Positions 1-64,000 of a stretch of DNA of 64,000 bases are shown piece by piece. Under the pieces are notes generated by a model, which saw nothing but the letters and a program-made list of their open reading frames with translations, had not been told where the DNA came from and did not search any database. How positions within the stretch are numbered: position 1 is the stretch's first letter; each line of letters begins with the position of its first letter. A program made the translations under genes and the position numbers. Origin of the DNA: Desulfatitalea tepidiphila (GTDB lineage Bacteria > Desulfobacterota > Desulfobacteria > Desulfobacterales > Desulfosarcinaceae); contig NZ_BCAG01000003.1 of assembly GCF_001293685.1 (NCBI RefSeq), positions 806,001 to 870,000 on the forward strand, in the 5' to 3' direction.

Positions 1-539
1 CCGCACAGGGCTGCAGAGGCCCCGATGGTAAGGGGAATGCCGGCGATGTAAGAGATCCAGAAGCCGATCACCCCGCTCAGGGTGTAAATGCCCAGGAACC
101 GGTAGGCGCCGTACATCTGTGCGATGAGCGGGCCGATCTGGTACAGGGCCATCATGTTGAAGAAGATATGCAGGATCGATCCGTGCAGGTAGTTGGCCGT
201 CAATAACGTCCACCATCCACCGCCTCGGTTCATCAGGAGCGTGCCGGTGGCACCCAGCGCGGCCAGCGTATTCTGATCCGGAGAGAAGAGTCGCAACGGA
301 TTGAAACCGGCTCCCAGCATGCGTGGATGGATCAGCCAGCTCAATACGTACATCCCGATGTTGACATAGATGATGATGCGAATGAGGTTGTCTCCCGAGC
401 CCCATCCGCGCGTCAGCAGGTTGTTTTTCCAGCGGGAGCCGGGCGTTTGTATACCGCAGAACGGGCATCGGGCTTCATCTTCGCTGATCAACTTGCGGCA
501 GTTGGGGCACAGGATGGACTTTCGCGAGGGACGATTCAT
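1..539 (-). CDS. Rhomboid family intramembrane serine protease with N-terminal zinc ribbon (partial, 3' end beyond window)
   Basis: Membrane-embedded serine protease that would cleave transmembrane substrates in the inner membrane. The N-terminus carries two CxxC pairs (C11/C14, C25/C28), a zinc-ribbon typical of bacterial rhomboids with a soluble leader. Membrane segments follow from about residue 52. The rhomboid core is recognisable: H124 and N128 in HIFFNMMAL, and the nucleophile motif GASA with S175. The catalytic His helix lies beyond the window, so completeness cannot be judged. It starts at the ATG at 539 and runs away from the aldo/keto reductase, which ends 13 bases upstream on the same strand, so the two are probably co-transcribed. 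The family assignment is secure; the substrate is unknown. Confidence 0.85.
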   Translation of the reverse strand, partial: MNRPSRKSILCPNCRKLISEDEARCPFCGIQTPGSRWKNNLLTRGWGSGDNLIRIIIYVNIGMYVLSWLIHPRMLGAGFNPLRLFSPDQNTLAALGATGTLLMNRGGGWWTLLTANYLHGSILHIFFNMMALYQIGPLIAQMYGAYRFLGIYTLSGVIGFWISYIAGIPLTIGASAALC

Positions 540-552
540 TTAACGAACCTTT

Positions 553-1512
553 CTACCACTGCCACTGCACCGGGTTGTCATCGAGATGGTCGGTCACCGT
601 GCGGCCGATACGGTCCATGGCTTCGAGGTCGGCCGCCTTGAGCCGGATTTCGCCCGCCGCCGCATTCTGAACCGCCTGCTCGGCGTTGCGCGCCCCTGCA
701 ATGGCGAAGCAATTGGGTTGGGCGGTCACCCATGCCAGGGCCAGTTGGCCGAGGCTGATGCCGTAAACATCGGCGATAGGCCGCAGTTGTGACAGCGCGG
801 CCTGCACCCGCGCGTAGTGGTCGGGTTGAAAAAGACGATGCCCGGCACGATGGTCGCCTTTGGCGAACTGATGGCCGGGGCCGAATTTGCCGGTGAGCAG
901 TCCCTGGGCCAGGGGGGAGTAGGCCAGCACACTCAGACCATTTTCGGAACAGTACGGACCGGCGTCTTTTTCGAGCGCGCGCCAGAAAAGCGAGTAGGGC
1001 GGCTGAAGGCTTTCGATGGCGCCATACTGCGACGCCTCCTCGATCTGCTGCCGGTTGAAATTGGAGACGCCGATGGCACGGATTTTACCCTGCGCCTTGA
1101 GATCGTTGAGCGCGCGCATGGTCTCTTCCACGGGAACCACCGGATGGCCGAACGTCCCTGCCGGCCAATGAATCTGATACAGATCGATATGGTCGGTTTT
1201 CAGGTTTTTCAGGGAGCGGTTGCAGGATGCGATCACCTGGTCGTATTTGAGATGGTTGGAAAAGACCTTCGAGGCCAAAACCACGCGATCGCGCACATCC
1301 GCGAGGGCTTCGGCGATGATACGCTCCGAATGGCCGTTGCCGTAAACTTCGGCTGTATCGAAAGTGTTGATGCCGGCATCCAGGGCGGCGCGCATGGCCT
1401 TTCGGGTGTCATTGTCGTCGATGCCCGTCCACATCGCCTTGCCCGCCTGCCAGGTGCCCATGATGATCGGCGACATGTGGATGTCGGTATGTCCCAATTG
1501 GCGTAGTTCCAT
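553..1512 (-). CDS. Aldo/keto reductase
   Basis: Cytosolic NAD(P)H-dependent oxidoreductase of the AKR (TIM-barrel) superfamily, 319 residues. Typical features are the start MELRQLGHTDIHMSPI, the GINTFDTAEVYGNGHSE stretch carrying the catalytic Asp and Tyr, the LASKV lysine strand, the DLYQIHWP histidine motif, and the IGVSNF motif. The ATG at 1512 is chosen over a longer reading frame to 1596 because it has a strong AAGGAGG site six bases upstream and because family members begin here. The substrate cannot be told from sequence. It precedes the rhomboid gene with a 13-base gap. Confidence 0.93.
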   Translation of the reverse strand: MELRQLGHTDIHMSPIIMGTWQAGKAMWTGIDDNDTRKAMRAALDAGINTFDTAEVYGNGHSERIIAEALADVRDRVVLASKVFSNHLKYDQVIASCNRSLKNLKTDHIDLYQIHWPAGTFGHPVVPVEETMRALNDLKAQGKIRAIGVSNFNRQQIEEASQYGAIESLQPPYSLFWRALEKDAGPYCSENGLSVLAYSPLAQGLLTGKFGPGHQFAKGDHRAGHRLFQPDHYARVQAALSQLRPIADVYGISLGQLALAWVTAQPNCFAIAGARNAEQAVQNAAAGEIRLKAADLEAMDRIGRTVTDHLDDNPVQWQW

Positions 1513-1625
1513 GATTCCTCCTTGATGAAAGCGTCGATCGGTTTGGTTCGCTATCCGGCGCATGATTGACAGTAACAACGGATACAGGTGGTGCAAGGTG
1601 TGTGTGCGTTCGGCGACAGCTTAGC

Positions 1626-1664
1626 ACAGATGCATACCACAGATGCATACCATAGATGCATACC
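1626..1664. repeat. Three tandem copies of a 13-bp unit containing ATGCAT
   Basis: Three head-to-tail copies of ACAGATGCATACC (third copy ATAGATGCATACC) lie between the divergent aldo/keto reductase and lipoprotein genes. The core ATGCAT is self-complementary. The location suggests a regulatory array, but no known operator is recognised. Confidence 0.8.
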
Positions 1665-1729
1665 AATTGCATCTCAAAGCTGTGAATGGCATAATGCCTT
1701 TATCGCTGCACCCACCCATGAGGAGACCG

Positions 1730-2038
1730 ATGGTAATGAAGTACACGCTCGCTCCAATCCTGTTCGCCGCGCTGATCGCCCTGGCGGGATGTGCCCAGTT
1801 CCGCAACGTCTATCCCCAGCTGACCGAGACCCAGGCGCCCTTGGTCGCCGATTGCCAGCGCCTGGGCGTGATCGCCGAAACCGCCAACGCCGATCATCTC
1901 TCCAGCTACATGGCGCGCCAGTCCATGGAGAACCGGGTGAGGGAGCGCGCCGTCCAGCTCGGCGCAACGCATATCGTCTGGCTGCACCGCACCGACACCT
2001 CGGCCACGGCCCAAGCCTTTCGGTGTGCAGCGGACTGA
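1730..2038 (+). CDS. Small lipoprotein, DUF4156-like
   Basis: About 102 residues. It begins MVMKYTLAPILFAALIALAGC, a clear type II signal peptide with lipobox LAGC, so the mature protein should be lipid-anchored. The rest has an even-spaced Cys pair and an ERAVQLGATHIVWL segment resembling the 'AxxLGANxV' core of DUF4156/YgdI-like lipoproteins. The ATG at 1730 follows a GAGGAG site; an alternative ATG at 1736 would give nearly the same protein. Its stop overlaps the leader of the downstream helicase gene, suggesting co-transcription. The role is unknown. Confidence 0.7.
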   Translation: MVMKYTLAPILFAALIALAGCAQFRNVYPQLTETQAPLVADCQRLGVIAETANADHLSSYMARQSMENRVRERAVQLGATHIVWLHRTDTSATAQAFRCAAD

Positions 2039-2055
2039 AGGCGGTCGCGCGTCCA

Positions 2056-4398
2056 TTGAACCCCTCCTTTGCCATTTCCGTTCGCAACCTGGTCGAGCTT
2101 GTCCTTCGCAGCGGCGATTTGAGCGCCGAATTCCGGGGATCGGCCAGCGCCATCGAGGGCATTCGCGCCCATCAACGCATCCAACGGCAGCGGCCGGCCG
2201 GTTACGAAGCCGAAGTGCCGGTGCAGGTGCGTGTGGAATTAGCCGGTGTCGCCTTGGACATCGGCGGGCGCATCGACGGTGTTTTTCCCGACGCCGAACC
2301 GGTGGTGATCGAAGAGATCAAGAGTACCTTGCGTTCCCTGAAAGAGATCGAGGCCGAGCCCAACGAGATCCACTGGGCGCAGGCTCAATGCTACGCTTAC
2401 ATGTACGCCCGCCAGGAAGGGCTGGCAGAAGTCGACATCCAATTGACCTACCTGCAATTGGAGAGCGAGCGCACCCTGACGCTGATGCGCCGCTTCGAAG
2501 TCGATGCGCTGGCGATTTTCTTCGATGATCTGGTCGCCCGATACCGTCAATGGGTGCAATGGCGGTTCGATTGGTCCCGGGTCCGGGATCGAAGCCTCGC
2601 GGCCCTGCCGTTTCCTTATGGCGCGTATCGTCCCGGGCAACGGGACATGGCGGTGGCGGTCTTCAGGACCATCCGTGACAGCGGGCAGCTCATAAGCCAG
2701 GCAGCCACGGGGATCGGCAAGACCATGGCGGTCCTCTATCCCACGCTCAAGGCCCTGGGCCAGGGATCGACCCGCAAGGTGATCTTCTTGACCGCCCGCA
2801 CGACCGGCCGACTGGCCGCGCAAACGGCCCTGGCCGAACTCGCGGACGCAGGTATGCGCCTGAAATGGATGTGTCTGACCGCCAAGGATAAGATCTGTTT
2901 TTCGCCTGACAGCGCCTGTTCGCCGGACGAATGCCCCTATGCCAAAGGTTTTTTCGATCGCCTCAACCCGGCCATCCTGGCGGCCCTGGACCACGACGCT
3001 CTGGAGCGCGACACCATCGAGCATCTGGCCCGTGATTTTCAGGTCTGCCCGTTCGAGTTTTCATTGGAACTGGTCGATTGGTCCGATTGCATTATCGCCG
3101 ACTACAACTACGCCTTCGACCCCACGGTGCGGTTGAAGCGGCTGTTCGAAGAGGGTGGGCGGCACGATACGCTCCTGGTGGACGAGGCGCACAACCTGGT
3201 GGATCGCTCCCGGCAGATGTTCTCGGCCGATTTGAACAAGCAGGCGGTTCTCGAACTGCGCGGGGCGCTCAAACAAGAGCAGCCTCGCATGTACAAGGCC
3301 TTGGGACGGGTCAACGCCTGGTTGGCTGCACTGCGGAAGCGCTGCCAGGAGGCAGGCGGCACGCGGGTGGATGCGGATCCTCCGCAGGGGCTTGTCGACC
3401 GGGTGCGCGCCTTTCTCAAAATGGCCGATCGATGGTTGCGTCTCAACGAACCCAAGGCGTATCGGGACGGTTTGCTGCAATTTTATTTCGACAGCTCGCG
3501 GTTTGTCCGTGTGGCCGAGAACTACTCGAAGGCCTATGCGACCGTTGCCGAAGCCAGGGGCAGGGATCTTCGCGTTCGGCTCTTTTGTATCGATCCTTCC
3601 GATCAGCTGATCGAGTGCTGGCGGCGATGCCGGGCCGCCGTTTTTTTCTCCGCGACCTTGACACCCGTCGACTATTTTCAATCCGTTCTGGGGATCTCAC
3701 CGGATGCCGGACGACTCGACCTGGTTTCTCCTTTTCCGACAGCACATCTGGCTGTTTTTGCCGCTACCGGGATTTCGACCCTGTACCGCCGCAGGGAAAT
3801 TTCCCGGTCCGCCGTGAGTCGTGCCATCGCAGATATGGTATTGCAGCGGGAGGGCCACTATCTCTTTTTTTTCCCCTCCTACGAATATTTGAGCATGATC
3901 CGGGAAACCTTCTGCGACAGCCATCCAGATGTGGACGTCATCGTGCAGTCGAGCGACATGGACGAGGCCTCCCGGGAACGCTTTCTGGCGCGCTTCACCG
4001 ACCGGGTGGAGCGCACCCTGGTGGGATTTGCGGTGATGGGCGGCATTTTCGGCGAAGGGATCGATTTGAAAGGAGAGTGCCTGACAGGCGCCGCCATCGT
4101 GGGCGTCGGCCTGCCGGGCATCGACACGGAACGCGAATTGATCAAGGCCTACTATGACCTGAACGGACGGCGGGGTTTTGAATACGCCTACCAGTATCCA
4201 GGCATCAACCGGGTGCTGCAGGCCGCCGGCCGGGTCATACGCTCGGAGACGGACCGTGGCGTGGTGCTGCTGATCGACGAGCGATATGCCCAGCGGCGCT
4301 ATCGGACCCTCCTGCCCGCCAACTGGCAAGTCCGGACGCTTGCCGATCTTTCCCGGTTCAAAACGCTCTTGAACGATTTTTGGGACCATTCCGCCTGA
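2056..4398 (+). CDS. PD-(D/E)XK nuclease fused to DinG/XPD-type superfamily 2 DNA helicase
   Basis: About 780 residues, probably a DNA repair enzyme that cuts and unwinds DNA in the cytoplasm. Residues 1-160 look like a RecB/Cas4-type nuclease: D74 in GRIDG, E87 and K89 in VIEEIKS, and Q111/Y115 in AQCYAYMY. An XPD/DinG helicase follows: Walker A ATGIGKT (about 217-223), a four-cysteine iron-sulfur signature (C273, C281, C288, C293), Walker B DEAH, and C-terminal motifs including QAAGRVIRSE. The start is uncertain. The frame is open far upstream but overlaps the lipoprotein gene; a TTG at 2056 beginning LNPSFAISVRNLVEL best fits the domain edge, with GTG at 2023 as the alternative. It converges on uspA. 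Confidence 0.88.
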   Translation: MNPSFAISVRNLVELVLRSGDLSAEFRGSASAIEGIRAHQRIQRQRPAGYEAEVPVQVRVELAGVALDIGGRIDGVFPDAEPVVIEEIKSTLRSLKEIEAEPNEIHWAQAQCYAYMYARQEGLAEVDIQLTYLQLESERTLTLMRRFEVDALAIFFDDLVARYRQWVQWRFDWSRVRDRSLAALPFPYGAYRPGQRDMAVAVFRTIRDSGQLISQAATGIGKTMAVLYPTLKALGQGSTRKVIFLTARTTGRLAAQTALAELADAGMRLKWMCLTAKDKICFSPDSACSPDECPYAKGFFDRLNPAILAALDHDALERDTIEHLARDFQVCPFEFSLELVDWSDCIIADYNYAFDPTVRLKRLFEEGGRHDTLLVDEAHNLVDRSRQMFSADLNKQAVLELRGALKQEQPRMYKALGRVNAWLAALRKRCQEAGGTRVDADPPQGLVDRVRAFLKMADRWLRLNEPKAYRDGLLQFYFDSSRFVRVAENYSKAYATVAEARGRDLRVRLFCIDPSDQLIECWRRCRAAVFFSATLTPVDYFQSVLGISPDAGRLDLVSPFPTAHLAVFAATGISTLYRRREISRSAVSRAIADMVLQREGHYLFFFPSYEYLSMIRETFCDSHPDVDVIVQSSDMDEASRERFLARFTDRVERTLVGFAVMGGIFGEGIDLKGECLTGAAIVGVGLPGIDTERELIKAYYDLNGRRGFEYAYQYPGINRVLQAAGRVIRSETDRGVVLLIDERYAQRRYRTLLPANWQVRTLADLSRFKTLLNDFWDHSA

Positions 4399-4417
4399 AA
4401 GACGTGTCGACCGGTTT

Positions 4418-4864
4418 TTATGCGCCCAGTGACCGAATCAGAAGCAACGGACGATCGATCTGATGCAGCACGCCGGCCGCCACGCTTCCATAGAAGGCAC
4501 GGCTGAGCCCGCTGCGGCCGTGGCTGGCCATGGCCACCAGGTCGACCTGTTCGCGTTGGGCGGTGTCGATGATGGTGTTGACCACGGGCCCGTGCCCGTA
4601 CAGCACCTCGGCTGTTATCCCCTTGGCACGCCATCGCTCGATGATCGCATCAAAATAGGATTGGATCTCTTTGCGCTTGAGGGCCATGTGCTTTGCCAGC
4701 TTTTCCTGGTCGACCACTTCGTCGTGTTCGAGCATCATGGGGGGTTCCTCGACGAACAAAAGGATGACTTTGGCGTCGAAGCTTTTGGCCAGACTCTCGG
4801 CATGGGGCAGGATCGCTTCGGCACGTTGGGATGCATCCAGGGGCACGAGCAGCTTTTTATACAT
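4418..4864 (-). CDS. Universal stress protein, UspA family
   Basis: Single-domain UspA protein of 148 residues, starting MYKKLLVPLDASQRAEAI. The ATP-binding-type motif GHGPVVNTI...ASHGRSGLSRAFYGSVAAGVL is present (G-2x-G-9x-G-S/T pattern), pointing to the nucleotide-binding subclass. The ATG at 4864 has an AAGGAGG site; the frame is open further upstream but without a ribosome site. The protein is cytosolic and would act as a stress or energy-state effector; no partner is suggested by its convergent helicase neighbour. Confidence 0.93.
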   Translation of the reverse strand: MYKKLLVPLDASQRAEAILPHAESLAKSFDAKVILLFVEEPPMMLEHDEVVDQEKLAKHMALKRKEIQSYFDAIIERWRAKGITAEVLYGHGPVVNTIIDTAQREQVDLVAMASHGRSGLSRAFYGSVAAGVLHQIDRPLLLIRSLGA

Positions 4865-5264
4865 GGTGAACCTCCTTGGCATTGGATTCGTTTGAAAAAG
4901 AGAATACAGCAAATGATATGCCATTCGGGGGAGCCTGCTGTCGGGCGGGAACTATTTTGGGCAAATGATTAAAGTATACATATCAAGAAGTTGAGATACA
5001 TACCAAGAGGCATCGGCACGGATTGCCGGGGATGGCTGTCGCGATACATGCCCGGAAAGAGGGGGAACGGGGAAAAGGGGTATTCAGATTGGCAAGAAAT
5101 CTGACAGGACAGTAGGTCTCTGCCGGTGTGGCGGTTCGATTTGAACCTGATGCCAGTGAGCCGACGCTCTTTAGTGAGAGGGGTGTTGTTCAGGCCCTTT
5201 TACAATCCCCTTTTGGCGCTTATCTTGGTGATACGTCCAAACCCATGCATTAAAGGAGATCGAC
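4865..5264. other. Intergenic region of 400 bases between divergent uspA and the AF1514-family gene
   Basis: No convincing ORF, tRNA or known RNA is seen. The segment near 4972-5010 is AT-rich and contains GATACATACCAAGAGGCAT, faintly like the ATGCATACC repeats at 1626-1664. Promoters for both genes must lie here, but I cannot place the boxes with confidence. Confidence 0.5.
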
Positions 5265-5564
5265 ATGACGCAAATCGGATCGGAAATGAATCAATACCCC
5301 CGCGAAACCGTCAAGATACAGGTGACCGACGGCGCACTCGATCTGGCCGCAGCCAGCGCGATGGCCAAACAAAAAGCACGTGCCATGGACCCCAACGCGA
5401 TGATGCTATCCTACCACAGCGGAAAAACGGGTGAATTCTGGCCGGCCTACGAATGCGGCGGCGGCGACCGCCCACCGTGGCTCGTGTTTGCCGAGGCCAG
5501 GGGATATAATTTGACAATCGACATCAACGATGGCGAATTCGAGTTTTTTTATTTGAGATTGTAA
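5265..5564 (+). CDS. AF1514 family (DUF5619) small protein
   Basis: A 99-residue protein. The C-terminal half matches what I recall of the AF1514/DUF5619 family found in sulfate reducers and archaea: a PPWLVFAEARGYNLTID stretch and the closing IDINDGEFEFFYL signature. No signal peptide or membrane segment is present. The start follows TTAAAGGAGATCGAC, a good ribosome site. Function is unknown; it stands alone with a hairpin just downstream. Confidence 0.75.
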   Translation: MTQIGSEMNQYPRETVKIQVTDGALDLAAASAMAKQKARAMDPNAMMLSYHSGKTGEFWPAYECGGGDRPPWLVFAEARGYNLTIDINDGEFEFFYLRL

Positions 5565-5617
5565 GCGGTTGAGAGCAGACCCGTGGAATGCCCAAAGGGT
5601 CGGGCACCGAAGACAAA

Positions 5618-5661
5618 AACCACCTCTCCTCCGCCGGCCGGCACCTGGCGGGAAGGTGGTT
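5618..5661 (+). terminator. Hairpin downstream of the AF1514-family gene
   Basis: Outer arms AACCACCT (5618-5625) and AGGTGGTT (5654-5661), with a GC-rich inner part able to pair CCGCC with GGCGG. No clear T-run follows, so termination is plausible but unproven. Confidence 0.45.
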
Positions 5662-5711
5662 CATGTTATAAGAGGGGTGAAAGTTGAACTTCAGCTTATG
5701 GAAATTTGGTC

Positions 5712-5978
5712 CTAGACATCGTCAGTCTGAACACCATCCACGCTTTCCAGGCAGTATTTTCGCCAAGCACAATTAAGCTGATCGCAGTCGACGGCTCCGC
5801 GCCTGAAACAATCGGTCAGGCCTTCTGCGCGCTGCAAGCTTCGAATCATAGCGGTAATGTCCACATAGCGTTTGTTGTGAGCGGTGTTCCCTGCCTCCCG
5901 AGGTATGCAGGGTGTGGATTGTCTCAATCCATTTTTCTCCCCTTTGGTTCCTAGATCCATTTTTAGGTGATCTGTCAT
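5712..5978 (-). CDS. Small Cys-rich conserved protein, possibly frameshifted near its N-terminus
   Basis: 88 residues from an ATG at 5978 (weak ribosome site). The C-terminal part reads as a coherent conserved segment: YVDITAMIRSLQRAEG, then CFRRGAVDCDQLNCAWRKYCLE with four regularly spaced cysteines that could bind metal. The N-terminal part is less convincing. In the adjacent frame the same bases encode GEKWIETIHTLHTSGG, which looks more like protein, so the intact gene may be split by a one-base indel around 5895-5925. Function is unknown. Confidence 0.5.
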   Translation of the reverse strand: MTDHLKMDLGTKGEKNGLRQSTPCIPREAGNTAHNKRYVDITAMIRSLQRAEGLTDCFRRGAVDCDQLNCAWRKYCLESVDGVQTDDV

Positions 5979-6077
5979 TCCAAAGATCCAATCTTTCCTG
6001 ATCAGTCCTTCGTCCGACCAAACCAAAATTGAAATCCTTTCCTTTGTCAGGATGCAACTTTCGGCATGCCGACCTAA

Positions 6078-6116
6078 CCGGGAAAAAATCCCGAGTTAAA
6101 AAGGATTTTTTCCCGG
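6078..6116. terminator. Perfect 14-bp inverted repeat with A/T tracts, possible bidirectional terminator
   Basis: Arms CCGGGAAAAAATCC (6078-6091) and GGATTTTTTCCCGG (6103-6116) are perfectly complementary with an 11-base loop. It sits between two small minus-strand genes. The T-run lies inside the stem rather than after it, so it is not a textbook terminator. Confidence 0.5.
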
Positions 6117-6189
6117 AATGCCATTTTGATTTTCGTAAATTTTTTCACTTGTCCTGATCAACAGGCGCCAACGGTTTTATGGCCCGTTG

Positions 6190-6390
6190 TCAGCAAACAT
6201 TCAACGCACTGGCGAAAGGGGATGCGATCTGGAAGCGGCTCTCCTCCGAAAAATCCACGGCAGTGTAGACATTGGTCTCTCTTCGAGCCAGTTGCATGCC
6301 CTGGATGTTCTGCAACATTTCACAGGTTTTCAGACATTCGTCTTTGGGAAGGTGTCTTTTTGGACAGTCTTTGCAGGGAGAAGAGATCAT
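6190..6390 (-). CDS. Small Cys-rich protein, likely metal-binding
   Basis: 66 residues starting MISSPCKDCPKRHLPKDEC. The N-terminal half holds CxxCP-7x-C-3x-C, a compact cysteine pattern that could bind zinc or a similar metal. The ATG at 6390 is preceded by AAAAGGAGCGCGCC, a strong ribosome site; a longer frame to 6468 lacks one. The tail has no recognisable domain. It lies in tandem with the other Cys-rich gene at 5712-5978 on the same strand, with a perfect inverted repeat between them. Confidence 0.6.
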   Translation of the reverse strand: MISSPCKDCPKRHLPKDECLKTCEMLQNIQGMQLARRETNVYTAVDFSEESRFQIASPFASALNVC

Positions 6391-6631
6391 GGCGCGCTCC
6401 TTTTGGTGAAAATGGTAACTGTCTAAATCCACTATGAAAAAATATGCTTTTGATAATGCTGACTCCAACTATATGGGGGTGGGCAGTCCTTGTCCATAAG
6501 GCATCGGCATCATTTTTATAGGGATATTGGGGAGGTCCGGGAGAATTTCCCGGGAAAAATCCGGCTGGCTTTCTGGTTGCCGGTTCCGTCCGGCCTTCAG
6601 GGGAACCAGATGGTCAGGCGGGTGGGCACGG

Positions 6632-7309
6632 CTACTCTTTCCACAAATCCACGTCGATCAATCCCAGGCGGGCGGCATAACGCACCAGTTCCATGGCGCT
6701 GTGAATATCGAGCTTGCGCATGATGTTGGCCCTGTGGTTCTCGACCGTCTTGACGCTGATGCAAAGTTGCTCGGCAATCTGGCCTTTGGAGGCGCCTTCG
6801 GCCAGCATGCGCATGATTTCCTGTTCACGGGAGGTGAGCTTGCCGTAGCCCGCATCGCTGACCTTGGCTTCTTTTACCGGCGAGTTCATCAGCTTGGCGA
6901 TCACTTCATGGGAAATGGAGGAGTCGAGGAAGTATTCTCCGGAGGCAACGGCTTCCAAGGCCTGGGCCAGGCGCTCGGCGGCGGATTCCTTGATGACGTA
7001 ACCGGTGGCACCGGACTGGAAGGCCTCCACGATGTAATCGATTTTGGAGTGCATGCTCAGTATCATGATGCGCGTGTGGGGAAGATGATGACGAATCTTG
7101 CGGGCCACTTCCATGCCGGTCTCGTCGGGCAGGGAGATATCCAGCAAAACCACGTCGGGTTTCAACTGGCTGGCTTTTTCAAATCCTTCACGTCCGGTGC
7201 CGGCCTCGTCGATCACTTCGAACCTCCCATTGCGCGAAATAATGGTCTTGATGCCTTCTCGAAAAAGGGGGTGATCGTCAATAATCAGAACTTGTCGCTT
7301 CTCTTTCAA
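6632..7309 (-). CDS. NarL/FixJ-family response regulator
   Basis: 225-residue DNA-binding response regulator. The receiver domain has the acidic pair D11/D12, phosphoacceptor D57 in VVLLDISLP and the switch lysine in GYVIKES. The C-terminus is a LuxR-type helix-turn-helix: LTSREQEIMRMLAEGASKGQ then VKTVENHRANIM. The start is a TTG at 7309 with GGAG 8 bases upstream, giving LKEKRQVLIIDD; no ATG is suitably placed. It overlaps the end of the upstream kinase gene by 32 bases, so translation is probably coupled and the two form a two-component system. Target genes are unknown. Confidence 0.92.
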   Translation of the reverse strand: MKEKRQVLIIDDHPLFREGIKTIISRNGRFEVIDEAGTGREGFEKASQLKPDVVLLDISLPDETGMEVARKIRHHLPHTRIMILSMHSKIDYIVEAFQSGATGYVIKESAAERLAQALEAVASGEYFLDSSISHEVIAKLMNSPVKEAKVSDAGYGKLTSREQEIMRMLAEGASKGQIAEQLCISVKTVENHRANIMRKLDIHSAMELVRYAARLGLIDVDLWKE

Positions 7310-9365
7310 GATAATTCTCCTTGATCGGAATGGTGATGAATATTCCGGCCCCTTTACCGATTCGCGATCGAATGTCGATGGTGCCGTCGAGGAGGTTGAC
7401 TCGTTCGACCATGCTTTGCAGGCCCATTCGCTTTTCCTTGAAGGATTTTGCCCGCCAGCGCTTGGCATCGAAGCCTTTGCCATCATCGATAATGCGCAGC
7501 ATGAGGTTGGGCGAAGACGCCACCAGTCGAATGGTGACCCCTTCGGCCTCGGCGTGCTTTTTGACGTTATGAAGCGCCTCCTGGATCAGGCGGTAGATGT
7601 TGATCTGGATGTCTTCGTCCAAGTTGAGATCGTCGAGACCGGCGGCGATGAAGTCGATTTTCAGGTTATTGTTCTGGGCGAAATCTTCGCAGTAAAGAAA
7701 TAGCGTCCGCACCAGTCCGAGCTGGTCCAGGCCCGGGGGACGCAGATCGTAGGCCAGGTTGCGCACATCGGAAATGGATCGCTGCAGGATCGCGATAATG
7801 TCGCTGACCTGTTGCCGGGAGTCGTCGTTGTTCGGAGGATTGATGCTGAATAGGGTTTGCAGGCGGATTTTTAAAGAAGAGAGGTCCTGGGCAATGTGGT
7901 CATGCAGATCACGGGCAATGCGGTAGCGCTCGTTTTCCTGGGCCTTGATCAGTTCGTGGGTCAGTGTGTGGATCTGCCGGCGGGTCTGCTTGAGTTCGGT
8001 GACGTCCACACCGACCCATAGAAACTCCAGGGTTTCACCCTCTTCGTTCAAAATCGGACGATTGGTCCAGGTGACCCAGACCCGCTCCCCGTTGGACCGC
8101 ATGTTTTCCAACTCGTTGGTTTTGAACTGCTCCGGGTGAAGCATGAAATCCGAAATCTCTTCCACGATGCTGCGGCCGTTGCTGGTTACTGTGGGCAGGA
8201 TGGTTTCGACCAGCGTCCGTCCGACGATTTCGTTTTCACAGTAGCCGAAGAATTCCTGGGCGTATTCGTTGACAAACTTGATTTTTCCCTCGGTGTCGAA
8301 TCGGATGATGAGGCTGTTGGCGTTTTGGACCAACTCGCGGAAATTGGTTTCGCTTTGGCGCAGAGCAGCCTCCGCCTGTCTGCGGGAGGTGATGTCCCTG
8401 GCCGTGGTGTGGATGCAGGGAATCCCGGCAAAGGTCATTTTTTTGCTGCTGAATTCCGCGTGAATAATAGGACCGTTTTTGTGTTGGAGGGCGATTTCGC
8501 TGTTGAAGGATTCACCGGACTGGATGCGTTTGAAATACTCCTGGTAGGCCGATTGGTCGATGGTGTTATCCAGGTCGTAAATCAGCTTATGGATCAGGTC
8601 CTGCTTGTCATAGCCGGTCAATTGGGTGGCTGCGGCGTTGGCGTCCAGGATTCGGCCTCTGGCATCGCTGATGATAATACCGTCCTTCGAGCCGTCGAAC
8701 AGGCTTCGATAACGTTCCTGGCTCTCACGCAGGGTCTTTTCGATCTCTTTGCGTTCCTCTATTTCCAAACGGAATTGGGCGTTGGCGAAGGTCAATTCGG
8801 CGGTACGCGCTTTGACCAGGTCTTCCAGGTGGTCGCGGTGGTTTTTAAGTTCCTGTTCGTTTTCCTTGCGATCGTGAATATCGGTCATCATCGCGTACTT
8901 GGACACCGTCCCGTCGATATGGCGGATAGGGGCGTTGACCACCAGATACCAGCGTTTGTCGATGGGACTGATCACCTCCCAGCGGATGGTTTCTCCTTTG
9001 ATGATGCGGTGGTTGATGCACCAGGGGCAGGCCGTACTGCGGCCGAAGGCCCGGAAGCAATAATCGCCCGTCGCATCGCGGCCCAGATGTTCGATCATGC
9101 GATCGTTGAGATATTCGATGTGATAGTCGGCCGAGCAGATGTAGATCATGCCGTCGAAGGCATCGACCATAGCAGTGAAGAGGCGGTCGTTTTCTTCGAG
9201 AATGGCCAGCAGGGTTTCGGATGCCGTACCATCGATGTCGGACACGGACGGGCCCTTACGCAGCAGTTGCCGCAAGCGTTCCCAGGCGGTGGCTGGATAC
9301 GCACCGGGGGTTGGACGCATGAGAGAGTCCCCTGTGATCAATGGATCTTTTCCCTTATAAGCCAC
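7278..9365 (-). CDS. Multi-PAS sensor histidine kinase (NarX/HisKA_3 type)
   Basis: Up to 695 residues, with no transmembrane segment, so probably a cytoplasmic sensor. Three PAS modules are seen (about 55-165, 215-330, 340-458). The first carries C103, C113 and C116 in a CPWC context, which may bind a cofactor or sense redox. A coiled stretch near 168-215 links PAS1 and PAS2. The HisKA_3 dimerisation domain has phosphoacceptor H488 in IARDLHDHIAQDL, followed by an HATPase domain (EALHNVKKHAEA, DDGKGFD). The GTG at 9365 is the longest start; an ATG at 9320 (MRPTPGAYP) is possible. It overlaps and presumably phosphorylates the downstream NarL-type regulator. Confidence 0.92.
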   Translation of the reverse strand: MAYKGKDPLITGDSLMRPTPGAYPATAWERLRQLLRKGPSVSDIDGTASETLLAILEENDRLFTAMVDAFDGMIYICSADYHIEYLNDRMIEHLGRDATGDYCFRAFGRSTACPWCINHRIIKGETIRWEVISPIDKRWYLVVNAPIRHIDGTVSKYAMMTDIHDRKENEQELKNHRDHLEDLVKARTAELTFANAQFRLEIEERKEIEKTLRESQERYRSLFDGSKDGIIISDARGRILDANAAATQLTGYDKQDLIHKLIYDLDNTIDQSAYQEYFKRIQSGESFNSEIALQHKNGPIIHAEFSSKKMTFAGIPCIHTTARDITSRRQAEAALRQSETNFRELVQNANSLIIRFDTEGKIKFVNEYAQEFFGYCENEIVGRTLVETILPTVTSNGRSIVEEISDFMLHPEQFKTNELENMRSNGERVWVTWTNRPILNEEGETLEFLWVGVDVTELKQTRRQIHTLTHELIKAQENERYRIARDLHDHIAQDLSSLKIRLQTLFSINPPNNDDSRQQVSDIIAILQRSISDVRNLAYDLRPPGLDQLGLVRTLFLYCEDFAQNNNLKIDFIAAGLDDLNLDEDIQINIYRLIQEALHNVKKHAEAEGVTIRLVASSPNLMLRIIDDGKGFDAKRWRAKSFKEKRMGLQSMVERVNLLDGTIDIRSRIGKGAGIFITIPIKENYLEREATSSDY

Positions 9366-9696
9366 GGCGGCAATGGACTTCCCGGAATTGGTGTCGTTTA
9401 AAAAAGCGCTTGTTAATTTGCCATGAAAGGTGTCGAAAGGAAAGGTAAATTTTAAATACCGGGTGCAATGGATGCACCATGCGGTGCTTTACTTGGCATC
9501 GCTTTTATGTCATTTAGGTCCAACTGTCGCGGTGGACGGTACCGCCGAGCGATTGATCTGTGCGGGTGATCTGTGCGGGTGATCTGTGCGGGTGATCTGA
9601 GTCGGGCCACAATGTAACCTTTTGGTAATAAAATGTTATAGATCTCCGGGGCAACGGAGCGTTGCGTTCGGGCCGGGTCGTAGAGGACAGGTGGAA
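9366..9696. other. Intergenic region of 331 bases between divergent kinase and small-protein genes
   Basis: No gene is seen. It contains a small inverted repeat GGTGCA-5-TGCACC (9462-9478) and a 13-bp tandem repeat (9555-9600). Promoters for both flanking genes should lie here. Confidence 0.5.
9555..9600. repeat. Tandem 13-bp repeat, three and a half copies
   Basis: GATCTGTGCGGGT is repeated exactly three times (9555-9593), followed by a partial copy GATCTGA. The unit contains GATC. It lies about 100 bases ahead of the gene at 9697. Confidence 0.85.
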
Positions 9697-10056
9697 ATGA
9701 AAGCCAGACAAGCGGTCATCTCTTTTTCCCAAAGTGAGAAGGTCAAGAGCGGACTGATATGGGCCTCTCAGTGCGTTCATATCCTGCAGAACCTGCCGGA
9801 ACAGGACAAAAAAGGTGCCTTGGAGATTCTAAGATCTCTTGTGGCCATGATTTCCAATGAGGTTCAGTTGGCCCGCCAGGCTTCCGGGGATGGGGTGTGG
9901 CTGGAGGTGGACAAGTGTTTGAAAAACGCCCGCATCATGATCGATTCGGGGGTTGCGGCCGAGGCGGAGTATCACTTTACCCAGGGTTTGACGCAGGTCA
10001 ACAGAATCGGGCAGAAAAGCATGACCTGCTTGATTGAAAACGGCTTGCTCACCTAG
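9697..10056 (+). CDS. Conserved hypothetical helical protein
   Basis: 119 residues from MKARQAVISFSQSEKV. The protein looks mostly helical and soluble, with no signal peptide, membrane segment or metal-binding pattern. The ATG at 9697 has AGGTGGAA just upstream; the frame is open back to 9622 but that part is low-complexity Arg/Gly and unlikely to be translated. I do not recognise the family. It precedes cutA by 70 bases on the same strand. Confidence 0.6.
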   Translation: MKARQAVISFSQSEKVKSGLIWASQCVHILQNLPEQDKKGALEILRSLVAMISNEVQLARQASGDGVWLEVDKCLKNARIMIDSGVAAEAEYHFTQGLTQVNRIGQKSMTCLIENGLLT

Positions 10057-10125
10057 TATTCATCCACAAATGGTCAATCTGCGGACGGACACGACCCAAC
10101 CGATGGTTTTCAAAGGGGTGAACCC

Positions 10126-10467
10126 ATGCGCCTGTGCTTGATCTATGTCACCACCAAAGACAAGGAAGAGGCCCGGGCGATCGGGCGTGACGTGGTGGCG
10201 TCGCGCCTGGCCGCATGTGTCAATATTTTCGATCATATGAATTCCATGTATTATTGGGAAGGAGCCTTTCAAGACGATCATGAAGCGGTACTGATCGCAA
10301 AGACCACCGAAACGCTCTTGCCCGATCTCATCGCGGCGATCAAGCAACGCCACAGCTATGATTGCCCCTGTATTGTGGCGCTTCCGATAACAGACGGCAA
10401 CCCGGACTTTCTCCAATGGGTTGCGGATCAGGTGATGCCCACCCGCGGGCCGGAGGGCCCGGTTTGA
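10126..10467 (+). CDS. cutA: Divalent-cation tolerance protein CutA
   Basis: 113-residue CutA1 homologue, a small trimeric PII-like cytosolic protein. Family features include the first strand CLIYVTTKDKEEA, RLAACVNIF, the MYYWEGAFQDDHEAVLIAKT block and the HSYDCPCIVALPI segment near the trimer interface. Length is normal for the family. The ATG at 10126 follows AAAGGGGTGAACCC. CutA is historically linked to copper tolerance, but its biochemical role is still unsettled. Confidence 0.95.
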   Translation: MRLCLIYVTTKDKEEARAIGRDVVASRLAACVNIFDHMNSMYYWEGAFQDDHEAVLIAKTTETLLPDLIAAIKQRHSYDCPCIVALPITDGNPDFLQWVADQVMPTRGPEGPV

Positions 10468-10510
10468 GACCTGAGTCCATATTTTTTAATGGTAGAGGGA
10501 ACTGGCAGCA

Positions 10511-10783
10511 ATGAAGGACGAGCGCGGATTATACTACTACCCTTTTCCCACCAACAAACACGTGCGCATGTACGTGCGTCAGGAAGGGGAGGAAATCGAA
10601 TTTCGATTATGGAATCAGGACGACGCAGGGCTCTGGGACGATCACGGATGGATCCCGTATGGGGCCATCTTAAAGGCCCAGGCCCTGTACGAGGGCGGGG
10701 CCTTTGACCCCAAAAGGGCTTACGATCTGACCTTGGCCAAGGAGCTGATCCAAGAGAACCGGCCGGATCCGTCACGCCGATGA
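10511..10783 (+). CDS. Conserved hypothetical protein
   Basis: 90-residue acidic protein starting MKDERGLYYYPFPTNKHVRM. It is rich in aromatic residues and Asp, with motifs LWDDHGWIPYGAI and KAQALYEGG. No membrane segment or known domain is recognised. It follows cutA by 43 bases, so both may share a transcript. The start ATG is close to a weak GGGAACTGGCAGC leader. Confidence 0.6.
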   Translation: MKDERGLYYYPFPTNKHVRMYVRQEGEEIEFRLWNQDDAGLWDDHGWIPYGAILKAQALYEGGAFDPKRAYDLTLAKELIQENRPDPSRR

Positions 10784-10918
10784 TGCCGCCGGTCTCCGTC
10801 CGTTAAGACACAACGCAAATCATCCGCCCCGACAACATGCCAGGTGGGCGGGTTGAAGATTCAATCTCTCGCGCCGTGCCGATATCGGGCAAAAGTCCCA
10901 TTCAGGGTTGGGCACAAC

Positions 10919-11314
10919 CTACATCTGTTGCAGGATCTGCTTGACCAGATTGCCATCGGCAGCGGCGCCGAAATGGGCCATGATCGGTTTCATGGCCTGC
11001 ATTTTGTTTTTGAATTGTGCGAAATCGACATTGGCGGCAATCCAGGCTTTGATGTCGTTTTCATCGGCCATTTTCGGCAAATAGGCTTCGGCCACCTCGA
11101 TAAAACGATTGGCCTCTGCCTTGCCGCTCTGGGCCAGCACCTCTTTTTCCGATTTGATCAGCTTTTTGATGATCCCGACCACTTCGTTATCCGGCAGGGA
11201 TTTGTTTGCCTGGCGGCCGAATTCTCCCATGATCACCCTCAGGATGCTTTTTTTCTCTTCATCCTTGGCCTTCATGGCCGCAGCCAGATCTTTTTTAATT
11301 TGTTCCTGCAGCAT
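10919..11314 (-). CDS. GatB/YqeY domain-containing protein
   Basis: About 131 residues beginning MLQEQIKKDLAAAMKAKDEEKK. It matches the YqeY family: an N-terminal helical part with LRVIMGEF, then a C-terminal segment MKPIMAHFGAAADGNLVKQILQQ that resembles the tail domain of the GatB amidotransferase subunit. The family is often linked to tRNA metabolism, but its reaction is unproven. ATG 11314 sits seven bases from GGAGG; ATG 11317 would add one Met. Confidence 0.9.
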   Translation of the reverse strand: MLQEQIKKDLAAAMKAKDEEKKSILRVIMGEFGRQANKSLPDNEVVGIIKKLIKSEKEVLAQSGKAEANRFIEVAEAYLPKMADENDIKAWIAANVDFAQFKNKMQAMKPIMAHFGAAADGNLVKQILQQM

Positions 11315-11445
11315 CATCTTACCTCCCGGTCAAATGGTGACCTTGCATCCTTCAACTTTCCCCGTGTCTCTCTTTCAGGGGGGCATTCATTTGTCAAGAT
11401 GCAACCGAGGGCGCGATTCTAACAGAATGCGATTCAGCAAACCCG

Positions 11446-11489
11446 GTGTGGGCGGAGCAGGTGGCCGGGGCCACCTGCTCCACCCACAC
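11446..11489. repeat. 21-bp inverted repeat forming a very stable hairpin
   Basis: Arms GTGTGGGCGGAGCAGGTGGCC (split here as 11446-11455 and 11456-11466) and the matching complement at 11469-11489 pair at 20 of 21 positions; the remaining pair is a mismatch (C against A). Only two bases separate them. No T-run follows. It lies between the divergent yqeY-like and response-regulator genes. Confidence 0.8.
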
Positions 11490-11678
11490 CTGCCGAAACC
11501 GTTGCATTGCGAATTTTTATCAACCAGCGCTTGGAAAGCGCGCCTTTCAGGGTCAATCATATGCAGTTAGAATTGCTGTGGGTCACCTTGTTTTGGTTGG
11601 GGTTTTTAGCTATATCTTTTTTTGCATCCGAACAGAGCGTGAGGTATCAGGCCACCGTGCCTGGTCCAGGAGGGACCC

Positions 11679-12356
11679 ATGCGTTTACTTCTCGTCGAAG
11701 ACGATGTGAAAATCGCTTCGTTTGTCGTCAAAGGGCTTTCGGCGGCCGGTTTCGCCGTGGATCACGCCACGGACGGTGAACGAGGATTGGATCTCGGGTT
11801 GTCGGAACCCTACGATGTGATCATCGTGGATCTCATGCTTCCCAAGCGTGATGGTCTGTCGCTTATCGAACGGTTGCGTCGTGAAAAGATCAAGACACCG
11901 GTCATCATTCTGAGTGCCAAGGACTCGGTGGACGACCGCGTCAAGGGGCTGGAGATTGGCAGCGACGACTATCTGACCAAGCCATTTGCCTTTTCGGAGC
12001 TGTTGGCCAGGGTGCAGGCCTTGATGCGGCGGGCGAGCGGCACCATCGAATCGACCCGGTTGACGGTCGGCGATCTCAGCCTCGACCTGGTGACCCGGGA
12101 AGTGGCCCGCAATGGGCAGCGGATCGAATTGCAACCCCTGGAGTATGCGTTGCTGGCCTATCTGATGCGCAATGCAGGCAAGGTGGTTTCCAAGACCATG
12201 ATCATGGAGCATGTCTGGCACTACAATTTCGATCCCCAGACCAACGTGGTCGAGGCACGCATCTGCCGGTTGCGGGACAAAATCGACAAAGGTTTCGACC
12301 CAAAATTGCTGCACACCGTTCGCGGGGTCGGTTATGTTCTTCGCAAGGATAAGTAA
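11679..12356 (+). CDS. OmpR/PhoB-family response regulator (CusR/CopR-like)
   Basis: 225-residue two-component regulator. The receiver has E7-D8-D9, phosphoacceptor D51 in VIIVDLMLP, and the lysine in DDYLTKPFAF. The winged-helix DNA-binding half shows LQPLEYALLAYLMRNAG, VVEARICRLRDKID and the final hairpin LLHTVRGVGYVLR. The overall pattern is closest to CusR/CopR/PcoR regulators of metal or envelope stress, but the signal cannot be deduced. A GGAGG site precedes ATG 11679. Its end overlaps the kinase gene by 23 bases, and an HtrA-type protease gene lies downstream on the same strand, which hints at envelope-stress control. Confidence 0.94.
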   Translation: MRLLLVEDDVKIASFVVKGLSAAGFAVDHATDGERGLDLGLSEPYDVIIVDLMLPKRDGLSLIERLRREKIKTPVIILSAKDSVDDRVKGLEIGSDDYLTKPFAFSELLARVQALMRRASGTIESTRLTVGDLSLDLVTREVARNGQRIELQPLEYALLAYLMRNAGKVVSKTMIMEHVWHYNFDPQTNVVEARICRLRDKIDKGFDPKLLHTVRGVGYVLRKDK

Positions 12357-13749
12357 GCTTCGGAAGTCGCTGGCCTTCCGCCTGACGGTCTGGTATGCGG
12401 TCATTTTCGTGCTTTCTTCGATTGTCGCCTTCGCGTTTTTTTATTTTCTGATCACCCAGGTGATCCGCCAGAAGACCGATGCCGAACTGCTCTCCCAGGC
12501 CAATGGGCTGAGTCACATTCATCTGCTCCAGGGTCCGGAGATGATGCGCCGCGCCGCCGTGTTAAAGGCCCAGGCGACCGGTGAGCAGAAGATGTTTTTT
12601 CGCCTATTTTACCCGAGCGGCGTCTCTTTTGCTTCGTCCAACATGACCTATTGGAACAATATCGGCATCGACCGGTACGCGGTGGACGCCATCGTCGAAG
12701 GCGGCGCTTCCTATCGTTACGTCACCCAACGGGTGCCGGGCGAGGCATACGATGCCCGGGTCATTTATAAACGCATCAACCACAGCATCCTGCTCCAGAT
12801 GGGCTACTCGCTGGAGAACGAGGAGCGTCTGGTCCAGACCTTCGAGCGCACCTTCCTGGTGACCATGGCCGTGCTGCTGGCCGTCGCGGTGATCATCGGA
12901 TGGTTCATGGCTCGGAGGGCGCTGTCGGGTGTGGCCATGGTCACTCGTACGGCGCGCCAGATCTCGGAAAACGATCTGGAAAGTCGGGTGCCCGTCCTGC
13001 GACGGGATGACGAAATCGACCAACTGGCCGTCACCTTCAACCAGATGCTCGACCGCATCCAACAACTGGTCGTCAGCATGCGGCAGATGAACGACAACAT
13101 CGCCCATGACCTGCGCAGCCCTATCACCCGCATACGGGGCCTGGCCGAGGTGACGCTGACTCATTCGGCCGGCGTGGAAGACTATGCCCAGATGGCTGGC
13201 AACACTATAGAAGAGTGCGATCGGCTGTTGCAGATGATCAATACCATGCTGGCCATTTCCCGTACCGAAGCAGGGATGGATCCTGCCTCGTTTCAGGTCG
13301 TGGACATGGCCGTGGTCGCCCGGGAGGCCTGCGCGCTTTTTCAGCCATTGGCCGAAGACAAGGCGATCGACTTGCACTGTGCCATGGAAGAGGGCGGCTG
13401 GGTGTCGGGGGACCCGCCGATGTTGCAGCGGATGGTGGCCAACCTGATCGACAATGCCATCAAGTATACGCCCGAGGGTGGGAGGGTCAATGTGGGGATC
13501 CGTGCCAATGGGGACAGTTGCGAGATGATTGTGGAGAACAGCGGACCGGGCATCCCCAAAGAGGACCAGGCGAAAGTTTTCCAACGTTTTTTCCGCGGAG
13601 ATGAAAGCCGTTCCCAGGGTGGGGCCGGTTTGGGGCTGAGTCTGGTCTACGCCATCGTGACCGCCCATGGCGGATCGATCGACCTCGAGAGCATTCCTGC
13701 TCGACACACGCGCTTTCGGATTCGTCTGCCTCTGGTAGCCTCGCGCTAG
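12334..13749 (+). CDS. Membrane sensor histidine kinase, OmpR-partner type
   Basis: 471 residues. Topology: TM1 about 19-42, a periplasmic sensor of roughly 130 residues without recognised domain, TM2 about 172-192, a HAMP domain with ARRALSGVAMVTRTARQISENDL, then HisKA with H258 in NIAHDLRSPITRIRG, and HATPase_c with N box LIDNAIKYTPEGG, G1 box SGPGIP and G2 box GGAGLGLSLV. The start is ATG 12334 inside the end of the regulator gene; this frame gives the TM1 leader MFFARISKLRKS. It is the evident partner of the upstream OmpR-type regulator. Confidence 0.93.
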   Translation: MFFARISKLRKSLAFRLTVWYAVIFVLSSIVAFAFFYFLITQVIRQKTDAELLSQANGLSHIHLLQGPEMMRRAAVLKAQATGEQKMFFRLFYPSGVSFASSNMTYWNNIGIDRYAVDAIVEGGASYRYVTQRVPGEAYDARVIYKRINHSILLQMGYSLENEERLVQTFERTFLVTMAVLLAVAVIIGWFMARRALSGVAMVTRTARQISENDLESRVPVLRRDDEIDQLAVTFNQMLDRIQQLVVSMRQMNDNIAHDLRSPITRIRGLAEVTLTHSAGVEDYAQMAGNTIEECDRLLQMINTMLAISRTEAGMDPASFQVVDMAVVAREACALFQPLAEDKAIDLHCAMEEGGWVSGDPPMLQRMVANLIDNAIKYTPEGGRVNVGIRANGDSCEMIVENSGPGIPKEDQAKVFQRFFRGDESRSQGGAGLGLSLVYAIVTAHGGSIDLESIPARHTRFRIRLPLVASR

Positions 13750-13911
13750 CCGGTTGGCTCGATTCCCATCTTTACTGCCCCGCCGGACCCACCGCTGAAA
13801 AATTCTTAATGTGATCAAATGGTAATCTTTAGATCATTTTTTGGTCATCTGCATGCGTTATATTCGAAGCAACTTCAAAAACAACCGCGTTGGACGAATC
13901 AGGAGGAATGT

Positions 13912-15342
13912 ATGAAACAAGGTAAAGGGTATCTTTATTTGATCGTATTTTTGTGTCTGACTCTGGCTGCGCCGTTGACCATCGTTGCCGCCGGCGCTCA
14001 GAATCGGGATGTCGTCATGGTGCCGGCCAACTTTTCCGAGCTGGCCGAGATGGCCCGCCCCGGGGTCGTCAATATAAGGACCGAACGGACAATGAAAGGC
14101 GGCGGTCGTGTCTTCCGCCACTTCTTCGGTGATCAGTTCCGGGGACATCCCAATCCCTTCGAGGAGTTCTTCGGTCCGTTCAACAATGAACCCGAAAGAG
14201 AATACAAGCAGCAAAGCTTAGGTTCCGGCTTCATCATCGACAAAGAGGGGTATATCGTCACCAACAACCATGTCATCGACGACGCGGACGAGATAAAGGT
14301 ACGGCTCTACAACGAAAAAGAGTACGAGGCCAAGGTGGTGGGCCGCGATCCGAAGACCGATCTGGCCCTGATCAAAATCGAGGCCCCCAAAGACTTACAG
14401 CCCTTGACCCTTGGCAACTCGGACGAGCTCAAGGTAGGGACCTGGGTGGTGGCCATTGGCAGTCCCTTCGGCCTGGAACAAACTGTGACCCAGGGTATTG
14501 TGAGCGCCAAGAAGCGTGTGATCGGCGCTGGGCCTTACGACGATTTCATCCAGACCGATGCCTCCATCAACCCGGGTAACAGCGGCGGTCCCCTGCTTGA
14601 TCTGCAGGGACGTGTCGTCGGTATCAATACGGCCATCGTGGCGAGCGGGCAGGGCATTGGTTTTGCCATCCCCATCGACATGGCCAAGACCATTGTGGCC
14701 CAACTCAAGGACAAAGGTGAGGTGACCCGCGGATGGCTGGGGGTCGGCATACAGGATGTCACGCCCGAACTAGCCGAGTATTGGGGCCTCGACAGTACCA
14801 AAGGGGTGCTGGTGACCCAGGTATTCGAGGGTGATCCGGCGGACAAGGCAGGTGTCAAAAAGAACGATATCATCGTGGCCTTGAACGATCAGCCGGTCAC
14901 CACCGGAAGAGAGTTGTCCGCAATTATCGCCAATACCCCCGTGGGTGAGAAAACACGTATCACGCTGATTCGGGGAGGAGAGAAGATGTCCCTCACCGCC
15001 AAGGTCGCCAAACGCGAGGAAAAGTCGTTGCAGGCCGCCAGGGAGGATGAACGCAGCGATGTGCTGGGCCTGCAAGTGGCTGACCTGACGCCTGAAAGAG
15101 CTCAGCAATTCGGTTTGGACAAAGAGGAGAGCGGTGTCTTGGTGGTGGACGTGGAAAACGGCAGCCGTGCAGATAAAGCCGGTGTGCGGGTCGGCGATAT
15201 TGTCAAGGGGATCAATCGGAAAAAGGTCGAAAATTTGAATGACTATTCGGCCGTCATGAAAAAGGCCGATGATAAGGAGGCTCTTCACATGCTGGTTCTG
15301 CGGCGCAACGAGGGCCTCAAGGCCATCAAGATCGTTCCATAA
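13912..15342 (+). CDS. Periplasmic serine endoprotease, DegP/HtrA (Do) family
   Basis: 476 residues with a cleavable signal peptide (about 1-27, ending near AAGAQ). The trypsin-like domain has the catalytic triad H120 (TNNHVID), D150 (PKTDLALIK) and S224 (NPGNSGGPLL). Two PDZ domains follow: one after RGWLGVGIQDV, the second after VLGLQVADLTPE with SRADKAGVRVGD. This matches Do-type proteases that degrade or refold damaged envelope proteins. ATG 13912 has AGGAGG at good spacing. It lies 163 bases after the kinase gene and ends in two tandem hairpins. Control by the upstream two-component pair is likely but inferred. Confidence 0.95.
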   Translation: MKQGKGYLYLIVFLCLTLAAPLTIVAAGAQNRDVVMVPANFSELAEMARPGVVNIRTERTMKGGGRVFRHFFGDQFRGHPNPFEEFFGPFNNEPEREYKQQSLGSGFIIDKEGYIVTNNHVIDDADEIKVRLYNEKEYEAKVVGRDPKTDLALIKIEAPKDLQPLTLGNSDELKVGTWVVAIGSPFGLEQTVTQGIVSAKKRVIGAGPYDDFIQTDASINPGNSGGPLLDLQGRVVGINTAIVASGQGIGFAIPIDMAKTIVAQLKDKGEVTRGWLGVGIQDVTPELAEYWGLDSTKGVLVTQVFEGDPADKAGVKKNDIIVALNDQPVTTGRELSAIIANTPVGEKTRITLIRGGEKMSLTAKVAKREEKSLQAAREDERSDVLGLQVADLTPERAQQFGLDKEESGVLVVDVENGSRADKAGVRVGDIVKGINRKKVENLNDYSAVMKKADDKEALHMLVLRRNEGLKAIKIVP

Positions 15343-15350
15343 CCCCCTCC

Positions 15351-15412
15351 ACGGGCGTGCTTTTGGCGCCCGTTTCCATCCGGGTCGGCAGCCAGAGATT
15401 GCTGCCGGCCCG
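15351..15412 (+). terminator. Two tandem GC-rich hairpins after degP/htrA
   Basis: First stem ACGGGCG (15351-15357) with CGCCCGT (15367-15373), followed by TT. Second stem CGGGTCGGCAGC (15381-15392) with GCTGCCGGCCCG (15401-15412), one G-T pair. Placed nine bases after the stop, they probably terminate or protect the protease transcript, although a long U-run is lacking. Confidence 0.55.
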
Positions 15413-15536
15413 CTTCATGACTATTCCCTTTGTGGATGGGCGCTATATAAGTCTTGACAGAAAAGCATTCGCTCAATAAATTGTCGTTTCAAAATCAAAT
15501 CGCGCTGTCTATCCAACAGCCAGGGAGTAGAGCGTC

Positions 15537-15722
15537 ATGCCTGTTTACGAATTCGAATGCAAATGTGGCCATGTTTTCGAGGATCTGGTTCCCATGGGGA
15601 CAGAGGAGGCCAAGTGTCCTCACTGCAAACGCGAGATGGCTAAAAAAATTATGAGTTCCTGCACCTTTGAACTAAAAGGTGGCGGATGGTACGCAGACGG
15701 ATACGCCTCGACCAAGAAATAG
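15537..15722 (+). CDS. FmdB-type zinc-ribbon protein
   Basis: 61-residue FmdB/regulatory zinc-ribbon protein starting MPVYEFECKCGHVFEDL. Two cysteine pairs (C8/C10 in CKCG and C27/C30 in CPHC) would form the zinc site. The tail FELKGGGWYADGY is the usual end of the family. Members are small cytosolic proteins of unproven role, first noted near formamidase genes. It stands alone here, between degP and the phosphatase-like gene. Confidence 0.9.
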   Translation: MPVYEFECKCGHVFEDLVPMGTEEAKCPHCKREMAKKIMSSCTFELKGGGWYADGYASTKK

Positions 15723-15887
15723 TACCCCAACGAACTGCGGGACCCGCAGGCAGCAACCTTCCAAAACCAAGTGCACCGGCATCGAGCTGGAGGCATGGTG
15801 TGCTGGCGTTTATTTTTGATTCAGATCCCGGCACGAGTCCAACCTTATCGTTTGTCTATTGTTTTCAACCTTTTCCAAGGAGGTGAC

Positions 15888-16691
15888 ATGGCGCATTCTG
15901 CTGTTGTCCCTGACATCGGCGCACTGAGTTCGTTTGCAATGCAAACCATCCGTCAAATGGGTGACGAAGCCATTCAGTTTTATGGTCGAGGCCGTTTGCA
16001 TCCCCCGTTCGATCAGAACCTCGTCACCCAGGCCGAGCTTCATCTGAACAACTCCTTTCAAAAAGCTATTGCTGCTCAATTCCCCCAGCACCAGATTTAC
16101 GGCCGAGATCCCTTGGGTGAAGGGTATACCCACGGAGCCAAAAGATATTTGTGGGTGTTCGATCCATTGGATGGCGTCGACAACTTCCAAACGCGGATTC
16201 CGATCTGGGGTATGTCCCTGGCCCTTTACGAAAACAACTGGCCGGTCTTCGGATGTTTTTACATGCCGGCCACCAATGACCTATTCTATGCCGTTGCGGA
16301 GCAGCAGGCCTTCTGGAACGAGCGGCCATTGACACTCGTGGACCGCGGCGATCTTTCCCAAGAGAGCCTGATGCTGACATTTTCCCGCTTTCACCAGCAC
16401 TATCGCTCGCAGTTCCCAGGCAAAATCAGGGCGCTCGGCAGCACCGGGGTGCATGCCTGTTATGTGGCCATGGGAAGGGCCGACGCAGCCATCGTTGCCA
16501 ATGAATCTTTCAAGGATTTGGCGGCGGTGCGCATTATCGTCGAATCGGTCGGCGCCAAGATCTACCGGGCCGATGGATCCGACTTTTTTCTGGGCGATTA
16601 TGTGGATGGCACCCGGATCGATGATCACCTCATTATCACCACCCCTTCCAATGCCGAATCGGTCTTGGAGTGTTTGCAGGCCATTCAGTAG
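15888..16691 (+). CDS. Inositol-monophosphatase-family protein
   Basis: 267 residues with the fold of the IMPase/FBPase/CysQ superfamily of Mg-dependent phosphatases. The metal-binding motif WVFDPLDGVDNF is intact. The C-terminal motif reads FKDLAAVRIIVESVGAKI in place of the usual WDxAAGxxLVxEAGG. The third metal ligand, normally in GEE about 20 residues ahead of DPLDG, falls at GRD here, so activity or metal number may differ. ATG 15888 follows AAGGAGGTGAC, a near-perfect ribosome site. The substrate cannot be assigned. Confidence 0.82.
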   Translation: MAHSAVVPDIGALSSFAMQTIRQMGDEAIQFYGRGRLHPPFDQNLVTQAELHLNNSFQKAIAAQFPQHQIYGRDPLGEGYTHGAKRYLWVFDPLDGVDNFQTRIPIWGMSLALYENNWPVFGCFYMPATNDLFYAVAEQQAFWNERPLTLVDRGDLSQESLMLTFSRFHQHYRSQFPGKIRALGSTGVHACYVAMGRADAAIVANESFKDLAAVRIIVESVGAKIYRADGSDFFLGDYVDGTRIDDHLIITTPSNAESVLECLQAIQ

Positions 16692-16732
16692 CGTCTATGG
16701 ACCGCGTGGCCCGGTGGTCATGAACGGATTGG

Positions 16733-16903
16733 TTACGATTTGACCTTCTGAGGTTTCGCAGGTTGTTTTTCCTTGCGGTAGAAGAAGGCGCAAATGGCTA
16801 ATACAAGACTGTAGGCTGTGATGATATACCACATCTCATCTGAGGTGCGGCGCGCCACCAGATAGAATAACCATCCAGAAAAAATTAGTAATTTCGGTTT
16901 CAT
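16733..16903 (-). CDS. Small membrane protein
   Basis: 56 residues starting MKPKLLIFSGWLFYLV. Two hydrophobic stretches (about 4-16 and 24-41: WYIITAYSLVLAICAFFY) suggest one or two membrane helices with a Lys-rich tail KEKQPAKPQKVKS. The ribosome site is weak and the longer frame to 16987 is unlikely. It lies directly downstream of the thioesterase gene on the same strand. No family recognised. Confidence 0.5.
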   Translation of the reverse strand: MKPKLLIFSGWLFYLVARRTSDEMWYIITAYSLVLAICAFFYRKEKQPAKPQKVKS

Positions 16904-16990
16904 AGAGTTGTCGCCAGCAGATCGCCGATCCATACAACCAGTGATAATAGATGCCGATGTGTAACCATATCGGCCGATGGGGCTCAAACT

Positions 16991-17425
16991 TTAATCGGCA
17001 TGAAAGGGCACGGGTTTCCCGGTGCGATAGGCCAGTGCCTGGCAGGTGGCGACCAGGTCGCCGCCGCCATTGGTCACCTTGATCGCATACGTGGCGGTTT
17101 TGCGCGTGGCGGCCACTTCATCGGCCTGGGCCACCAGACGATCACCGGCTTCGGGGGATTTGATGTAGGTGACGTTGACGTTGAGCGCCACGGCGATGTC
17201 CCCGTGGGTTTGGGAGGCGGTCTCGAACGCCTCGTCGATGAGGGCGAAGAGCGCCCCGCCATGGGCGCGGGCGTAGATGTTGTTCATCAAGACCGGGTCG
17301 TAGGTCATTTCAACGATCGAATGCCCCAGCGATAACGCCGTGAGAGACATGTGAAGGGCTTGCGCGAAAGGCTCCCTGGAAACAGCCCGGAAAATTCCTT
17401 CCTTCACCCCTTGATCCATTTGCAC
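16991..17425 (-). CDS. PaaI-family hotdog-fold thioesterase
   Basis: 144 residues, with the PaaI/YbgC-like hotdog pattern: N-terminal NIYARAHGGALFALIDEAFETA (the usual HGG then D/E active-site region), then VALNVNVTYIKSPEAGDRLVAQA. It would hydrolyse an acyl-CoA thioester in the cytoplasm; the acyl group is unknown. The start is a GTG at 17425 with GAAGG eight bases upstream; the ATG at 17419 is the alternative. It ends three bases before the next minus-strand reading frame. Confidence 0.88.
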   Translation of the reverse strand: MQMDQGVKEGIFRAVSREPFAQALHMSLTALSLGHSIVEMTYDPVLMNNIYARAHGGALFALIDEAFETASQTHGDIAVALNVNVTYIKSPEAGDRLVAQADEVAATRKTATYAIKVTNGGGDLVATCQALAYRTGKPVPFHAD

Positions 17426-17495
17426 TGTTTTTACCTTCGGTTACGGCTCGGTTGGCGACTGGATTCTCCCCAGGTTCCGACTGAGTAAAATCCGC

Positions 17496-19268
17496 TTAGG
17501 TCTCTTTGAACCGCCAGAACGGGTAATCCAACTCGTAGGTGGCCACCCGCCCCGGATTGGCCTCGCGGCTGGCGACGACCCATAGATTGATTTGACGATG
17601 TTCAGACACCTTCGGCGTCATGGGGTCCCAATCGGGCATGAGGATCAGGGCGTTGTCCGCGCTATACTCTATGTCGCCGGATTCTTTGAAGGAACTTAGA
17701 TCCGGAGTCTCTCCGTAGCCCCCACCTCTGCCGCGGCTCAATTCGCTGATCACCAGGAAACAGACCTGGTGGTCATCCCGAATCGACTCGAATTGGCGCA
17801 GCCAGGAATCGATGCCGGTTCGCCGTTCGGTTAAATCCTTAAAGGGGAGTTTGTGCAGACTGTCGACCACCACGAGCACTTCATCCTTTCGGGTTTCATG
17901 CTGGAGAAAATCGATATGGCGCCGCATGGTGTCCGGGGACAACCGGCGATCGTTGACCACCCGGAAATAGGTCAACAAGGTTTTGAATGTGGTGGTGGCC
18001 TGTTTGAGACGCTCGGCCTCGTCCGCTGAGAAAGCACCACTGCGGATCTTTTTTTCGGCGACGTCGCTCAGGCGCACCAGGGTGCGTATGTATATTTTTT
18101 GCCGTCCGTTCTCAAAATCATAATAGATCACCGGGACGTTCCGGCGGGCCACCTCGGTCGAGACCTGCATGAAAAAGCAAGATTTACCGGCCTTGGGCGG
18201 TCCGCCCAGGATATTGATCCCACGCAGACCGTCGGTGTGGCGGTCGAATTTGGTAAAACCGGTTTGAATCCCCAGCAACGTTTTACCCTTGTCTTTTTCC
18301 AGCAAGGTGATGAATTGACGGTGCTCTTTTTCGGGGGATGCGAACGGAGAAAACGCTTTGGATTGACGGATCATCTCCTGAAGCGTTCTCTTCAGCACAT
18401 CCAATGAACCGGCCGCCAGTTGCGGCAAGTGGTCCCCTCGTTTGAACTGTTCCGGCCAGGTCAGGATGCGGGCCTTGAATCCAATGCGTACGGCCAACTC
18501 CCGCGCCGATTGACGGGATTCGGGCGTGTTGGATACCAGAAGAAAGAGATGTTCGATACGTTTCAGACGTTCGGGATTCACGGCGCTCAAGTCGGAGGCG
18601 GATGGGAATGCGATCGCCGGATACCCCAGGGCGTGCAGAATCAGCTGACTCAGTTCTCCTTCGGTGATGAACAGGGCGCCGCCTTGGCAGTGACCGATGG
18701 CCGGTGCATTGTAAACGGCCGCCTCGCCTTTGAAGAAGAGTTCGTTGCCGTGCCAAAAGAACTCCTGGGGCTTGCCGGGCATCACACAACGCGCGGCATA
18801 GGCCAATCCGGTTTCCTGGGTGTAAGGATGAACCAGGTAGCGGCCGTTGAACCCGACGCGCATCGCATCGAGCGTCGATTGGGTAACGTGATATCGAGCA
18901 AAGAAGTCGTATTGATCCTTGCCCATGAGCGAGATGAATTTTTCGATTTCCGAGCCCAGGTGGCGGGGCGGGTAGGCGACATCCGAAGCAAATCCGTCAT
19001 CGTCCGGATCGAATCCCGGGACCTGGCGGCCGTCGAGGCCAAGCAGGCGGGCAAAGTGAAGATGAAAGCCGCCGGGCACGCAGCCCGATTGGCATTTGAA
19101 CATGCCCCGGAAAAAGCTGTCCGTGTTAAGAAGCACCGTCAACTGACCCTGTTTTTCTCGTTGGTTCTGAATGCAAAAAGGGCAGGGCGCAACCAGGTGA
19201 AAGCCTTTCCACGAGCCGCCTGGAAGATGGGTTTGGTAAAAGTGTTTCACCTGTTCAAAAGGAATCAT
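17496..19268 (-). CDS. Primase-helicase-like protein (Twinkle/T7 gp4 architecture, degenerate TOPRIM)
   Basis: 590 residues. Domains in order: an N-terminal CHC2-like zinc finger (C29, C32, C59, C63); a TOPRIM-like middle region with ALFITEGELSQLI (E203, E205), in which the expected DxD strand reads LFLLVSNTPE and lacks both aspartates; and a C-terminal DnaB/RecA-like ATPase with Walker A GGPPKAGKS (355-363) and Walker B VLVVVDS (D469). This is the layout of phage and plasmid primase-helicases and mitochondrial Twinkle. Loss of the TOPRIM acids suggests a helicase without primase activity. No phage genes surround it. The role is unknown; an RNA or DNA repair function is possible. Confidence 0.8.
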   Translation of the reverse strand: MIPFEQVKHFYQTHLPGGSWKGFHLVAPCPFCIQNQREKQGQLTVLLNTDSFFRGMFKCQSGCVPGGFHLHFARLLGLDGRQVPGFDPDDDGFASDVAYPPRHLGSEIEKFISLMGKDQYDFFARYHVTQSTLDAMRVGFNGRYLVHPYTQETGLAYAARCVMPGKPQEFFWHGNELFFKGEAAVYNAPAIGHCQGGALFITEGELSQLILHALGYPAIAFPSASDLSAVNPERLKRIEHLFLLVSNTPESRQSARELAVRIGFKARILTWPEQFKRGDHLPQLAAGSLDVLKRTLQEMIRQSKAFSPFASPEKEHRQFITLLEKDKGKTLLGIQTGFTKFDRHTDGLRGINILGGPPKAGKSCFFMQVSTEVARRNVPVIYYDFENGRQKIYIRTLVRLSDVAEKKIRSGAFSADEAERLKQATTTFKTLLTYFRVVNDRRLSPDTMRRHIDFLQHETRKDEVLVVVDSLHKLPFKDLTERRTGIDSWLRQFESIRDDHQVCFLVISELSRGRGGGYGETPDLSSFKESGDIEYSADNALILMPDWDPMTPKVSEHRQINLWVVASREANPGRVATYELDYPFWRFKET

Positions 19269-19489
19269 CGTCGAAGACCTTTTCCGGCAGTCGAAGGGCG
19301 TATCGCGTATCGGGCTGGTTCTAACCCGTCAATGGTTTGCGGGCAAGGGAAATTTCATGCCGATGTGCCTTGACAGCATAAAAGGTTATATTACTTTTTA
19401 ATACAAAACAAATTCATAATGAAATGACGATCCTGTTTTTCCTTCGGTAAAACTTTTTAAAATCAATTGGATCACGTAGGAGAAACAAG

Positions 19490-20197
19490 ATGCCCAAGAG
19501 TTACTTCGCCATCCTAGGTGTATCTTCCGGGGCATCTGCGGAAGAGATTAGATCGGCCTATCGCCGTCTGGCCAAGACCTATCACCCCGACCATTTTTCA
19601 GGAGACAGCGAGCCTTTTCGCCAGGTGCAGGAGGCCTATTCCGTTCTGAGCGACGAACGCCGGCGCCATGACTACAAGCAGGCGATCGATCGTGCCGTCA
19701 AACCGCGCCCGGTGCGCCGGCCGCCGTCGGCTTCCCATTCGGCCCCAGAACCGCTGATTCCGGAATCGCGCCCTGCAGATCTGGGCGATATTTCGCCGGT
19801 GACATCGTTCTATACCTTCTCCCCTTCGTTTGACGAAATTTTCGACCGGTTGTGGCAGGGGTTCGGCGACCGGGGACATTTGAAATCGGGTCGATTGCAG
19901 CATCTCACTCTGGAGGTCCCGTTGACCCGGCAGCAGGCGCGGGCCGGCGGCACGGCGAGGGTGCTTGTTCCAGCCCGGACCGTTTGTCCCACGTGCCGTG
20001 GATATGGCAGCGTGGGGCCTTTCATGTGCGTACGATGCGGGGGCGAAGGGTACGTTTCGGGGGAGATACCTGTATCCGTGGATTTTCCAGCGGGACTCGC
20101 CGCCGATCATGCCGTGGTGATCCCTTTGCAGCGCTTCGGTATCGACGATCTGCGCCTGACCGTTCTGTTCAGGCCCACCGACGCCGACCGGTTCTAA
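19490..20197 (+). CDS. DnaJ-like J-domain protein with one zinc module
   Basis: 235-residue Hsp40-type cochaperone. The J domain occupies about 4-65, with the essential HPD in AKTYHPDHF. A Pro/Ser-rich linker follows, then a short substrate-binding-like part. Only two CxxCxGxG motifs are present (CPTCRGYG and CVRCGGEG), so it has one zinc site rather than the two of canonical DnaJ, and the second beta domain is missing (canonical DnaJ is about 375 residues). It is a specialised J-protein that would stimulate a DnaK. ATG 19490 follows GTAGGAGAAACAAG. Confidence 0.85.
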   Translation: MPKSYFAILGVSSGASAEEIRSAYRRLAKTYHPDHFSGDSEPFRQVQEAYSVLSDERRRHDYKQAIDRAVKPRPVRRPPSASHSAPEPLIPESRPADLGDISPVTSFYTFSPSFDEIFDRLWQGFGDRGHLKSGRLQHLTLEVPLTRQQARAGGTARVLVPARTVCPTCRGYGSVGPFMCVRCGGEGYVSGEIPVSVDFPAGLAADHAVVIPLQRFGIDDLRLTVLFRPTDADRF

Positions 20198-20239
20198 CCG
20201 GTTGTTGAACGACTTCGCCGGATAGCCTGATTCTTACTC

Positions 20240-23236
20240 TCACGATGGTTGCGCGAGCGGTTGGACACGATCCACCGTCAGGGTGGCCGTTCCCCAGTTC
20301 TGCTCGACCCGTCCCTCCAGAAGATAAGGACGGCCGTGGTCGAGCAGGTGACAGAAGCGATCATAAGCCCGGGGAAAGAAAGTGGTCTCTACCACTCCGG
20401 TATCGTCTTCGAAGGTGAGAAACTCCATGGGCTCTCCCCGCTGGGTGTGAACCACTTTGCCGGTGATCAGCCACCCGGCGAACCGGACGCGGCACCCTGT
20501 CCGCCTGATGACCTCGCGGGCGTCAACTGCGCCGGCCCGGCGCGCCGTGCTTTTGAAAAGCGTCATGGGATGCCGGTCGCAGAGAAACCCCAACACCTTA
20601 AATTCCCGGCGCAACCGCTCCATGGGGTCGTCGGGCGGCAGTTCCGGCGGCGCGAGGCGATGGCCGCCACCAAAGAGGTCGGGTGCGCCGGCGGCGGATT
20701 TGCGGCCGGCACGCCACTGGGCGAGCACCCATAGGAACTGAGCCCGGGAGAGGTCGGGAGCCAGACGGTCCAGGGCGCCACACAGGATCAAGGCCCGCGC
20801 CTCGGCGTCGTCGGGCCGGATACGCTCCCAAAAATCGCTGGGGTCCGCGAAAGGCCGCCGCTCCCGCTGCGCCACGATCCGCCGGGCCGTTTCGGCCGCA
20901 AGGCCCTTCACCGCCATCAATCCCACCCGAATGCCATCTCGATCCCCGGTCCATTGGATGCGGCTGCACTGCACGTCCGGTCTTTTAATGGTTACGCCCA
21001 GACGGCGCGCCTCGGAGACGTAGGCGAAGGTGCTGTAAAAGCCGCCCTGGTTGTTGATCACCGCGGCCATGAATTCAGCCGGAAAGTGGGTCTTGAGATA
21101 GGCGGCCTGGAACGACACCCGGGCATAGGAGGCGCTGTGGGGTTTGCAGAACGAATAGACGGAAAAACTCATCATCATGGCCCACACCGCTTCGATCTGT
21201 TGCGGCGTCAGGCCTCTTTCCCGTGCGCCCTGGGCGAAGCGCCGGCGGAAATCCTGTAATCGATGCGCCCGGTCTTTCTGGGACATCACCTTGCGCAGGC
21301 CGTCGGCTGCGGCATCGTCGAAACCGGCCAGGGCCATGGCGGCCCGGGAGACATCCTCCTGGTAGACCATGATCCCGAAGGTCTCGTCCAGCACGTCGGC
21401 GAGCAGGGGGTGGATGGGCGCCCAGGCGCCGCCGTGCAGCCGCCGGATATACTCCTGGATGAAGCGGTTGGCCGCGGGCCGGATGATGCTGGAGTGGATT
21501 ACCAGATGATCGAAGTCGCCGACGCCGGATTTTTGCTGGAGCAGGCGCGTGGCCGGGCTTTCGATGTAAAAGCACCCCATGGTGCGGCCCTGGGCCAGGG
21601 TCTCCTGGGTGGCCAGGTCGTCTTCGGGGTTCCAGTGGGTTTCATCGAAGGAGGTTCCGTTGGTTCGAACGTTATGGATAGCGTCCCGGATGACGCCCAG
21701 GCTGCGGTTGCCCAGCAGGTCGATCTTCACCAGACCGGCGGTTTCGGCGGCGTCCTTTTCCCACTGGATGATGGGTACCCCCTTGGCGGCGCGTTGGACG
21801 GGGACATAGTCCTGGATGGGGTTCGGGGTGATCACCACGCCGCCCGGATGAACCGACAGGTAGCGGGGTTTACCGAGCAGCTGCCGGGCCAGGGCCAGAA
21901 TTTGCGGCCAGGGATCATCCAGGCCCAGCTTCCGGGTTTCAGGGTGGCGTTTGAGGTCGGCCAGCAGGTCGGCTTTTTCATGGCGGTGCCAGAACCAGGG
22001 CAAGCGTCCCGTTACCCGTCCGATTTCGGCATCGGTCAGGCCGAACACCTTGGCGGTTTCCCGGATGGCCATGCGGGGTTGGAACAGGATGTGGCTGGAG
22101 ACCATGGCGGCCCGGGCGCCGTAGTGGTCGAGGACGCCCTGGATCACCCCGTCGCGTTCGTCCCAGGCAAAATCCACGTCGATGTCGGGGGCATCCTTGC
22201 GGCCTGGATTGAGAAAACGGCCGAAGTAGAGGTTGTGCTTGATCGGACAGACATTGGTGATACCCAGGCAATAGGCCACCAGCGAGGCCGCCCCCGATCC
22301 CCGGCCGCAGGTGCGCGGGCTGTGCTGGACGATGTCCCGCACGACGAGAAAATAGGCACAGAAGTTCATGCGGGCGATGGTTTGCAATTCGTGCTCCAGG
22401 CGGTCCACAACCGGTTCGGGCAGATCGCGGCCATAGCGGTGCTGCGCTCCCTGGTAAGCGGCCTCACGCAGCGCCTGATTCGCCGGGCGGCCCTGGGCAT
22501 CGTGCCAGGGCGGCATGACCAGGCCGAAATCGGGGCCCATGAATTTCAGCTGCGCGGCGATGAGGTGGGTTTGGGCCACGGCTTCGGGGCAGGCGGCAAA
22601 CCGATGGTAGTAGATCTCGGGTCCGGCGAGCCAGGCATTGGCCGGCGCCGTCTGATCGGCGGGCAGCCGTTCCAGGGTGGTGTTCTGATCGATGGCCCGC
22701 AGCAGGCGGTGGCAGCGGTGGTCGTCGGGAGAGAGAAAAAAGCTGCCCGGGGTGGCCACCAGGGGGATCTTCAGCTCCCGGGCGCGTCGCCGTAAGGGGT
22801 GGGTGGGCGCCAGGGGCGTGCGCGGCATGGCGGCGTAGACCTGCACGCCGGCTCGGTGCCAGCGGGTCAGCAGATCGGGATCGGCGGTGAGCACGATCAG
22901 CCCCCGGGCCTGCGGGGGCAGGGCGCCGGCCAGGTCGAATCCCGCGTCCATATGGCGCCGGGTGAGCAGGCGGCACAATCCGGTATACCCCTCGCCGTCG
23001 GCGACCAGGCACACCGCCCGGCGCGCTCTTTGCGGGTCGGTGATGTCGGCTCCCACGATGGGCGTCAACCCCTCCCGGCGACAGGCCTCCAGAAAGGGCC
23101 ACAGGCCGTAGAGGTTGTCCGTGTCGGTGAGGGCCAGCCGGTCGTAGCCCAGCCGCCGGGCCGCTTGGCAGAGCGTCCGGACCGAGGCGGTGCCCCACAT
23201 GAGCGAGTGGTGCGAACGGACGGTCAGCGGAATCAT
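20240..23236 (-). CDS. dnaE2: Error-prone DNA polymerase III alpha subunit, DnaE2/ImuC
   Basis: 998 residues, the usual size for DnaE2. An N-terminal PHP-like domain starts SHHSLMWGTASVRTL; several metal-binding His of active PHP domains are changed. The C-family polymerase palm shows GRGSGAASLVAYCLGI and the catalytic acids D351/D353 in PDIDVDF. Near the C-terminus an OB fold (VRFAGWLITGKVV...LTFEDDTG) is visible. DnaE2 performs translesion and mutagenic synthesis after DNA damage together with ImuB. Its ATG lies one base after the stop of imuB, the last position in the lexA operon, so LexA control is expected. Confidence 0.94.
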   Translation of the reverse strand: MIPLTVRSHHSLMWGTASVRTLCQAARRLGYDRLALTDTDNLYGLWPFLEACRREGLTPIVGADITDPQRARRAVCLVADGEGYTGLCRLLTRRHMDAGFDLAGALPPQARGLIVLTADPDLLTRWHRAGVQVYAAMPRTPLAPTHPLRRRARELKIPLVATPGSFFLSPDDHRCHRLLRAIDQNTTLERLPADQTAPANAWLAGPEIYYHRFAACPEAVAQTHLIAAQLKFMGPDFGLVMPPWHDAQGRPANQALREAAYQGAQHRYGRDLPEPVVDRLEHELQTIARMNFCAYFLVVRDIVQHSPRTCGRGSGAASLVAYCLGITNVCPIKHNLYFGRFLNPGRKDAPDIDVDFAWDERDGVIQGVLDHYGARAAMVSSHILFQPRMAIRETAKVFGLTDAEIGRVTGRLPWFWHRHEKADLLADLKRHPETRKLGLDDPWPQILALARQLLGKPRYLSVHPGGVVITPNPIQDYVPVQRAAKGVPIIQWEKDAAETAGLVKIDLLGNRSLGVIRDAIHNVRTNGTSFDETHWNPEDDLATQETLAQGRTMGCFYIESPATRLLQQKSGVGDFDHLVIHSSIIRPAANRFIQEYIRRLHGGAWAPIHPLLADVLDETFGIMVYQEDVSRAAMALAGFDDAAADGLRKVMSQKDRAHRLQDFRRRFAQGARERGLTPQQIEAVWAMMMSFSVYSFCKPHSASYARVSFQAAYLKTHFPAEFMAAVINNQGGFYSTFAYVSEARRLGVTIKRPDVQCSRIQWTGDRDGIRVGLMAVKGLAAETARRIVAQRERRPFADPSDFWERIRPDDAEARALILCGALDRLAPDLSRAQFLWVLAQWRAGRKSAAGAPDLFGGGHRLAPPELPPDDPMERLRREFKVLGFLCDRHPMTLFKSTARRAGAVDAREVIRRTGCRVRFAGWLITGKVVHTQRGEPMEFLTFEDDTGVVETTFFPRAYDRFCHLLDHGRPYLLEGRVEQNWGTATLTVDRVQPLAQPS

Positions 23237-23237
23237 T

Positions 23238-24410
23238 TCAGCCCGTCCACGCGCTGCCCATGCGCACCGCCTGGCCGCCGAAGCGGTCGCGGATCTTATC
23301 CATCGCTGCGATCAGGCGTTTTTGCCGCAGCACCGTTTGGCCCTCTTCGGCAAAGAGCGGCAGTTGGGCCGGCGGAAAGACCAGGCGGTCGCAGATCAGG
23401 CGCAGATGGCGGACCCGGGTGCGCCGGGAGACGGCCAGGTGCAGGGCGCGGCGGGCCGCGGGAAAAAGGGCCAGGTCGTTGGCCGTGGGCGGCTCCAGGC
23501 GGACCTGGCGGACGCAGCGCCGGCCGTCGCTGTAATCCGCGGCCACGGCCAGGCGACGGGCCACCCGACCCTGCTGGCGCAGGCGCCGGCCGGCCGTCGC
23601 CACCAGGGTGTGCAGCCGGCTCTCCATGACCGGTAGCGCGTGGACGTCGGTGCCGAAGGTGTGATTCAGGGCCACCCGGGGCGCCGCCTGGTCCACGGCC
23701 AACACCGGCGAGGTATCGATACCGCGCAGGGCCGCGTCGATTTCCGCGGCCGGTCGTCCCAGGGCCACGGCCAGTCGGGCGGCCCCAAGACCGACGACCT
23801 GGTGGACACGGGTCAGGTTCAATTCGCGCAGCCGGATCAGGTCCGGGCCTTCGATGCCCGGTACGAGCCAGACCGGCAGGGGCGCCAGGAAAGCCGCTTC
23901 GCCGCCCGGGGGCACGATGCAATCGCCTTGGGGTTTGACCAGCCGCGAGGCCACCTTGGCGATCAGTTTATTGGCCGCCAGGGACCAGATCGGGTCCAGC
24001 CCCAACTCCTTCCAGGCTTGGCTGTGCAGGCGCCGGGCCACGTCCACGGCCGGTCCGAACAGGCGACTGGTGCCGGTTACGTCTACGAACAGGTGGCCGT
24101 CGCGATCGCCGGGCTCGATGCGCGGGGAGTAGGGCAGGGCGTGGCGCAGCAGGTCGGCCATGGCCTGCTCATAGCGGGCCGGTTGAGGGGGGCGGATCAC
24201 CAGGTCACGGCACAGGCGTCCGGCTCGTGCCAGAGGCATGCCTTTGCGCACACCGGCCTGGTAGGCTTCTTCGCTCATGTCATAGACCACGGCCCGGGCC
24301 GCCCCTTCGGGCGCAATGATGACCGGTCTCCCTGCCAGGCGCCGGTCCAGGCGTCGTTCCACGGCCACGGCAAAATCGGCCACATTGATATGAATGATGT
24401 TTCGGTCCAT
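23238..24410 (-). CDS. imuB: ImuB-like Y-family polymerase homologue, catalytically degenerate
   Basis: 390 residues with Y-family polymerase architecture. The first catalytic strand, normally DxD, reads IHINVADFAVAVE (N9 and A11 at the two Asp positions). The second site, normally SIDEAYLDV, is altered to EPGDRDGHLFVDVTGT. It is therefore probably inactive as a polymerase and acts, as known for ImuB, as an adaptor that brings DnaE2 to the sliding clamp. A canonical clamp-binding motif QLPLF lies at 349-353, followed by a DKIRDRFGGQAVRMG tail typical of the family. It starts 27 bases after the DUF72 gene, within the lexA operon. Confidence 0.88.
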   Translation of the reverse strand: MDRNIIHINVADFAVAVERRLDRRLAGRPVIIAPEGAARAVVYDMSEEAYQAGVRKGMPLARAGRLCRDLVIRPPQPARYEQAMADLLRHALPYSPRIEPGDRDGHLFVDVTGTSRLFGPAVDVARRLHSQAWKELGLDPIWSLAANKLIAKVASRLVKPQGDCIVPPGGEAAFLAPLPVWLVPGIEGPDLIRLRELNLTRVHQVVGLGAARLAVALGRPAAEIDAALRGIDTSPVLAVDQAAPRVALNHTFGTDVHALPVMESRLHTLVATAGRRLRQQGRVARRLAVAADYSDGRRCVRQVRLEPPTANDLALFPAARRALHLAVSRRTRVRHLRLICDRLVFPPAQLPLFAEEGQTVLRQKRLIAAMDKIRDRFGGQAVRMGSAWTG

Positions 24411-24437
24411 GGGTTCTGGTGCTTTCGTGCGCCGTTT

Positions 24438-25307
24438 TCAATGGAACGCCCTGCCGGATGAACGGGTGCAGAGTTCTGTCATGAGCATGTTGGCATTGCG
24501 CGGCGCCTGGGCACGCACGTGGTTGTTGAAAAAGGCGATACCGCTATGCGCCCGGGCCGCCATTTTGGGGATGATCGTCCGGCTCCATTGCTGTAACTCG
24601 TTCGAACTGTAAAGGTAGTCGAACTGCTTTTGCATGTTGCCCGAGCGCCAGCCCCGGGCATTGCGGCCGTGAAAACGGACGTAGAAGAGATCCGGATTGG
24701 TGACCACATCCAGTTTGGGGAACAGGTAGGGCAGATCGGGCGCATCCACCGCCACGAGGGTGACCCGCCGCCGCTGCAACTCGTCGAAGACCGGTGCCAG
24801 GGCCCAGGTGCGGTGGCGGAACTCCACGGCCAGGGGCAGCCCCGCCAGGGCATCGAGCAGATGGGCCAGATAACGGCGGTTGGCCGCGTTGCGTTCGAAC
24901 GTGGGGGGCAGTTGGATCAGGACGGAAAGGAGCCGACCGGCCTGCATCAGCGGCGCGATGCCGTCACGGAACTGGACCGCTTTGCCGCGCCAGCCGTGGG
25001 GATCGATTTCGTGGGTCATGGTGCGGGTCAGCTTGGCGGCAAAACCGAAATCGGCCGGCACTTTGGGGAGCATGCGTTCCATGGCCGCGGCCCGGGGCAT
25101 CTGGTACCAGGTGTAATTGAGCTCGGTCACGCTGAATTGCCGGGCATAGAGCGCCAGCATCTCGCGTGCCGGGGTGCCCGGCGGATAGAAGCCGGCCTCG
25201 CTCCATTCCGGATAGGCGTATCCGCTGGTGCCCACCCGCAGCGGGCATGCAGGGGCTGTGTCGAGAGGGACTGAGGGTGTCGCCGATGATGCCGCCGATG
25301 ATATCAT
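24438..25307 (-). CDS. DUF72 (YecE-like) family protein
   Basis: 289 residues. It has DUF72 features: VGTSGYAYPEW near the N-terminus, LPPTFERNAANRRYLAHLL, VEFRHRTWA, YVRFHGRNARGW and the closing FFNNHVRAQAPRNA segment. The fold is a TIM-like barrel and the function is unproven; a nuclease or repair role has been suggested for the family. Its position between lexA and imuB, where imuA is usually found, argues for a part in the damage response. It begins 36 bases after lexA with a poor ribosome site (AAAGGCGA). Confidence 0.9.
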   Translation of the reverse strand: MISSAASSATPSVPLDTAPACPLRVGTSGYAYPEWSEAGFYPPGTPAREMLALYARQFSVTELNYTWYQMPRAAAMERMLPKVPADFGFAAKLTRTMTHEIDPHGWRGKAVQFRDGIAPLMQAGRLLSVLIQLPPTFERNAANRRYLAHLLDALAGLPLAVEFRHRTWALAPVFDELQRRRVTLVAVDAPDLPYLFPKLDVVTNPDLFYVRFHGRNARGWRSGNMQKQFDYLYSSNELQQWSRTIIPKMAARAHSGIAFFNNHVRAQAPRNANMLMTELCTRSSGRAFH

Positions 25308-25343
25308 GGATTTTTGTCGCCTTTGCCTTTTTGCCGGATAACA

Positions 25344-25970
25344 CTACGAAACCGCCGCGCGTTGAATGCCGATGACCTTGCCCTGCACCAACACCTCGTC
25401 AAAACCGTAAAACATGGACGCAAAATCGGGGTTCTCCGGTCGCAGCTCGATGCGGTTCTTGCGCAGAAAGAAGCGCTTGACCGTGGCCTCCTCGTTGTGC
25501 ACCAGGGCCACCACGATTTCGCCGTTGCGGGCGTACTGGCGCGGCGTGCAGATGGCCAGGTCTCCGTCGAGAATCGCGGCATCCCGCATGGAATCCCCCT
25601 GCACCCGCAGGGCGAACAGGTGCTGCTCCTGGAACAGGGCGGCATCCACGACCACGGTGCCGTCCCACTCCTGCTGGGCATACATGGGCAGACCCGCGGT
25701 GATCCGGCCCACGATGGGGACTTCGCGCCAGCGATGCGGTGCGATGGGTTGCTGGGCTGGATTGAGCAGAAAAAGGGTCCGGCTGTAGCGTCCTTCGCGT
25801 TTCACGTACCCTTTTTCCTCCAGTGCCTTGAGTCCCTGGGCCACGGCGGCATGGCTGATGCCCAGTTCGGCGGCGGCCTCCCGCAGGCTGGGCGCCTTGC
25901 CGTCACGATCGACACTCCGGCCCAGGTAGTCGAAGAGCTGCTGTTGTTTGGGGGTCAGTCGGGGTTGCAT
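25344..25970 (-). CDS. lexA: SOS repressor LexA
   Basis: 208-residue transcriptional repressor. The N-terminal winged helix-turn-helix contains LTPKQQQLFDYL and SLREAAAELGISHAAVAQGLKAL. The C-terminal S24 peptidase-like domain shows the cleavage site A92-G93 in ITAGLPM, nucleophile S127 in GDSMRDA and lysine K165 in ATVKRFF, so RecA-stimulated self-cleavage should be intact. ATG 25970 has CGGAG seven bases upstream; a GTG two codons earlier lies inside that site. It heads the operon lexA-DUF72-imuB-dnaE2. A promoter with an overlapping palindrome lies upstream. Confidence 0.96.
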   Translation of the reverse strand: MQPRLTPKQQQLFDYLGRSVDRDGKAPSLREAAAELGISHAAVAQGLKALEEKGYVKREGRYSRTLFLLNPAQQPIAPHRWREVPIVGRITAGLPMYAQQEWDGTVVVDAALFQEQHLFALRVQGDSMRDAAILDGDLAICTPRQYARNGEIVVALVHNEEATVKRFFLRKNRIELRPENPDFASMFYGFDEVLVQGKVIGIQRAAVS

Positions 25971-25999
25971 GGCCACTCCGTTTTGGTGGTTTTTAAAAA

Positions 26000-26045
26000 T
26001 CTATAATCGACGATATGTAAATGTCAATGTAAATATTCATGTTGA
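26000..26045 (-). promoter_or_regulatory. Candidate lexA promoter with overlapping operator
   Basis: On the minus strand, TTGACA (26022-26027) and TATAGA (26000-26005) are separated by 16 bases, a good sigma-70 promoter about 30 bases ahead of the lexA ATG. An imperfect palindrome TCAA...TTGA of 22 bases (26024-26045) overlaps the -35 box, and ATGTAAAT occurs twice at 12-base spacing (26015-26034). This is where an autoregulating LexA would bind; the operator itself is inferred. Confidence 0.6.
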
Positions 26046-26135
26046 TTTTAATCGTTACATTCAGAGGGATCGCCGCTTTACAGGTTCGCGGCGGTGGGAT
26101 ATGATCGCCGACCGTTTTCAAGCCATGGGGGATGC

Positions 26136-26804
26136 ATGCCTGACACTTCGGAAAATTTTGATATCGATCGGTTCGTGGATTTGCTCGCCGCCGCATATGC
26201 CCAGTGGCGGGCGCCGATCATCACCTTTCTGGCCAACCGCGGCGCGACGCCTTTCGAGGTGCTCGTGTCCACTATTTTGTCCCTGCGCACCAAGGACGAG
26301 GTGACGTCGGAGGCGGCGGCCCGGCTCTTTGCCCGGGCACGCACGCCGGAACAGATGTTAGACTTGGGAGAGCACCGGGTGGCCGAGTTGATTTATCCGG
26401 TCGGGTTCTATCCGACCAAGGCCAAACGGCTGGTGGAGATCAGTCGGATCATACGGGACGAACACGGCGGCAAGGTGCCCGATACCATGGAGGGGTTGTT
26501 GGCCTTACCCGGGGTGGGGCGCAAAACCGCCAATCTCGTGCTGGTGGAAGGCTACGGCCAAGACGCCATTTGTGTGGATACCCATGTGCATCGCATCAGC
26601 AATCGCATCGGCTACGTGCAAACCCGCACGCCCGAACAGACCGAGATGGCATTGCGCGACAAGCTGCCGCGCAGGCACTGGATCCGCTACAATGAGCTGC
26701 TGGTGGCCTTCGGCCAGGTGATTTGCCGGCCCATATCCCCGTTTTGCAGCCGCTGCCCGGTGGCATGGATGTGTCCGCGGATCGGGGTGGCGAAGTCGAG
26801 GTAG
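26136..26804 (+). CDS. nth: Endonuclease III (DNA glycosylase/AP lyase)
   Basis: 222 residues. Removes oxidised pyrimidines and nicks the abasic site in base-excision repair. The helix-hairpin-helix LPGVGRKTANLVL carries the catalytic lysine K130, and D148 lies in VDTHVHRISNRIG. The iron-sulfur loop C197-6-C204-2-C207-5-C213 is complete. ATG 26136 follows GGGGGATGC; the longer frame to 26094 has no ribosome site. It is divergent from lexA and shares its upstream region, so damage control is possible. Confidence 0.95.
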   Translation: MPDTSENFDIDRFVDLLAAAYAQWRAPIITFLANRGATPFEVLVSTILSLRTKDEVTSEAAARLFARARTPEQMLDLGEHRVAELIYPVGFYPTKAKRLVEISRIIRDEHGGKVPDTMEGLLALPGVGRKTANLVLVEGYGQDAICVDTHVHRISNRIGYVQTRTPEQTEMALRDKLPRRHWIRYNELLVAFGQVICRPISPFCSRCPVAWMCPRIGVAKSR

Positions 26805-26817
26805 GATTCGTTGTGCA

Positions 26818-27342
26818 CTATTTTTTTCGCGGCTGGTCGCCCACCAGCTCTTCCATGGTGATCTCGCCCCGTTTGCTGAACGGGATTTTCCCCGGCCACA
26901 CGGCGCCGTTCAAGCGCATGTGCCCCTTGACGGCATAGGTCCACTTCTCATTTGAGGTGCCGTTTTGCATGCCCTGGATGAGATGATGGGCGACACCGAC
27001 CATGTCGATCATGGCGGCGAATACCGTGACCGTAACGATATCGCTGCCGTAGGCGGGGATTTCCCTGTCCGGATTGGCGACGCCATTGGCCAGCCGGCGC
27101 CCATTGAGCGACAGGTCGCAATTGATCCCTTGAATCGGCAGGCTATGGTCGTTGGGGTTCGATACCCGCAGATCCACCTGGAATATGGATTCGAATCCTT
27201 TGATCTCCTGCAACCGGATGGCGGCCAGACCAATGTGCGGGGTTTCAAATCCACCCCCCAGGGTGGCGCAGCCAAACAGCACGAGTGCCGGGACGAAACC
27301 GCACAGGCGCATGATGACCCGCCGGATGGAATGCCATCGCAT
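26818..27342 (-). CDS. LEA type 2 (water-stress/WHy domain) lipoprotein
   Basis: 174 residues with a lipoprotein signal (hydrophobic LCGFVPALVLFGC, lipobox LFGC). The mature part fits the LEA-2/WHy fold: FQVDLRVSNPNDHSLPIQGINCDLSLNGRRLANG is the hallmark strand pair with the NPN motif. It is probably attached to the outer membrane. Family members are linked to desiccation and membrane stress, but the bacterial role is not settled. It lies 13 bases downstream of the AsmA gene, suggesting one operon. Confidence 0.85.
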   Translation of the reverse strand: MRWHSIRRVIMRLCGFVPALVLFGCATLGGGFETPHIGLAAIRLQEIKGFESIFQVDLRVSNPNDHSLPIQGINCDLSLNGRRLANGVANPDREIPAYGSDIVTVTVFAAMIDMVGVAHHLIQGMQNGTSNEKWTYAVKGHMRLNGAVWPGKIPFSKRGEITMEELVGDQPRKK

Positions 27343-27355
27343 ATGTTGGACTCCT

Positions 27356-29368
27356 TTAATCCTTCTTGCGGTCCGGAAGGGTCAGCCCTTTAAGCAGTTC
27401 CATTCCCTTTTTTTCCAGATCCTGCTTGAGTTCTTTTTCGGTCGGAATGGCCTTTTTAAGAGCCTCCTTGTCCGGCAGCGGTTGTTCCAGCAGGGCTTTG
27501 AGATCCGGCTTGAATTTTGGCTTTTCGAAGGTCCCCCCGACGTTGACCGGCACCATCACCCCCGAACGCTCTTTGGCGTCGCCTTGTCCTTTTAGAGTCC
27601 CCACGAATTTGGGATCGATGCGGAGGTTCAGGGTTTCCTGGGCCAGGTCGGCCGATCCGCTGGCGGCGACGCGCAGTAAGGGCGATACGAGGTTGGCGAC
27701 CTCCAAGGTGGTTACACCATTGTCGGCGATAAACTGAACCACCAGTTCGCTGAAATCGGTGCGCGGTTTTTCAGAGGATTTTTCAGCCAGACCGAAGGCC
27801 GACTGAACATTGCGCACCATGCCGTCCAGGTCGAGGCCTATGATGGCGCCGTCCTTGAATTGGAGCTTGCCATTGCCGCTCAGGGTCCTGCGAATCGTAT
27901 CGGCCGTGTCGCCGCTGAATTGAAGATCCAGGGCCGCACTCATCATGCCCTGAATCATCTCTTTGTCGAGCAGGTCCTTGATCAAGGGGGCGGACTGGAC
28001 ACCGGCGAGTGTAACGGTAGCCTTGCTCATCGGTTTGCGGGATTGCACGTTGACGGTGCTTTTTGCGGCCAGATGGCCATCATAGAGCGCCATCCCAAGC
28101 GGATCGATCCGAATGATGCCGTCGCGGGCCGTGGCCTTTAACATGATGTCTTCCACGATCATGTTTTTGGCCTTGATGCGGCCCGCTTTCAGTTGCGCAT
28201 CCAACACGAGTTTACGCAGAGGGGCATAGTCGGTTTCGGCTGTCTCGGGAGTGGGGGTCCGGGCTTTATCCTCTTTGGAAGACTTTTTTTCAGAAGGCGG
28301 TGGTAGATAGCGATCCAGATCAATACGATCGAGTTCGGCGGAGAGTTGCAGATCAGGCTTGCTCCATGTCTGACCACGCCCCTGAAAGGTGATTCGGGAG
28401 TCGTCCAGCGTCAGCTTTCCATCTGAAATGGCGACCCGATCCGGTTGTCCGGAAACGGTCAAGTCCAGGGCGATGCGATCGAGAACCTGCGGGTCCGCGG
28501 TGCTGAAGGGGAGTGCTATGTTGGCCTCCTCCAGCGCTTTTCGCAACGAAAAAGGCGAGACTTGGATGCCGGCGTCAAACCGGGGGGCCTCTAAAACATT
28601 TTCGATTTGTCCCTGAATACGTGCATCGATTTTTTTCAGCAAGACGGCCACGATGTCCAACTGGATCGGTTTCTGACCGATGGGGGTACCCAATGGACCG
28701 GCCGTTCCTTTCACTCGGATCGGGTGCCCGTTGGCTATGGCATTGAAATCTATTCCGATCGGCTGATCCATGGAGAGATCTGTAAGAATCAGGCCCACAT
28801 CCTTGATCTCTTGTTTTGTTCCGGCCTCTTGATCCACAATGAGAAACCGACCGTCGGTGATGGCGAACTCTTCGGCTTTGAGGGATTTAATTGGAAGTCC
28901 GGTCTTTTTAGCGGATTCTTGCGGCGTCGAGCTTTTCGCGCCCGCAGCGGTCGCGGATTTTGCCGCTTCTCCCAGGCCGTCCAGATTGCTTTTGCCCGTG
29001 TTTGATGTTTCCAGGACAATATGTGGGCTTTTGATCACAAAGCGCTTGATTTCATATGTGCCGGTGAGTAGCGGCAACAGTTTGATGCGAACTTCGAACA
29101 AACCGACGGAAATAAAGTTTTTTTCACTAAAACCAGAAGGATTTTGAATAGATACATCAGAAAGGGCCAGGCCCACCCACGGGAACACGGAGGGGACGAT
29201 TTTGCCGCCCAACACGACACGTCGGCCCATAGCATTGCTTGCTTCGGTCTCGATCGCCGGCTTGTACTTCTCGAAATTGATGACCATGGGGGCAATCATG
29301 ACGGCCACCAGAACAACGACGATCAAACAGACAATGGCAATCAACACCCATTTTAAAGGTTTTGGCAT
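27356..29368 (-). CDS. AsmA family protein
   Basis: 670 residues. An N-terminal membrane anchor (WVLIAIVCLIVVVLVAVMI) is followed by a long periplasmic region of beta-rich repeats, with the AsmA_2-type C-terminal domain. AsmA-like proteins resemble lipid-transfer bridge proteins and affect outer-membrane assembly and lipid transport. Recognisable parts are the NFEKYKPAIETEASNAMGRRVVLGG start and the C-terminal LDLQFSGDTADTIRRTLSG region. ATG 29368 has TGGAGGTTGC upstream. It is probably co-transcribed with the LEA-2 lipoprotein. Confidence 0.9.
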   Translation of the reverse strand: MPKPLKWVLIAIVCLIVVVLVAVMIAPMVINFEKYKPAIETEASNAMGRRVVLGGKIVPSVFPWVGLALSDVSIQNPSGFSEKNFISVGLFEVRIKLLPLLTGTYEIKRFVIKSPHIVLETSNTGKSNLDGLGEAAKSATAAGAKSSTPQESAKKTGLPIKSLKAEEFAITDGRFLIVDQEAGTKQEIKDVGLILTDLSMDQPIGIDFNAIANGHPIRVKGTAGPLGTPIGQKPIQLDIVAVLLKKIDARIQGQIENVLEAPRFDAGIQVSPFSLRKALEEANIALPFSTADPQVLDRIALDLTVSGQPDRVAISDGKLTLDDSRITFQGRGQTWSKPDLQLSAELDRIDLDRYLPPPSEKKSSKEDKARTPTPETAETDYAPLRKLVLDAQLKAGRIKAKNMIVEDIMLKATARDGIIRIDPLGMALYDGHLAAKSTVNVQSRKPMSKATVTLAGVQSAPLIKDLLDKEMIQGMMSAALDLQFSGDTADTIRRTLSGNGKLQFKDGAIIGLDLDGMVRNVQSAFGLAEKSSEKPRTDFSELVVQFIADNGVTTLEVANLVSPLLRVAASGSADLAQETLNLRIDPKFVGTLKGQGDAKERSGVMVPVNVGGTFEKPKFKPDLKALLEQPLPDKEALKKAIPTEKELKQDLEKKGMELLKGLTLPDRKKD

Positions 29369-29659
29369 GCAACCTCCATTCGGTAAGGGTACGGTGATTT
29401 GTCCTTGTCTCCGGACAATGGCTCGCATCCGGGGTGGGTTCTAATCAATGCGAATGTGGTTTCAAGACAGGATCTGTGCATGACTATCTCAAAGCCCCTT
29501 CGAAGTTGCAAGTAACCTAATGCTTTTAACTGGAATGTAAATGCATACCGGAAGGTCGATCCTTGGACGAGTGTAGGTTTTTGGTTTTAATTTTCCTTGT
29601 TTTTTCATGCCGATTTGGGCAATTCAAAGGAATATTTTTTATCAACCGTTGGTTTACTG

Positions 29660-31024
29660 ATGATGGATATCTTCGATCAAACCAAAAGTGCACAACCTGC
29701 CGAATCCAGGCCCTTGCCCGAGCGTATGCGGCCGCGAACCCTGCAGGCGTTTGTGGGCCATGCCCATGTCGTCGGACCGGGCACCCTGCTGGCCGAGGCC
29801 ATTCGGAACGACCGGATTTTCTCCATGATCCTCTGGGGGCCCCCGGGTTCAGGTAAAACCACGCTGGCCCGCATCATCACCCAGGCCTCGGGTTCTTATT
29901 TCGTTCACTTTTCCGCTGTTTTGTCGGGCGTCAAAGAGATACGTGCGGTGATCGAGGAGGCAAGGGAACAGTTGCACAAACATGGTCGCAGAACGATCCT
30001 GTTCGTGGACGAAATTCATCGGTTCAACAAATCACAGCAGGATGCTTTTCTCCATCATGTCGAAAGCGGTCTGTTGACCCTCATTGGTGCGACCACCGAG
30101 AACCCCTCCTTCGAAGTGATCGCGCCGCTGCTTTCCAGATGCCGCGTCGTGACGCTTTCGGCATTGACCGAGGCGGATTTGCGAGCCATTTTAAACCGGG
30201 CACTCGACGATGTGGAGAACGGTTTGGGACGGTACCGACTGGCACTCAACACCGAAGCGGCAGAGCATCTGATTCGTCTGTCGGGCGGCGACGCCCGGAC
30301 GGCGCTCAACAATCTGGAGATGGCCGCATTTATGACCCTGGCAAGACAGGGACCGACCCAGGACCAGACGCCGAGGGTAATTGATCTGGATGACGTTGAA
30401 AAAGCGGTCCAGCAAAAGGCATTGCAATACGATAAAAGCGGCGAAGAACACTACAACCTGATCTCCGCATTTCATAAGAGCCTGCGCGGCAGCGATCCGG
30501 ACGCGGCTCTCTATTGGTTGGCGCGCATGCTCATGGCCGGTGAAGACCCCCTGTATGTGGCCAGGCGCATGGTGCGGTTTGCATCGGAGGACATCGGCAA
30601 CGCCGATCCGTATGCATTGCGCCTGACCATGGCGGCCATGGAGGCTTTTCGATTCATCGGTCCGCCCGAAGGCGAACTGGCGCTGGCCCAGGCGGCCGTC
30701 TATCTGGCTACGGCGACCAAAAGCAACAGTATTTACAAAGCCTATGGAAGAGTCCAGGAGGTGATCCGGAAAACGGGCACCCTGCCTGTGCCGCTACATA
30801 TCCGCAATGCCCCCACGCAACTGATGAAATCCCTGGGTTACGGTCGTGATTACCAGTATGCCCACGACCATAAGGACGCCTTTGTACCCCAGCACTATCT
30901 TCCCGAGCAGCTGCAGGGCAATATCTATTACTTTCCCCAGGAACGGGGGTATGAGAAGCTGATCAAACAGCGAGTCGACCATTGGCGGCAGCAGTTGGCC
31001 GGTCAGAAAACGAAAAATACCTGA
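29660..31024 (+). CDS. rarA: Replication-associated recombination protein RarA (MgsA)
   Basis: 454-residue AAA+ clamp-loader-like ATPase that acts at stalled replication forks. Walker A GPPGSGKT is at about 60-67, Walker B is FVDEIHRFNKSQQD, the sensor 1 region is IGATTENPSFEV and the arginine finger segment is LLSRC. The C-terminal MgsA domain follows (SFHKSLRGSDPDAALYWLARM pattern with GEDPLYVARRMVRFASED). Length is normal. The ATG pair at 29660/29663 lacks a clear ribosome site; the frame is open to 29597 without better start. Confidence 0.95.
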   Translation: MMDIFDQTKSAQPAESRPLPERMRPRTLQAFVGHAHVVGPGTLLAEAIRNDRIFSMILWGPPGSGKTTLARIITQASGSYFVHFSAVLSGVKEIRAVIEEAREQLHKHGRRTILFVDEIHRFNKSQQDAFLHHVESGLLTLIGATTENPSFEVIAPLLSRCRVVTLSALTEADLRAILNRALDDVENGLGRYRLALNTEAAEHLIRLSGGDARTALNNLEMAAFMTLARQGPTQDQTPRVIDLDDVEKAVQQKALQYDKSGEEHYNLISAFHKSLRGSDPDAALYWLARMLMAGEDPLYVARRMVRFASEDIGNADPYALRLTMAAMEAFRFIGPPEGELALAQAAVYLATATKSNSIYKAYGRVQEVIRKTGTLPVPLHIRNAPTQLMKSLGYGRDYQYAHDHKDAFVPQHYLPEQLQGNIYYFPQERGYEKLIKQRVDHWRQQLAGQKTKNT

Positions 31025-31284
31025 GCCATTCCCGCCTTTTTCTTCAAAATTCTGACTATCGGATGTCTGCCCCATTGCGCCGATGGGTTGGTATTTTTAT
31101 TCGTCATCAACATGCCAATCGATAAAAGTTGCCTCACAACCCTGGCAATCATTGCGCATTGATTTATTTTATTAATAGTTTTCGTGCCGGTGGCCGCTCG
31201 GTCTGGAGGAGGCAATCGGCTCGGGCCTTGGGTTATTTTAAGGAACATTTAACCGTAAACAATTTGAGAAGAGAGGATTGTCTT

Positions 31285-31908
31285 ATGTCTCAATTGATTG
31301 CCTGTAAATCCAAAAACGGCATTGTTCTCGCTGCGGACGGCAAAGCGGTTGATGTGGATATGAATGGAAATTTGATCGAGCTCAAAGTGGATCGACTGCA
31401 TCAGTTGTCCAACAATGCCGCGATTTTGAATGGCGGGGCCGCCGCGGGTGAATTCATGTGCCATTCGCTGAAGCAATTCGTCTATGGTGAAAACTTGACG
31501 TATGTGGACGAAATCTACCAGGCGGCATTGCCTTATTTGGCGACGGAGTATGAACGGTTCATGCGCAAGACCTGTGAAATTCGACCTATCGACCCCATCC
31601 ACCAGGTCACCTTCATTCTGGGCGGATACACCAAGAATGACCCTGAAAATCCCTTTCGCATGTACCTGCTGTGGACCAAGCGAAAACTGCCTCTGCTGGA
31701 CAGCGACGAGATAGGAACCAGTTTCAGCGTGCCGCGTATTATCAAGCTCGAGCACCGCCTGCACCAGATCGTCCAGCAAAGTGGTGAGTTGGACCGCGTG
31801 ATTACGGTCGTTCGCAAGGAGATGGAACGGTTGGCCGAAATCGACGATGAGGTGTCCGAACCGCTATCATACGCTTACATCACCGAAGACGGTTTCAAAC
31901 AGCTTTAA
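31285..31908 (+). CDS. Proteasome-fold Ntn hydrolase, free-standing
   Basis: 207 residues starting MSQLIACKSKNGIVLAAD. The first 60 residues align well with proteasome beta subunits: if the initiator Met is removed, Ser is residue 1, Asp is residue 17 (GIVLAAD) and Lys is residue 33 (ELKVDRL), the positions of Thr1, Asp17 and Lys33 of proteasome beta. The GGAAAGEF segment matches the usual GAAADA turn. Distal parts diverge. No propeptide, ATPase partner or second subunit is encoded nearby, so it is not a standard HslV or 20S system. Substrate and oligomer are unknown. The ATG follows AGAAGAGAGGATTGTCTT. Confidence 0.75.
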   Translation: MSQLIACKSKNGIVLAADGKAVDVDMNGNLIELKVDRLHQLSNNAAILNGGAAAGEFMCHSLKQFVYGENLTYVDEIYQAALPYLATEYERFMRKTCEIRPIDPIHQVTFILGGYTKNDPENPFRMYLLWTKRKLPLLDSDEIGTSFSVPRIIKLEHRLHQIVQQSGELDRVITVVRKEMERLAEIDDEVSEPLSYAYITEDGFKQL

Positions 31909-31912
31909 ACTG

Positions 31913-31951
31913 AAAAAAGGTCTGTGCCCTATTGCTGGCCAGACCTTTTTT
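31913..31951. terminator. Bidirectional Rho-independent terminator
   Basis: AAAAAAGGTCTG (31913-31924) and CAGACCTTTTTT (31940-31951) form a 12-bp stem with U-runs on either strand. It lies between the Ntn hydrolase stop and the minus-strand tRNA-Arg and could end transcripts from both sides. Confidence 0.85.
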
Positions 31952-31960
31952 ATCATGGCA

Positions 31961-32037
31961 TGGTGCCCCCGGCAGGAATCGAACCTGCGGCCAACAGATT
32001 AGGAATCTGCTGCTCTATCCCCTGAGCTACGAGGGCA
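31961..32037 (-). tRNA. tRNA-Arg (anticodon CCT)
   Basis: Complete cloverleaf on the minus strand, with CCA encoded at its 3' end. The anticodon stem-loop is CAGATTCCTAATCTG (CCU, reading AGG). The T arm carries GGTTCGATTCC. It is followed by the convergent terminator shared with the Ntn hydrolase gene. Confidence 0.95.
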
Positions 32038-32178
32038 TTGATATGGTCAGCGAGATATCATAGCAGCCGGCAATTTGAAAGAGGCAGCTTGCTCGGAACG
32101 CCGGACAAAATGGTTTCTTGGCCCCACCTGAGAGTCTCCGGATTCCGGTCAGGCTGTACTTGCGGCCGTCGGGGGCGC

Positions 32179-34083
32179 TTACTCGATGAAAAGCTTCTGG
32201 CCGGGGAAGATTTTGCTGTGAGCCGTCAAGCGGTTGATTTTTAAAAAGCGCTGCAAGGCCATATTGTGCTTTTGAGCGATAGTGAACGGGCTGTCACCGC
32301 TTTTGACATAATAGGTGGTCAACTGGCTGGCATCGGGCAAGGGTTCAGGTTTGTACCCGGGAATGTTGAGTTTTTGACCGATATAAAGATTGTTGGAGGT
32401 CAGGTTATTCAGGGCGACAATCTGTTTAACGGTAGTCTGGTACCGGTTGGCGATGTTCCACAGAGAATCCCCCTTGTGGACGTGGTGCACACCAGAAAAA
32501 TCCTTCTTTGATAGTTGCTGTTGGGCGGCAACCGCCGCCACGCTTCCTCGGACGGGTATCTTGAGGCGCTTTCCGGCGCGAATAAAGTGCGAACTGCGCA
32601 GGTTATTGGCCCGCATGATGTTCGTTACACTGGTGCGGTAGCGTTTGGAGATGGTGCCGAGGGTTTCACCCCTTCGGACGCTGTGCCAAACAAATGCCCT
32701 TTGCGGCACGTTGCTCGTCGGCATGGTATCGAGCGCGGCCAGGAGTTTGTCAGCATGATCGGTAGGGACTCTGAGCGAGTAGGGCTCGGGCGGCAGGATG
32801 GAGTAGCGCAGTTCGGGGTTGAGCTCCTGTAGGTCGGCCAGCTCCGCGCCGATGGCTTGACCCACGTCTTTAAGGTGAACCTGGCGGTTGATTTCTACCT
32901 CTTCATACACAAGGGGGGGGTCGAAGGCAACCTGTTCCAGTCCATACTTTTCCGGATTCTTGACAATATGCAGTGTCGCGAAAAAGCGGGGCACATAACG
33001 GGCGGTTTCAAGGGGTAGTCGCTGGTACAAATCCCAGAAGTTGTCGAGATAATTGATATTTTGGGTTTGGATAACCTTCAGGACCCGCCCCTCGCCGCAA
33101 TTGTAAGCAGCAAGCACCGTCGCCCAGTCGCCGAAAATATTGTGAAGTTCTTTCAAGTAAGCGATTGCCGCATCTGTTGATTTAATAAAATCAATACGTT
33201 CGTCTATATACTGGTCGCGCTTCAAACCGAATTTATAGCCAGTGGAAGGTATGAACTGCCAGAGCCCCAGCGCGCGCGCCTTGGAAAGGGCCTTCACCTT
33301 GAAATTGCTCTCGATCAGAGGCAACCATGAGAGTTCTTCCGGAAGGCCCGCTGCTTTCAGAGCTTGCAATATATAAGGACGGAATTTGCCTGAACGCTGA
33401 TAGGCGCTTATAAAATATGGTTTTTCTCTGCCTGTGGTAAACGAGCGCAACTCCGCTTCGATGTGGCGGTTCATCTCCATCGGTATCTCGTCATGGTGAC
33501 CATTGACGACGATGTTACGGGAGGCATAAATTTCAAGAATGCGTTTGGAAATCAGAAAACGAAGGTCCTCTTTTTGCTGGAGAAGCTTGGCTTCCTGTTT
33601 GGAATCGATCTCCAGGATCAGCGAATATGCCTTGTCCAAGGCCTCAAATGCGATATCGAGCTCTCCTTTTTGCCAGGCCGACTGACTGACCTCGCAAAAG
33701 TCCAGTGCTTCGTCCAGTCTGGCCTGCGCCTCCTTGTCGAGGACGGCGTTCTCTTTCATGTCCGCAAGGCATTCGGCATCATCAGGTGCGCATGCCTCGG
33801 CAGCCGTGTTGGTTGTGTCGGCACCGTCGATCGCTGGCGTCTCAATGGCATCACTGAGGGCGGCCACCTCATCGCTGGAGGATTCAGCTTCGGTTAATGG
33901 GGTTTGTTGTCCAGCGGCGGGTTCCTCGCCAAACCGGGAAACGTCGGATTGTTCGTTTTGAGCTCTCACCGACGGGTTAAGGCGATCAGTTGCTTGGCTG
34001 CGGCCTGAGAAGGGCATGCTGCTGCATCCCCATGATAGAGCGATAACCGTGATTGCCGAAAAAAGTATCAAGTTGCGTTTCAA
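32179..34083 (-). CDS. LysM-containing lytic transglycosylase, MltD-like
   Basis: About 634 residues, exported murein hydrolase. The N-terminus has a signal segment KRNLILFSAITVIALSWGC (a lipobox-like cysteine at about 20). A Ser/Glu/Ala-rich region and a helical stretch follow. The SLT domain has catalytic Glu near 258 in LPLIESNF, plus ALGLWQFIP and AAYNCGEGRV. Three LysM repeats at the C-terminus (VRRGETLGTISK, VHKGDSLWNIAN, VKSGDSPFTIAQ) bind peptidoglycan. The start is a TTG at 34083 with AGGGATGG upstream; the GTG at 34116 adds 11 residues before the signal and seems less likely. Confidence 0.9.
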   Translation of the reverse strand: MKRNLILFSAITVIALSWGCSSMPFSGRSQATDRLNPSVRAQNEQSDVSRFGEEPAAGQQTPLTEAESSSDEVAALSDAIETPAIDGADTTNTAAEACAPDDAECLADMKENAVLDKEAQARLDEALDFCEVSQSAWQKGELDIAFEALDKAYSLILEIDSKQEAKLLQQKEDLRFLISKRILEIYASRNIVVNGHHDEIPMEMNRHIEAELRSFTTGREKPYFISAYQRSGKFRPYILQALKAAGLPEELSWLPLIESNFKVKALSKARALGLWQFIPSTGYKFGLKRDQYIDERIDFIKSTDAAIAYLKELHNIFGDWATVLAAYNCGEGRVLKVIQTQNINYLDNFWDLYQRLPLETARYVPRFFATLHIVKNPEKYGLEQVAFDPPLVYEEVEINRQVHLKDVGQAIGAELADLQELNPELRYSILPPEPYSLRVPTDHADKLLAALDTMPTSNVPQRAFVWHSVRRGETLGTISKRYRTSVTNIMRANNLRSSHFIRAGKRLKIPVRGSVAAVAAQQQLSKKDFSGVHHVHKGDSLWNIANRYQTTVKQIVALNNLTSNNLYIGQKLNIPGYKPEPLPDASQLTTYYVKSGDSPFTIAQKHNMALQRFLKINRLTAHSKIFPGQKLFIE

Positions 34084-34571
34084 GGCTTTTCCATCCCTGT
34101 TTTCAGGTTCGTGCACCTGGTTTGAATAATGAGCGGTTGAAAATGCGGGTCAGTGGTCGTATTTAATCGGTCTGAAACACATTATGCGCGTTTTTTGGCT
34201 GCACGATACCATATGTCTTGCTGTTTTTGTCAAGTAATTATCGACAAATAAACAAAGTTATAGAGCATATCGGCCCTGCGGCTGCGATCTTGAGTCCGAA
34301 AGTCATTTTTTTTACAAGGGTCGAAAATATCGATAGACGGAAGGGTGCGTAGTCACAAAATGTGTTAAACATAGAAAAAAAGAGTAAATAGGAGATAGTG
34401 AAACATTAACAAGAATAAATGAGAATATTTCTCATTTTTGATAAAAATATGGAAATTTATAGGTTTGTTTTTTACCCTCCATATGAGTAAAAGATGCATT
34501 TTTAGTTATCTCGACGCTATTAAAGGGCTTCGAGAGGATCTTTAATATGAATGATTGGTCAGATATTAGAC
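34084..34571. other. Intergenic region of about 490 bases, AT-rich, between the transglycosylase gene and the tRNA cluster
   Basis: No ORF or known RNA is seen. On the minus strand, TTGACA (34228-34233) lies 19 bases from TATCGT, a weak promoter candidate for the transglycosylase gene. Promoters for the large translation cluster must also lie here; a CTCGA...TCGAG inverted repeat near 34509-34534 precedes the first tRNA. Confidence 0.45.
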
Positions 34572-34644
34572 GCCAGCGTAGCTCAGTCGGTAGAGCTACT
34601 GATTTGTAATCAGTGGGTCGGGGGTTCGAATCCCTCCGCTGGCT
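34572..34644 (+). tRNA. tRNA-Thr (anticodon TGT)
   Basis: Complete cloverleaf. The acceptor GCCAGCG pairs with CGCTGGC and the anticodon loop is GATTTGTAATC (UGU, reading ACA). CCA is not encoded (the next bases are TCAG). First of four tRNAs preceding tuf, the classical tRNA-tufB arrangement. Confidence 0.96.
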
Positions 34645-34659
34645 TCAGGATATGAATGC

Positions 34660-34744
34660 GGTGGGGTTCCCGAGCGGCCAAAGGGAACAGACTGTAAATC
34701 TGTCGGCGAAGCCTTCGGAGGTTCGAATCCTCCCCCCACCACCA
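34660..34744 (+). tRNA. tRNA-Tyr (anticodon GTA)
   Basis: Class II tRNA with long variable arm. The acceptor GGTGGGG pairs with CCCCACC and the anticodon loop is GACTGTAAATCTG (GUA). CCA appears encoded (ACCA at 34741-34744). It lies 15 bases after tRNA-Thr. Confidence 0.96.
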
Positions 34745-34901
34745 CTCACGCACGATTGCTATTTGTAGGAGATATCCGGTTTCGGAATCGTTTCTGACTA
34801 CATGGCTTCCATCATACGCGATGTGCACATCATGGCGATTGGCAGATCTGCAGTGAATCGTATGAATGCGGGGGTTCTGAATAACATTGGGATATTATTA
34901 A

Positions 34902-34977
34902 GCGGGAGTAGCTCAGTTGGTAGAGCTTCAGCCTTCCAAGCTGAATGTCGCGAGTTCGAGCCTCGTCTCCCGCTCCA
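34902..34977 (+). tRNA. tRNA-Gly (anticodon TCC)
   Basis: Complete cloverleaf. The acceptor GCGGGAG pairs with CTCCCGC and the anticodon loop is GCCTTCCAAGC (UCC, reading GGA). CCA is encoded. Confidence 0.96.
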
Positions 34978-35033
34978 AGTTTTCTGAACGTCACGCGGCC
35001 TTCGATCAGAAAAATCCGAACAACAGCAACTCA

Positions 35034-35110
35034 GCCCACGTAGCTCAGTCGGTAGAGCGCTTCCTTGGTAAGGAAGAGGTCCATCGGTTCAATTCCGATC
35101 GTGGGCTCCA
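35034..35110 (+). tRNA. tRNA-Thr (anticodon GGT)
   Basis: Complete cloverleaf. The acceptor GCCCACG pairs with CGTGGGC and the anticodon loop is CCTTGGTAAGG (GGU, reading ACC/ACU). CCA is encoded. It is 112 bases ahead of tuf and probably transcribed with it. Confidence 0.96.
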
Positions 35111-35222
35111 TTATTGAAGATCAACGTGCCAATGGCGATGGGGTCAGCCAAACAACAGCGCCTGTAAGACGGCAACCCAATTTTAAATTCGAGAATGTTT
35201 GAACGACCATGGGAGGGACGAG

Positions 35223-36416
<1,194 letters not shown>

Positions 36417-36434
36417 AGACCAAGGAGTCGACAC

Positions 36435-36584
36435 GTGAGAGTGATTGTAACGTTGGCATGCGGCGAGTGCAAACGCCGAAACTATACCACGACGAAAAAC
36501 AAGCGGACCACGCCAGACAAGCTGGAGTTCAGTAAGTATTGTCGATTTTGCCAGAAGCACACCCTTCATAAGGAAACGAAGTAG
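36435..36584 (+). CDS. rpmG: 50S ribosomal protein L33, zinc-binding form
   Basis: 49 residues starting at GTG 36435 with AAGGAG upstream: [20 protein letters not shown]. Two CxxC pairs (C9/C12 and C36/C39) mark the C+ zinc-binding form. It sits between tuf and tRNA-Trp as in many bacteria. Confidence 0.95.
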
Positions 36585-36618
36585 GATTCTGGTGCAGGAA
36601 CGACGATACAACCCGTGC

Positions 36619-36695
36619 AGGCCAGTAGCTCTAATTGGTAGAGCATCGGACTCCAAATCCGGGTGTTGGGGGTTCGAATCCCTCCTGGCCTGCCA
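36619..36695 (+). tRNA. tRNA-Trp (anticodon CCA)
   Basis: Complete cloverleaf. The acceptor AGGCCAG pairs with CTGGCCT and the anticodon loop is GGACTCCAAATCC (CCA). The 3' CCA is encoded. It lies just ahead of secE, a common position. Confidence 0.96.
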
Positions 36696-36781
36696 ACTTT
36701 TTGCCGGAAGAGGCTATAAGGCTTCGCAGTGAATGGCCGGCTGTGCCGCAATAAAACTTCCTGATATCGGTTAGGGGTGGC

Positions 36782-37144
36782 ATGGGACGCATACTCAAGA
36801 AAAAAGATCCAAGCAAAAAGAAGGCTCAGCGCTTGGAAAAGCAACAGGAGACAGCGGAAGGCGGTTCGGCTGAAGGCGCGTCAACTTCTAAAGCCGCTGT
36901 TGCTCAGAAAAAAGCTGCAACGCTTGTAAAGCAAAAGCCTGTTTCAAGTGAAAAGAATTTTTTCGAAAAAAGCATTCAATTTCTGCGTGAAGTAAAAATT
37001 GAGCTGAAGAAGGTAACCTGGCCATCCAGAAAGCAAACAATGGGATCGACCGTGGTGGTGATCATTCTGGTGATGGTCATCTCACTGTTCTTGGGCGTTG
37101 TTGACTTTGGATTGTCGAACCTGATTCGCGCAGTGCTCCCTTAA
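36782..37144 (+). CDS. secE: Preprotein translocase subunit SecE
   Basis: 120 residues, longer than single-helix SecE of many bacteria because of a Lys/Gln/Ala-rich N-terminal extension of about 55 residues. The conserved core FLREVKIELKKVTWPSRKQT is followed by one membrane helix (STVVVIILVMVISLFLGVV). It is the essential small subunit of SecYEG in the inner membrane. It starts 16 bases ahead of nusG. The extension is probably disordered and charged. Confidence 0.96.
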   Translation: MGRILKKKDPSKKKAQRLEKQQETAEGGSAEGASTSKAAVAQKKAATLVKQKPVSSEKNFFEKSIQFLREVKIELKKVTWPSRKQTMGSTVVVIILVMVISLFLGVVDFGLSNLIRAVLP

Positions 37145-37160
37145 AAAAAGAAGGTGAATC

Positions 37161-37691
37161 GTGGCATTGCAGTGGTATATCGTCCATGTTTATTCAGGGT
37201 TCGAAAATAAGGTGAAGGCCTCCCTGGAAGAACGGATCGCTAGCTCGCCCCATCCCGATAAATTTGGTGAGGTTCTCGTGCCGACCGAAGAAATCGTGGA
37301 GCTGGTAAAAGGCAAGCGTCGGACATCCGCGCGCAAATTTTATCCGGGCTATCTGCTGGTTCGCATGGAATTGGACGATGAGACCTGGCACATTGTCAAC
37401 GATACCGCCAAGGTGACGGGTTTCCTCGGCGGAAGGGACAAGCCGACTCCGCTGACCGATGAAGAGGCGGACCGTATATTGAATCGAATGGAAGCCGGCA
37501 AGCTCAAACCGCAACCCAAATACTTTTTCGAAACAGGAGATGAGGTTCGGGTGGTCGATGGGCCTTTCACAAATTTCAACGGTACAGTAGAGGAAGTCAA
37601 CCAGGAGAAGGGCAAGATCAAGGTCCTGGTGAGCATATTCGGACGCTCCACGCCGGTTGAGCTGGAATTCGTCCAAGTCACCAAGCTTTAG
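37161..37691 (+). CDS. nusG: Transcription termination/antitermination factor NusG
   Basis: 176 residues. The NGN domain runs from [14 protein letters not shown] to [15 protein letters not shown], followed by a KOW domain containing [25 protein letters not shown]. NusG binds RNA polymerase clamp helices and links it to Rho or the ribosome. The standard secE-nusG-rplK order is kept. GTG start, AAGAAGGTGAATC leader. Confidence 0.97.
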
Positions 37692-37799
37692 CGCATGCCG
37701 GCGCCATCTCGCGCTCGGACAAATGATACCATGCGTACTATTTTTCGAACGGCTGGATTGTCGGGCCGAATCGCAATCATTAGGAGATAAGTAACAACC

Positions 37800-38222
37800 A
37801 TGGCGAAAAAGGTAATGGCACAGATCAAGTTGCAAGTCGAGGCGGGAAAAGCCACACCCTCGCCCCCCATTGGGCCTGCGTTGGGACAGCATGGCGTCAA
37901 TATTATGGATTTTTGCAAGGCATTCAATGCAAGGACGGCCAACGAAGCAGGCATGATTATACCTGTCGTGATCACCGTTTACCAGGATCGAACATTTACT
38001 TTCATCACAAAGACTCCGCCTGCGGCTGTATTGCTCAAAAAAGCCGCCAAAATCGCCAAAGGCGCAGCCGATCCGAAACGGGATCGCGTGGGAAAAGTGA
38101 CCCGTGCCCAGGTTGAAGAGATTGCCAAACTTAAAATGCCTGACTTGAACACAAACGATTTGGATGCTGCCTGCCTGATCATCAGTGGAACGGCTCGAAG
38201 CATGGGGATCGAGGTCGTATAA
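37800..38222 (+). CDS. rplK: 50S ribosomal protein L11
   Basis: 140 residues, with hallmark [22 protein letters not shown] and the C-terminal rRNA-binding domain ([20 protein letters not shown]). L11 forms the GTPase-associated centre with L10/L12 and is the target of thiopeptides. It starts 108 bases after nusG, a gap with no recognised feature, then leads the rplKA-rplJL series. Confidence 0.97.
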
Positions 38223-38294
38223 ACGCGGATCAAAGGCGGCCACTTTCACCGGCGCCAACTTGATGTCACAGGCTAAGGAGTGGGAAAAGAGAAA

Positions 38295-38999
38295 ATGCCG
38301 AAACGGGGTAAAAAATACTTACAAGCAAAAAGCACGATCGATACGCAAAAGCGGTATGAATTTGCAGATGCCGTGGAGTCGGCGATAAAGGCGTCCTACG
38401 CTAAATTCGATGAAACCGTTGACGTTTCAGTGCGGCTGGGTGTCGATCCGCGGCATGCCGATCAAATGGTTCGCGGAACGGTCGTGTTGCCGCATGGTTT
38501 GGGCAAAGAGGTCAAGGTGTTGGTTTTTGCCAAGGGTGAAAAAGAGGCCGAGGCCAAAGAGGCTGGGGCTGATTTTGTCGGCAATGAAGATCTGATCGAG
38601 AAAATTCAAGGCGGTTGGTTTGGATTCGACAAGGCTGTCGCCACGCCGGACATGATGGGCGCGGTCGGCAAGATCGGCCGGGTTTTGGGGCCCCGTGGTT
38701 TGATGCCCAATGCGAAAACCGGTACCGTGACATTCGAAGTGGCAAAAGCTGTTCAGGAACTGAAGGCGGGCAAAATAGATTTCCGCGTCGAGAAAGCCGG
38801 AATCGTTCATGCCCCCATGGGCAAGGTGTCTTTCGGTACAGATAAGATCGTCCAGAACATTTCGGCCTTCTTGGAGACTATTGTACGACTTAAACCCTCA
38901 TCCAGTAAGGGTACCTATCTCAAAGGAATTGCCATCTCAACCACCATGGGGCCTGGGATAAAGATTGACGCCGCAGTAGTGAAGGACTTGGTCAAGTAG
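38295..38999 (+). CDS. rplA: 50S ribosomal protein L1
   Basis: 234 residues starting [16 protein letters not shown]. Conserved [18 protein letters not shown] and the C-terminal [26 protein letters not shown] are present. L1 forms the mobile stalk at the E site and in many bacteria represses its own operon. The ATG at 38295 is preferred to a GTG at 38280 that overlaps the AAGGAG sequence. Confidence 0.97.
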
Positions 39000-39110
39000 A
39001 TTGGCTCATTTGTTAACGGATCCATTTTAACAGAAAAATATAAAGCGCGATGGTCGGTTTTAGAAAGCCAAAGGAACGCATCATCCGGCATCCGCTTTTA
39101 ATCACGCTGT

Positions 39111-39300
39111 CAAAGACCGTAGGTGCACGTCTGCCTTTGCATAGGAAAGACCGTGTCTAATTGGCGAAAGCCGGCCTACCGAGACAGGTTGCAGGGTATC
39201 GGTTTCAAATATCACTTGTGAGCACTCGAGGCCGATTCCGGAATATTGCACTTGTACGCGTTATATCCTCCGGTTTTTACAGCCATGGAAGGAGGTGTTA
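39111..39300 (+). promoter_or_regulatory. Ribosomal protein L10 leader (autoregulatory mRNA region)
   Basis: The 308-base gap ahead of rplJ contains the recognisable L10-leader segments: AGACCGTAGGTGCACG (39114-39129), CGTGTCTAATTGG, and CCTACCGAGACAGG (about 39175-39188), where GTAGG and CCTAC can pair. In known cases the L10-L12 complex binds this kink-turn structure and represses translation of rplJL. The boundaries are approximate; the 5' part (39000-39110) holds nothing I recognise. Confidence 0.75.
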
Positions 39301-39307
39301 GGTAAAC

Positions 39308-39835
39308 TTGAATATCGACGATAAAAAACAGTTTGTCCAAGAGCTGCAGGAACGACTCGGCAAAAGCAAGGTGGCCATCCTGACCGACTATAAAGGACTT
39401 GACGTGGGTGCGATGACCGAGCTGCGCAGTAAACTGCGCGAGGCCAACATTGAGTACCAGGTCATAAAGAACACCATGCTGCGTCTCGCCTCGGAAGGCA
39501 CGGAAGTGGCGTTGATCAAAGACCAGTTCAAAGGTCCGAGCGCCATTGCGCTCAGCTATGATGATCCGGTCGCACCGGCAAAAATCCTGACCGAGTTCGC
39601 CAAGACCAATAACAAGTTTGAAATCAAATGTGGCGTTCTAAATGGATCGGTCATGGATCTGGCGGCGATAAAGGCGCTTTCGGCGCTTCCTTCGCGCGAA
39701 GAGTTGCTGGCAACAGTACTCTCGGCAATGATTGCCGTTCCCACTTCACTGGTCCGTGCCCTGAGCGATGTGCCGCGAAGAATGCTCAATGTGCTGCAAG
39801 CTATCAAGGAGCAGAAAGAACAACAGGCCGCCTGA
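39308..39835 (+). CDS. rplJ: 50S ribosomal protein L10
   Basis: 175 residues. The N-terminal globular part carries KVAILTDYKGLDVGAMTELR and NTMLRLA; the C-terminal helix that binds L12 dimers ends in KEQKEQQAA. It starts at TTG 39308; GGAAGGAGG lies 13 bases or more upstream and AGGT lies closer. Preceded by the L10 leader, so translation is expected to be autoregulated. Confidence 0.96.
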   Translation: MNIDDKKQFVQELQERLGKSKVAILTDYKGLDVGAMTELRSKLREANIEYQVIKNTMLRLASEGTEVALIKDQFKGPSAIALSYDDPVAPAKILTEFAKTNNKFEIKCGVLNGSVMDLAAIKALSALPSREELLATVLSAMIAVPTSLVRALSDVPRRMLNVLQAIKEQKEQQAA

Positions 39836-39924
39836 TCCATTTCGGCTTGCAATTCCCTTTTATAATTAAAATTTGCTGATGTACGTTCATCGCGAAAAGT
39901 CTGAATATCGGAGGAATAAACACA

Positions 39925-40311
39925 ATGGCTGACGTAACGAAACAAGATGTTATCGATTTTATAGCAAACATGTCTGTATTGGAGCTCTCTGAACTCGTCA
40001 AAGAGCTTGAAGAGAAATTCGGTGTATCTGCTGCTGCACCGGTGGCCATGGTGGCTGCTGCCGGGCCTGCTGGTGATGCGGGTGCCGCGGCTGAAGAGAA
40101 GACAGAATTCGACGTTATTCTCACCACCGCCGGTGATAAAAAGATTGCAGTCATCAAAGAGGTTCGCGCGATTACCGGACTTGGGTTGAAAGAGGCCAAG
40201 GAACTCGTCGATTCTGCACCCAAAGCCGTGAAAGAAGGTATTGCCAAGGAAGAGGCCGAAAAAATCAAAGCCCAATTGGAAGAAGCCGGTGCTCAAGTCG
40301 AACTCAAGTAA
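39925..40311 (+). CDS. rplL: 50S ribosomal protein L7/L12
   Basis: 128 residues. The N-terminal dimerisation helices ([23 protein letters not shown]), an Ala/Gly-rich flexible hinge, and the C-terminal factor-binding domain ([24 protein letters not shown]) are all present. The multi-copy stalk protein recruits EF-Tu and EF-G. A strong hairpin lies between it and rpoB. Confidence 0.97.
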
Positions 40312-40369
40312 TTGGATGTGGTGATATCGTCATCAATTACGCTGAAAATAATAAAAGAATTATTGCAAT

Positions 40370-40415
40370 GCGAAAATGGGGTGGAAAGGCCGTAAACCTT
40401 TTATCCCATTTTCGC
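40370..40415 (+). terminator. rplL-rpoB intergenic hairpin (candidate attenuator)
   Basis: GCGAAAATGGG (40370-40380) and CCCATTTTCGC (40405-40415) form an 11-bp perfect stem, with an inner AAAGG/CCTTT pairing. E. coli has an attenuator and RNase III site at the same place, which sets the lower expression of rpoBC. No long U-run follows, so partial termination or processing is more likely than full termination. Confidence 0.7.
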
Positions 40416-40450
40416 GTTTCCTAAAGTCTTAGAAAAAAAGTGGAGAGACC

Positions 40451-43400
40451 ATGGCAGCACGGCTATCGCTGGACAAGCGTATTCGTAAGAATTTCGGTAA
40501 GATCAAGAAGATTGTGGAAATTCCTGATCTTATTGGCATGCAAAAAGAATCCTATCGCCGTTTCCTGCAGCTCGATGTGCCTCCCGAACGGCGCGAGGAC
40601 ATCGGGCTTCAGGCGGTATTCAAATCGGTATTCCCAATCAAGGATTTTACCGGCAGCGCATCGTTGGAGTTTGTCTCCTATCGCTTTTCTGAGGCCAAAC
40701 ATAGTGAAGATGAGTGTATTCAACGCGGTATGACATATGAACTACCGGTCCGCATTACCGTGCGATTGGTGGTTTACGATGTCGACAAGGAAACAGGTCT
40801 GTCCAATATCCGTGATATCAAAGAGCAGGAGATCTATTTTGGCACCATCCCCCTGATGACCGACAAGGGGACATTCATCATCAATGGTACAGAACGCGTG
40901 GTCGTCAGCCAGCTGCATCGTTCGTCGGGTGTCTTTTTCGATCACGACAAAGGTAAAACGCACTCTAGTGGTAAAATTATTTACAGCGCACGGATTATCC
41001 CCGTACGCGGCTCCTGGATCGATTTGGAGATCGATCCCAAAGACATCGTTTACATTCGCATCGACCGCAGGCGTAAATTCCCCGTCACCACCCTGTTGAA
41101 GGCTTTTGGTTATACCACCGAAGACTTGTTGACTTATTTCTATGCCAACGAACGGGTCGTCATCGAAGGGCGGCGTGCGTTTAAAATATTCAGTGAAGAA
41201 CAATTAAAAGGGCAACGGGCCAGCCGGGATGTCGTTGATCCGACCACCGGAGATGTTTTGGTCAAAAAGGGGCGAATGTTTACCCAGCGAGCGGTCAAGC
41301 AGATGAAAATGCTGAATATCGAACGCTTTCCAATTGCCCCGGAAGAGTTGATCGGAAAAGTCTTCGCGGTCACCATCGCCGATCCGAAAAGCGGTGATCT
41401 TTTGGTGCACTCCAACGAAGAGATCAACGACGAAAACTTGGCTTTGCTCAAAAACGCGGGGATAAACGAGTTTGACATCCTGCATACCGACGGCGTTTCC
41501 AGCAGCGATTCGATTCGCAAAACCTTGCTTCTGGACAAGGTATCGAGCAAGGAAGAAGCGCTGATCGAAATTTATCGTCTGATGCGTCCCGGTAACCCGG
41601 CGACGCCGGAAGTGGCCCAGGATTTCATGGACCACCTCTTCTTCAAATCCGCGTATTACGATCTATCCAGCGTCGGTCGTTTGAAAATCAATCTTCGCCT
41701 GGGAATTCAAGCGCCCGTTTATCTGCGGACACTGCGAAAAGAAGACATCTTGCTGACCACCAAGACCTTGATTGATCTGCGGGATACCCAAGGCGTGGTA
41801 GACGATATCGATCATTTGGGAAACCGTCGCGTGCGCGCAGTCGGCGAGCTTTTGGAAAATCAGTACCGCATCGGACTGGTCCGCATGGAACGGGCGATCA
41901 AGGAGCGCATGAGCCTGCAGGAAGTCGATGCCCTCATGCCGCATGATCTGATCAATCCAAAACCGGTTTCGGCCGTGGTCAAGGAGTTTTTCGGAACGAG
42001 TCAGCTGAGTCAGTTCATGGATCAGACCAACCCGCTTTCGGAGACGACCCACAAACGACGCTTGAGTGCATTGGGCCCCGGCGGCTTGACGCGCGAACGC
42101 GCCGGTTTCGAGGTCCGGGACGTTCATCCCTCCCATTACGGCAGAATCTGCCCCATTGAAACACCAGAAGGTCCGAATATCGGGTTGATCGTTTCTCTGA
42201 GCACCTATGCGCGGGTCAACGATTACGGTTTCATCGAGACCCCCTATCGCGTCGTCAAAGACAGCAAGGTCACCAAGAATGTCAATTTCCTCAGTGCGTT
42301 CGAGGAGAAAAAGCATCCCATCGCTCAAGCCAATGCGCCGATCGACGATCAGGGCGCTTATATCAATCCGCTCGTGACCTCAAGGGTCGCCGGTGAATTC
42401 ATGATGGTGGAGCGTGAGCAGATCGAGCTGATGGATATTTCACCCAATCAACTGGTGAGTGTCTCGGCTTCGTTGATTCCTTTTCTTGAAAACGACGACG
42501 CCAACCGTGCGCTCATGGGATCGAACATGCAGCGGCAAGCCGTGCCTTTGATGATGAGCGAGGCGCCATTGGTGGGCACTGGCATCGAAGGGGTAGTGGC
42601 CAAAGACTCTGGAGTGACCATCGTGGCCGATCGTGACGGGGTGGTCGAGCAGGTAGACGCCTCCCGCATCGTCATCCGTCATGACGGAGAAAAGGGTCGG
42701 GACAAAAAACCGGTGACCATCTACAACCTGTCAAAGTTTATCCGTTCCAACCAAAACACCTGTTTCAATCACCGCCCCATCGTCAAGCAGGGACAGCGAG
42801 TGCATGCCGGTGATATCATTTCCGACGGTCCGGCCACGGACCACGGCGAACTGGCGCTCGGCAAAAACGTGACCGTGGCCTTCATGCCGTGGGGTGGGTA
42901 TAACTTTGAAGACTCGATTCTGGTCTCCGAGCGACTGGTTCGGGACGGCGTTTACACTTCGATTCACATTGAGGAGTTCGAGGTGGTGGCGCGCGACACC
43001 AAGCTCGGCAAAGAAGAGATCACCCGCGATATCCCCAATGTGGGGGAAGAGGCCCTTCGAAATCTCGATGACAGTGGCATTATCCGTCTGGGGGCCGAAG
43101 TTGTTCAAGGAGATATCCTGGTCGGGAAAATCACGCCCAAAGGCGAGACCCAACTGTCTCCGGAAGAAAAATTGCTGCGCGCCATATTCGGAGAGAAGGC
43201 CGGTGATGTGAAGGATACCTCGTTGCGCGTGCCGCCGGGTGTCGAAGGTATCGTTATCGATGCCAAGGTTTTTGCCCGCCGCGGCACGGAAAAAGACGAG
43301 CGTACCCAGGAAATCGAGCTGAGTGAGATTACGGTGCTCGAGCGCAATCGGGACGACGAACTCAAAATCATCGAAGAGATCGTGCGAGAGCAAATCATAA

Positions 43401-44560
43401 GCGCCGCGGAAGGGAAGGTTTTGGCCGCCCCGCTGAAAAAGGGTAAAAAGGCATTGGCAGGCAAAGGGAGCCCCGTCACAGGCGAGCTGCTGATGGATAT
43501 ACCCGTCGCCCAGCTGGAAAGCCTGGTCCTTGAAGACGCGGAGACCACCGAAAAGGTCCATGACCTGATCGAGCAATACCGGCAGCAGTGCGATCGCGTC
43601 AGAGAGGCTTTCGAACACTCATTGGAGCGTTTTGAGCGAGGCGACGAGCTGCCGCCGGGTGTGATTAAAATGGTCAAGGTGTATGTGGCCATGAAGCGCA
43701 AGTTGTCCGTCGGCGACAAAATGGCAGGTCGGCATGGCAACAAAGGCGTGGTGTCGCGCATTCTGCCCATGGAAGATATGCCCTACTTCAACGACGGCAC
43801 GCCTGTGGATATGGTTCTCAACCCCCTTGGCGTTCCGTCGCGTATGAACGTCGGCCAGATTCTCGAGATCCACCTCGGGCGCGCGGCCAAAGGGCTGGGA
43901 AATCAGATCACTCAAATGATCGAGGAAAAGCGGGTCGCCGATATGCGTGAAAAGATGAAGCGCATATTCGATGACAAGGAGACGGTCTCCGCCATAGAGG
44001 AGCTCAATGAAGACGGCGTCATGGCCATGGCACAAAATTATAGGAATGGTGTTTTTATGGCCACCCCTGTTTTCGACGGTGCCAAAGAGGAAGAGATCAA
44101 ATCTTTGCTATCAGAGGCGGGTGTCTCTCCGACCGGTCAAGCGACGCTCTACGATGGTCATACCGGTGAACCTTTCAAGGAAAGGGTCACGGTCGGCACC
44201 ATGTACATGCTCAAATTGCACCATCTGGTCGACGACAAGATTCATGCCCGTTCCATCGGTCCTTACTCTCTGGTGACGCAACAGCCCCTGGGCGGAAAGG
44301 CCCAATTCGGCGGTCAGCGCCTGGGTGAGATGGAAGTTTGGGCCATGGAGGCTTATGGTGCGGCGCATGCACTGCAGGAATTCTTGACCGTAAAATCCGA
44401 TGACATGGCCGGCCGTACGCGTATGTACGAGAAGATCGTCAAGGGGCAGAACATCCTTGAGCCGGGGTTGCCGGAATCCTTCAAGGTGTTGACCAAGGAG
44501 CTGCAGGCTCTGGGGCTGGATGTTTCCCTCCTGGAAGAGAAAGATCTACCCAAGGAATAG
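40451..44560 (+). CDS. rpoB: RNA polymerase beta subunit
   Basis: 1369 residues, start [18 protein letters not shown]. The rifampicin region reads [26 protein letters not shown] with unmutated D, H and S positions, so a rifampicin-sensitive type. The conserved catalytic-side motifs [20 protein letters not shown] and [13 protein letters not shown] and the C-terminal [19 protein letters not shown] are present. No unusual insertion stands out on reading. rpoC follows after 75 bases. Confidence 0.98.
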
Positions 44561-44635
44561 GAACGCACCGTCGATGCAAGATCGCGGAAACGCGTTTGAT
44601 ATATTTTAATAATTTCCCAACCAGAGGAAATATTT

Positions 44636-47600
44636 ATGGAAACTTTGTACGACTTTTTTGCCAAACCGACTGATCCACGTCAGTACCGGGGAGTTCGGGT
44701 CGCTCTGGCTTCTCCTGAGCAGATTCGGCAATGGTCTCACGGGGAAATTAAAAAGCCGGAAACAATCAACTATCGGACCTTCAAGCCCGAGCGAGACGGT
44801 CTGTTTTGTGCCAAGATTTTTGGACCGACCAAGGACTATGAGTGCAACTGCGGCAAGTACAAGCGGATGAAACATCGAGGCGTGATATGTGAAAAGTGCG
44901 GCGTCGAAGTGATTCAATCCAAGGTTCGCCGGGAGCGCATGGGGCATATCGAACTGGCCACCCCTGTGTCGCATATCTGGTTTCTCAAAAGCCTGCCGAG
45001 CAAGATCGGCAACCTGCTCGATCTGACGCTTAAAAGCATGGAGAAGGTCCTCTATTTCGACTCCTATATCGTGACTGACCCCAAGGATACCGCTTTGCAG
45101 CGCGGCCAGCTTCTCACCGAAGAAAAATACAGGGAAGCGCTGGAGCTGTATGGCAGCAAGTTTGAGGCCGGTATCGGTGCCGAGGCCGTGAAGCAGTTGT
45201 TGCAGGGCATGGATCTGAATCAGCTCTACACCACTCTGCGCGAAGAGGTTCGCAGTACCAATTCGGTGGCCAAGCGCCAGAAGCTCTCCAAGCGGCTGCG
45301 AATCGTCGATGCCTTCCGAAAAAGCGGCCTCGATCCGGTCTGGATGATCATGGATGTCATTCCCGTGCTGCCGCCGGACCTGCGTCCGCTGGTCCCATTG
45401 GAAGGCGGCCGTTTCGCGACTTCGGATCTCAACGATCTCTATCGGCGTGTGATCAACCGCAACAACCGCCTGAAACGGTTGGTCGATCTGAAGGCCCCGG
45501 ACATCATCGTTCGCAACGAAAAGCGTATGCTGCAGGAGTCGGTGGATGTCCTGTTCGACAACGGCCGCCATGGCCGTGTCATAACGGGAACCAACAAACG
45601 GCCCCTTAAATCGTTGAGCGACACCCTCAAAGGAAAGCAGGGGCGATTCCGACAGAACCTGCTCGGGAAGCGTGTCGACTATTCAGGTCGTACCGTCATC
45701 ACCGTGGGCCCCAACCTGAGATTGCATCAATGCGGCTTGCCCAAGAAAATGGCCTTGGAGCTTTTCAAGCCGTTTGTTTACTACCGACTGGAACAAAAGG
45801 GGCTCGTTTCAACGGTCAAGAGCGCCAAGAAGATGGTCGAGCGCGAAGTTCCGGAAGTGTGGGATACCCTCGACGAGGTGGTGCGTGAATACCCCGTCAT
45901 GCTCAACCGCGCACCGACACTGCACCGACTCGGTATTCAGGCCTTTGAGCCGACCCTGATCGAGGGTAAGGCCATACAACTGCATCCATTGGTCTGTACC
46001 GCCTTTAACGCAGACTTTGACGGCGACCAAATGGCCGTTCACGTTCCCCTGTCGGTCGAGTCTCAAATCGAAGCGCGTGTGTTGATGCTCTCCTCCAACA
46101 ATATTCTGTCTCCGGCCAATGGGAGCCCGATCATCGTTCCCAGCCAGGACATCGTGTTGGGCACCTATTACATGACCCGCGCAATCGACGGCCGCAAGGG
46201 CGAAGGGAAGATTTTTTCAAATCCCGAGGAGGTGCGTATCTCTTACGATGCGCGCGAAGTCGACCTGCATGCCAAAATCGTGGTTCGTGTGTCGGGCAAA
46301 CGTCACGAAACGACGGTCGGAAGAGTCCTCTTTTGGGAAATCATGCCCAAGGACAACCTAATGGTGATGCGTCATCTGATGGTTGGCACCCGCGACGAAG
46401 CCGAGTCGATCCTTGGTGAGATCAACGAGGGTAAAGATTTCATCGCGTTGATTCAAACGCGGTCACACAGCGATGATCGAGAGCAGGATGGATTTATCGG
46501 TCAACTCAGACGCGATGAGTTTCAACGCATTTTCGATATCAAACAGGACATCGTGGACAAGGTCTATGGCCTCGAAGAGGGTGATGTCACCTCCGTGATT
46601 AAATGCGGGGACGGTTTTCACATCTTTCAGATAGTCGAAAAGCGCCAGGAAATGCCGTTCGAAGCCGTCAACAAGGCTATGGACAAAGGGGCTCTGCGTG
46701 ATCTGGTGGACTTTGCCTACCGTAACCTCGGGCCCAAAGCGACGGTCATCTTGTCTGACCGCATCAAGGACACGGGGTACAAATATTCGACCAAGGGCGG
46801 GCTCTCCATTTCCATCGATGACATGATCATCCCGGAAGCCAAGTGGGAGATCCTCAAGCAGGCCGAACAGCAGGTCACCGAAATTGGTCGTCAATACACC
46901 GAAGGTCTCATAACCCAGGGCGAGAAGTACAACAAGGTCGTCGATATCTGGGCCAAAGCGACCGACGATGTGGCCAACGAGATGATGGAATCCATGAAAA
47001 ATGCGCCCGTCTATGATGAGAGGGGCAAGCCTGTTCTAGATGAAGACGGCAAGCCGATAATCGCCGAGAGCCTGAACCCGATTTATATGATGGCGGATTC
47101 GGGTGCCCGCGGCAGTAAGGACCAGATGCGGCAGCTGGCCGGTATGCGCGGTTTGATGGCCAAGCCTTCGGGTGAAATCATCGAAACACCGATTCAGGCC
47201 AACTTCCGAGAGGGATTGTCGGTGCTGCAGTACTTCATCTCAACCCACGGTGCCCGTAAAGGTTTGGCCGACACAGCATTAAAGACCGCCAACTCGGGAT
47301 ATCTGACTCGCCGTTTGGCCGATGTGGCCCAGGACGCAACCATCACCGAACCCGATTGCGGTACGATGATGGGAGTGGAAGTCGAGCCGCTCATGGAAGG
47401 TGGTGAGGTGATCCAGCGTCTTGGAGAGCGCATTTTAGGGCGCGTTACCGTTGAAGACATACTCGATCCCTTTACCGATGAAGTGTTGATTCCGGCCAAC
47501 CATGAGATTGACGAGCGTGCGGTCAAAATTATCGAGGAGGCTGGCATCACGCGTGCCAAGATTCGGAGCGTGCTGACCTGTCAGACCAAATTCGGCGTTT

Positions 47601-49054
47601 GTGCCGCCTGTTATGGCCGTGATCTCGCCCATGGAAAGCGGGTGGAAATCGGACAATCCATCGGTATCCTCGCTGCGCAGTCCATCGGCGAGCCGGGTAC
47701 CCAGTTGACCATGCGTACATTCCACATCGGTGGTACGGCCAGTCGGCGGGTCGAGCAGGCCGACATCCGGGCGCGTACGGCCGGTAACATCAAATATCTG
47801 GACCTGAACATCGTCCAAAATGCCGATGGCCACAATGTGGTCATGAACCGGCGTGGTGGCGAGTGCGCCATTTTGGGCAAAGCCGGTCGTGAGCGTGAAC
47901 GTTTTCCGGTCATCTACGGCGCCCATATCCTGGTCAAAGACGGCGAAGCAGTCGAACCTGGCCAGTTGCTGGCTTCGTGGGACCCGTTTACCACGCCGAT
48001 CATCACCGAGGTGGCCGGGACGGTCAAATTCGGTGACCTGGTGCCGGGCAAAACCATGCAGGAGAAGGTGGATCCCGTGACCGGCAAATCGAGCCGCACG
48101 GTCATCGAATCCAAGACCGGTGAGGAGCGCCCGCGCATCTCGATCAAGGGCGAGGACGGCAAAACCGCCAAATTGAAAGGCGGCAGCGGCATGGCGCGAT
48201 ACATACTCCCGGTGGACGCCATTCTGATGATCGAAGAGGGCGATGAGGTCAAGGCCGGAGACGTGGTTGCCAAGCTGCCGCGGGCCACGACCAAAACCAA
48301 GGACATCACCGGTGGTCTACCGAGGGTCGCCGAGCTTTTCGAGGTGCGAAAGCCCAAAGAAATCGCGGTGCTCAGCGAGATCGAAGGTTACGTCAGCATT
48401 GCCAAATCCACCAAAAAAGGAAAGCAGAAGGTAACGATTTCACCGGTGGACGTGGGGGACAAGAAGGAATATCTGATTCCCCGCGGCAAACATATCAACG
48501 TATACGAAGGTGATTATGTAAAAGCAGGTGAGGCACTCGTCGGGGGGTCCGCAATCCCTCAGGACATCCTGAGAATCAAGGGCGAAGTTGCCCTGGCCCG
48601 TTATCTGGTGGACGAGGTACAAGAGGTTTATCGTCTCCAGGGTGTCCGTATCAACGACAAGCACATCGAGGTGATCGTGCGCCAGATGATGCGCCGGGTT
48701 AAGGTCATCGATGTGGGCGACACCGATTTTATCGTGGAAGAGCAGGTGGACCGAACCGTTTTCGACGACGCCAATAAGGCGGTGATCGAACAGGGCGGCA
48801 AGCCCGCTACTGCCGAACCCTTGATCCTAGGCATCACTAAGGCGTCGTTGAGTACCGACAGCTTTATATCGGCAGCGTCATTCCAGGAGACGACGAAGGT
48901 GCTTACGGACGCATCGATCGCCGGCACGGTGGATTATTTGCGCGGTTTGAAGGAGAACGTCATTATGGGGCGCTTGATTCCGGCGGGTACAGGCCTTCTG
49001 GATTACCTGGGGCTGGAGGTCCAGCAAAGCGAAATGGCTCTGGAGCGTTCATAA
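44636..49054 (+). CDS. rpoC: RNA polymerase beta prime subunit with a parvulin-like inserted domain
   Basis: 1472 residues. Zinc site 1 (C70, C72, C85, C88), catalytic NADFDGDQM with D460/D462/D464, and the second zinc cluster ([17 protein letters not shown]) are intact. The catalytic core is therefore normal. Between MPK (570-572) and [10 protein letters not shown] (673-682), where E. coli reads straight through, about 97 extra residues are inserted. They read like a PpiC/parvulin isomerase: [47 protein letters not shown]. The insert ends before the secondary-channel rim helices ([13 protein letters not shown] onwards). The frame is continuous throughout, so it is part of the protein. Confidence 0.97.
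46355..46648 (+). other. Inserted parvulin (PpiC-type PPIase)-like domain within rpoC
   Basis: Residues about 574-671 of RpoC. Matched to PpiC/SurA/PrsA parvulins by eye: [17 protein letters not shown] resembles the 'ASHILVKTEEEAEAIL' start; EGKDFIALI resembles 'AGEDFAELA'; DGFIGQL resembles 'GGDLGWF'; [14 protein letters not shown] resembles 'AFALKPGEISDPVK'; [11 protein letters not shown] resembles 'GYHIIKVLDR'. The two conserved active-site His positions are filled by H580 and H662. Whether it isomerises prolines or only uses the fold for binding cannot be told. Confidence 0.75.
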
Positions 49055-49147
49055 GATTGCCAGATGAGGTTATGACCATAAAGGAAGGAAATTTCGGCAC
49101 GGTGGAATGAATCCGGCCAAAAAAGAAACAGCGCTTAGGAAAATCTC

Positions 49148-49174
49148 TTGACAATATAGGGATATCTGTATACT
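49148..49174 (+). promoter_or_regulatory. Candidate sigma-70 promoter for the rpsL (str) operon, flanked by an inverted repeat
   Basis: TTGACA (49148-49153) and TATACT (49169-49174), spacer 15, somewhat short. The pair is flanked by AGCGCTTAGGAAAA (49130-49143) and its near-complement TTTTCCGTAGGCGCT (49183-49197), which could form a stem in DNA or RNA. It lies about 70 bases ahead of rpsL. Confidence 0.6.
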
Positions 49175-49242
49175 AATCCGCTTTTTCCGTAGGCGCTTAT
49201 CCCGTGTTGAAAATCATTAAAAAATAGGGGTTAAAAAAGATT

Positions 49243-49614
49243 ATGCCGACGATCAACCAATTAGTTAAAAGCGGGCGCAAGCGGGTCAAGAAAAAGACCA
49301 ATACTCCGGCCTTGAAGGGGGCGCCTCAAAAAAGAGGTGTTTGTACGCGTGTGTATACATCCACCCCCAAGAAGCCGAACTCGGCGTTGCGTAAGGTCGC
49401 CCGTGTCAGGCTGACCACCGGTATCGAGGTAACCGCATACATCCCTGGAATCGGCCACAATCTACAAGAGCACTCGGTGGTGTTGGTGCGAGGCGGCCGC
49501 GTAAAGGACTTGCCTGGTGTGCGGTATCACATCGTGCGCGGCACACTGGATACTCTGGGCGTGGAAGACCGTCGGCAGGGGCGCTCCAAGTATGGCGCCA
49601 AGAAGCCTAAATAG
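49243..49614 (+). CDS. rpsL: 30S ribosomal protein S12
   Basis: 123 residues starting [15 protein letters not shown]. Decoding-centre loops [16 protein letters not shown] (wild-type Lys at the streptomycin site) and [12 protein letters not shown] are intact. First gene of the str operon, with its own candidate promoter. rpsG follows after 40 bases. Confidence 0.98.
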
Positions 49615-49654
49615 TCGATAACCAGCTAATGACAGCCGAATGATGGTGTAGCAA

Positions 49655-50125
49655 ATGCCAAGACGAAGAGAAGTACCCGTAAGAACTATTATCCCCGATG
49701 CCAAGTACAGCAGCAAACTGGTTGCCAAGTTCATGGCTTCCTTGATGCGTGACGGTAAAAAGAGTGTCGCCGAATCGCTGATGTACGATGCTTTCGACAT
49801 CGTTGAGCAAAAGACCAAGGGGCAGCCTGTGAAGGTTTTCGAGCAGGCGCTGGATAATGTCCGTCCCATGATTGAAGTCAAATCCCGCCGGGTAGGGGGA
49901 TCGACATACCAGGTACCGACCGAGATTCGGCCATCCAGGCGAACGGCATTGGCGATTCGTTGGTTGATCAGCTATGCCAGGAACCGCTCCGAACTGGGGT
50001 TCGCGGCCAAGCTTGCCGGTGAGTTGATGGACGCCGCCAACAATCGCGGCGGCGCAGTCAAAAAGCGAGAAGATACCCACAAAATGGCTGAGGCAAACAA
50101 GGCATTTGCCCACTACCGCTGGTAA
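49655..50125 (+). CDS. rpsG: 30S ribosomal protein S7
   Basis: 156 residues starting [15 protein letters not shown]. Conserved [16 protein letters not shown] and the C-terminal [21 protein letters not shown] are present. S7 nucleates assembly of the 30S head. In most bacteria fusA follows; here the next gene is tuf, 113 bases downstream. Confidence 0.98.
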
Positions 50126-50238
50126 GAGGAACGCGACCGAACGCGCAATAGGTTTTAAATCACGCGATCCGGATATATGGGGAGCCATTTAAAACCTATT
50201 ATTTTGTCTAATCGATAGCCCGATTTGGGAGGGACGAG

Positions 50239-51432
<1,194 letters not shown>

Positions 51433-51445
51433 GAAAGAATAACCC

Positions 51446-51757
51446 ATGATAATGAATGCTAAAATCAGAATTCGGCTAAAAGCATACGATCACAAATTGT
51501 TGGATCAGTCTGCAACGGATATTCTTGACACCGCGCGAAAAACAGGTGCCAAGGTGGTGGGACCGATTCCCTTGCCGACGAAGATCAACAAGTTTTGTGT
51601 GCTTCGATCACCCCACGTCGATAAAAAATCTCGAGAACAATTCGAGATGCGAACCCACAAGCGAATGTTGGATATCCTGGAGCCGACTCAGCAAACCGTG
51701 GACGCGCTGATGAAACTCGACCTATCGCCGGGTGTCGATGTGGAGATCAAACTGTAG
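51446..51757 (+). CDS. rpsJ: 30S ribosomal protein S10 (NusE)
   Basis: 103 residues (101 if the second ATG at 51452 is used). [47 protein letters not shown] and the C-terminal [10 protein letters not shown] are typical. It has a second role as NusE in antitermination. First gene of the S10 operon, here following tuf directly. Confidence 0.97.
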
Positions 51758-51775
51758 CTTAGGAAATGAATAGCC

Positions 51776-52414
51776 ATGAGCAAAGGACTGATTGGTAAAA
51801 AACTGGGAATGACCAGTGTCTTTACGGAAGACGGGCGGTACATCCCGGTGACTGTGATTCTTGCGGGTCCCTGTGTGGTCACTCAGATAAAAACTGTGGC
51901 CACCGACGGATACAATGCACTCCAACTGGGCTTTAAAGAAAAAAAGCTTCAAAGGACCAATAAACCGCAGCAAGGGCATTTTAAAAAGAGCGGCGGTCAA
52001 TGCTTCGATTATACGAGAGAAGTCGCAGTGGACGACCCTGCCGCCTATTCCCTGGGACAGAGCCTTGGCCCCGATCTGTTCGCGATTGGCGAAAAAGTCG
52101 ACGTCATTGGCAAAAGCAAGGGGCGCGGTTTTTCGGGCGTTATCAAGCGTCATGGCTTCGGTGGAGGACGTGCTACCCATGGTGGCAAGTGCCACCGTAT
52201 TCCTGGTTCCATCGGGTCCAGTGCATGGCCTTCGAGAGTTTTTAAAGGGAAAAAATTGCCGGGGCGCTACGGTGGAGAAGGAAAGACTGTCCGTAACCTG
52301 GAGATATTTGATGTTCGTCCAGAAGAGAATTTGATTTTGGTCAAAGGGGCGGTACCCGGTCATCGGGAAGCGTTAGTGATGATCCGAAAGCCAAAATTCT
52401 CCGAAAAGAAATAA
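51776..52414 (+). CDS. rplC: 50S ribosomal protein L3
   Basis: 212 residues starting MSKGLIGKKLGMTSVF. Contains the conserved GRGFSGVIKRHGFGGGRATHG loop near the peptidyl-transferase centre. Starts 18 bases after rpsJ in the S10 operon. Confidence 0.97.
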   Translation: MSKGLIGKKLGMTSVFTEDGRYIPVTVILAGPCVVTQIKTVATDGYNALQLGFKEKKLQRTNKPQQGHFKKSGGQCFDYTREVAVDDPAAYSLGQSLGPDLFAIGEKVDVIGKSKGRGFSGVIKRHGFGGGRATHGGKCHRIPGSIGSSAWPSRVFKGKKLPGRYGGEGKTVRNLEIFDVRPEENLILVKGAVPGHREALVMIRKPKFSEKK

Positions 52415-52493
52415 GGATGGCCTGAACGAAGAATGTATCGGTAAAGCATTTCGTTTGCCGAAACATGTGATAAGGCCCTCAATGAGGAATCGT

Positions 52494-53117
52494 ATGGCAA
52501 CAGTAGATGTTCTAAACATTCAGGGTGACAAAGTATCCCAGGCCGACTTGCCGGACGAAATTTTTGATGTACCGGTAAAGCGCTGCGTCATGCATCAAGT
52601 GGTCAAGGCACAATTGGCCAAGAAGCGCGCCGGTACTGCAACAGTAAAAAACCGTCATGATGTCAAGGGAAGCACGCGCAAACTCTACCGACAGAAAGGG
52701 ACCGGCCGCGCCCGCCGCGGGGATATCAAGTCTCCATTGCTTCGTGGTGGAGGTGTCGTTTTCGGACCGCACGCCCGCTCTTATGAGCAAAAAGTTCCAA
52801 AAAAAGTTCGGAAGCTTGCCTTGAAGATGGCGTTGACATGCAAGTTTAAAGAAGACGAACTGATGGTCGTTGATAAATTTGAACTTGCACAAGTCAAGAC
52901 CAAAGACTTTTTTGCGGCTGTCAATACACTTAAGGCGAACAACGCATTGATCGTCATTGATCAACCCGATCGAACACTGGAGCTTTCTTCACGAAATGTC
53001 CCTGGCGTGAAGGTGATGCGTAGTGAAGGGCTAAATGTCTATGACATCCTCAAGTATGAAAAGTTGGTTCTGCTTGAAGGTGCCATAAAGAGCATCGAAG
53101 GGAGATTGCTCAAATGA
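52494..53117 (+). CDS. rplD: 50S ribosomal protein L4
   Basis: 207 residues from [16 protein letters not shown]. The exit-tunnel loop [35 protein letters not shown] is intact. The ATG at 52494 has ATGAGGAA upstream; a longer frame from a TTG at 52455 is unlikely. In many bacteria L4 regulates its own operon. Its end overlaps rplW by four bases. Confidence 0.96.
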
Positions 53118-53401
53118 TTGATTACAATATCATCAAGCGGCCGATCCTGACCGAAAAAACCAATATACAGAAAGATCAATACAACCAGGTCACTTTCGAG
53201 GTTGACAGCCGCGCCAACCGTATTGAGGTAAAACGTGCCGTAGAACAGATATTCAACGTCAAGGTGGCCGATATACGGACTATGCATGTAGAGGGAAAAT
53301 TCAAGCGTCGTGGACGTATATTAGGAAAGCGGCGTAACTGGAAAAAAGCGGTCGTTAAACTGATGCCCGGCCAGCGAATAGAGTTTTTTGAAGGGGCCTA
53401 A
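53114..53401 (+). CDS. rplW: 50S ribosomal protein L23
   Basis: 95 residues, [16 protein letters not shown] start and [20 protein letters not shown]. Forms the docking site for SRP and trigger factor at the tunnel exit. Overlaps rplD stop by four bases, indicating coupled translation. Confidence 0.97.
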
Positions 53402-53418
53402 GGCTAGGAGTCACTGAA

Positions 53419-54240
53419 ATGGGAATCAAACGAGTTCAACCGACATCCGCTGGAAGAAGATTTCAAACCTTCTCCGATTACGAAGAGATTTCAAAGAAGT
53501 CACCGGAGAAGAGCCTCATAAGAATCCTCAAGAAGAGCGGCGGCCGGAATAGCAACGGTCGCGTCACGGCCAGATGGCGAGGCGGCGGGCACAAACGTTA
53601 TTACCGTCTTATCGATTTCAAACGCGATAAAGACGGAATCCCGGCAAAGGTTGCCGCCATCGAATATGATCCAAACCGCAGCGCCCGGATTGCATTGCTT
53701 CACTATGTGGATGGTGAAAAGCGATACATCCTGGCACCTGCCAAAATCACTGTCGGTGACTTCATCATGTCGGGACCAGAGGCGGATATCAAACCCGGTA
53801 ACGCACTGCCGCTGGCCAACATCCCCTTGGGAACCCAGATCCACAACATCGAACTCAAGTTGGGGAAAGGGGGGCAGATTGTTCGAAGTGCCGGCAGTTT
53901 TGCACAGTTAATGGCAAAGGAAGACCCTTACGCCTTAGTCAAACTGCCATCCGGCGAAGTTCGCATGGTGCTGTTGAAATGCAAGGCGACCATCGGACAA
54001 CTCGGGAACGTCGAGCACGAAAACCTCAGCATCGGAAAAGCAGGAAGGAAAAGATGGCTGGGGCGAAGACCCAAGGTGCGTGGTGTGGCCATGAACCCGG
54101 TTGACCACCCCATGGGCGGCGGCGAGGGGCGTTCTTCAGGCGGACGCCATCCATGTACCCCATGGGGGATACCGACCAAGGGTTACCGGACGAGAAACAA
54201 CAAGTCCACTGATCGTTACATTGTAAAGCGCCGGAAGTAA
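53419..54240 (+). CDS. rplB: 50S ribosomal protein L2
   Basis: 273 residues. Conserved [19 protein letters not shown] and the C-terminal [18 protein letters not shown] with the essential His region. L2 is needed for subunit association and peptidyl transfer. Good TAGGAGTCACTGAA leader. An 81-base gap precedes rpsS. Confidence 0.98.
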
Positions 54241-54321
54241 TCAAATAAATATGAGATTTCAAAGCAATACACGAAAGACACGAATAAGTTTAGACCAATT
54301 GCGGGATGTACAGGAGAAGAT

Positions 54322-54600
54322 ATGCCACGGTCATTGAAAAAAGGTCCGTTCATAGAAGACAATCTAATGAGCAAAGTCCTGATCGCACAAGAAAGCCGGA
54401 GTAACAGGGTGATTAAGACCTGGTCACGCCGCTCTACAATAATTCCGGAAATGGTTGGACTGACGCTGGCGGTTCACAACGGGCGTAAATTTCTTCCCGT
54501 CTTTGTGACTGAAAACATGGTCGGGCATAAATTGGGTGAGTTTTCCCCGACCCGCACCTTTTATGGGCATGCCGCAGATAAAAAATCCAAAAAGAAATAG
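54322..54600 (+). CDS. rpsS: 30S ribosomal protein S19
   Basis: 92 residues, [16 protein letters not shown] start and [20 protein letters not shown]. 30S head protein contacting S13. A GGAGAAGAT leader precedes the ATG. Confidence 0.97.
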
Positions 54601-54624
54601 GCAAGGGTTTAAGGAGCAGGGATC

Positions 54625-54957
54625 ATGGAGGTAAGAGCAGTTGCCAAATATGTGCGCATCTCACCGCAAAAAGTCAGGCTCATTAGCGATGCAATCAAGG
54701 GCAAACCGGTAGAAAAGGCTCTGGCTACGATTAAATTCATGCCTCAGAAGGCAGCCGGTATCGTTGAGAAAGTGTTGCGGTCGGCTGTCGCCAATGCCGA
54801 TCAGGTGCCGGACCTCGACATCGATGATTTGGTCGTTGGCAATGTAACCGCAGATGTCGGTCCGAGCCTTAAACGCTTCAGGGCAAGAGCCCGAGGCCGC
54901 GGTACCCGCATCATCAAGCGCACCAGTCATGTGACGGTCGTATTGACCGAGGTATAG
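54625..54957 (+). CDS. rplV: 50S ribosomal protein L22
   Basis: 110 residues from [19 protein letters not shown]. The tunnel-lining beta-hairpin region [19 protein letters not shown] is typical, the site where macrolide resistance changes occur elsewhere; nothing unusual here. Confidence 0.97.
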
Positions 54958-54981
54958 TCGTCATTCAGAGGAGGAAACAGC

Positions 54982-55632
54982 TTGGGCCAAAAAGTCAACC
55001 CCATAGGATTAAGGCTGGGTATCATCAAAACATGGGAATCGAAATGGTACTCGGACAAAAAGTACGCCGATTACATCCAACAGGATTTTGAACTGCGCAA
55101 TTTTGTAAAAGAAAAATTGTTTCATGCCGGTATTTCACGGATCGAAATTGAACGCTCGGCCAAGCGCATCCGTCTTAGAATCTACACGGCTAGACCCGGT
55201 ATCGTCATCGGCAAAAAGGGCTCCGAAATCGAAAGGCTCAAGCAAGAGCTCGAAAAGAAAGTTTCCCAGGAAGTACTTATTGATATTCAAGAGGTGCGTA
55301 AGCCCGAGATTGATGCACAGCTGGTAGCTGAAAACGTGGCGATGCAGATCGAAAGACGGGTTGCTTTCCGGCGTGCCATGAAGCGTGGCGTCACCTCCGC
55401 TTTGAGGTTCGGCGCGCAGGGGGTTAAAATTATCTGTTCCGGGCGCTTGGGGGGAGCTGAAATGGCACGTACAGAATGGTACCGTGAAGGCCGGGTTCCT
55501 TTGCATACCCTGAGAGCAGATATTGATTACGGTTTTACCGAGGCCCGCACGACCTACGGCGCCATCGGCGTCAAGGTCTTTATCTTTAAAGGTGAAATTC
55601 TCAAGAAGGAAGACCAGCAACCCGAGAGCTAA
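54982..55632 (+). CDS. rpsC: 30S ribosomal protein S3
   Basis: 216 residues. Starts with TTG (GAGGAGGAAACAGC upstream) giving the usual [14 protein letters not shown]. The KH domain with GxxG reads [18 protein letters not shown], and the C-terminal domain has [17 protein letters not shown]3 lies at the mRNA entry channel. Confidence 0.97.
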
Positions 55633-55710
55633 CGCTTTAATATCGATGTTCATATGCCGGCGCAACGTAAGGGCGACCGCAAGGCATCCTGAACCAGGAG
55701 AGTGGGAGTT

Positions 55711-56127
55711 ATGTTAAGCCCAAAAAAAGTCAAATTTCGCAAACAACAAAAAGGCAAAATGAGAGGAACAGCCAGACGCGGGGCGACTCTCAACTTCGGT
55801 GAATTTGGATTGCAGGCTGTTGATTGCGGTTATATTAGCTCCAAACAGATCGAGGCCGCGCGTATCGCCATGACTCGCCACGTCAAACGCGGCGGGAAAA
55901 TTTGGATTCGGATTTTTCCGGACAAGCCTGTAACCAAGAAACCGGCCGAAGTTCGAATGGGTAAAGGTAAAGGCGCTCCCGAGGGTTGGGTGGCGGTGAT
56001 TCGACCAGGACGGGTTCTTTACGAAATGTCTGGCATATCGCGGGAAATGGCCCAAGAGGCATTGAGGTTGGCCGCACATAAGCTCACTATCAAAACACGT
56101 TTTGTAGAGAGGAGCGAAGTGATATGA
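55711..56127 (+). CDS. rplP: 50S ribosomal protein L16
   Basis: 138 residues from [17 protein letters not shown]. Hallmark [22 protein letters not shown] and [22 protein letters not shown]. It sits near the A-site tRNA elbow. The ATG at 55711 is preferred to a GTG at 55702. The end overlaps rpmC by four bases. Confidence 0.97.
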
Positions 56128-56333
56128 AAGTAGAAGATATCAGAACGCTCAGTCAGGACGAAATGCGGCAGAAGTTAACCGATCTGAGGAAAGAGCTGTT
56201 TAATCTGCGTTTTCAACATGGTATCGGGCAGCTTGAGAATCCGCGTAAAATCAAGTTGATCCAAAAGGATATCGCGCGTATCTTCACGGTTTTGGGAGAG
56301 ATGGCGCGAAACCCCAAGCAGATGGATAATTAG
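56124..56333 (+). CDS. rpmC: 50S ribosomal protein L29
   Basis: 69 residues, [20 protein letters not shown] with the conserved [16 protein letters not shown]. Helical hairpin at the tunnel exit. ATGA overlap with rplP implies translational coupling. Confidence 0.97.
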
Positions 56334-56344
56334 GGGCGCATATA

Positions 56345-56602
56345 ATGAATACACGTGGAATGAAAAGACAGGTAACGGGAACCATCGTCAGCAATAAGAT
56401 GGATAGAACAGTGGTCGTGGTTGTTGAGCGATTGGTCAAGCATCCATTGTACAAGAAATTCATCCGCAGGCAGCATAAATACATGGCCCACGACCAAGAT
56501 AACGAGTGCCAAATCGGCGATCGGGTGCTCATTACCCAATCCCGACCCTTGAGCAAAACCAAGCGTTGGCGTGTCAGCCGGATCCTTGAGAGGGCGGTCT
56601 AA
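56345..56602 (+). CDS. rpsQ: 30S ribosomal protein S17
   Basis: 85 residues with the OB-fold pattern [29 protein letters not shown] and [18 protein letters not shown]. Binds 16S rRNA early in assembly. Eleven bases after rpmC. Confidence 0.97.
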
Positions 56603-56620
56603 CAGTAGAGGAATGAGAAA

Positions 56621-56989
56621 ATGATTCAGAGCGAAACTAGACTTACTGTGGCAGACAACTCCGGAGCGCGCGTGTTGTACTGCATCAAAGTGTTGGGCGG
56701 GTCGCGTCGCCGATACGCCAGCATTGGCGACGTGATCGTCGTATCGGTAAAGGACGCCATCCCAAACGCCAAGGTCAAAAAAGGGGATGTCCATAAAGCT
56801 GTCATAGTGAGAACCTCCAAGGAGATCAGGCGCCCGGACGGATCCTACATTCGTTTTGACGACAATTCTGCGGTGCTTATTAATAATCAGCGCGAACCCT
56901 TGGGAACGCGTATTTTTGGCCCTGTCGCCAGGGAACTGCGTGCAAAACGCTTTATGAAGATTGTTTCGCTGGCCCCCGAGGTCTTATAG
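56621..56989 (+). CDS. rplN: 50S ribosomal protein L14
   Basis: 122 residues, [19 protein letters not shown] start and the [26 protein letters not shown] end. At the subunit interface with helix 44. Nothing unusual. Confidence 0.98.
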
Positions 56990-57006
56990 CGACGGAGTAT
57001 AGCCCT

Positions 57007-57336
57007 ATGCAGCGATATAATTGTAATCTAAAAAAGGACGATAAGGTCAAGGTCATTGCCGGCAAGGATAAAGGAAAAATCGGCAAGGTTATTAAGGTCG
57101 ACCGAAAAAATGAGCGTGTCCTTGTTGAACATGTCAACATTGCAAAACGACATCAGCGTCCAACTGCTCAAAACCGGCAAGGCGGGATCGTAGAAAGTGA
57201 AGCCCCATTGCATTGGTCCAATGTTATGTTGGTTTGCAACAAGTGTGTAAAACCGGTTCGTGTGAAAATGCAACGGCTCGATGACGGCAAAAAAGTTCGC
57301 ATATGCCGCAAGTGCAATGAGCAGATTGACGCCTAA
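57007..57336 (+). CDS. rplX: 50S ribosomal protein L24
   Basis: 109 residues with KOW motif [20 protein letters not shown]. The C-terminal part contains [13 protein letters not shown] and [11 protein letters not shown], giving CxxC twice, which is a zinc-ribbon-like end found in some L24 proteins. Assembly initiator of the 50S subunit. Confidence 0.96.
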
Positions 57337-57374
57337 GCGTCCTCAAAGGTGGCGTCATCTCGCGGAGGATTGGA

Positions 57375-57914
57375 ATGTCACAGCTTCAAAAACAATATCA
57401 AGAGCAAATAGCGCCCAAGCTTAAAGAGAATTTCGAATATACCAACGTCCATCAGATCCCGAAGATTGACAAGGTCGTTTTGAACATGGGGCTGGGAGAG
57501 GCCATTCAGAATATCAAGATTCTGGATTCCGCAGTAGAGGAGCTCATGGCCATTGCCGGACAGCGACCGGTAGTCACCAGGGCAAAAAAATCCATAGCAG
57601 CATTCAAGCTTCGAGAGGGAATGCCGATCGGCTGCATGGTTACCCTGCGTGGTAAACGTATGTTCGATTTTCTGGATAAGCTCATTAACGTCGCCTTGCC
57701 CCGCGTTCGAGACTTTAGGGGGATTTCGCCCAAAGCTTTCGACGGTGCTGGAAACTATTCGCTCGGGGTCAGAGAACACATTATTTTTCCCGAGATAGAT
57801 TACGATAAAATCGACAACATCAAAGGAATGAACATTACCATCGTAACCACTGCCAAGAGCGACGAAGAAGGGCGTGAGTTGTTGACCCTTATGGGGATGC
57901 CTTTTCGCAAATAA
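57375..57914 (+). CDS. rplE: 50S ribosomal protein L5
   Basis: 179 residues. [20 protein letters not shown] and the C-terminal [23 protein letters not shown] are typical. Binds 5S rRNA and contacts P-site tRNA. Good CGGAGGATTGGA leader. Confidence 0.98.
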
Positions 57915-57935
57915 AAAGGTTCTAAGGAGGGAGTT

Positions 57936-58121
57936 TTGGCCAAGACATCATTACGCATGAAAGCGCAGCGTAAGCCTAAATTCAGCGTAAGAGCATATAA
58001 CCGGTGTCCTTTATGCGGGAGACCGCGTGCGTTTATCCGCAAATTTGGCATATGCCGCATCTGTTTTCGTAATATGGCATCTTTAGGTAAGCTGCCGGGA
58101 GTGGTGAAATCAAGCTGGTAG
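57936..58121 (+). CDS. rpsN: 30S ribosomal protein S14, zinc-binding (type Z)
   Basis: 61 residues, the short C+ form, with C24/C27 and C40/C43 in CPLC and CRIC. Begins with TTG after AAGGAGGGAGTT. Many proteobacteria have the longer zinc-free S14 instead, so the short form is a lineage marker. Confidence 0.96.
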
Positions 58122-58192
58122 GACTCCCATGCGGATGACTACCTCCTTATAGCGTAAATCAGGCAACGAATTTGAGTTAAACGGAGAGTACA

Positions 58193-58591
58193 ATGGCGAT
58201 CACCGATCCAATTGCCGACATGCTCACCCGGGTGCGTAATGCCGGGAAGGCAAAACTGAACAGCGTGGATATCCCCGGTTCGAAATTGAAGACAGAGCTT
58301 GCAAAAGTGATGAAGAGCGAAGGATATATTCGCAATTATAAATTCATCAAGGACGGCAAGCAAGGTATACTGCGGATCTACTTGAAGTATGGGGATAACC
58401 AGTCCCATGTGATTCTTGAAATGAATCGTGTCAGCAAACCCTCCCGCAGGGTTTATGTCAGTGCCAGCGACATTAAGCCAATTTACAATGGACTGGGAGT
58501 CGCGATTTTGTCTACCTCGAAAGGAATTCTGACCGATCGACAGGCGAGAAAAGACAATATCGGCGGCGAAATTCTTTGTACAATTTTCTGA
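58193..58591 (+). CDS. rpsH: 30S ribosomal protein S8
   Basis: 132 residues, MAITDPIADMLTRVRNAG start and C-terminal STSKGILTDRQARKDNIGGEILC. In E. coli S8 represses the spc operon. A 132-base gap follows before rplF, with no recognisable RNA element. Confidence 0.98.
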   Translation: MAITDPIADMLTRVRNAGKAKLNSVDIPGSKLKTELAKVMKSEGYIRNYKFIKDGKQGILRIYLKYGDNQSHVILEMNRVSKPSRRVYVSASDIKPIYNGLGVAILSTSKGILTDRQARKDNIGGEILCTIF

Positions 58592-58723
58592 TCCGGTTTA
58601 TGCCAACACGGTCTTGATCCATATTCCCAAAATGATTGGATCGGTGCCATATTTCATATTTCCCTGTCGGGAGAGTTAAAGAAAAATTTCTGACGCATAG
58701 AGCTGGAACATAGAGGTGGAAAG

Positions 58724-59263
58724 ATGTCTCGAGTAGGAAAGAAGCCAGTCGCCTTGCCCGAAAAGACCACCATCAATTTCAAAGATGGTATGGTGACGGT
58801 TCAGGGTAAAAATGGCAAATTGACTCACATGGTTCATCCGGATATCGATCTCAAAATTGAGGCAGACCGGATAGAGGTGGTCTCCAAGACAGAAGACCGG
58901 AAGGCAAGTGCCTTACAGGGCATGACCCGTAGTTTGCTGGATAACATGGTCACCGGTGTGAGCAAGGGATACGAACGCGTGCTGGAGATCAATGGAATCG
59001 GTTATCGGGCTGAGGCGAAAGGCAAGAGCATTCTTTTCAATCTCGGGTATTCACACCCCATCGATTTTCCGTTGCCGGACGGCGTTTCGGCAACCGTAGA
59101 GAAAAACAATATCGTCAAACTGGCCGGTATTGATAAACATCTTCTGGGGCAAACGGCCGCAAGAATTCGACAACTGCGACCACCTGAGCCATACAAAGGC
59201 AAGGGCATCAAGTACGCCGAAGAATATATTCAACGCAAGGCCGGAAAAACGGGTACGAAATAA
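58724..59263 (+). CDS. rplF: 50S ribosomal protein L6
   Basis: 179 residues, MSRVGKKPVALPEKTTINF start and the signature RPPEPYKGKGIKYAEEYI. Lies near the factor-binding region. GAGGTGGAAAG ribosome site. Confidence 0.98.
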   Translation: MSRVGKKPVALPEKTTINFKDGMVTVQGKNGKLTHMVHPDIDLKIEADRIEVVSKTEDRKASALQGMTRSLLDNMVTGVSKGYERVLEINGIGYRAEAKGKSILFNLGYSHPIDFPLPDGVSATVEKNNIVKLAGIDKHLLGQTAARIRQLRPPEPYKGKGIKYAEEYIQRKAGKTGTK

Positions 59264-59346
59264 TTGTCATATTCGGATGAATGGACACTTAACATCAAAT
59301 ATCTATTAGACGCACTTCATGGTCTAAGATCTTAGCGGGGATCAAC

Positions 59347-59715
59347 ATGAGCTCGACAAGTAAAAAAGAAGTCGCCCGATTGAAACGAAAGGCGCGAATT
59401 CGGAAAAAAATGAAGGGAACTATGGAGCGTCCGCGGCTTTCGGTGTTTCGAAGCGCGAGGCACATCTACGCGCAAATTGTAGATGATACTGCGGGTGTGA
59501 CCCTCGTAGCGGCGTCGAGTGTCGAAAGCGCGTTTAAAGAACAATCAAAATTTGAAAACAAAAAAGCGGCTGCCGTATTTGTCGGCAAAATGGTCGCACA
59601 GCGCGCCTTGGAAAAGGGAATCAAGCAGGTTGTATTCGATCGCAACGGCTTCCTGTACCATGGCAGGGTCAAGGCCGTTTCAGACGGTGCGCGTGAAGCG
59701 GGACTCAATTTTTAG
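59347..59715 (+). CDS. rplR: 50S ribosomal protein L18
   Basis: 122 residues, basic N-terminus ([26 protein letters not shown] split across the first 40 residues) and C-terminal [20 protein letters not shown]. 5S rRNA binding protein. 83-base gap from rplF. Confidence 0.97.
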
Positions 59716-59748
59716 CCGATGGGCATAACGTTATAAGGAGGCAAGCCC

Positions 59749-60246
59749 TTGTATAAACAAGATGTCGATGAAAACCAATTAATTGACAAGGTCGTGCATA
59801 TCAGTCGAGTCGCCAAGGTTGTTAAGGGTGGACGTCGCTTCAGTTTTAGTGCCATCGTCGTCGTTGGTGATGGCAAGGGAAGTGTCGGCTGCGGACTTGG
59901 AAAAGCCGGTGAGGTGCCAGAGGCCATTCGCAAGGGTGTCGAGAAGGCCAAGAAGAACATGACCACCGTCCCTTTGAAGGAAGGAACCATACCCTTTCAA
60001 GTGGTCGGACGTTTCGGTGCAGGTCGGGTTATGTTGAAGCCAGCATCCGAAGGTACCGGCGTGATTGCGGGTGGCGCGGTAAGGGCTGTGCTCGAAGCGG
60101 TGGGTATTCAGAATATTTTGACCAAGTGCATGGGGACCAACAATCCGCATAATGTTGTGAAGGCAACCATTGAAGGGTTGCAACAGCTTCAAAGTGAGGA
60201 GCAGGTTGCCGCAAGACGCGGGTTGCAGAAACAGGATTTAAGGTAG
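59749..60246 (+). CDS. rpsE: 30S ribosomal protein S5
   Basis: 165 residues. Starts with TTG 59749 after ATAAGGAGGCAAGCCC. Conserved [20 protein letters not shown] and [22 protein letters not shown]. It lies at the mRNA entry with S3 and S4. Nothing unusual in the spectinomycin loop on reading ([11 protein letters not shown]). Confidence 0.97.
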
Positions 60247-60258
60247 GGGATTAAAGAC

Positions 60259-60444
60259 ATGTCTGGCAAAATCAATATCACCCTTAAAAAAAGCATGGTC
60301 GGCCGACCTGAAAAGCATCGTAAAGTGCTTCGTGGTATGGGGCTCACCAGGATCAACAAAACAGTTCAGCTGGAAAATACGCCGGCGATCCGGGGCATGA
60401 TTGAAAAAGTGTCGCATCTGGTTACGGCTGAGGAGACAAGATAA
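60259..60444 (+). CDS. rpmD: 50S ribosomal protein L30
   Basis: 61 residues, [19 protein letters not shown] and [17 protein letters not shown]. Non-universal L30, present here. Its stop TAA shares one base with the rplO start (TAATG). Confidence 0.96.
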
Positions 60445-60884
60445 TGAAGTTGCACGAGTTGAAACCCGCCAAAGGAGCGACCAAAAATCGCAAGCGGAAA
60501 GGGAGAGGCGTAGCGTCCGGGCAAGGTAAGACCGCTGGGCGTGGAAACAAAGGCCAGAATGCCCGTTCAGGCGGGGGGGCCAGGCCTGGCTTCGAAGGTG
60601 GCCAAATGCCGCTTCATAGAAGACTCCCCAAAAGAGGTTTTACCAACATCTTCAAAAAAGAGATGGCAGTCGTCAATCTGAAAGACCTGGAAGGTTTCGA
60701 TTCCGGTTCTGTGGTAGATTCTGCCACGCTGGTGCGCAATGGGCTCGTCAAGGGCCGGTGGGATGGTGTCAAGCTTTTGGGGCAGGGAGAGATTCGCGTT
60801 CCGCTAACGGTTAAATTGAATGCCATCAGCCGCACCGCAAAAGATAAAATCGAGGCGGCCGGCGGGTCCGTAGAGGTCATCTAA
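60444..60884 (+). CDS. rplO: 50S ribosomal protein L15
   Basis: 146 residues, [19 protein letters not shown] start with the Gly/Arg-rich [27 protein letters not shown] extension (in two parts) and C-terminal [17 protein letters not shown]. Late-assembly 50S protein. The stop codon abuts the secY start. Confidence 0.97.
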
Positions 60885-62195
60885 ATGGTTGGCAGCGGTT
60901 TCGGTAATCTTTTTAAAATTCCTGAGTTGCGGCAGCGAATCTTTTTTACTGCGGCACTGCTATCGGTTTACCGCATCGGTGTCTATGTGCCGACGCCGGG
61001 TATCAATGCGGGTGCGCTCAAGGATCTTTTCGCGTCCATGCAAGGGACCATATTCGGGGTATTCAATATGTTTACCGGAGGTGCCTTGGAGCAATTATCC
61101 GTATTTGCGCTTGGCATCATGCCCTACATCAGTGCGTCCATCATTTTGCAGCTACTCACGGTGGTCATTCCCCACTTGGAAGAGCTGAAAAAAGAAGGTG
61201 AGCAAGGTAGAAAAAAGATTACCCAGTATACCCGTTACGGAACAGTTCTTCTCAGCATTATTCAGGGATTTGGCATCGCCGTGGGGTTGGAAGGGCAGTC
61301 ATCACCCACCGGTGTTGGGGTCGTATTCGATCCAGGCTGGGACTTCAGATTGATGACCGTGATTACCCTGACAGCCGGAACGGCTTTCATTATGTGGCTG
61401 GGAGAGCAAATCACAGAAAGAGGGATTGGAAACGGAATATCTCTGATTATTTTTGCCGGCATCGTGGCCCGCATGCCGGCTGCTATCGGCAATACCTTCA
61501 GGTTGGTCCAACAAGAAGAGTTTAACATTTTTGGTCTCATTGTTTTGCTCGTACTGATGATTGCCGTTATCGGATTCATTATTTTTGTCGAGCAGGGACA
61601 GCGGCGTATTCCCGTGCAATATGCGAAAAGAGTCGTGGGACGGCGTATGTATGGAGGACAAAGTACCCATTTACCGTTAAAAATTAATTCATCCGGCGTC
61701 ATCCCCCCGATATTCGCCTCTTCAATTTTGATGTTTCCTGCGACCATTGCCCAGTTTGCCGAGGTGGGGTGGCTCAAGAGCATATCGGACGCCGTTCAAC
61801 CCGGCGGGATTTATTACAACATCGTATTCGTGGGATTTATCGTATTTTTTTGCTACTTTTACACGGCCGTTACATTCAATCCTGTAGATGTGGCTGATAA
61901 TATGAAAAAAAATGGCGGGTTCATACCTGGAATCAGGCCTGGGAAACGGACAGCGGATTACATTGATCGCGTCTTGACCCGCATCACATTGGGTGGCGCC
62001 ATTTATGTCTCTGCAGTGTGTGTGTTGCCGACTGTTTTGATTGCACAATTCAATGTACCGTTCTATTTCGGAGGTACCGCATTACTGATCGTTGTCGGAG
62101 TGGCCATCGATACCATCGCTCAAATGGAATCGCATATGCTGACGAGACACTATGAAGGCTTTTTGAAAAAAGGCACCATGCGAGGCCGAAGGTGA
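60885..62195 (+). CDS. secY: Preprotein translocase subunit SecY
   Basis: 436 residues with about ten membrane helices. Conserved features: [22 protein letters not shown], the [15 protein letters not shown] segment, the cytoplasmic loop with [10 protein letters not shown] and the C-terminal [16 protein letters not shown]-like end [15 protein letters not shown]. Forms the Sec channel with SecE (36782-37144). ATG immediately follows rplO. adk and map, which often follow secY, are absent. Confidence 0.98.
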
Positions 62196-62261
62196 TCGAT
62201 ACGTGCATAATCGCTACTTGGAATTCTATAGATAGGTAAGTCGGCAACCCAAGGGGGGACC

Positions 62262-62480
62262 ATGGCCAAGGAAGAACCAATAAGGGTAGAAGGTGTTGTG
62301 CTGGAGACATTGCCGAATGCAATGTTCAAGGTTGAGCTGGAGAACAAACACCAGGTCCTGGCCCATATCAGTGGAAAAATGCGAATGCATTTTATCAAAA
62401 TCCTGCCCGGAGACAAGGTGACGGTTGAACTTTCTCCTTATGATCTCACCCGAGGAAGAATTACCTATCGGTCGAAATAG
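62262..62480 (+). CDS. infA: Translation initiation factor IF-1
   Basis: 72-residue S1-like OB-fold protein, [20 protein letters not shown] with [16 protein letters not shown] at the C-terminus. Binds the A site of the 30S subunit at initiation. Lies 66 bases after secY, with an AAGGGGGGACC leader. Confidence 0.98.
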
Positions 62481-62558
62481 ACCATGCATCGACCGATGAT
62501 GGACATGTAAATGAATATCGCTGGACTTAAAGCGCACTCAACATAGGAGCTAAGAACA

Positions 62559-62672
62559 ATGAAGGTCAGGGCATCAGTAAAAAAGATCTGCAGTAAATGT
62601 AAGGTTGTTCGCCGCAAGGGCGTTGTGCGGATCATTTGTGTAAACAAAAGACACAAGCAAAGACAAGGTTAA
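62559..62672 (+). CDS. rpmJ: 50S ribosomal protein L36
   Basis: 37 residues: [17 protein letters not shown], then a short basic tail. C11, C14, C27 and H32 form the zinc site of the C+ form. ATG 62559 follows TAGGAGCTAAGAACA. Usual position between infA and rpsM. Confidence 0.96.
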
Positions 62673-62698
62673 AAGCCTTATTTGAAGGAGGATTCGCT

Positions 62699-63082
62699 TT
62701 GGCACGAATTGCGGGTGTAGATTTACCGAGACGCAAAAGGGTCGAGATCGCGCTGACCTACATATATGGAATTGGTCGGTCGAGATCGAATCTTATTCTG
62801 TCACAACTCAACATTGACCCCAATACGCTTACCGACGATCTCACAGATACAGAGGTCAACGATATCCGTAAGGTGATTGACGGCAACTTCAAAGTTGAAG
62901 GCGAGTTGCGGACCGAAGTGTCTATGAATATTAAGCGGCTCATGGATCTGGGGTGTTATCGAGGTTTAAGACACCGACGCGGGTTGCCGGTTAATGGACA
63001 ACGTACCAGCACAAACGCAAGGACCAGAAAAGGGCCCAAACGCTCGGCGGTCAAGAAAAAGGGCGCGGCAAAGAAGAAGTAG
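62699..63082 (+). CDS. rpsM: 30S ribosomal protein S13
   Basis: 127 residues. TTG start at 62699 with GAAGGAGG, giving [20 protein letters not shown]-terminal [22 protein letters not shown] is typical and contacts P-site tRNA. First gene of the alpha operon part. Confidence 0.97.
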
Positions 63083-63109
63083 CACGCTAACCGTTAAGGG
63101 ATGTAACAG

Positions 63110-63496
63110 ATGCCAAGAAAAACCCGTACAAAGAAAAAAGAGAAAAAAAATATCGCCAATGGTGTGGTGCATATTCAATCCACCTTCAATAACACCATTA
63201 TTACCATTACGGATGCGACCGGTAATGTCGTTTCATGGTCGAGCTCCGGCGTTATGGGGTTCAAGGGCTCCCGAAAAAGCACGCCCTTTGCTGCCCAGGT
63301 GACTGCGGAAGATGCAGCCAAAAAGGCAATGGAACACGGCATGAGAAATGTTGAAGTCTACGTCAAAGGCCCAGGAGCAGGCCGCGAATCCGCGCTGAGG
63401 GCGTTGCAGGCTGCGGGTTTCACCGTTACGATGATCAGGGATGTGACCCCCATTCCGCACAATGGTTGCCGCCCTCCGAAACGTAGAAGGGTATAA
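63110..63496 (+). CDS. rpsK: 30S ribosomal protein S11
   Basis: 128 residues. [25 protein letters not shown] and C-terminal [20 protein letters not shown] are hallmark parts. Platform protein near the E site. A 27-base gap from rpsM. Confidence 0.98.
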
Positions 63497-63573
63497 TTAC
63501 ACCAAGTTGAGATTTGGTCTGAAAATCATTTAGAAAAACACCAAATCCGCTCCATTGCTATAAGGAGGCAATA

Positions 63574-64000
63574 TTGGCACGATATACTGGTTCGGTATGT
63601 AGAATATGCCGAAGGGAAAATTTAAAGCTGTTCCTGAAAGGTGATCGTTGTTACTCAGATAAATGTGCGTTCGACAGGCGCAGTTATGCCCCGGGAGAAC
63701 AGGGACAACGTCGTCGTGGGAAAATATCCGACTATGGCGTTCAGCTGCGAGAGAAGCAAAAGGTCAAACGGATGTATGGCCTTTCCGAGAAGCAGTTTCA
63801 TTTGAGTTTCGTCGAAGCAGATCGTCAAAAAGGGATTACGGGTACCAATTTGCTCGTACTTTTGGAAAGACGACTGGATAATGTGGTCTATCGCTTAGGT
63901 TTTGCTAACTCGAGAAGCCAAGGCAGACATTTTGTCCGGCACAATCATTTTCTGGTCAACGGAAAACAGGTGAATATTCCCTCCTATCTGCTTGCTGTCG
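63574..64000 (+). CDS. rpsD: 30S ribosomal protein S4, zinc-binding form (partial, 3' end beyond window)
   Basis: At least 142 residues are visible. TTG start at 63574 after AAGGAGGCAATA, giving [20 protein letters not shown]. Cysteines C9, C12, C26 and C31 mark the C+ zinc-binding form. The S4 domain begins with [22 protein letters not shown]4 commonly represses the alpha operon. rpoA and rplQ would be expected next. Confidence 0.96.

Follow-up and report, generated by a model that had tools for sequence, protein, structure and literature searches.

Introduction

Few machines are as strongly conserved as the core of RNA polymerase, and the insertions into its beta prime subunit have been described as mostly of one fold class, a 2024 survey giving in its main text seven beta prime insertion sites that hold mostly HABAS domains (PMC11515920). 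Neither a parvulin- or isomerase-type fold nor Desulfo- taxa are mentioned in that main text, in keeping with the statement, in a preliminary description of the locus studied here, that the known beta prime insertions are usually other folds; a 2026 survey devoted to domain insertions is likewise silent on parvulin and isomerase folds in its main text (PMC13114784). The Lane nomenclature of the insertions is given in PMC2939025, and of the insertions relevant here, the accessible portion of PMC8655204 mentions only those of the trigger loop and beta In4. Isomerase-linked folds and activities are found near the secondary channel of the enzyme in separate, exchangeable factors: according to the accessible text of PMC7461557, the C-terminal domains of GreA and GreB are FKBP-like and DksA has a weak prolyl-isomerase activity.

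The window analysed here is a 64,000-nucleotide stretch of the genome of Desulfatitalea tepidiphila (contig NZ_BCAG01000003.1, positions 806,001 to 870,000 of the forward strand), in which the rpoC gene encodes a beta prime subunit with a domain of parvulin fold set into its pore domain. Like beta prime i2, beta prime i6/SI3 and the HABAS, BEAN and sLC domains, this insert is an in-frame domain of the core that belongs to one lineage and is inherited through RpoC; unlike these, it has the parvulin fold, and unlike GreA/GreB and DksA, it is a covalent part of beta prime that coexists with those factors. No description of a parvulin domain in RpoC was present among the open-access titles and abstract beginnings listed, and an earlier mention in Lane and Darst 2010 or in Iyer et al. 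2004 is conceivable. The insertion is apparently undescribed so far, its novelty being provisional, and Pfam-based databases would display the parvulin-in-RpoC architecture automatically.

Results

The rpoC gene of the window is a single intact open reading frame, open throughout, and the features considered in the text are as follows.

44636-49054, plus strand: rpoC, RNA polymerase beta prime, intact, 1472 aa (NCBIfam TIGR02386, 1766 bits)
46100-46354, plus strand: first half of the pore domain (RNA_pol_Rpb1_3, PF04983), residues 489-573 (Pfam)
46355-46648, plus strand: insert of parvulin fold, residues 574-671 (Pfam, phmmer, profile search, AlphaFold model, PDB fold match)
46373-46375, plus strand: His580, first conserved histidine of the parvulin site (His in 81 of 100 inserts)
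46469-46471, plus strand: Ser612, the catalytic Cys/Asp position (S52 A15 G11 D8 E6 K3 N2 H1 L1 C1 of 100)
46517-46534, plus strand: Glu628-Phe629 ... Phe633, groove and insert-specific motif EFxRIF (residue counts, inserts versus stand-alone parvulins)
46619-46621, plus strand: His662, second conserved histidine (His in 80 of 100 inserts)
46649-46909, plus strand: beta prime core resuming, residues 672-758 (cyanobacterial RpoC2 models start at 672-678)
46910-47209, plus strand: funnel/rim-helix region (RNA_pol_Rpb1_4), residues 759-858 (Pfam)
47750-48283, plus strand: segment within the trigger loop (SI3/beta prime i6 type), residues 1039-1216 (trigger-loop motifs at 1026 and 1217)

The preliminary description had placed an extra block at residues 574-671 of an otherwise standard beta prime, and this was borne out: translation of positions 46355-46648 yielded 98 residues in an unbroken frame, in which the parvulin motifs quoted earlier are present. 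Since the sequence at the same site is continuous in the outgroup RpoC L142, where it reads 'EIIPEEIPF' without interruption, the extra block is an insertion. The PF04983 match was split into two stretches, the best of which covered residues 489-573 (profile positions 1-81 of 162), and the insert thus interrupts the pore domain, with RNA_pol_Rpb1_4 beginning only at residue 759, nearly 90 residues later. The earlier placement of the block before the rim helices therefore stands, but 'just before' does not. The cyanobacterial gamma-subunit (RpoC1) models of NCBIfam aligned up to residue 556, with about 60 further model positions left unaligned; by these model boundaries, the insert is close to the point at which cyanobacterial beta prime is split, a region that tolerates a break of the chain. 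In E. coli numbering, we take the site to lie around K585-P588, on the upstream side of the beta prime ppGpp site-1 residues K615/D622/Y626, and we assign it provisionally to the bD4/uD3 boundary by sequence comparison rather than by the alignment of the 2024 survey. The seven sites named in the main text of that survey do not seem to include it, the nearest of them being mid beta prime-bD4, just upstream (PMC11515920). The G+C content of the insert (0.497, compared to 0.557 for rpoC) is read as a sign of faster change and not of recent transfer, because orthologues are spread over the order.

Elsewhere in the window, the two tuf (EF-Tu) genes at 35223-36416 and 50239-51432 show no difference over the 1194 bases compared, a sign of gene conversion. 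On the minus strand at 20243-24410, Pfam matches identified a DnaE-type polymerase (998 aa) adjoining an ImuB/Y-family polymerase (390 aa), an arrangement like that of the SOS mutagenesis cassette imuB-dnaE2.

The assignment of the block to the parvulins had been proposed together with ways of checking it, among them rotamase profiles and an AlphaFold model with fold comparison, and both of these bore it out. The full-length RpoC matched PF00639 (Rotamase) with an E value of 3.3e-7 and 31.6 bits, above the curated cut-off of 21.7; the insert alone matched PF00639 (E 4.2e-9) and PF13616 (E 1.3e-6), and PF13145 fell below its cut-off in the same Pfam profile search. Among 100 homologous inserts, PF00639 was matched at E<=0.01 by 94 and missed by six. 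A phmmer search of the insert against the PDB returned parvulins (best E 8.4e-6), and a profile built from the 100 inserts matched PrsA with an E value of 2.6e-15. Modelled with AlphaFold at high confidence (pLDDT 93.9, pTM 0.84), the insert was compared with PDB structures, the leading match being PrsA (4wo7; E 3.5e-7, TM 0.81). Altogether 80 PDB matches were obtained at E<=0.001, and the best 50 of these 80 were parvulin-type, as judged by title except for 9a7d and 5ez1. These two structures, 9a7d being YrvJ-YacD, we take to be parvulin-type. By fold and by homology, the insert belongs to the parvulin family. A HABAS, BEAN or sLC fold was not found, the Pfam matches above cut-off and the best 50 of the 80 PDB matches being of parvulin type, and a chance or low-complexity match is ruled out by the Pfam matches, the profile search with the inserts, the AlphaFold model and the PDB fold matches taken together. 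In a context model of RpoC residues 345-930 (586 residues), which was poor overall (pLDDT 67.9, pTM 0.59), the blocks covering the pore region and the insert had pLDDT values of 85-96 and those around both junctions had means of 86-92, so that the insert is predicted to be joined to the pore domain by ordered linkers.

To the order of the window (Desulfobacterales, by the NCBI placement of Desulfatitalea) belong 175 of the genomes searched (G000-G174). The insert was found in 158, or 158 of the 163 in which the rpoC site is readable, a count that includes G064 and G158 (match in two pieces, with a broken frame in G158), G102 (cut by a contig end) and G111 (a stop). The frame break inside the insert of G158:C16 and the TAG in the matched stretch of G111:C288 may each be a real change or a sequencing error. 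Five genomes lack the insert and have an intact rpoC (G034, G047, G051, G070 and G112), and twelve have no readable site (G007, G008, G030, G036, G042, G059, G094, G095, G117, G147, G156 and G164); when nine of these twelve were searched again with the full RpoC, eight gave no match and G036 gave a downstream fragment only. Outside the order, the insert was absent from all 35 RpoCs read (20 + 15). When 296 genomes of the phylum were searched, the 283 from outside the order gave, among the matches listed, no RpoC-sized frame spanning the whole insert. A match touched the end of the insert in G232 and G302, and their RpoCs (L192 and L199) were read and found to lack it; the matches reaching into the insert in G220, G179 and G308, also outside the order, are by their frame lengths (304-337 aa) evidently stand-alone parvulins. 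A motif scan of 84,980 species genomes, demanding an exact motif that most insert members escape, yielded 29 loci with titles naming Desulfobacteraceae, Desulfobacterales, Desulfatitalea, Deltaproteobacteria or Proteobacteria. The extra domain is thus distributed as expected of a lineage-specific insertion: it lies in frame within the shared core of one lineage and is missing at the same site in outgroups. Its length varies from 94 to 125 aa. As regards possible sources, the predicted viral structures collected in BFVD contained no match at E<=0.001, and the search for a plasmid source gave one weak match, to a Rhizobium peptidylprolyl isomerase (E 4e-6).

Gain and loss were read from a FastTree tree of 130 RpoC cores from which the insert columns had been removed. 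Within the order, G034, which lacks the insert, branched off first, and the remaining four genomes without it were nested among insert-bearers; four changes suffice to explain this pattern, and the well-supported branches require at least three. The tree supports one gain and about three losses, the simplest reading being that the gain came after the G034 lineage had split off, in which case G034 probably never had the insert. The clearest loss is that of G070, which carries a clean in-frame deletion, 93 codons long, that leaves both flanks in place, and whose same-genus relatives G052, G069, G109 and G141 have the insert. At the other nested lacking sites there are 23-24 residues where most outgroups show 19, the form that is also present in G034, and these longer stretches might be scars of loss. 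Another extra stretch, of about 13-14 residues, occupies the site of the insert in three of the 35 outgroup RpoCs (L154, L199 and L206). The RpoCs of G262, G368 and G310 (L196, L197 and L198, respectively) lie in frames of 1622-1649 aa that lack the parvulin insert, and they seem to hold other extra sequence.

Residues of the active site and groove were counted in 100 of the 106 available inserts, omitting L003 (identical to the window), L077, L080, L098, L105 and L107. The two histidines named in the preliminary description, His580 and His662, are both present in the copy of the window at the places given for them, His580 being in our assumption the equivalent of Pin1 His59. Both histidines are present in 75 of the 100 inserts, one in 11 and neither in 14. 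At residue 612, which we take to be the position of the catalytic Cys113 of Pin1, the window has serine in place of Cys or Asp; these two residues occur there in nine of the 100 inserts, and in combination with both histidines in six. For comparison, the stand-alone parvulins of related genomes, represented by 30 loci from a longer match list that lean to canonical ones, have C14 G10 D5 A1 at this position, i.e., Cys or Asp in 19 of 30, and since 11 of the 30 lack them too, these residues are not a strict mark of the family. What had been called a folding-enzyme domain is upheld as to its fold, while its being an active enzyme is weakened by Ser612, by the scarcity of Cys/Asp and by the lack of at least one histidine in 25 of the 100 inserts.

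The groove is conserved in a form peculiar to the inserts. In 97 of 100 inserts the equivalent of Phe134 (F633) is an aromatic residue; the groove Met position, Met in 27 of 30 stand-alones, is Phe (F629) in 81 of 100. F664 is found in 103 of 105 inserts, compared to Ile in 30 of 30 stand-alones; E628 is found in 90 of 105, where K7 Q6 S4 A3 T3 occur among the 30 stand-alones, and the insert-specific D614 in 73 of 105. Conservation around the groove and in the fold core comprises S610, G619, G622, E628, F629, F633 and F664. In a quick tree of 98 columns, which resolves little on the origin from a particular stand-alone parvulin type, the inserts formed one clade apart from the 30 stand-alone parvulins (SH-aLRT 99). 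A coupled loss of both histidines, as the counts of 75, 14 and 11 might suggest, is not claimed: correction for kinship left nine independent pairs, on average 2.6 differing in the same way, 0.1 in the other way and 6.3 showing no difference (median p 0.25). A coupling of H580 with D614 was likewise not significant after kinship correction (median p 0.25).

The insert is under purifying selection and is far less constrained than the rest of RpoC. Its median dN/dS was 0.148 in the 17 usable of 19 close pairs (in the other two the dS of the insert could not be used, and dS values above 1, of which there were several, are unreliable), about four times that of the neighbouring core (0.038, 19 pairs); the SI3 trigger-loop insertion, a segment named by position only that served as the yardstick, gave 0.047 (18 pairs). 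Across the 73 longer loci, the insert had a mean pairwise identity of 0.30 and SI3 one of 0.63, while the four other regions measured lay at 0.66-0.80. Three pairs that lack both histidines (L040/L081, 0.070; L045/L083, 0.200; L044/L088, 0.118) are as constrained as the other pairs (0.059-0.262), indicating that selection on the insert does not rest on catalysis alone. In genus g29, that of G070 (L017, L037 and L049; genomes of 2.1-2.9 Mb), the dN/dS of the core was raised to 0.16-0.25 in three pairs, and because the core is affected too, the loss of the insert in G070 may reflect generally relaxed selection.

Discussion

The insert shares with the parvulins PrsA, SurA, PpiD and PpiC its fold, its sequence homology, the hydrophobic groove and, in most members, both histidines. 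It differs from them in being housed in a polymerase subunit, in having mostly Ser, Ala or Gly at the Cys/Asp position, in having Phe for the groove Met together with SxDK and EFxRIF motifs, and in carrying about six extra residues after EFxRIF. We give roughly an even chance to the reading that a single parvulin-type insertion near the base of the order has become a module of the pore domain that docks peptides, with weak catalysis or none. The domain would have been inserted once into a pore-domain loop of beta prime close to the cyanobacterial split point, and would work as a fixed, rigid docking module that displays an outward-facing proline- or peptide-binding groove at the pore-domain surface, on the secondary-channel side of the enzyme. 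The groove would hold a proline-containing segment of a partner, which might be a factor peculiar to the lineage or else a mobile part of the polymerase itself. Prolyl isomerisation would be weak or absent in most members, because Cys/Asp has given way to Ser, Ala or Gly and both histidines are gone in several lineages. Judged by its residues, the insert may thus bind a partner rather than fold proteins; the presence of both histidines in three quarters of the inserts counts against a purely binding role, since binding alone does not require them.

The same histidines, in the copy of the window as elsewhere, and the retained hydrophobic groove speak for a working prolyl isomerase within RNA polymerase, which would act either in cis, on one of the enzyme's own prolines, or in trans, its targets then being sigma, Gre/DksA-type factors, NusG or a nearby nascent protein. 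Glycine at the Cys/Asp position of ten of the 30 stand-alone parvulins may temper the objection from the scarcity of Cys/Asp in the inserts. GreA/GreB and DksA offer a precedent at the secondary channel, and the intact histidine pair of the window together with the weak activity reported for DksA in the accessible text of PMC7461557 leaves this explanation with real weight. Nevertheless, the full catalytic set is rare and the histidine-less pairs are no less constrained, and we regard an active isomerase as unlikely. A core with a working isomerase switch that flips a proline of the polymerase or of a secondary-channel factor, tuning pausing, backtracking or factor exchange, is in our estimate quite improbable. 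The low identity, the raised dN/dS and the five absences point to loose constraint, which would be explained as well by a mere spacer that stabilises or pads the pore-domain surface and whose parvulin ancestry is incidental; fast divergence, variable length and losses from an intact RpoC all fit this explanation. The dN/dS of 0.15, the conserved residues of the groove and fold core, and retention in nearly all readable genomes of the order suggest more than padding, and we hold the spacer to be a doubtful though serious candidate.

A shield of the Si3 type has in its favour the location in the pore domain and the precedent in the accessible text of PMC10802570. According to that text, however, the Cyanobacteria are without Gre factors, whereas GreA_N was found here in all 30 chosen genomes (25 with the insert and five without) and a DksA-type finger (zf-dskA_traR) in 29 of them, the exception being the insert-bearer G088. 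Since the insert occurs side by side with GreA and the DksA-type finger, it is not a replacement of these factors, a role that can be dismissed, and a shielding function appears very improbable. As for an artefact, a misassembly or a chimeric gene, many of the relatives are metagenome bins and the insert is lower in G+C than rpoC as a whole; its occurrence in 158 genomes, single-contig ones included, and under purifying selection leaves next to no room for such an origin, and an assembly artefact is refuted by the survey of the order.

The peptide-docking reading aside, the insertion is real, a known fold in an uncommon position of RNA polymerase that has spread across one order. The pore domain of beta prime has here taken up a folding-enzyme fold and retained it in most of the order, with its natural losses serving as controls, and the insert joins a recurring theme of isomerase-like folds near the secondary channel.
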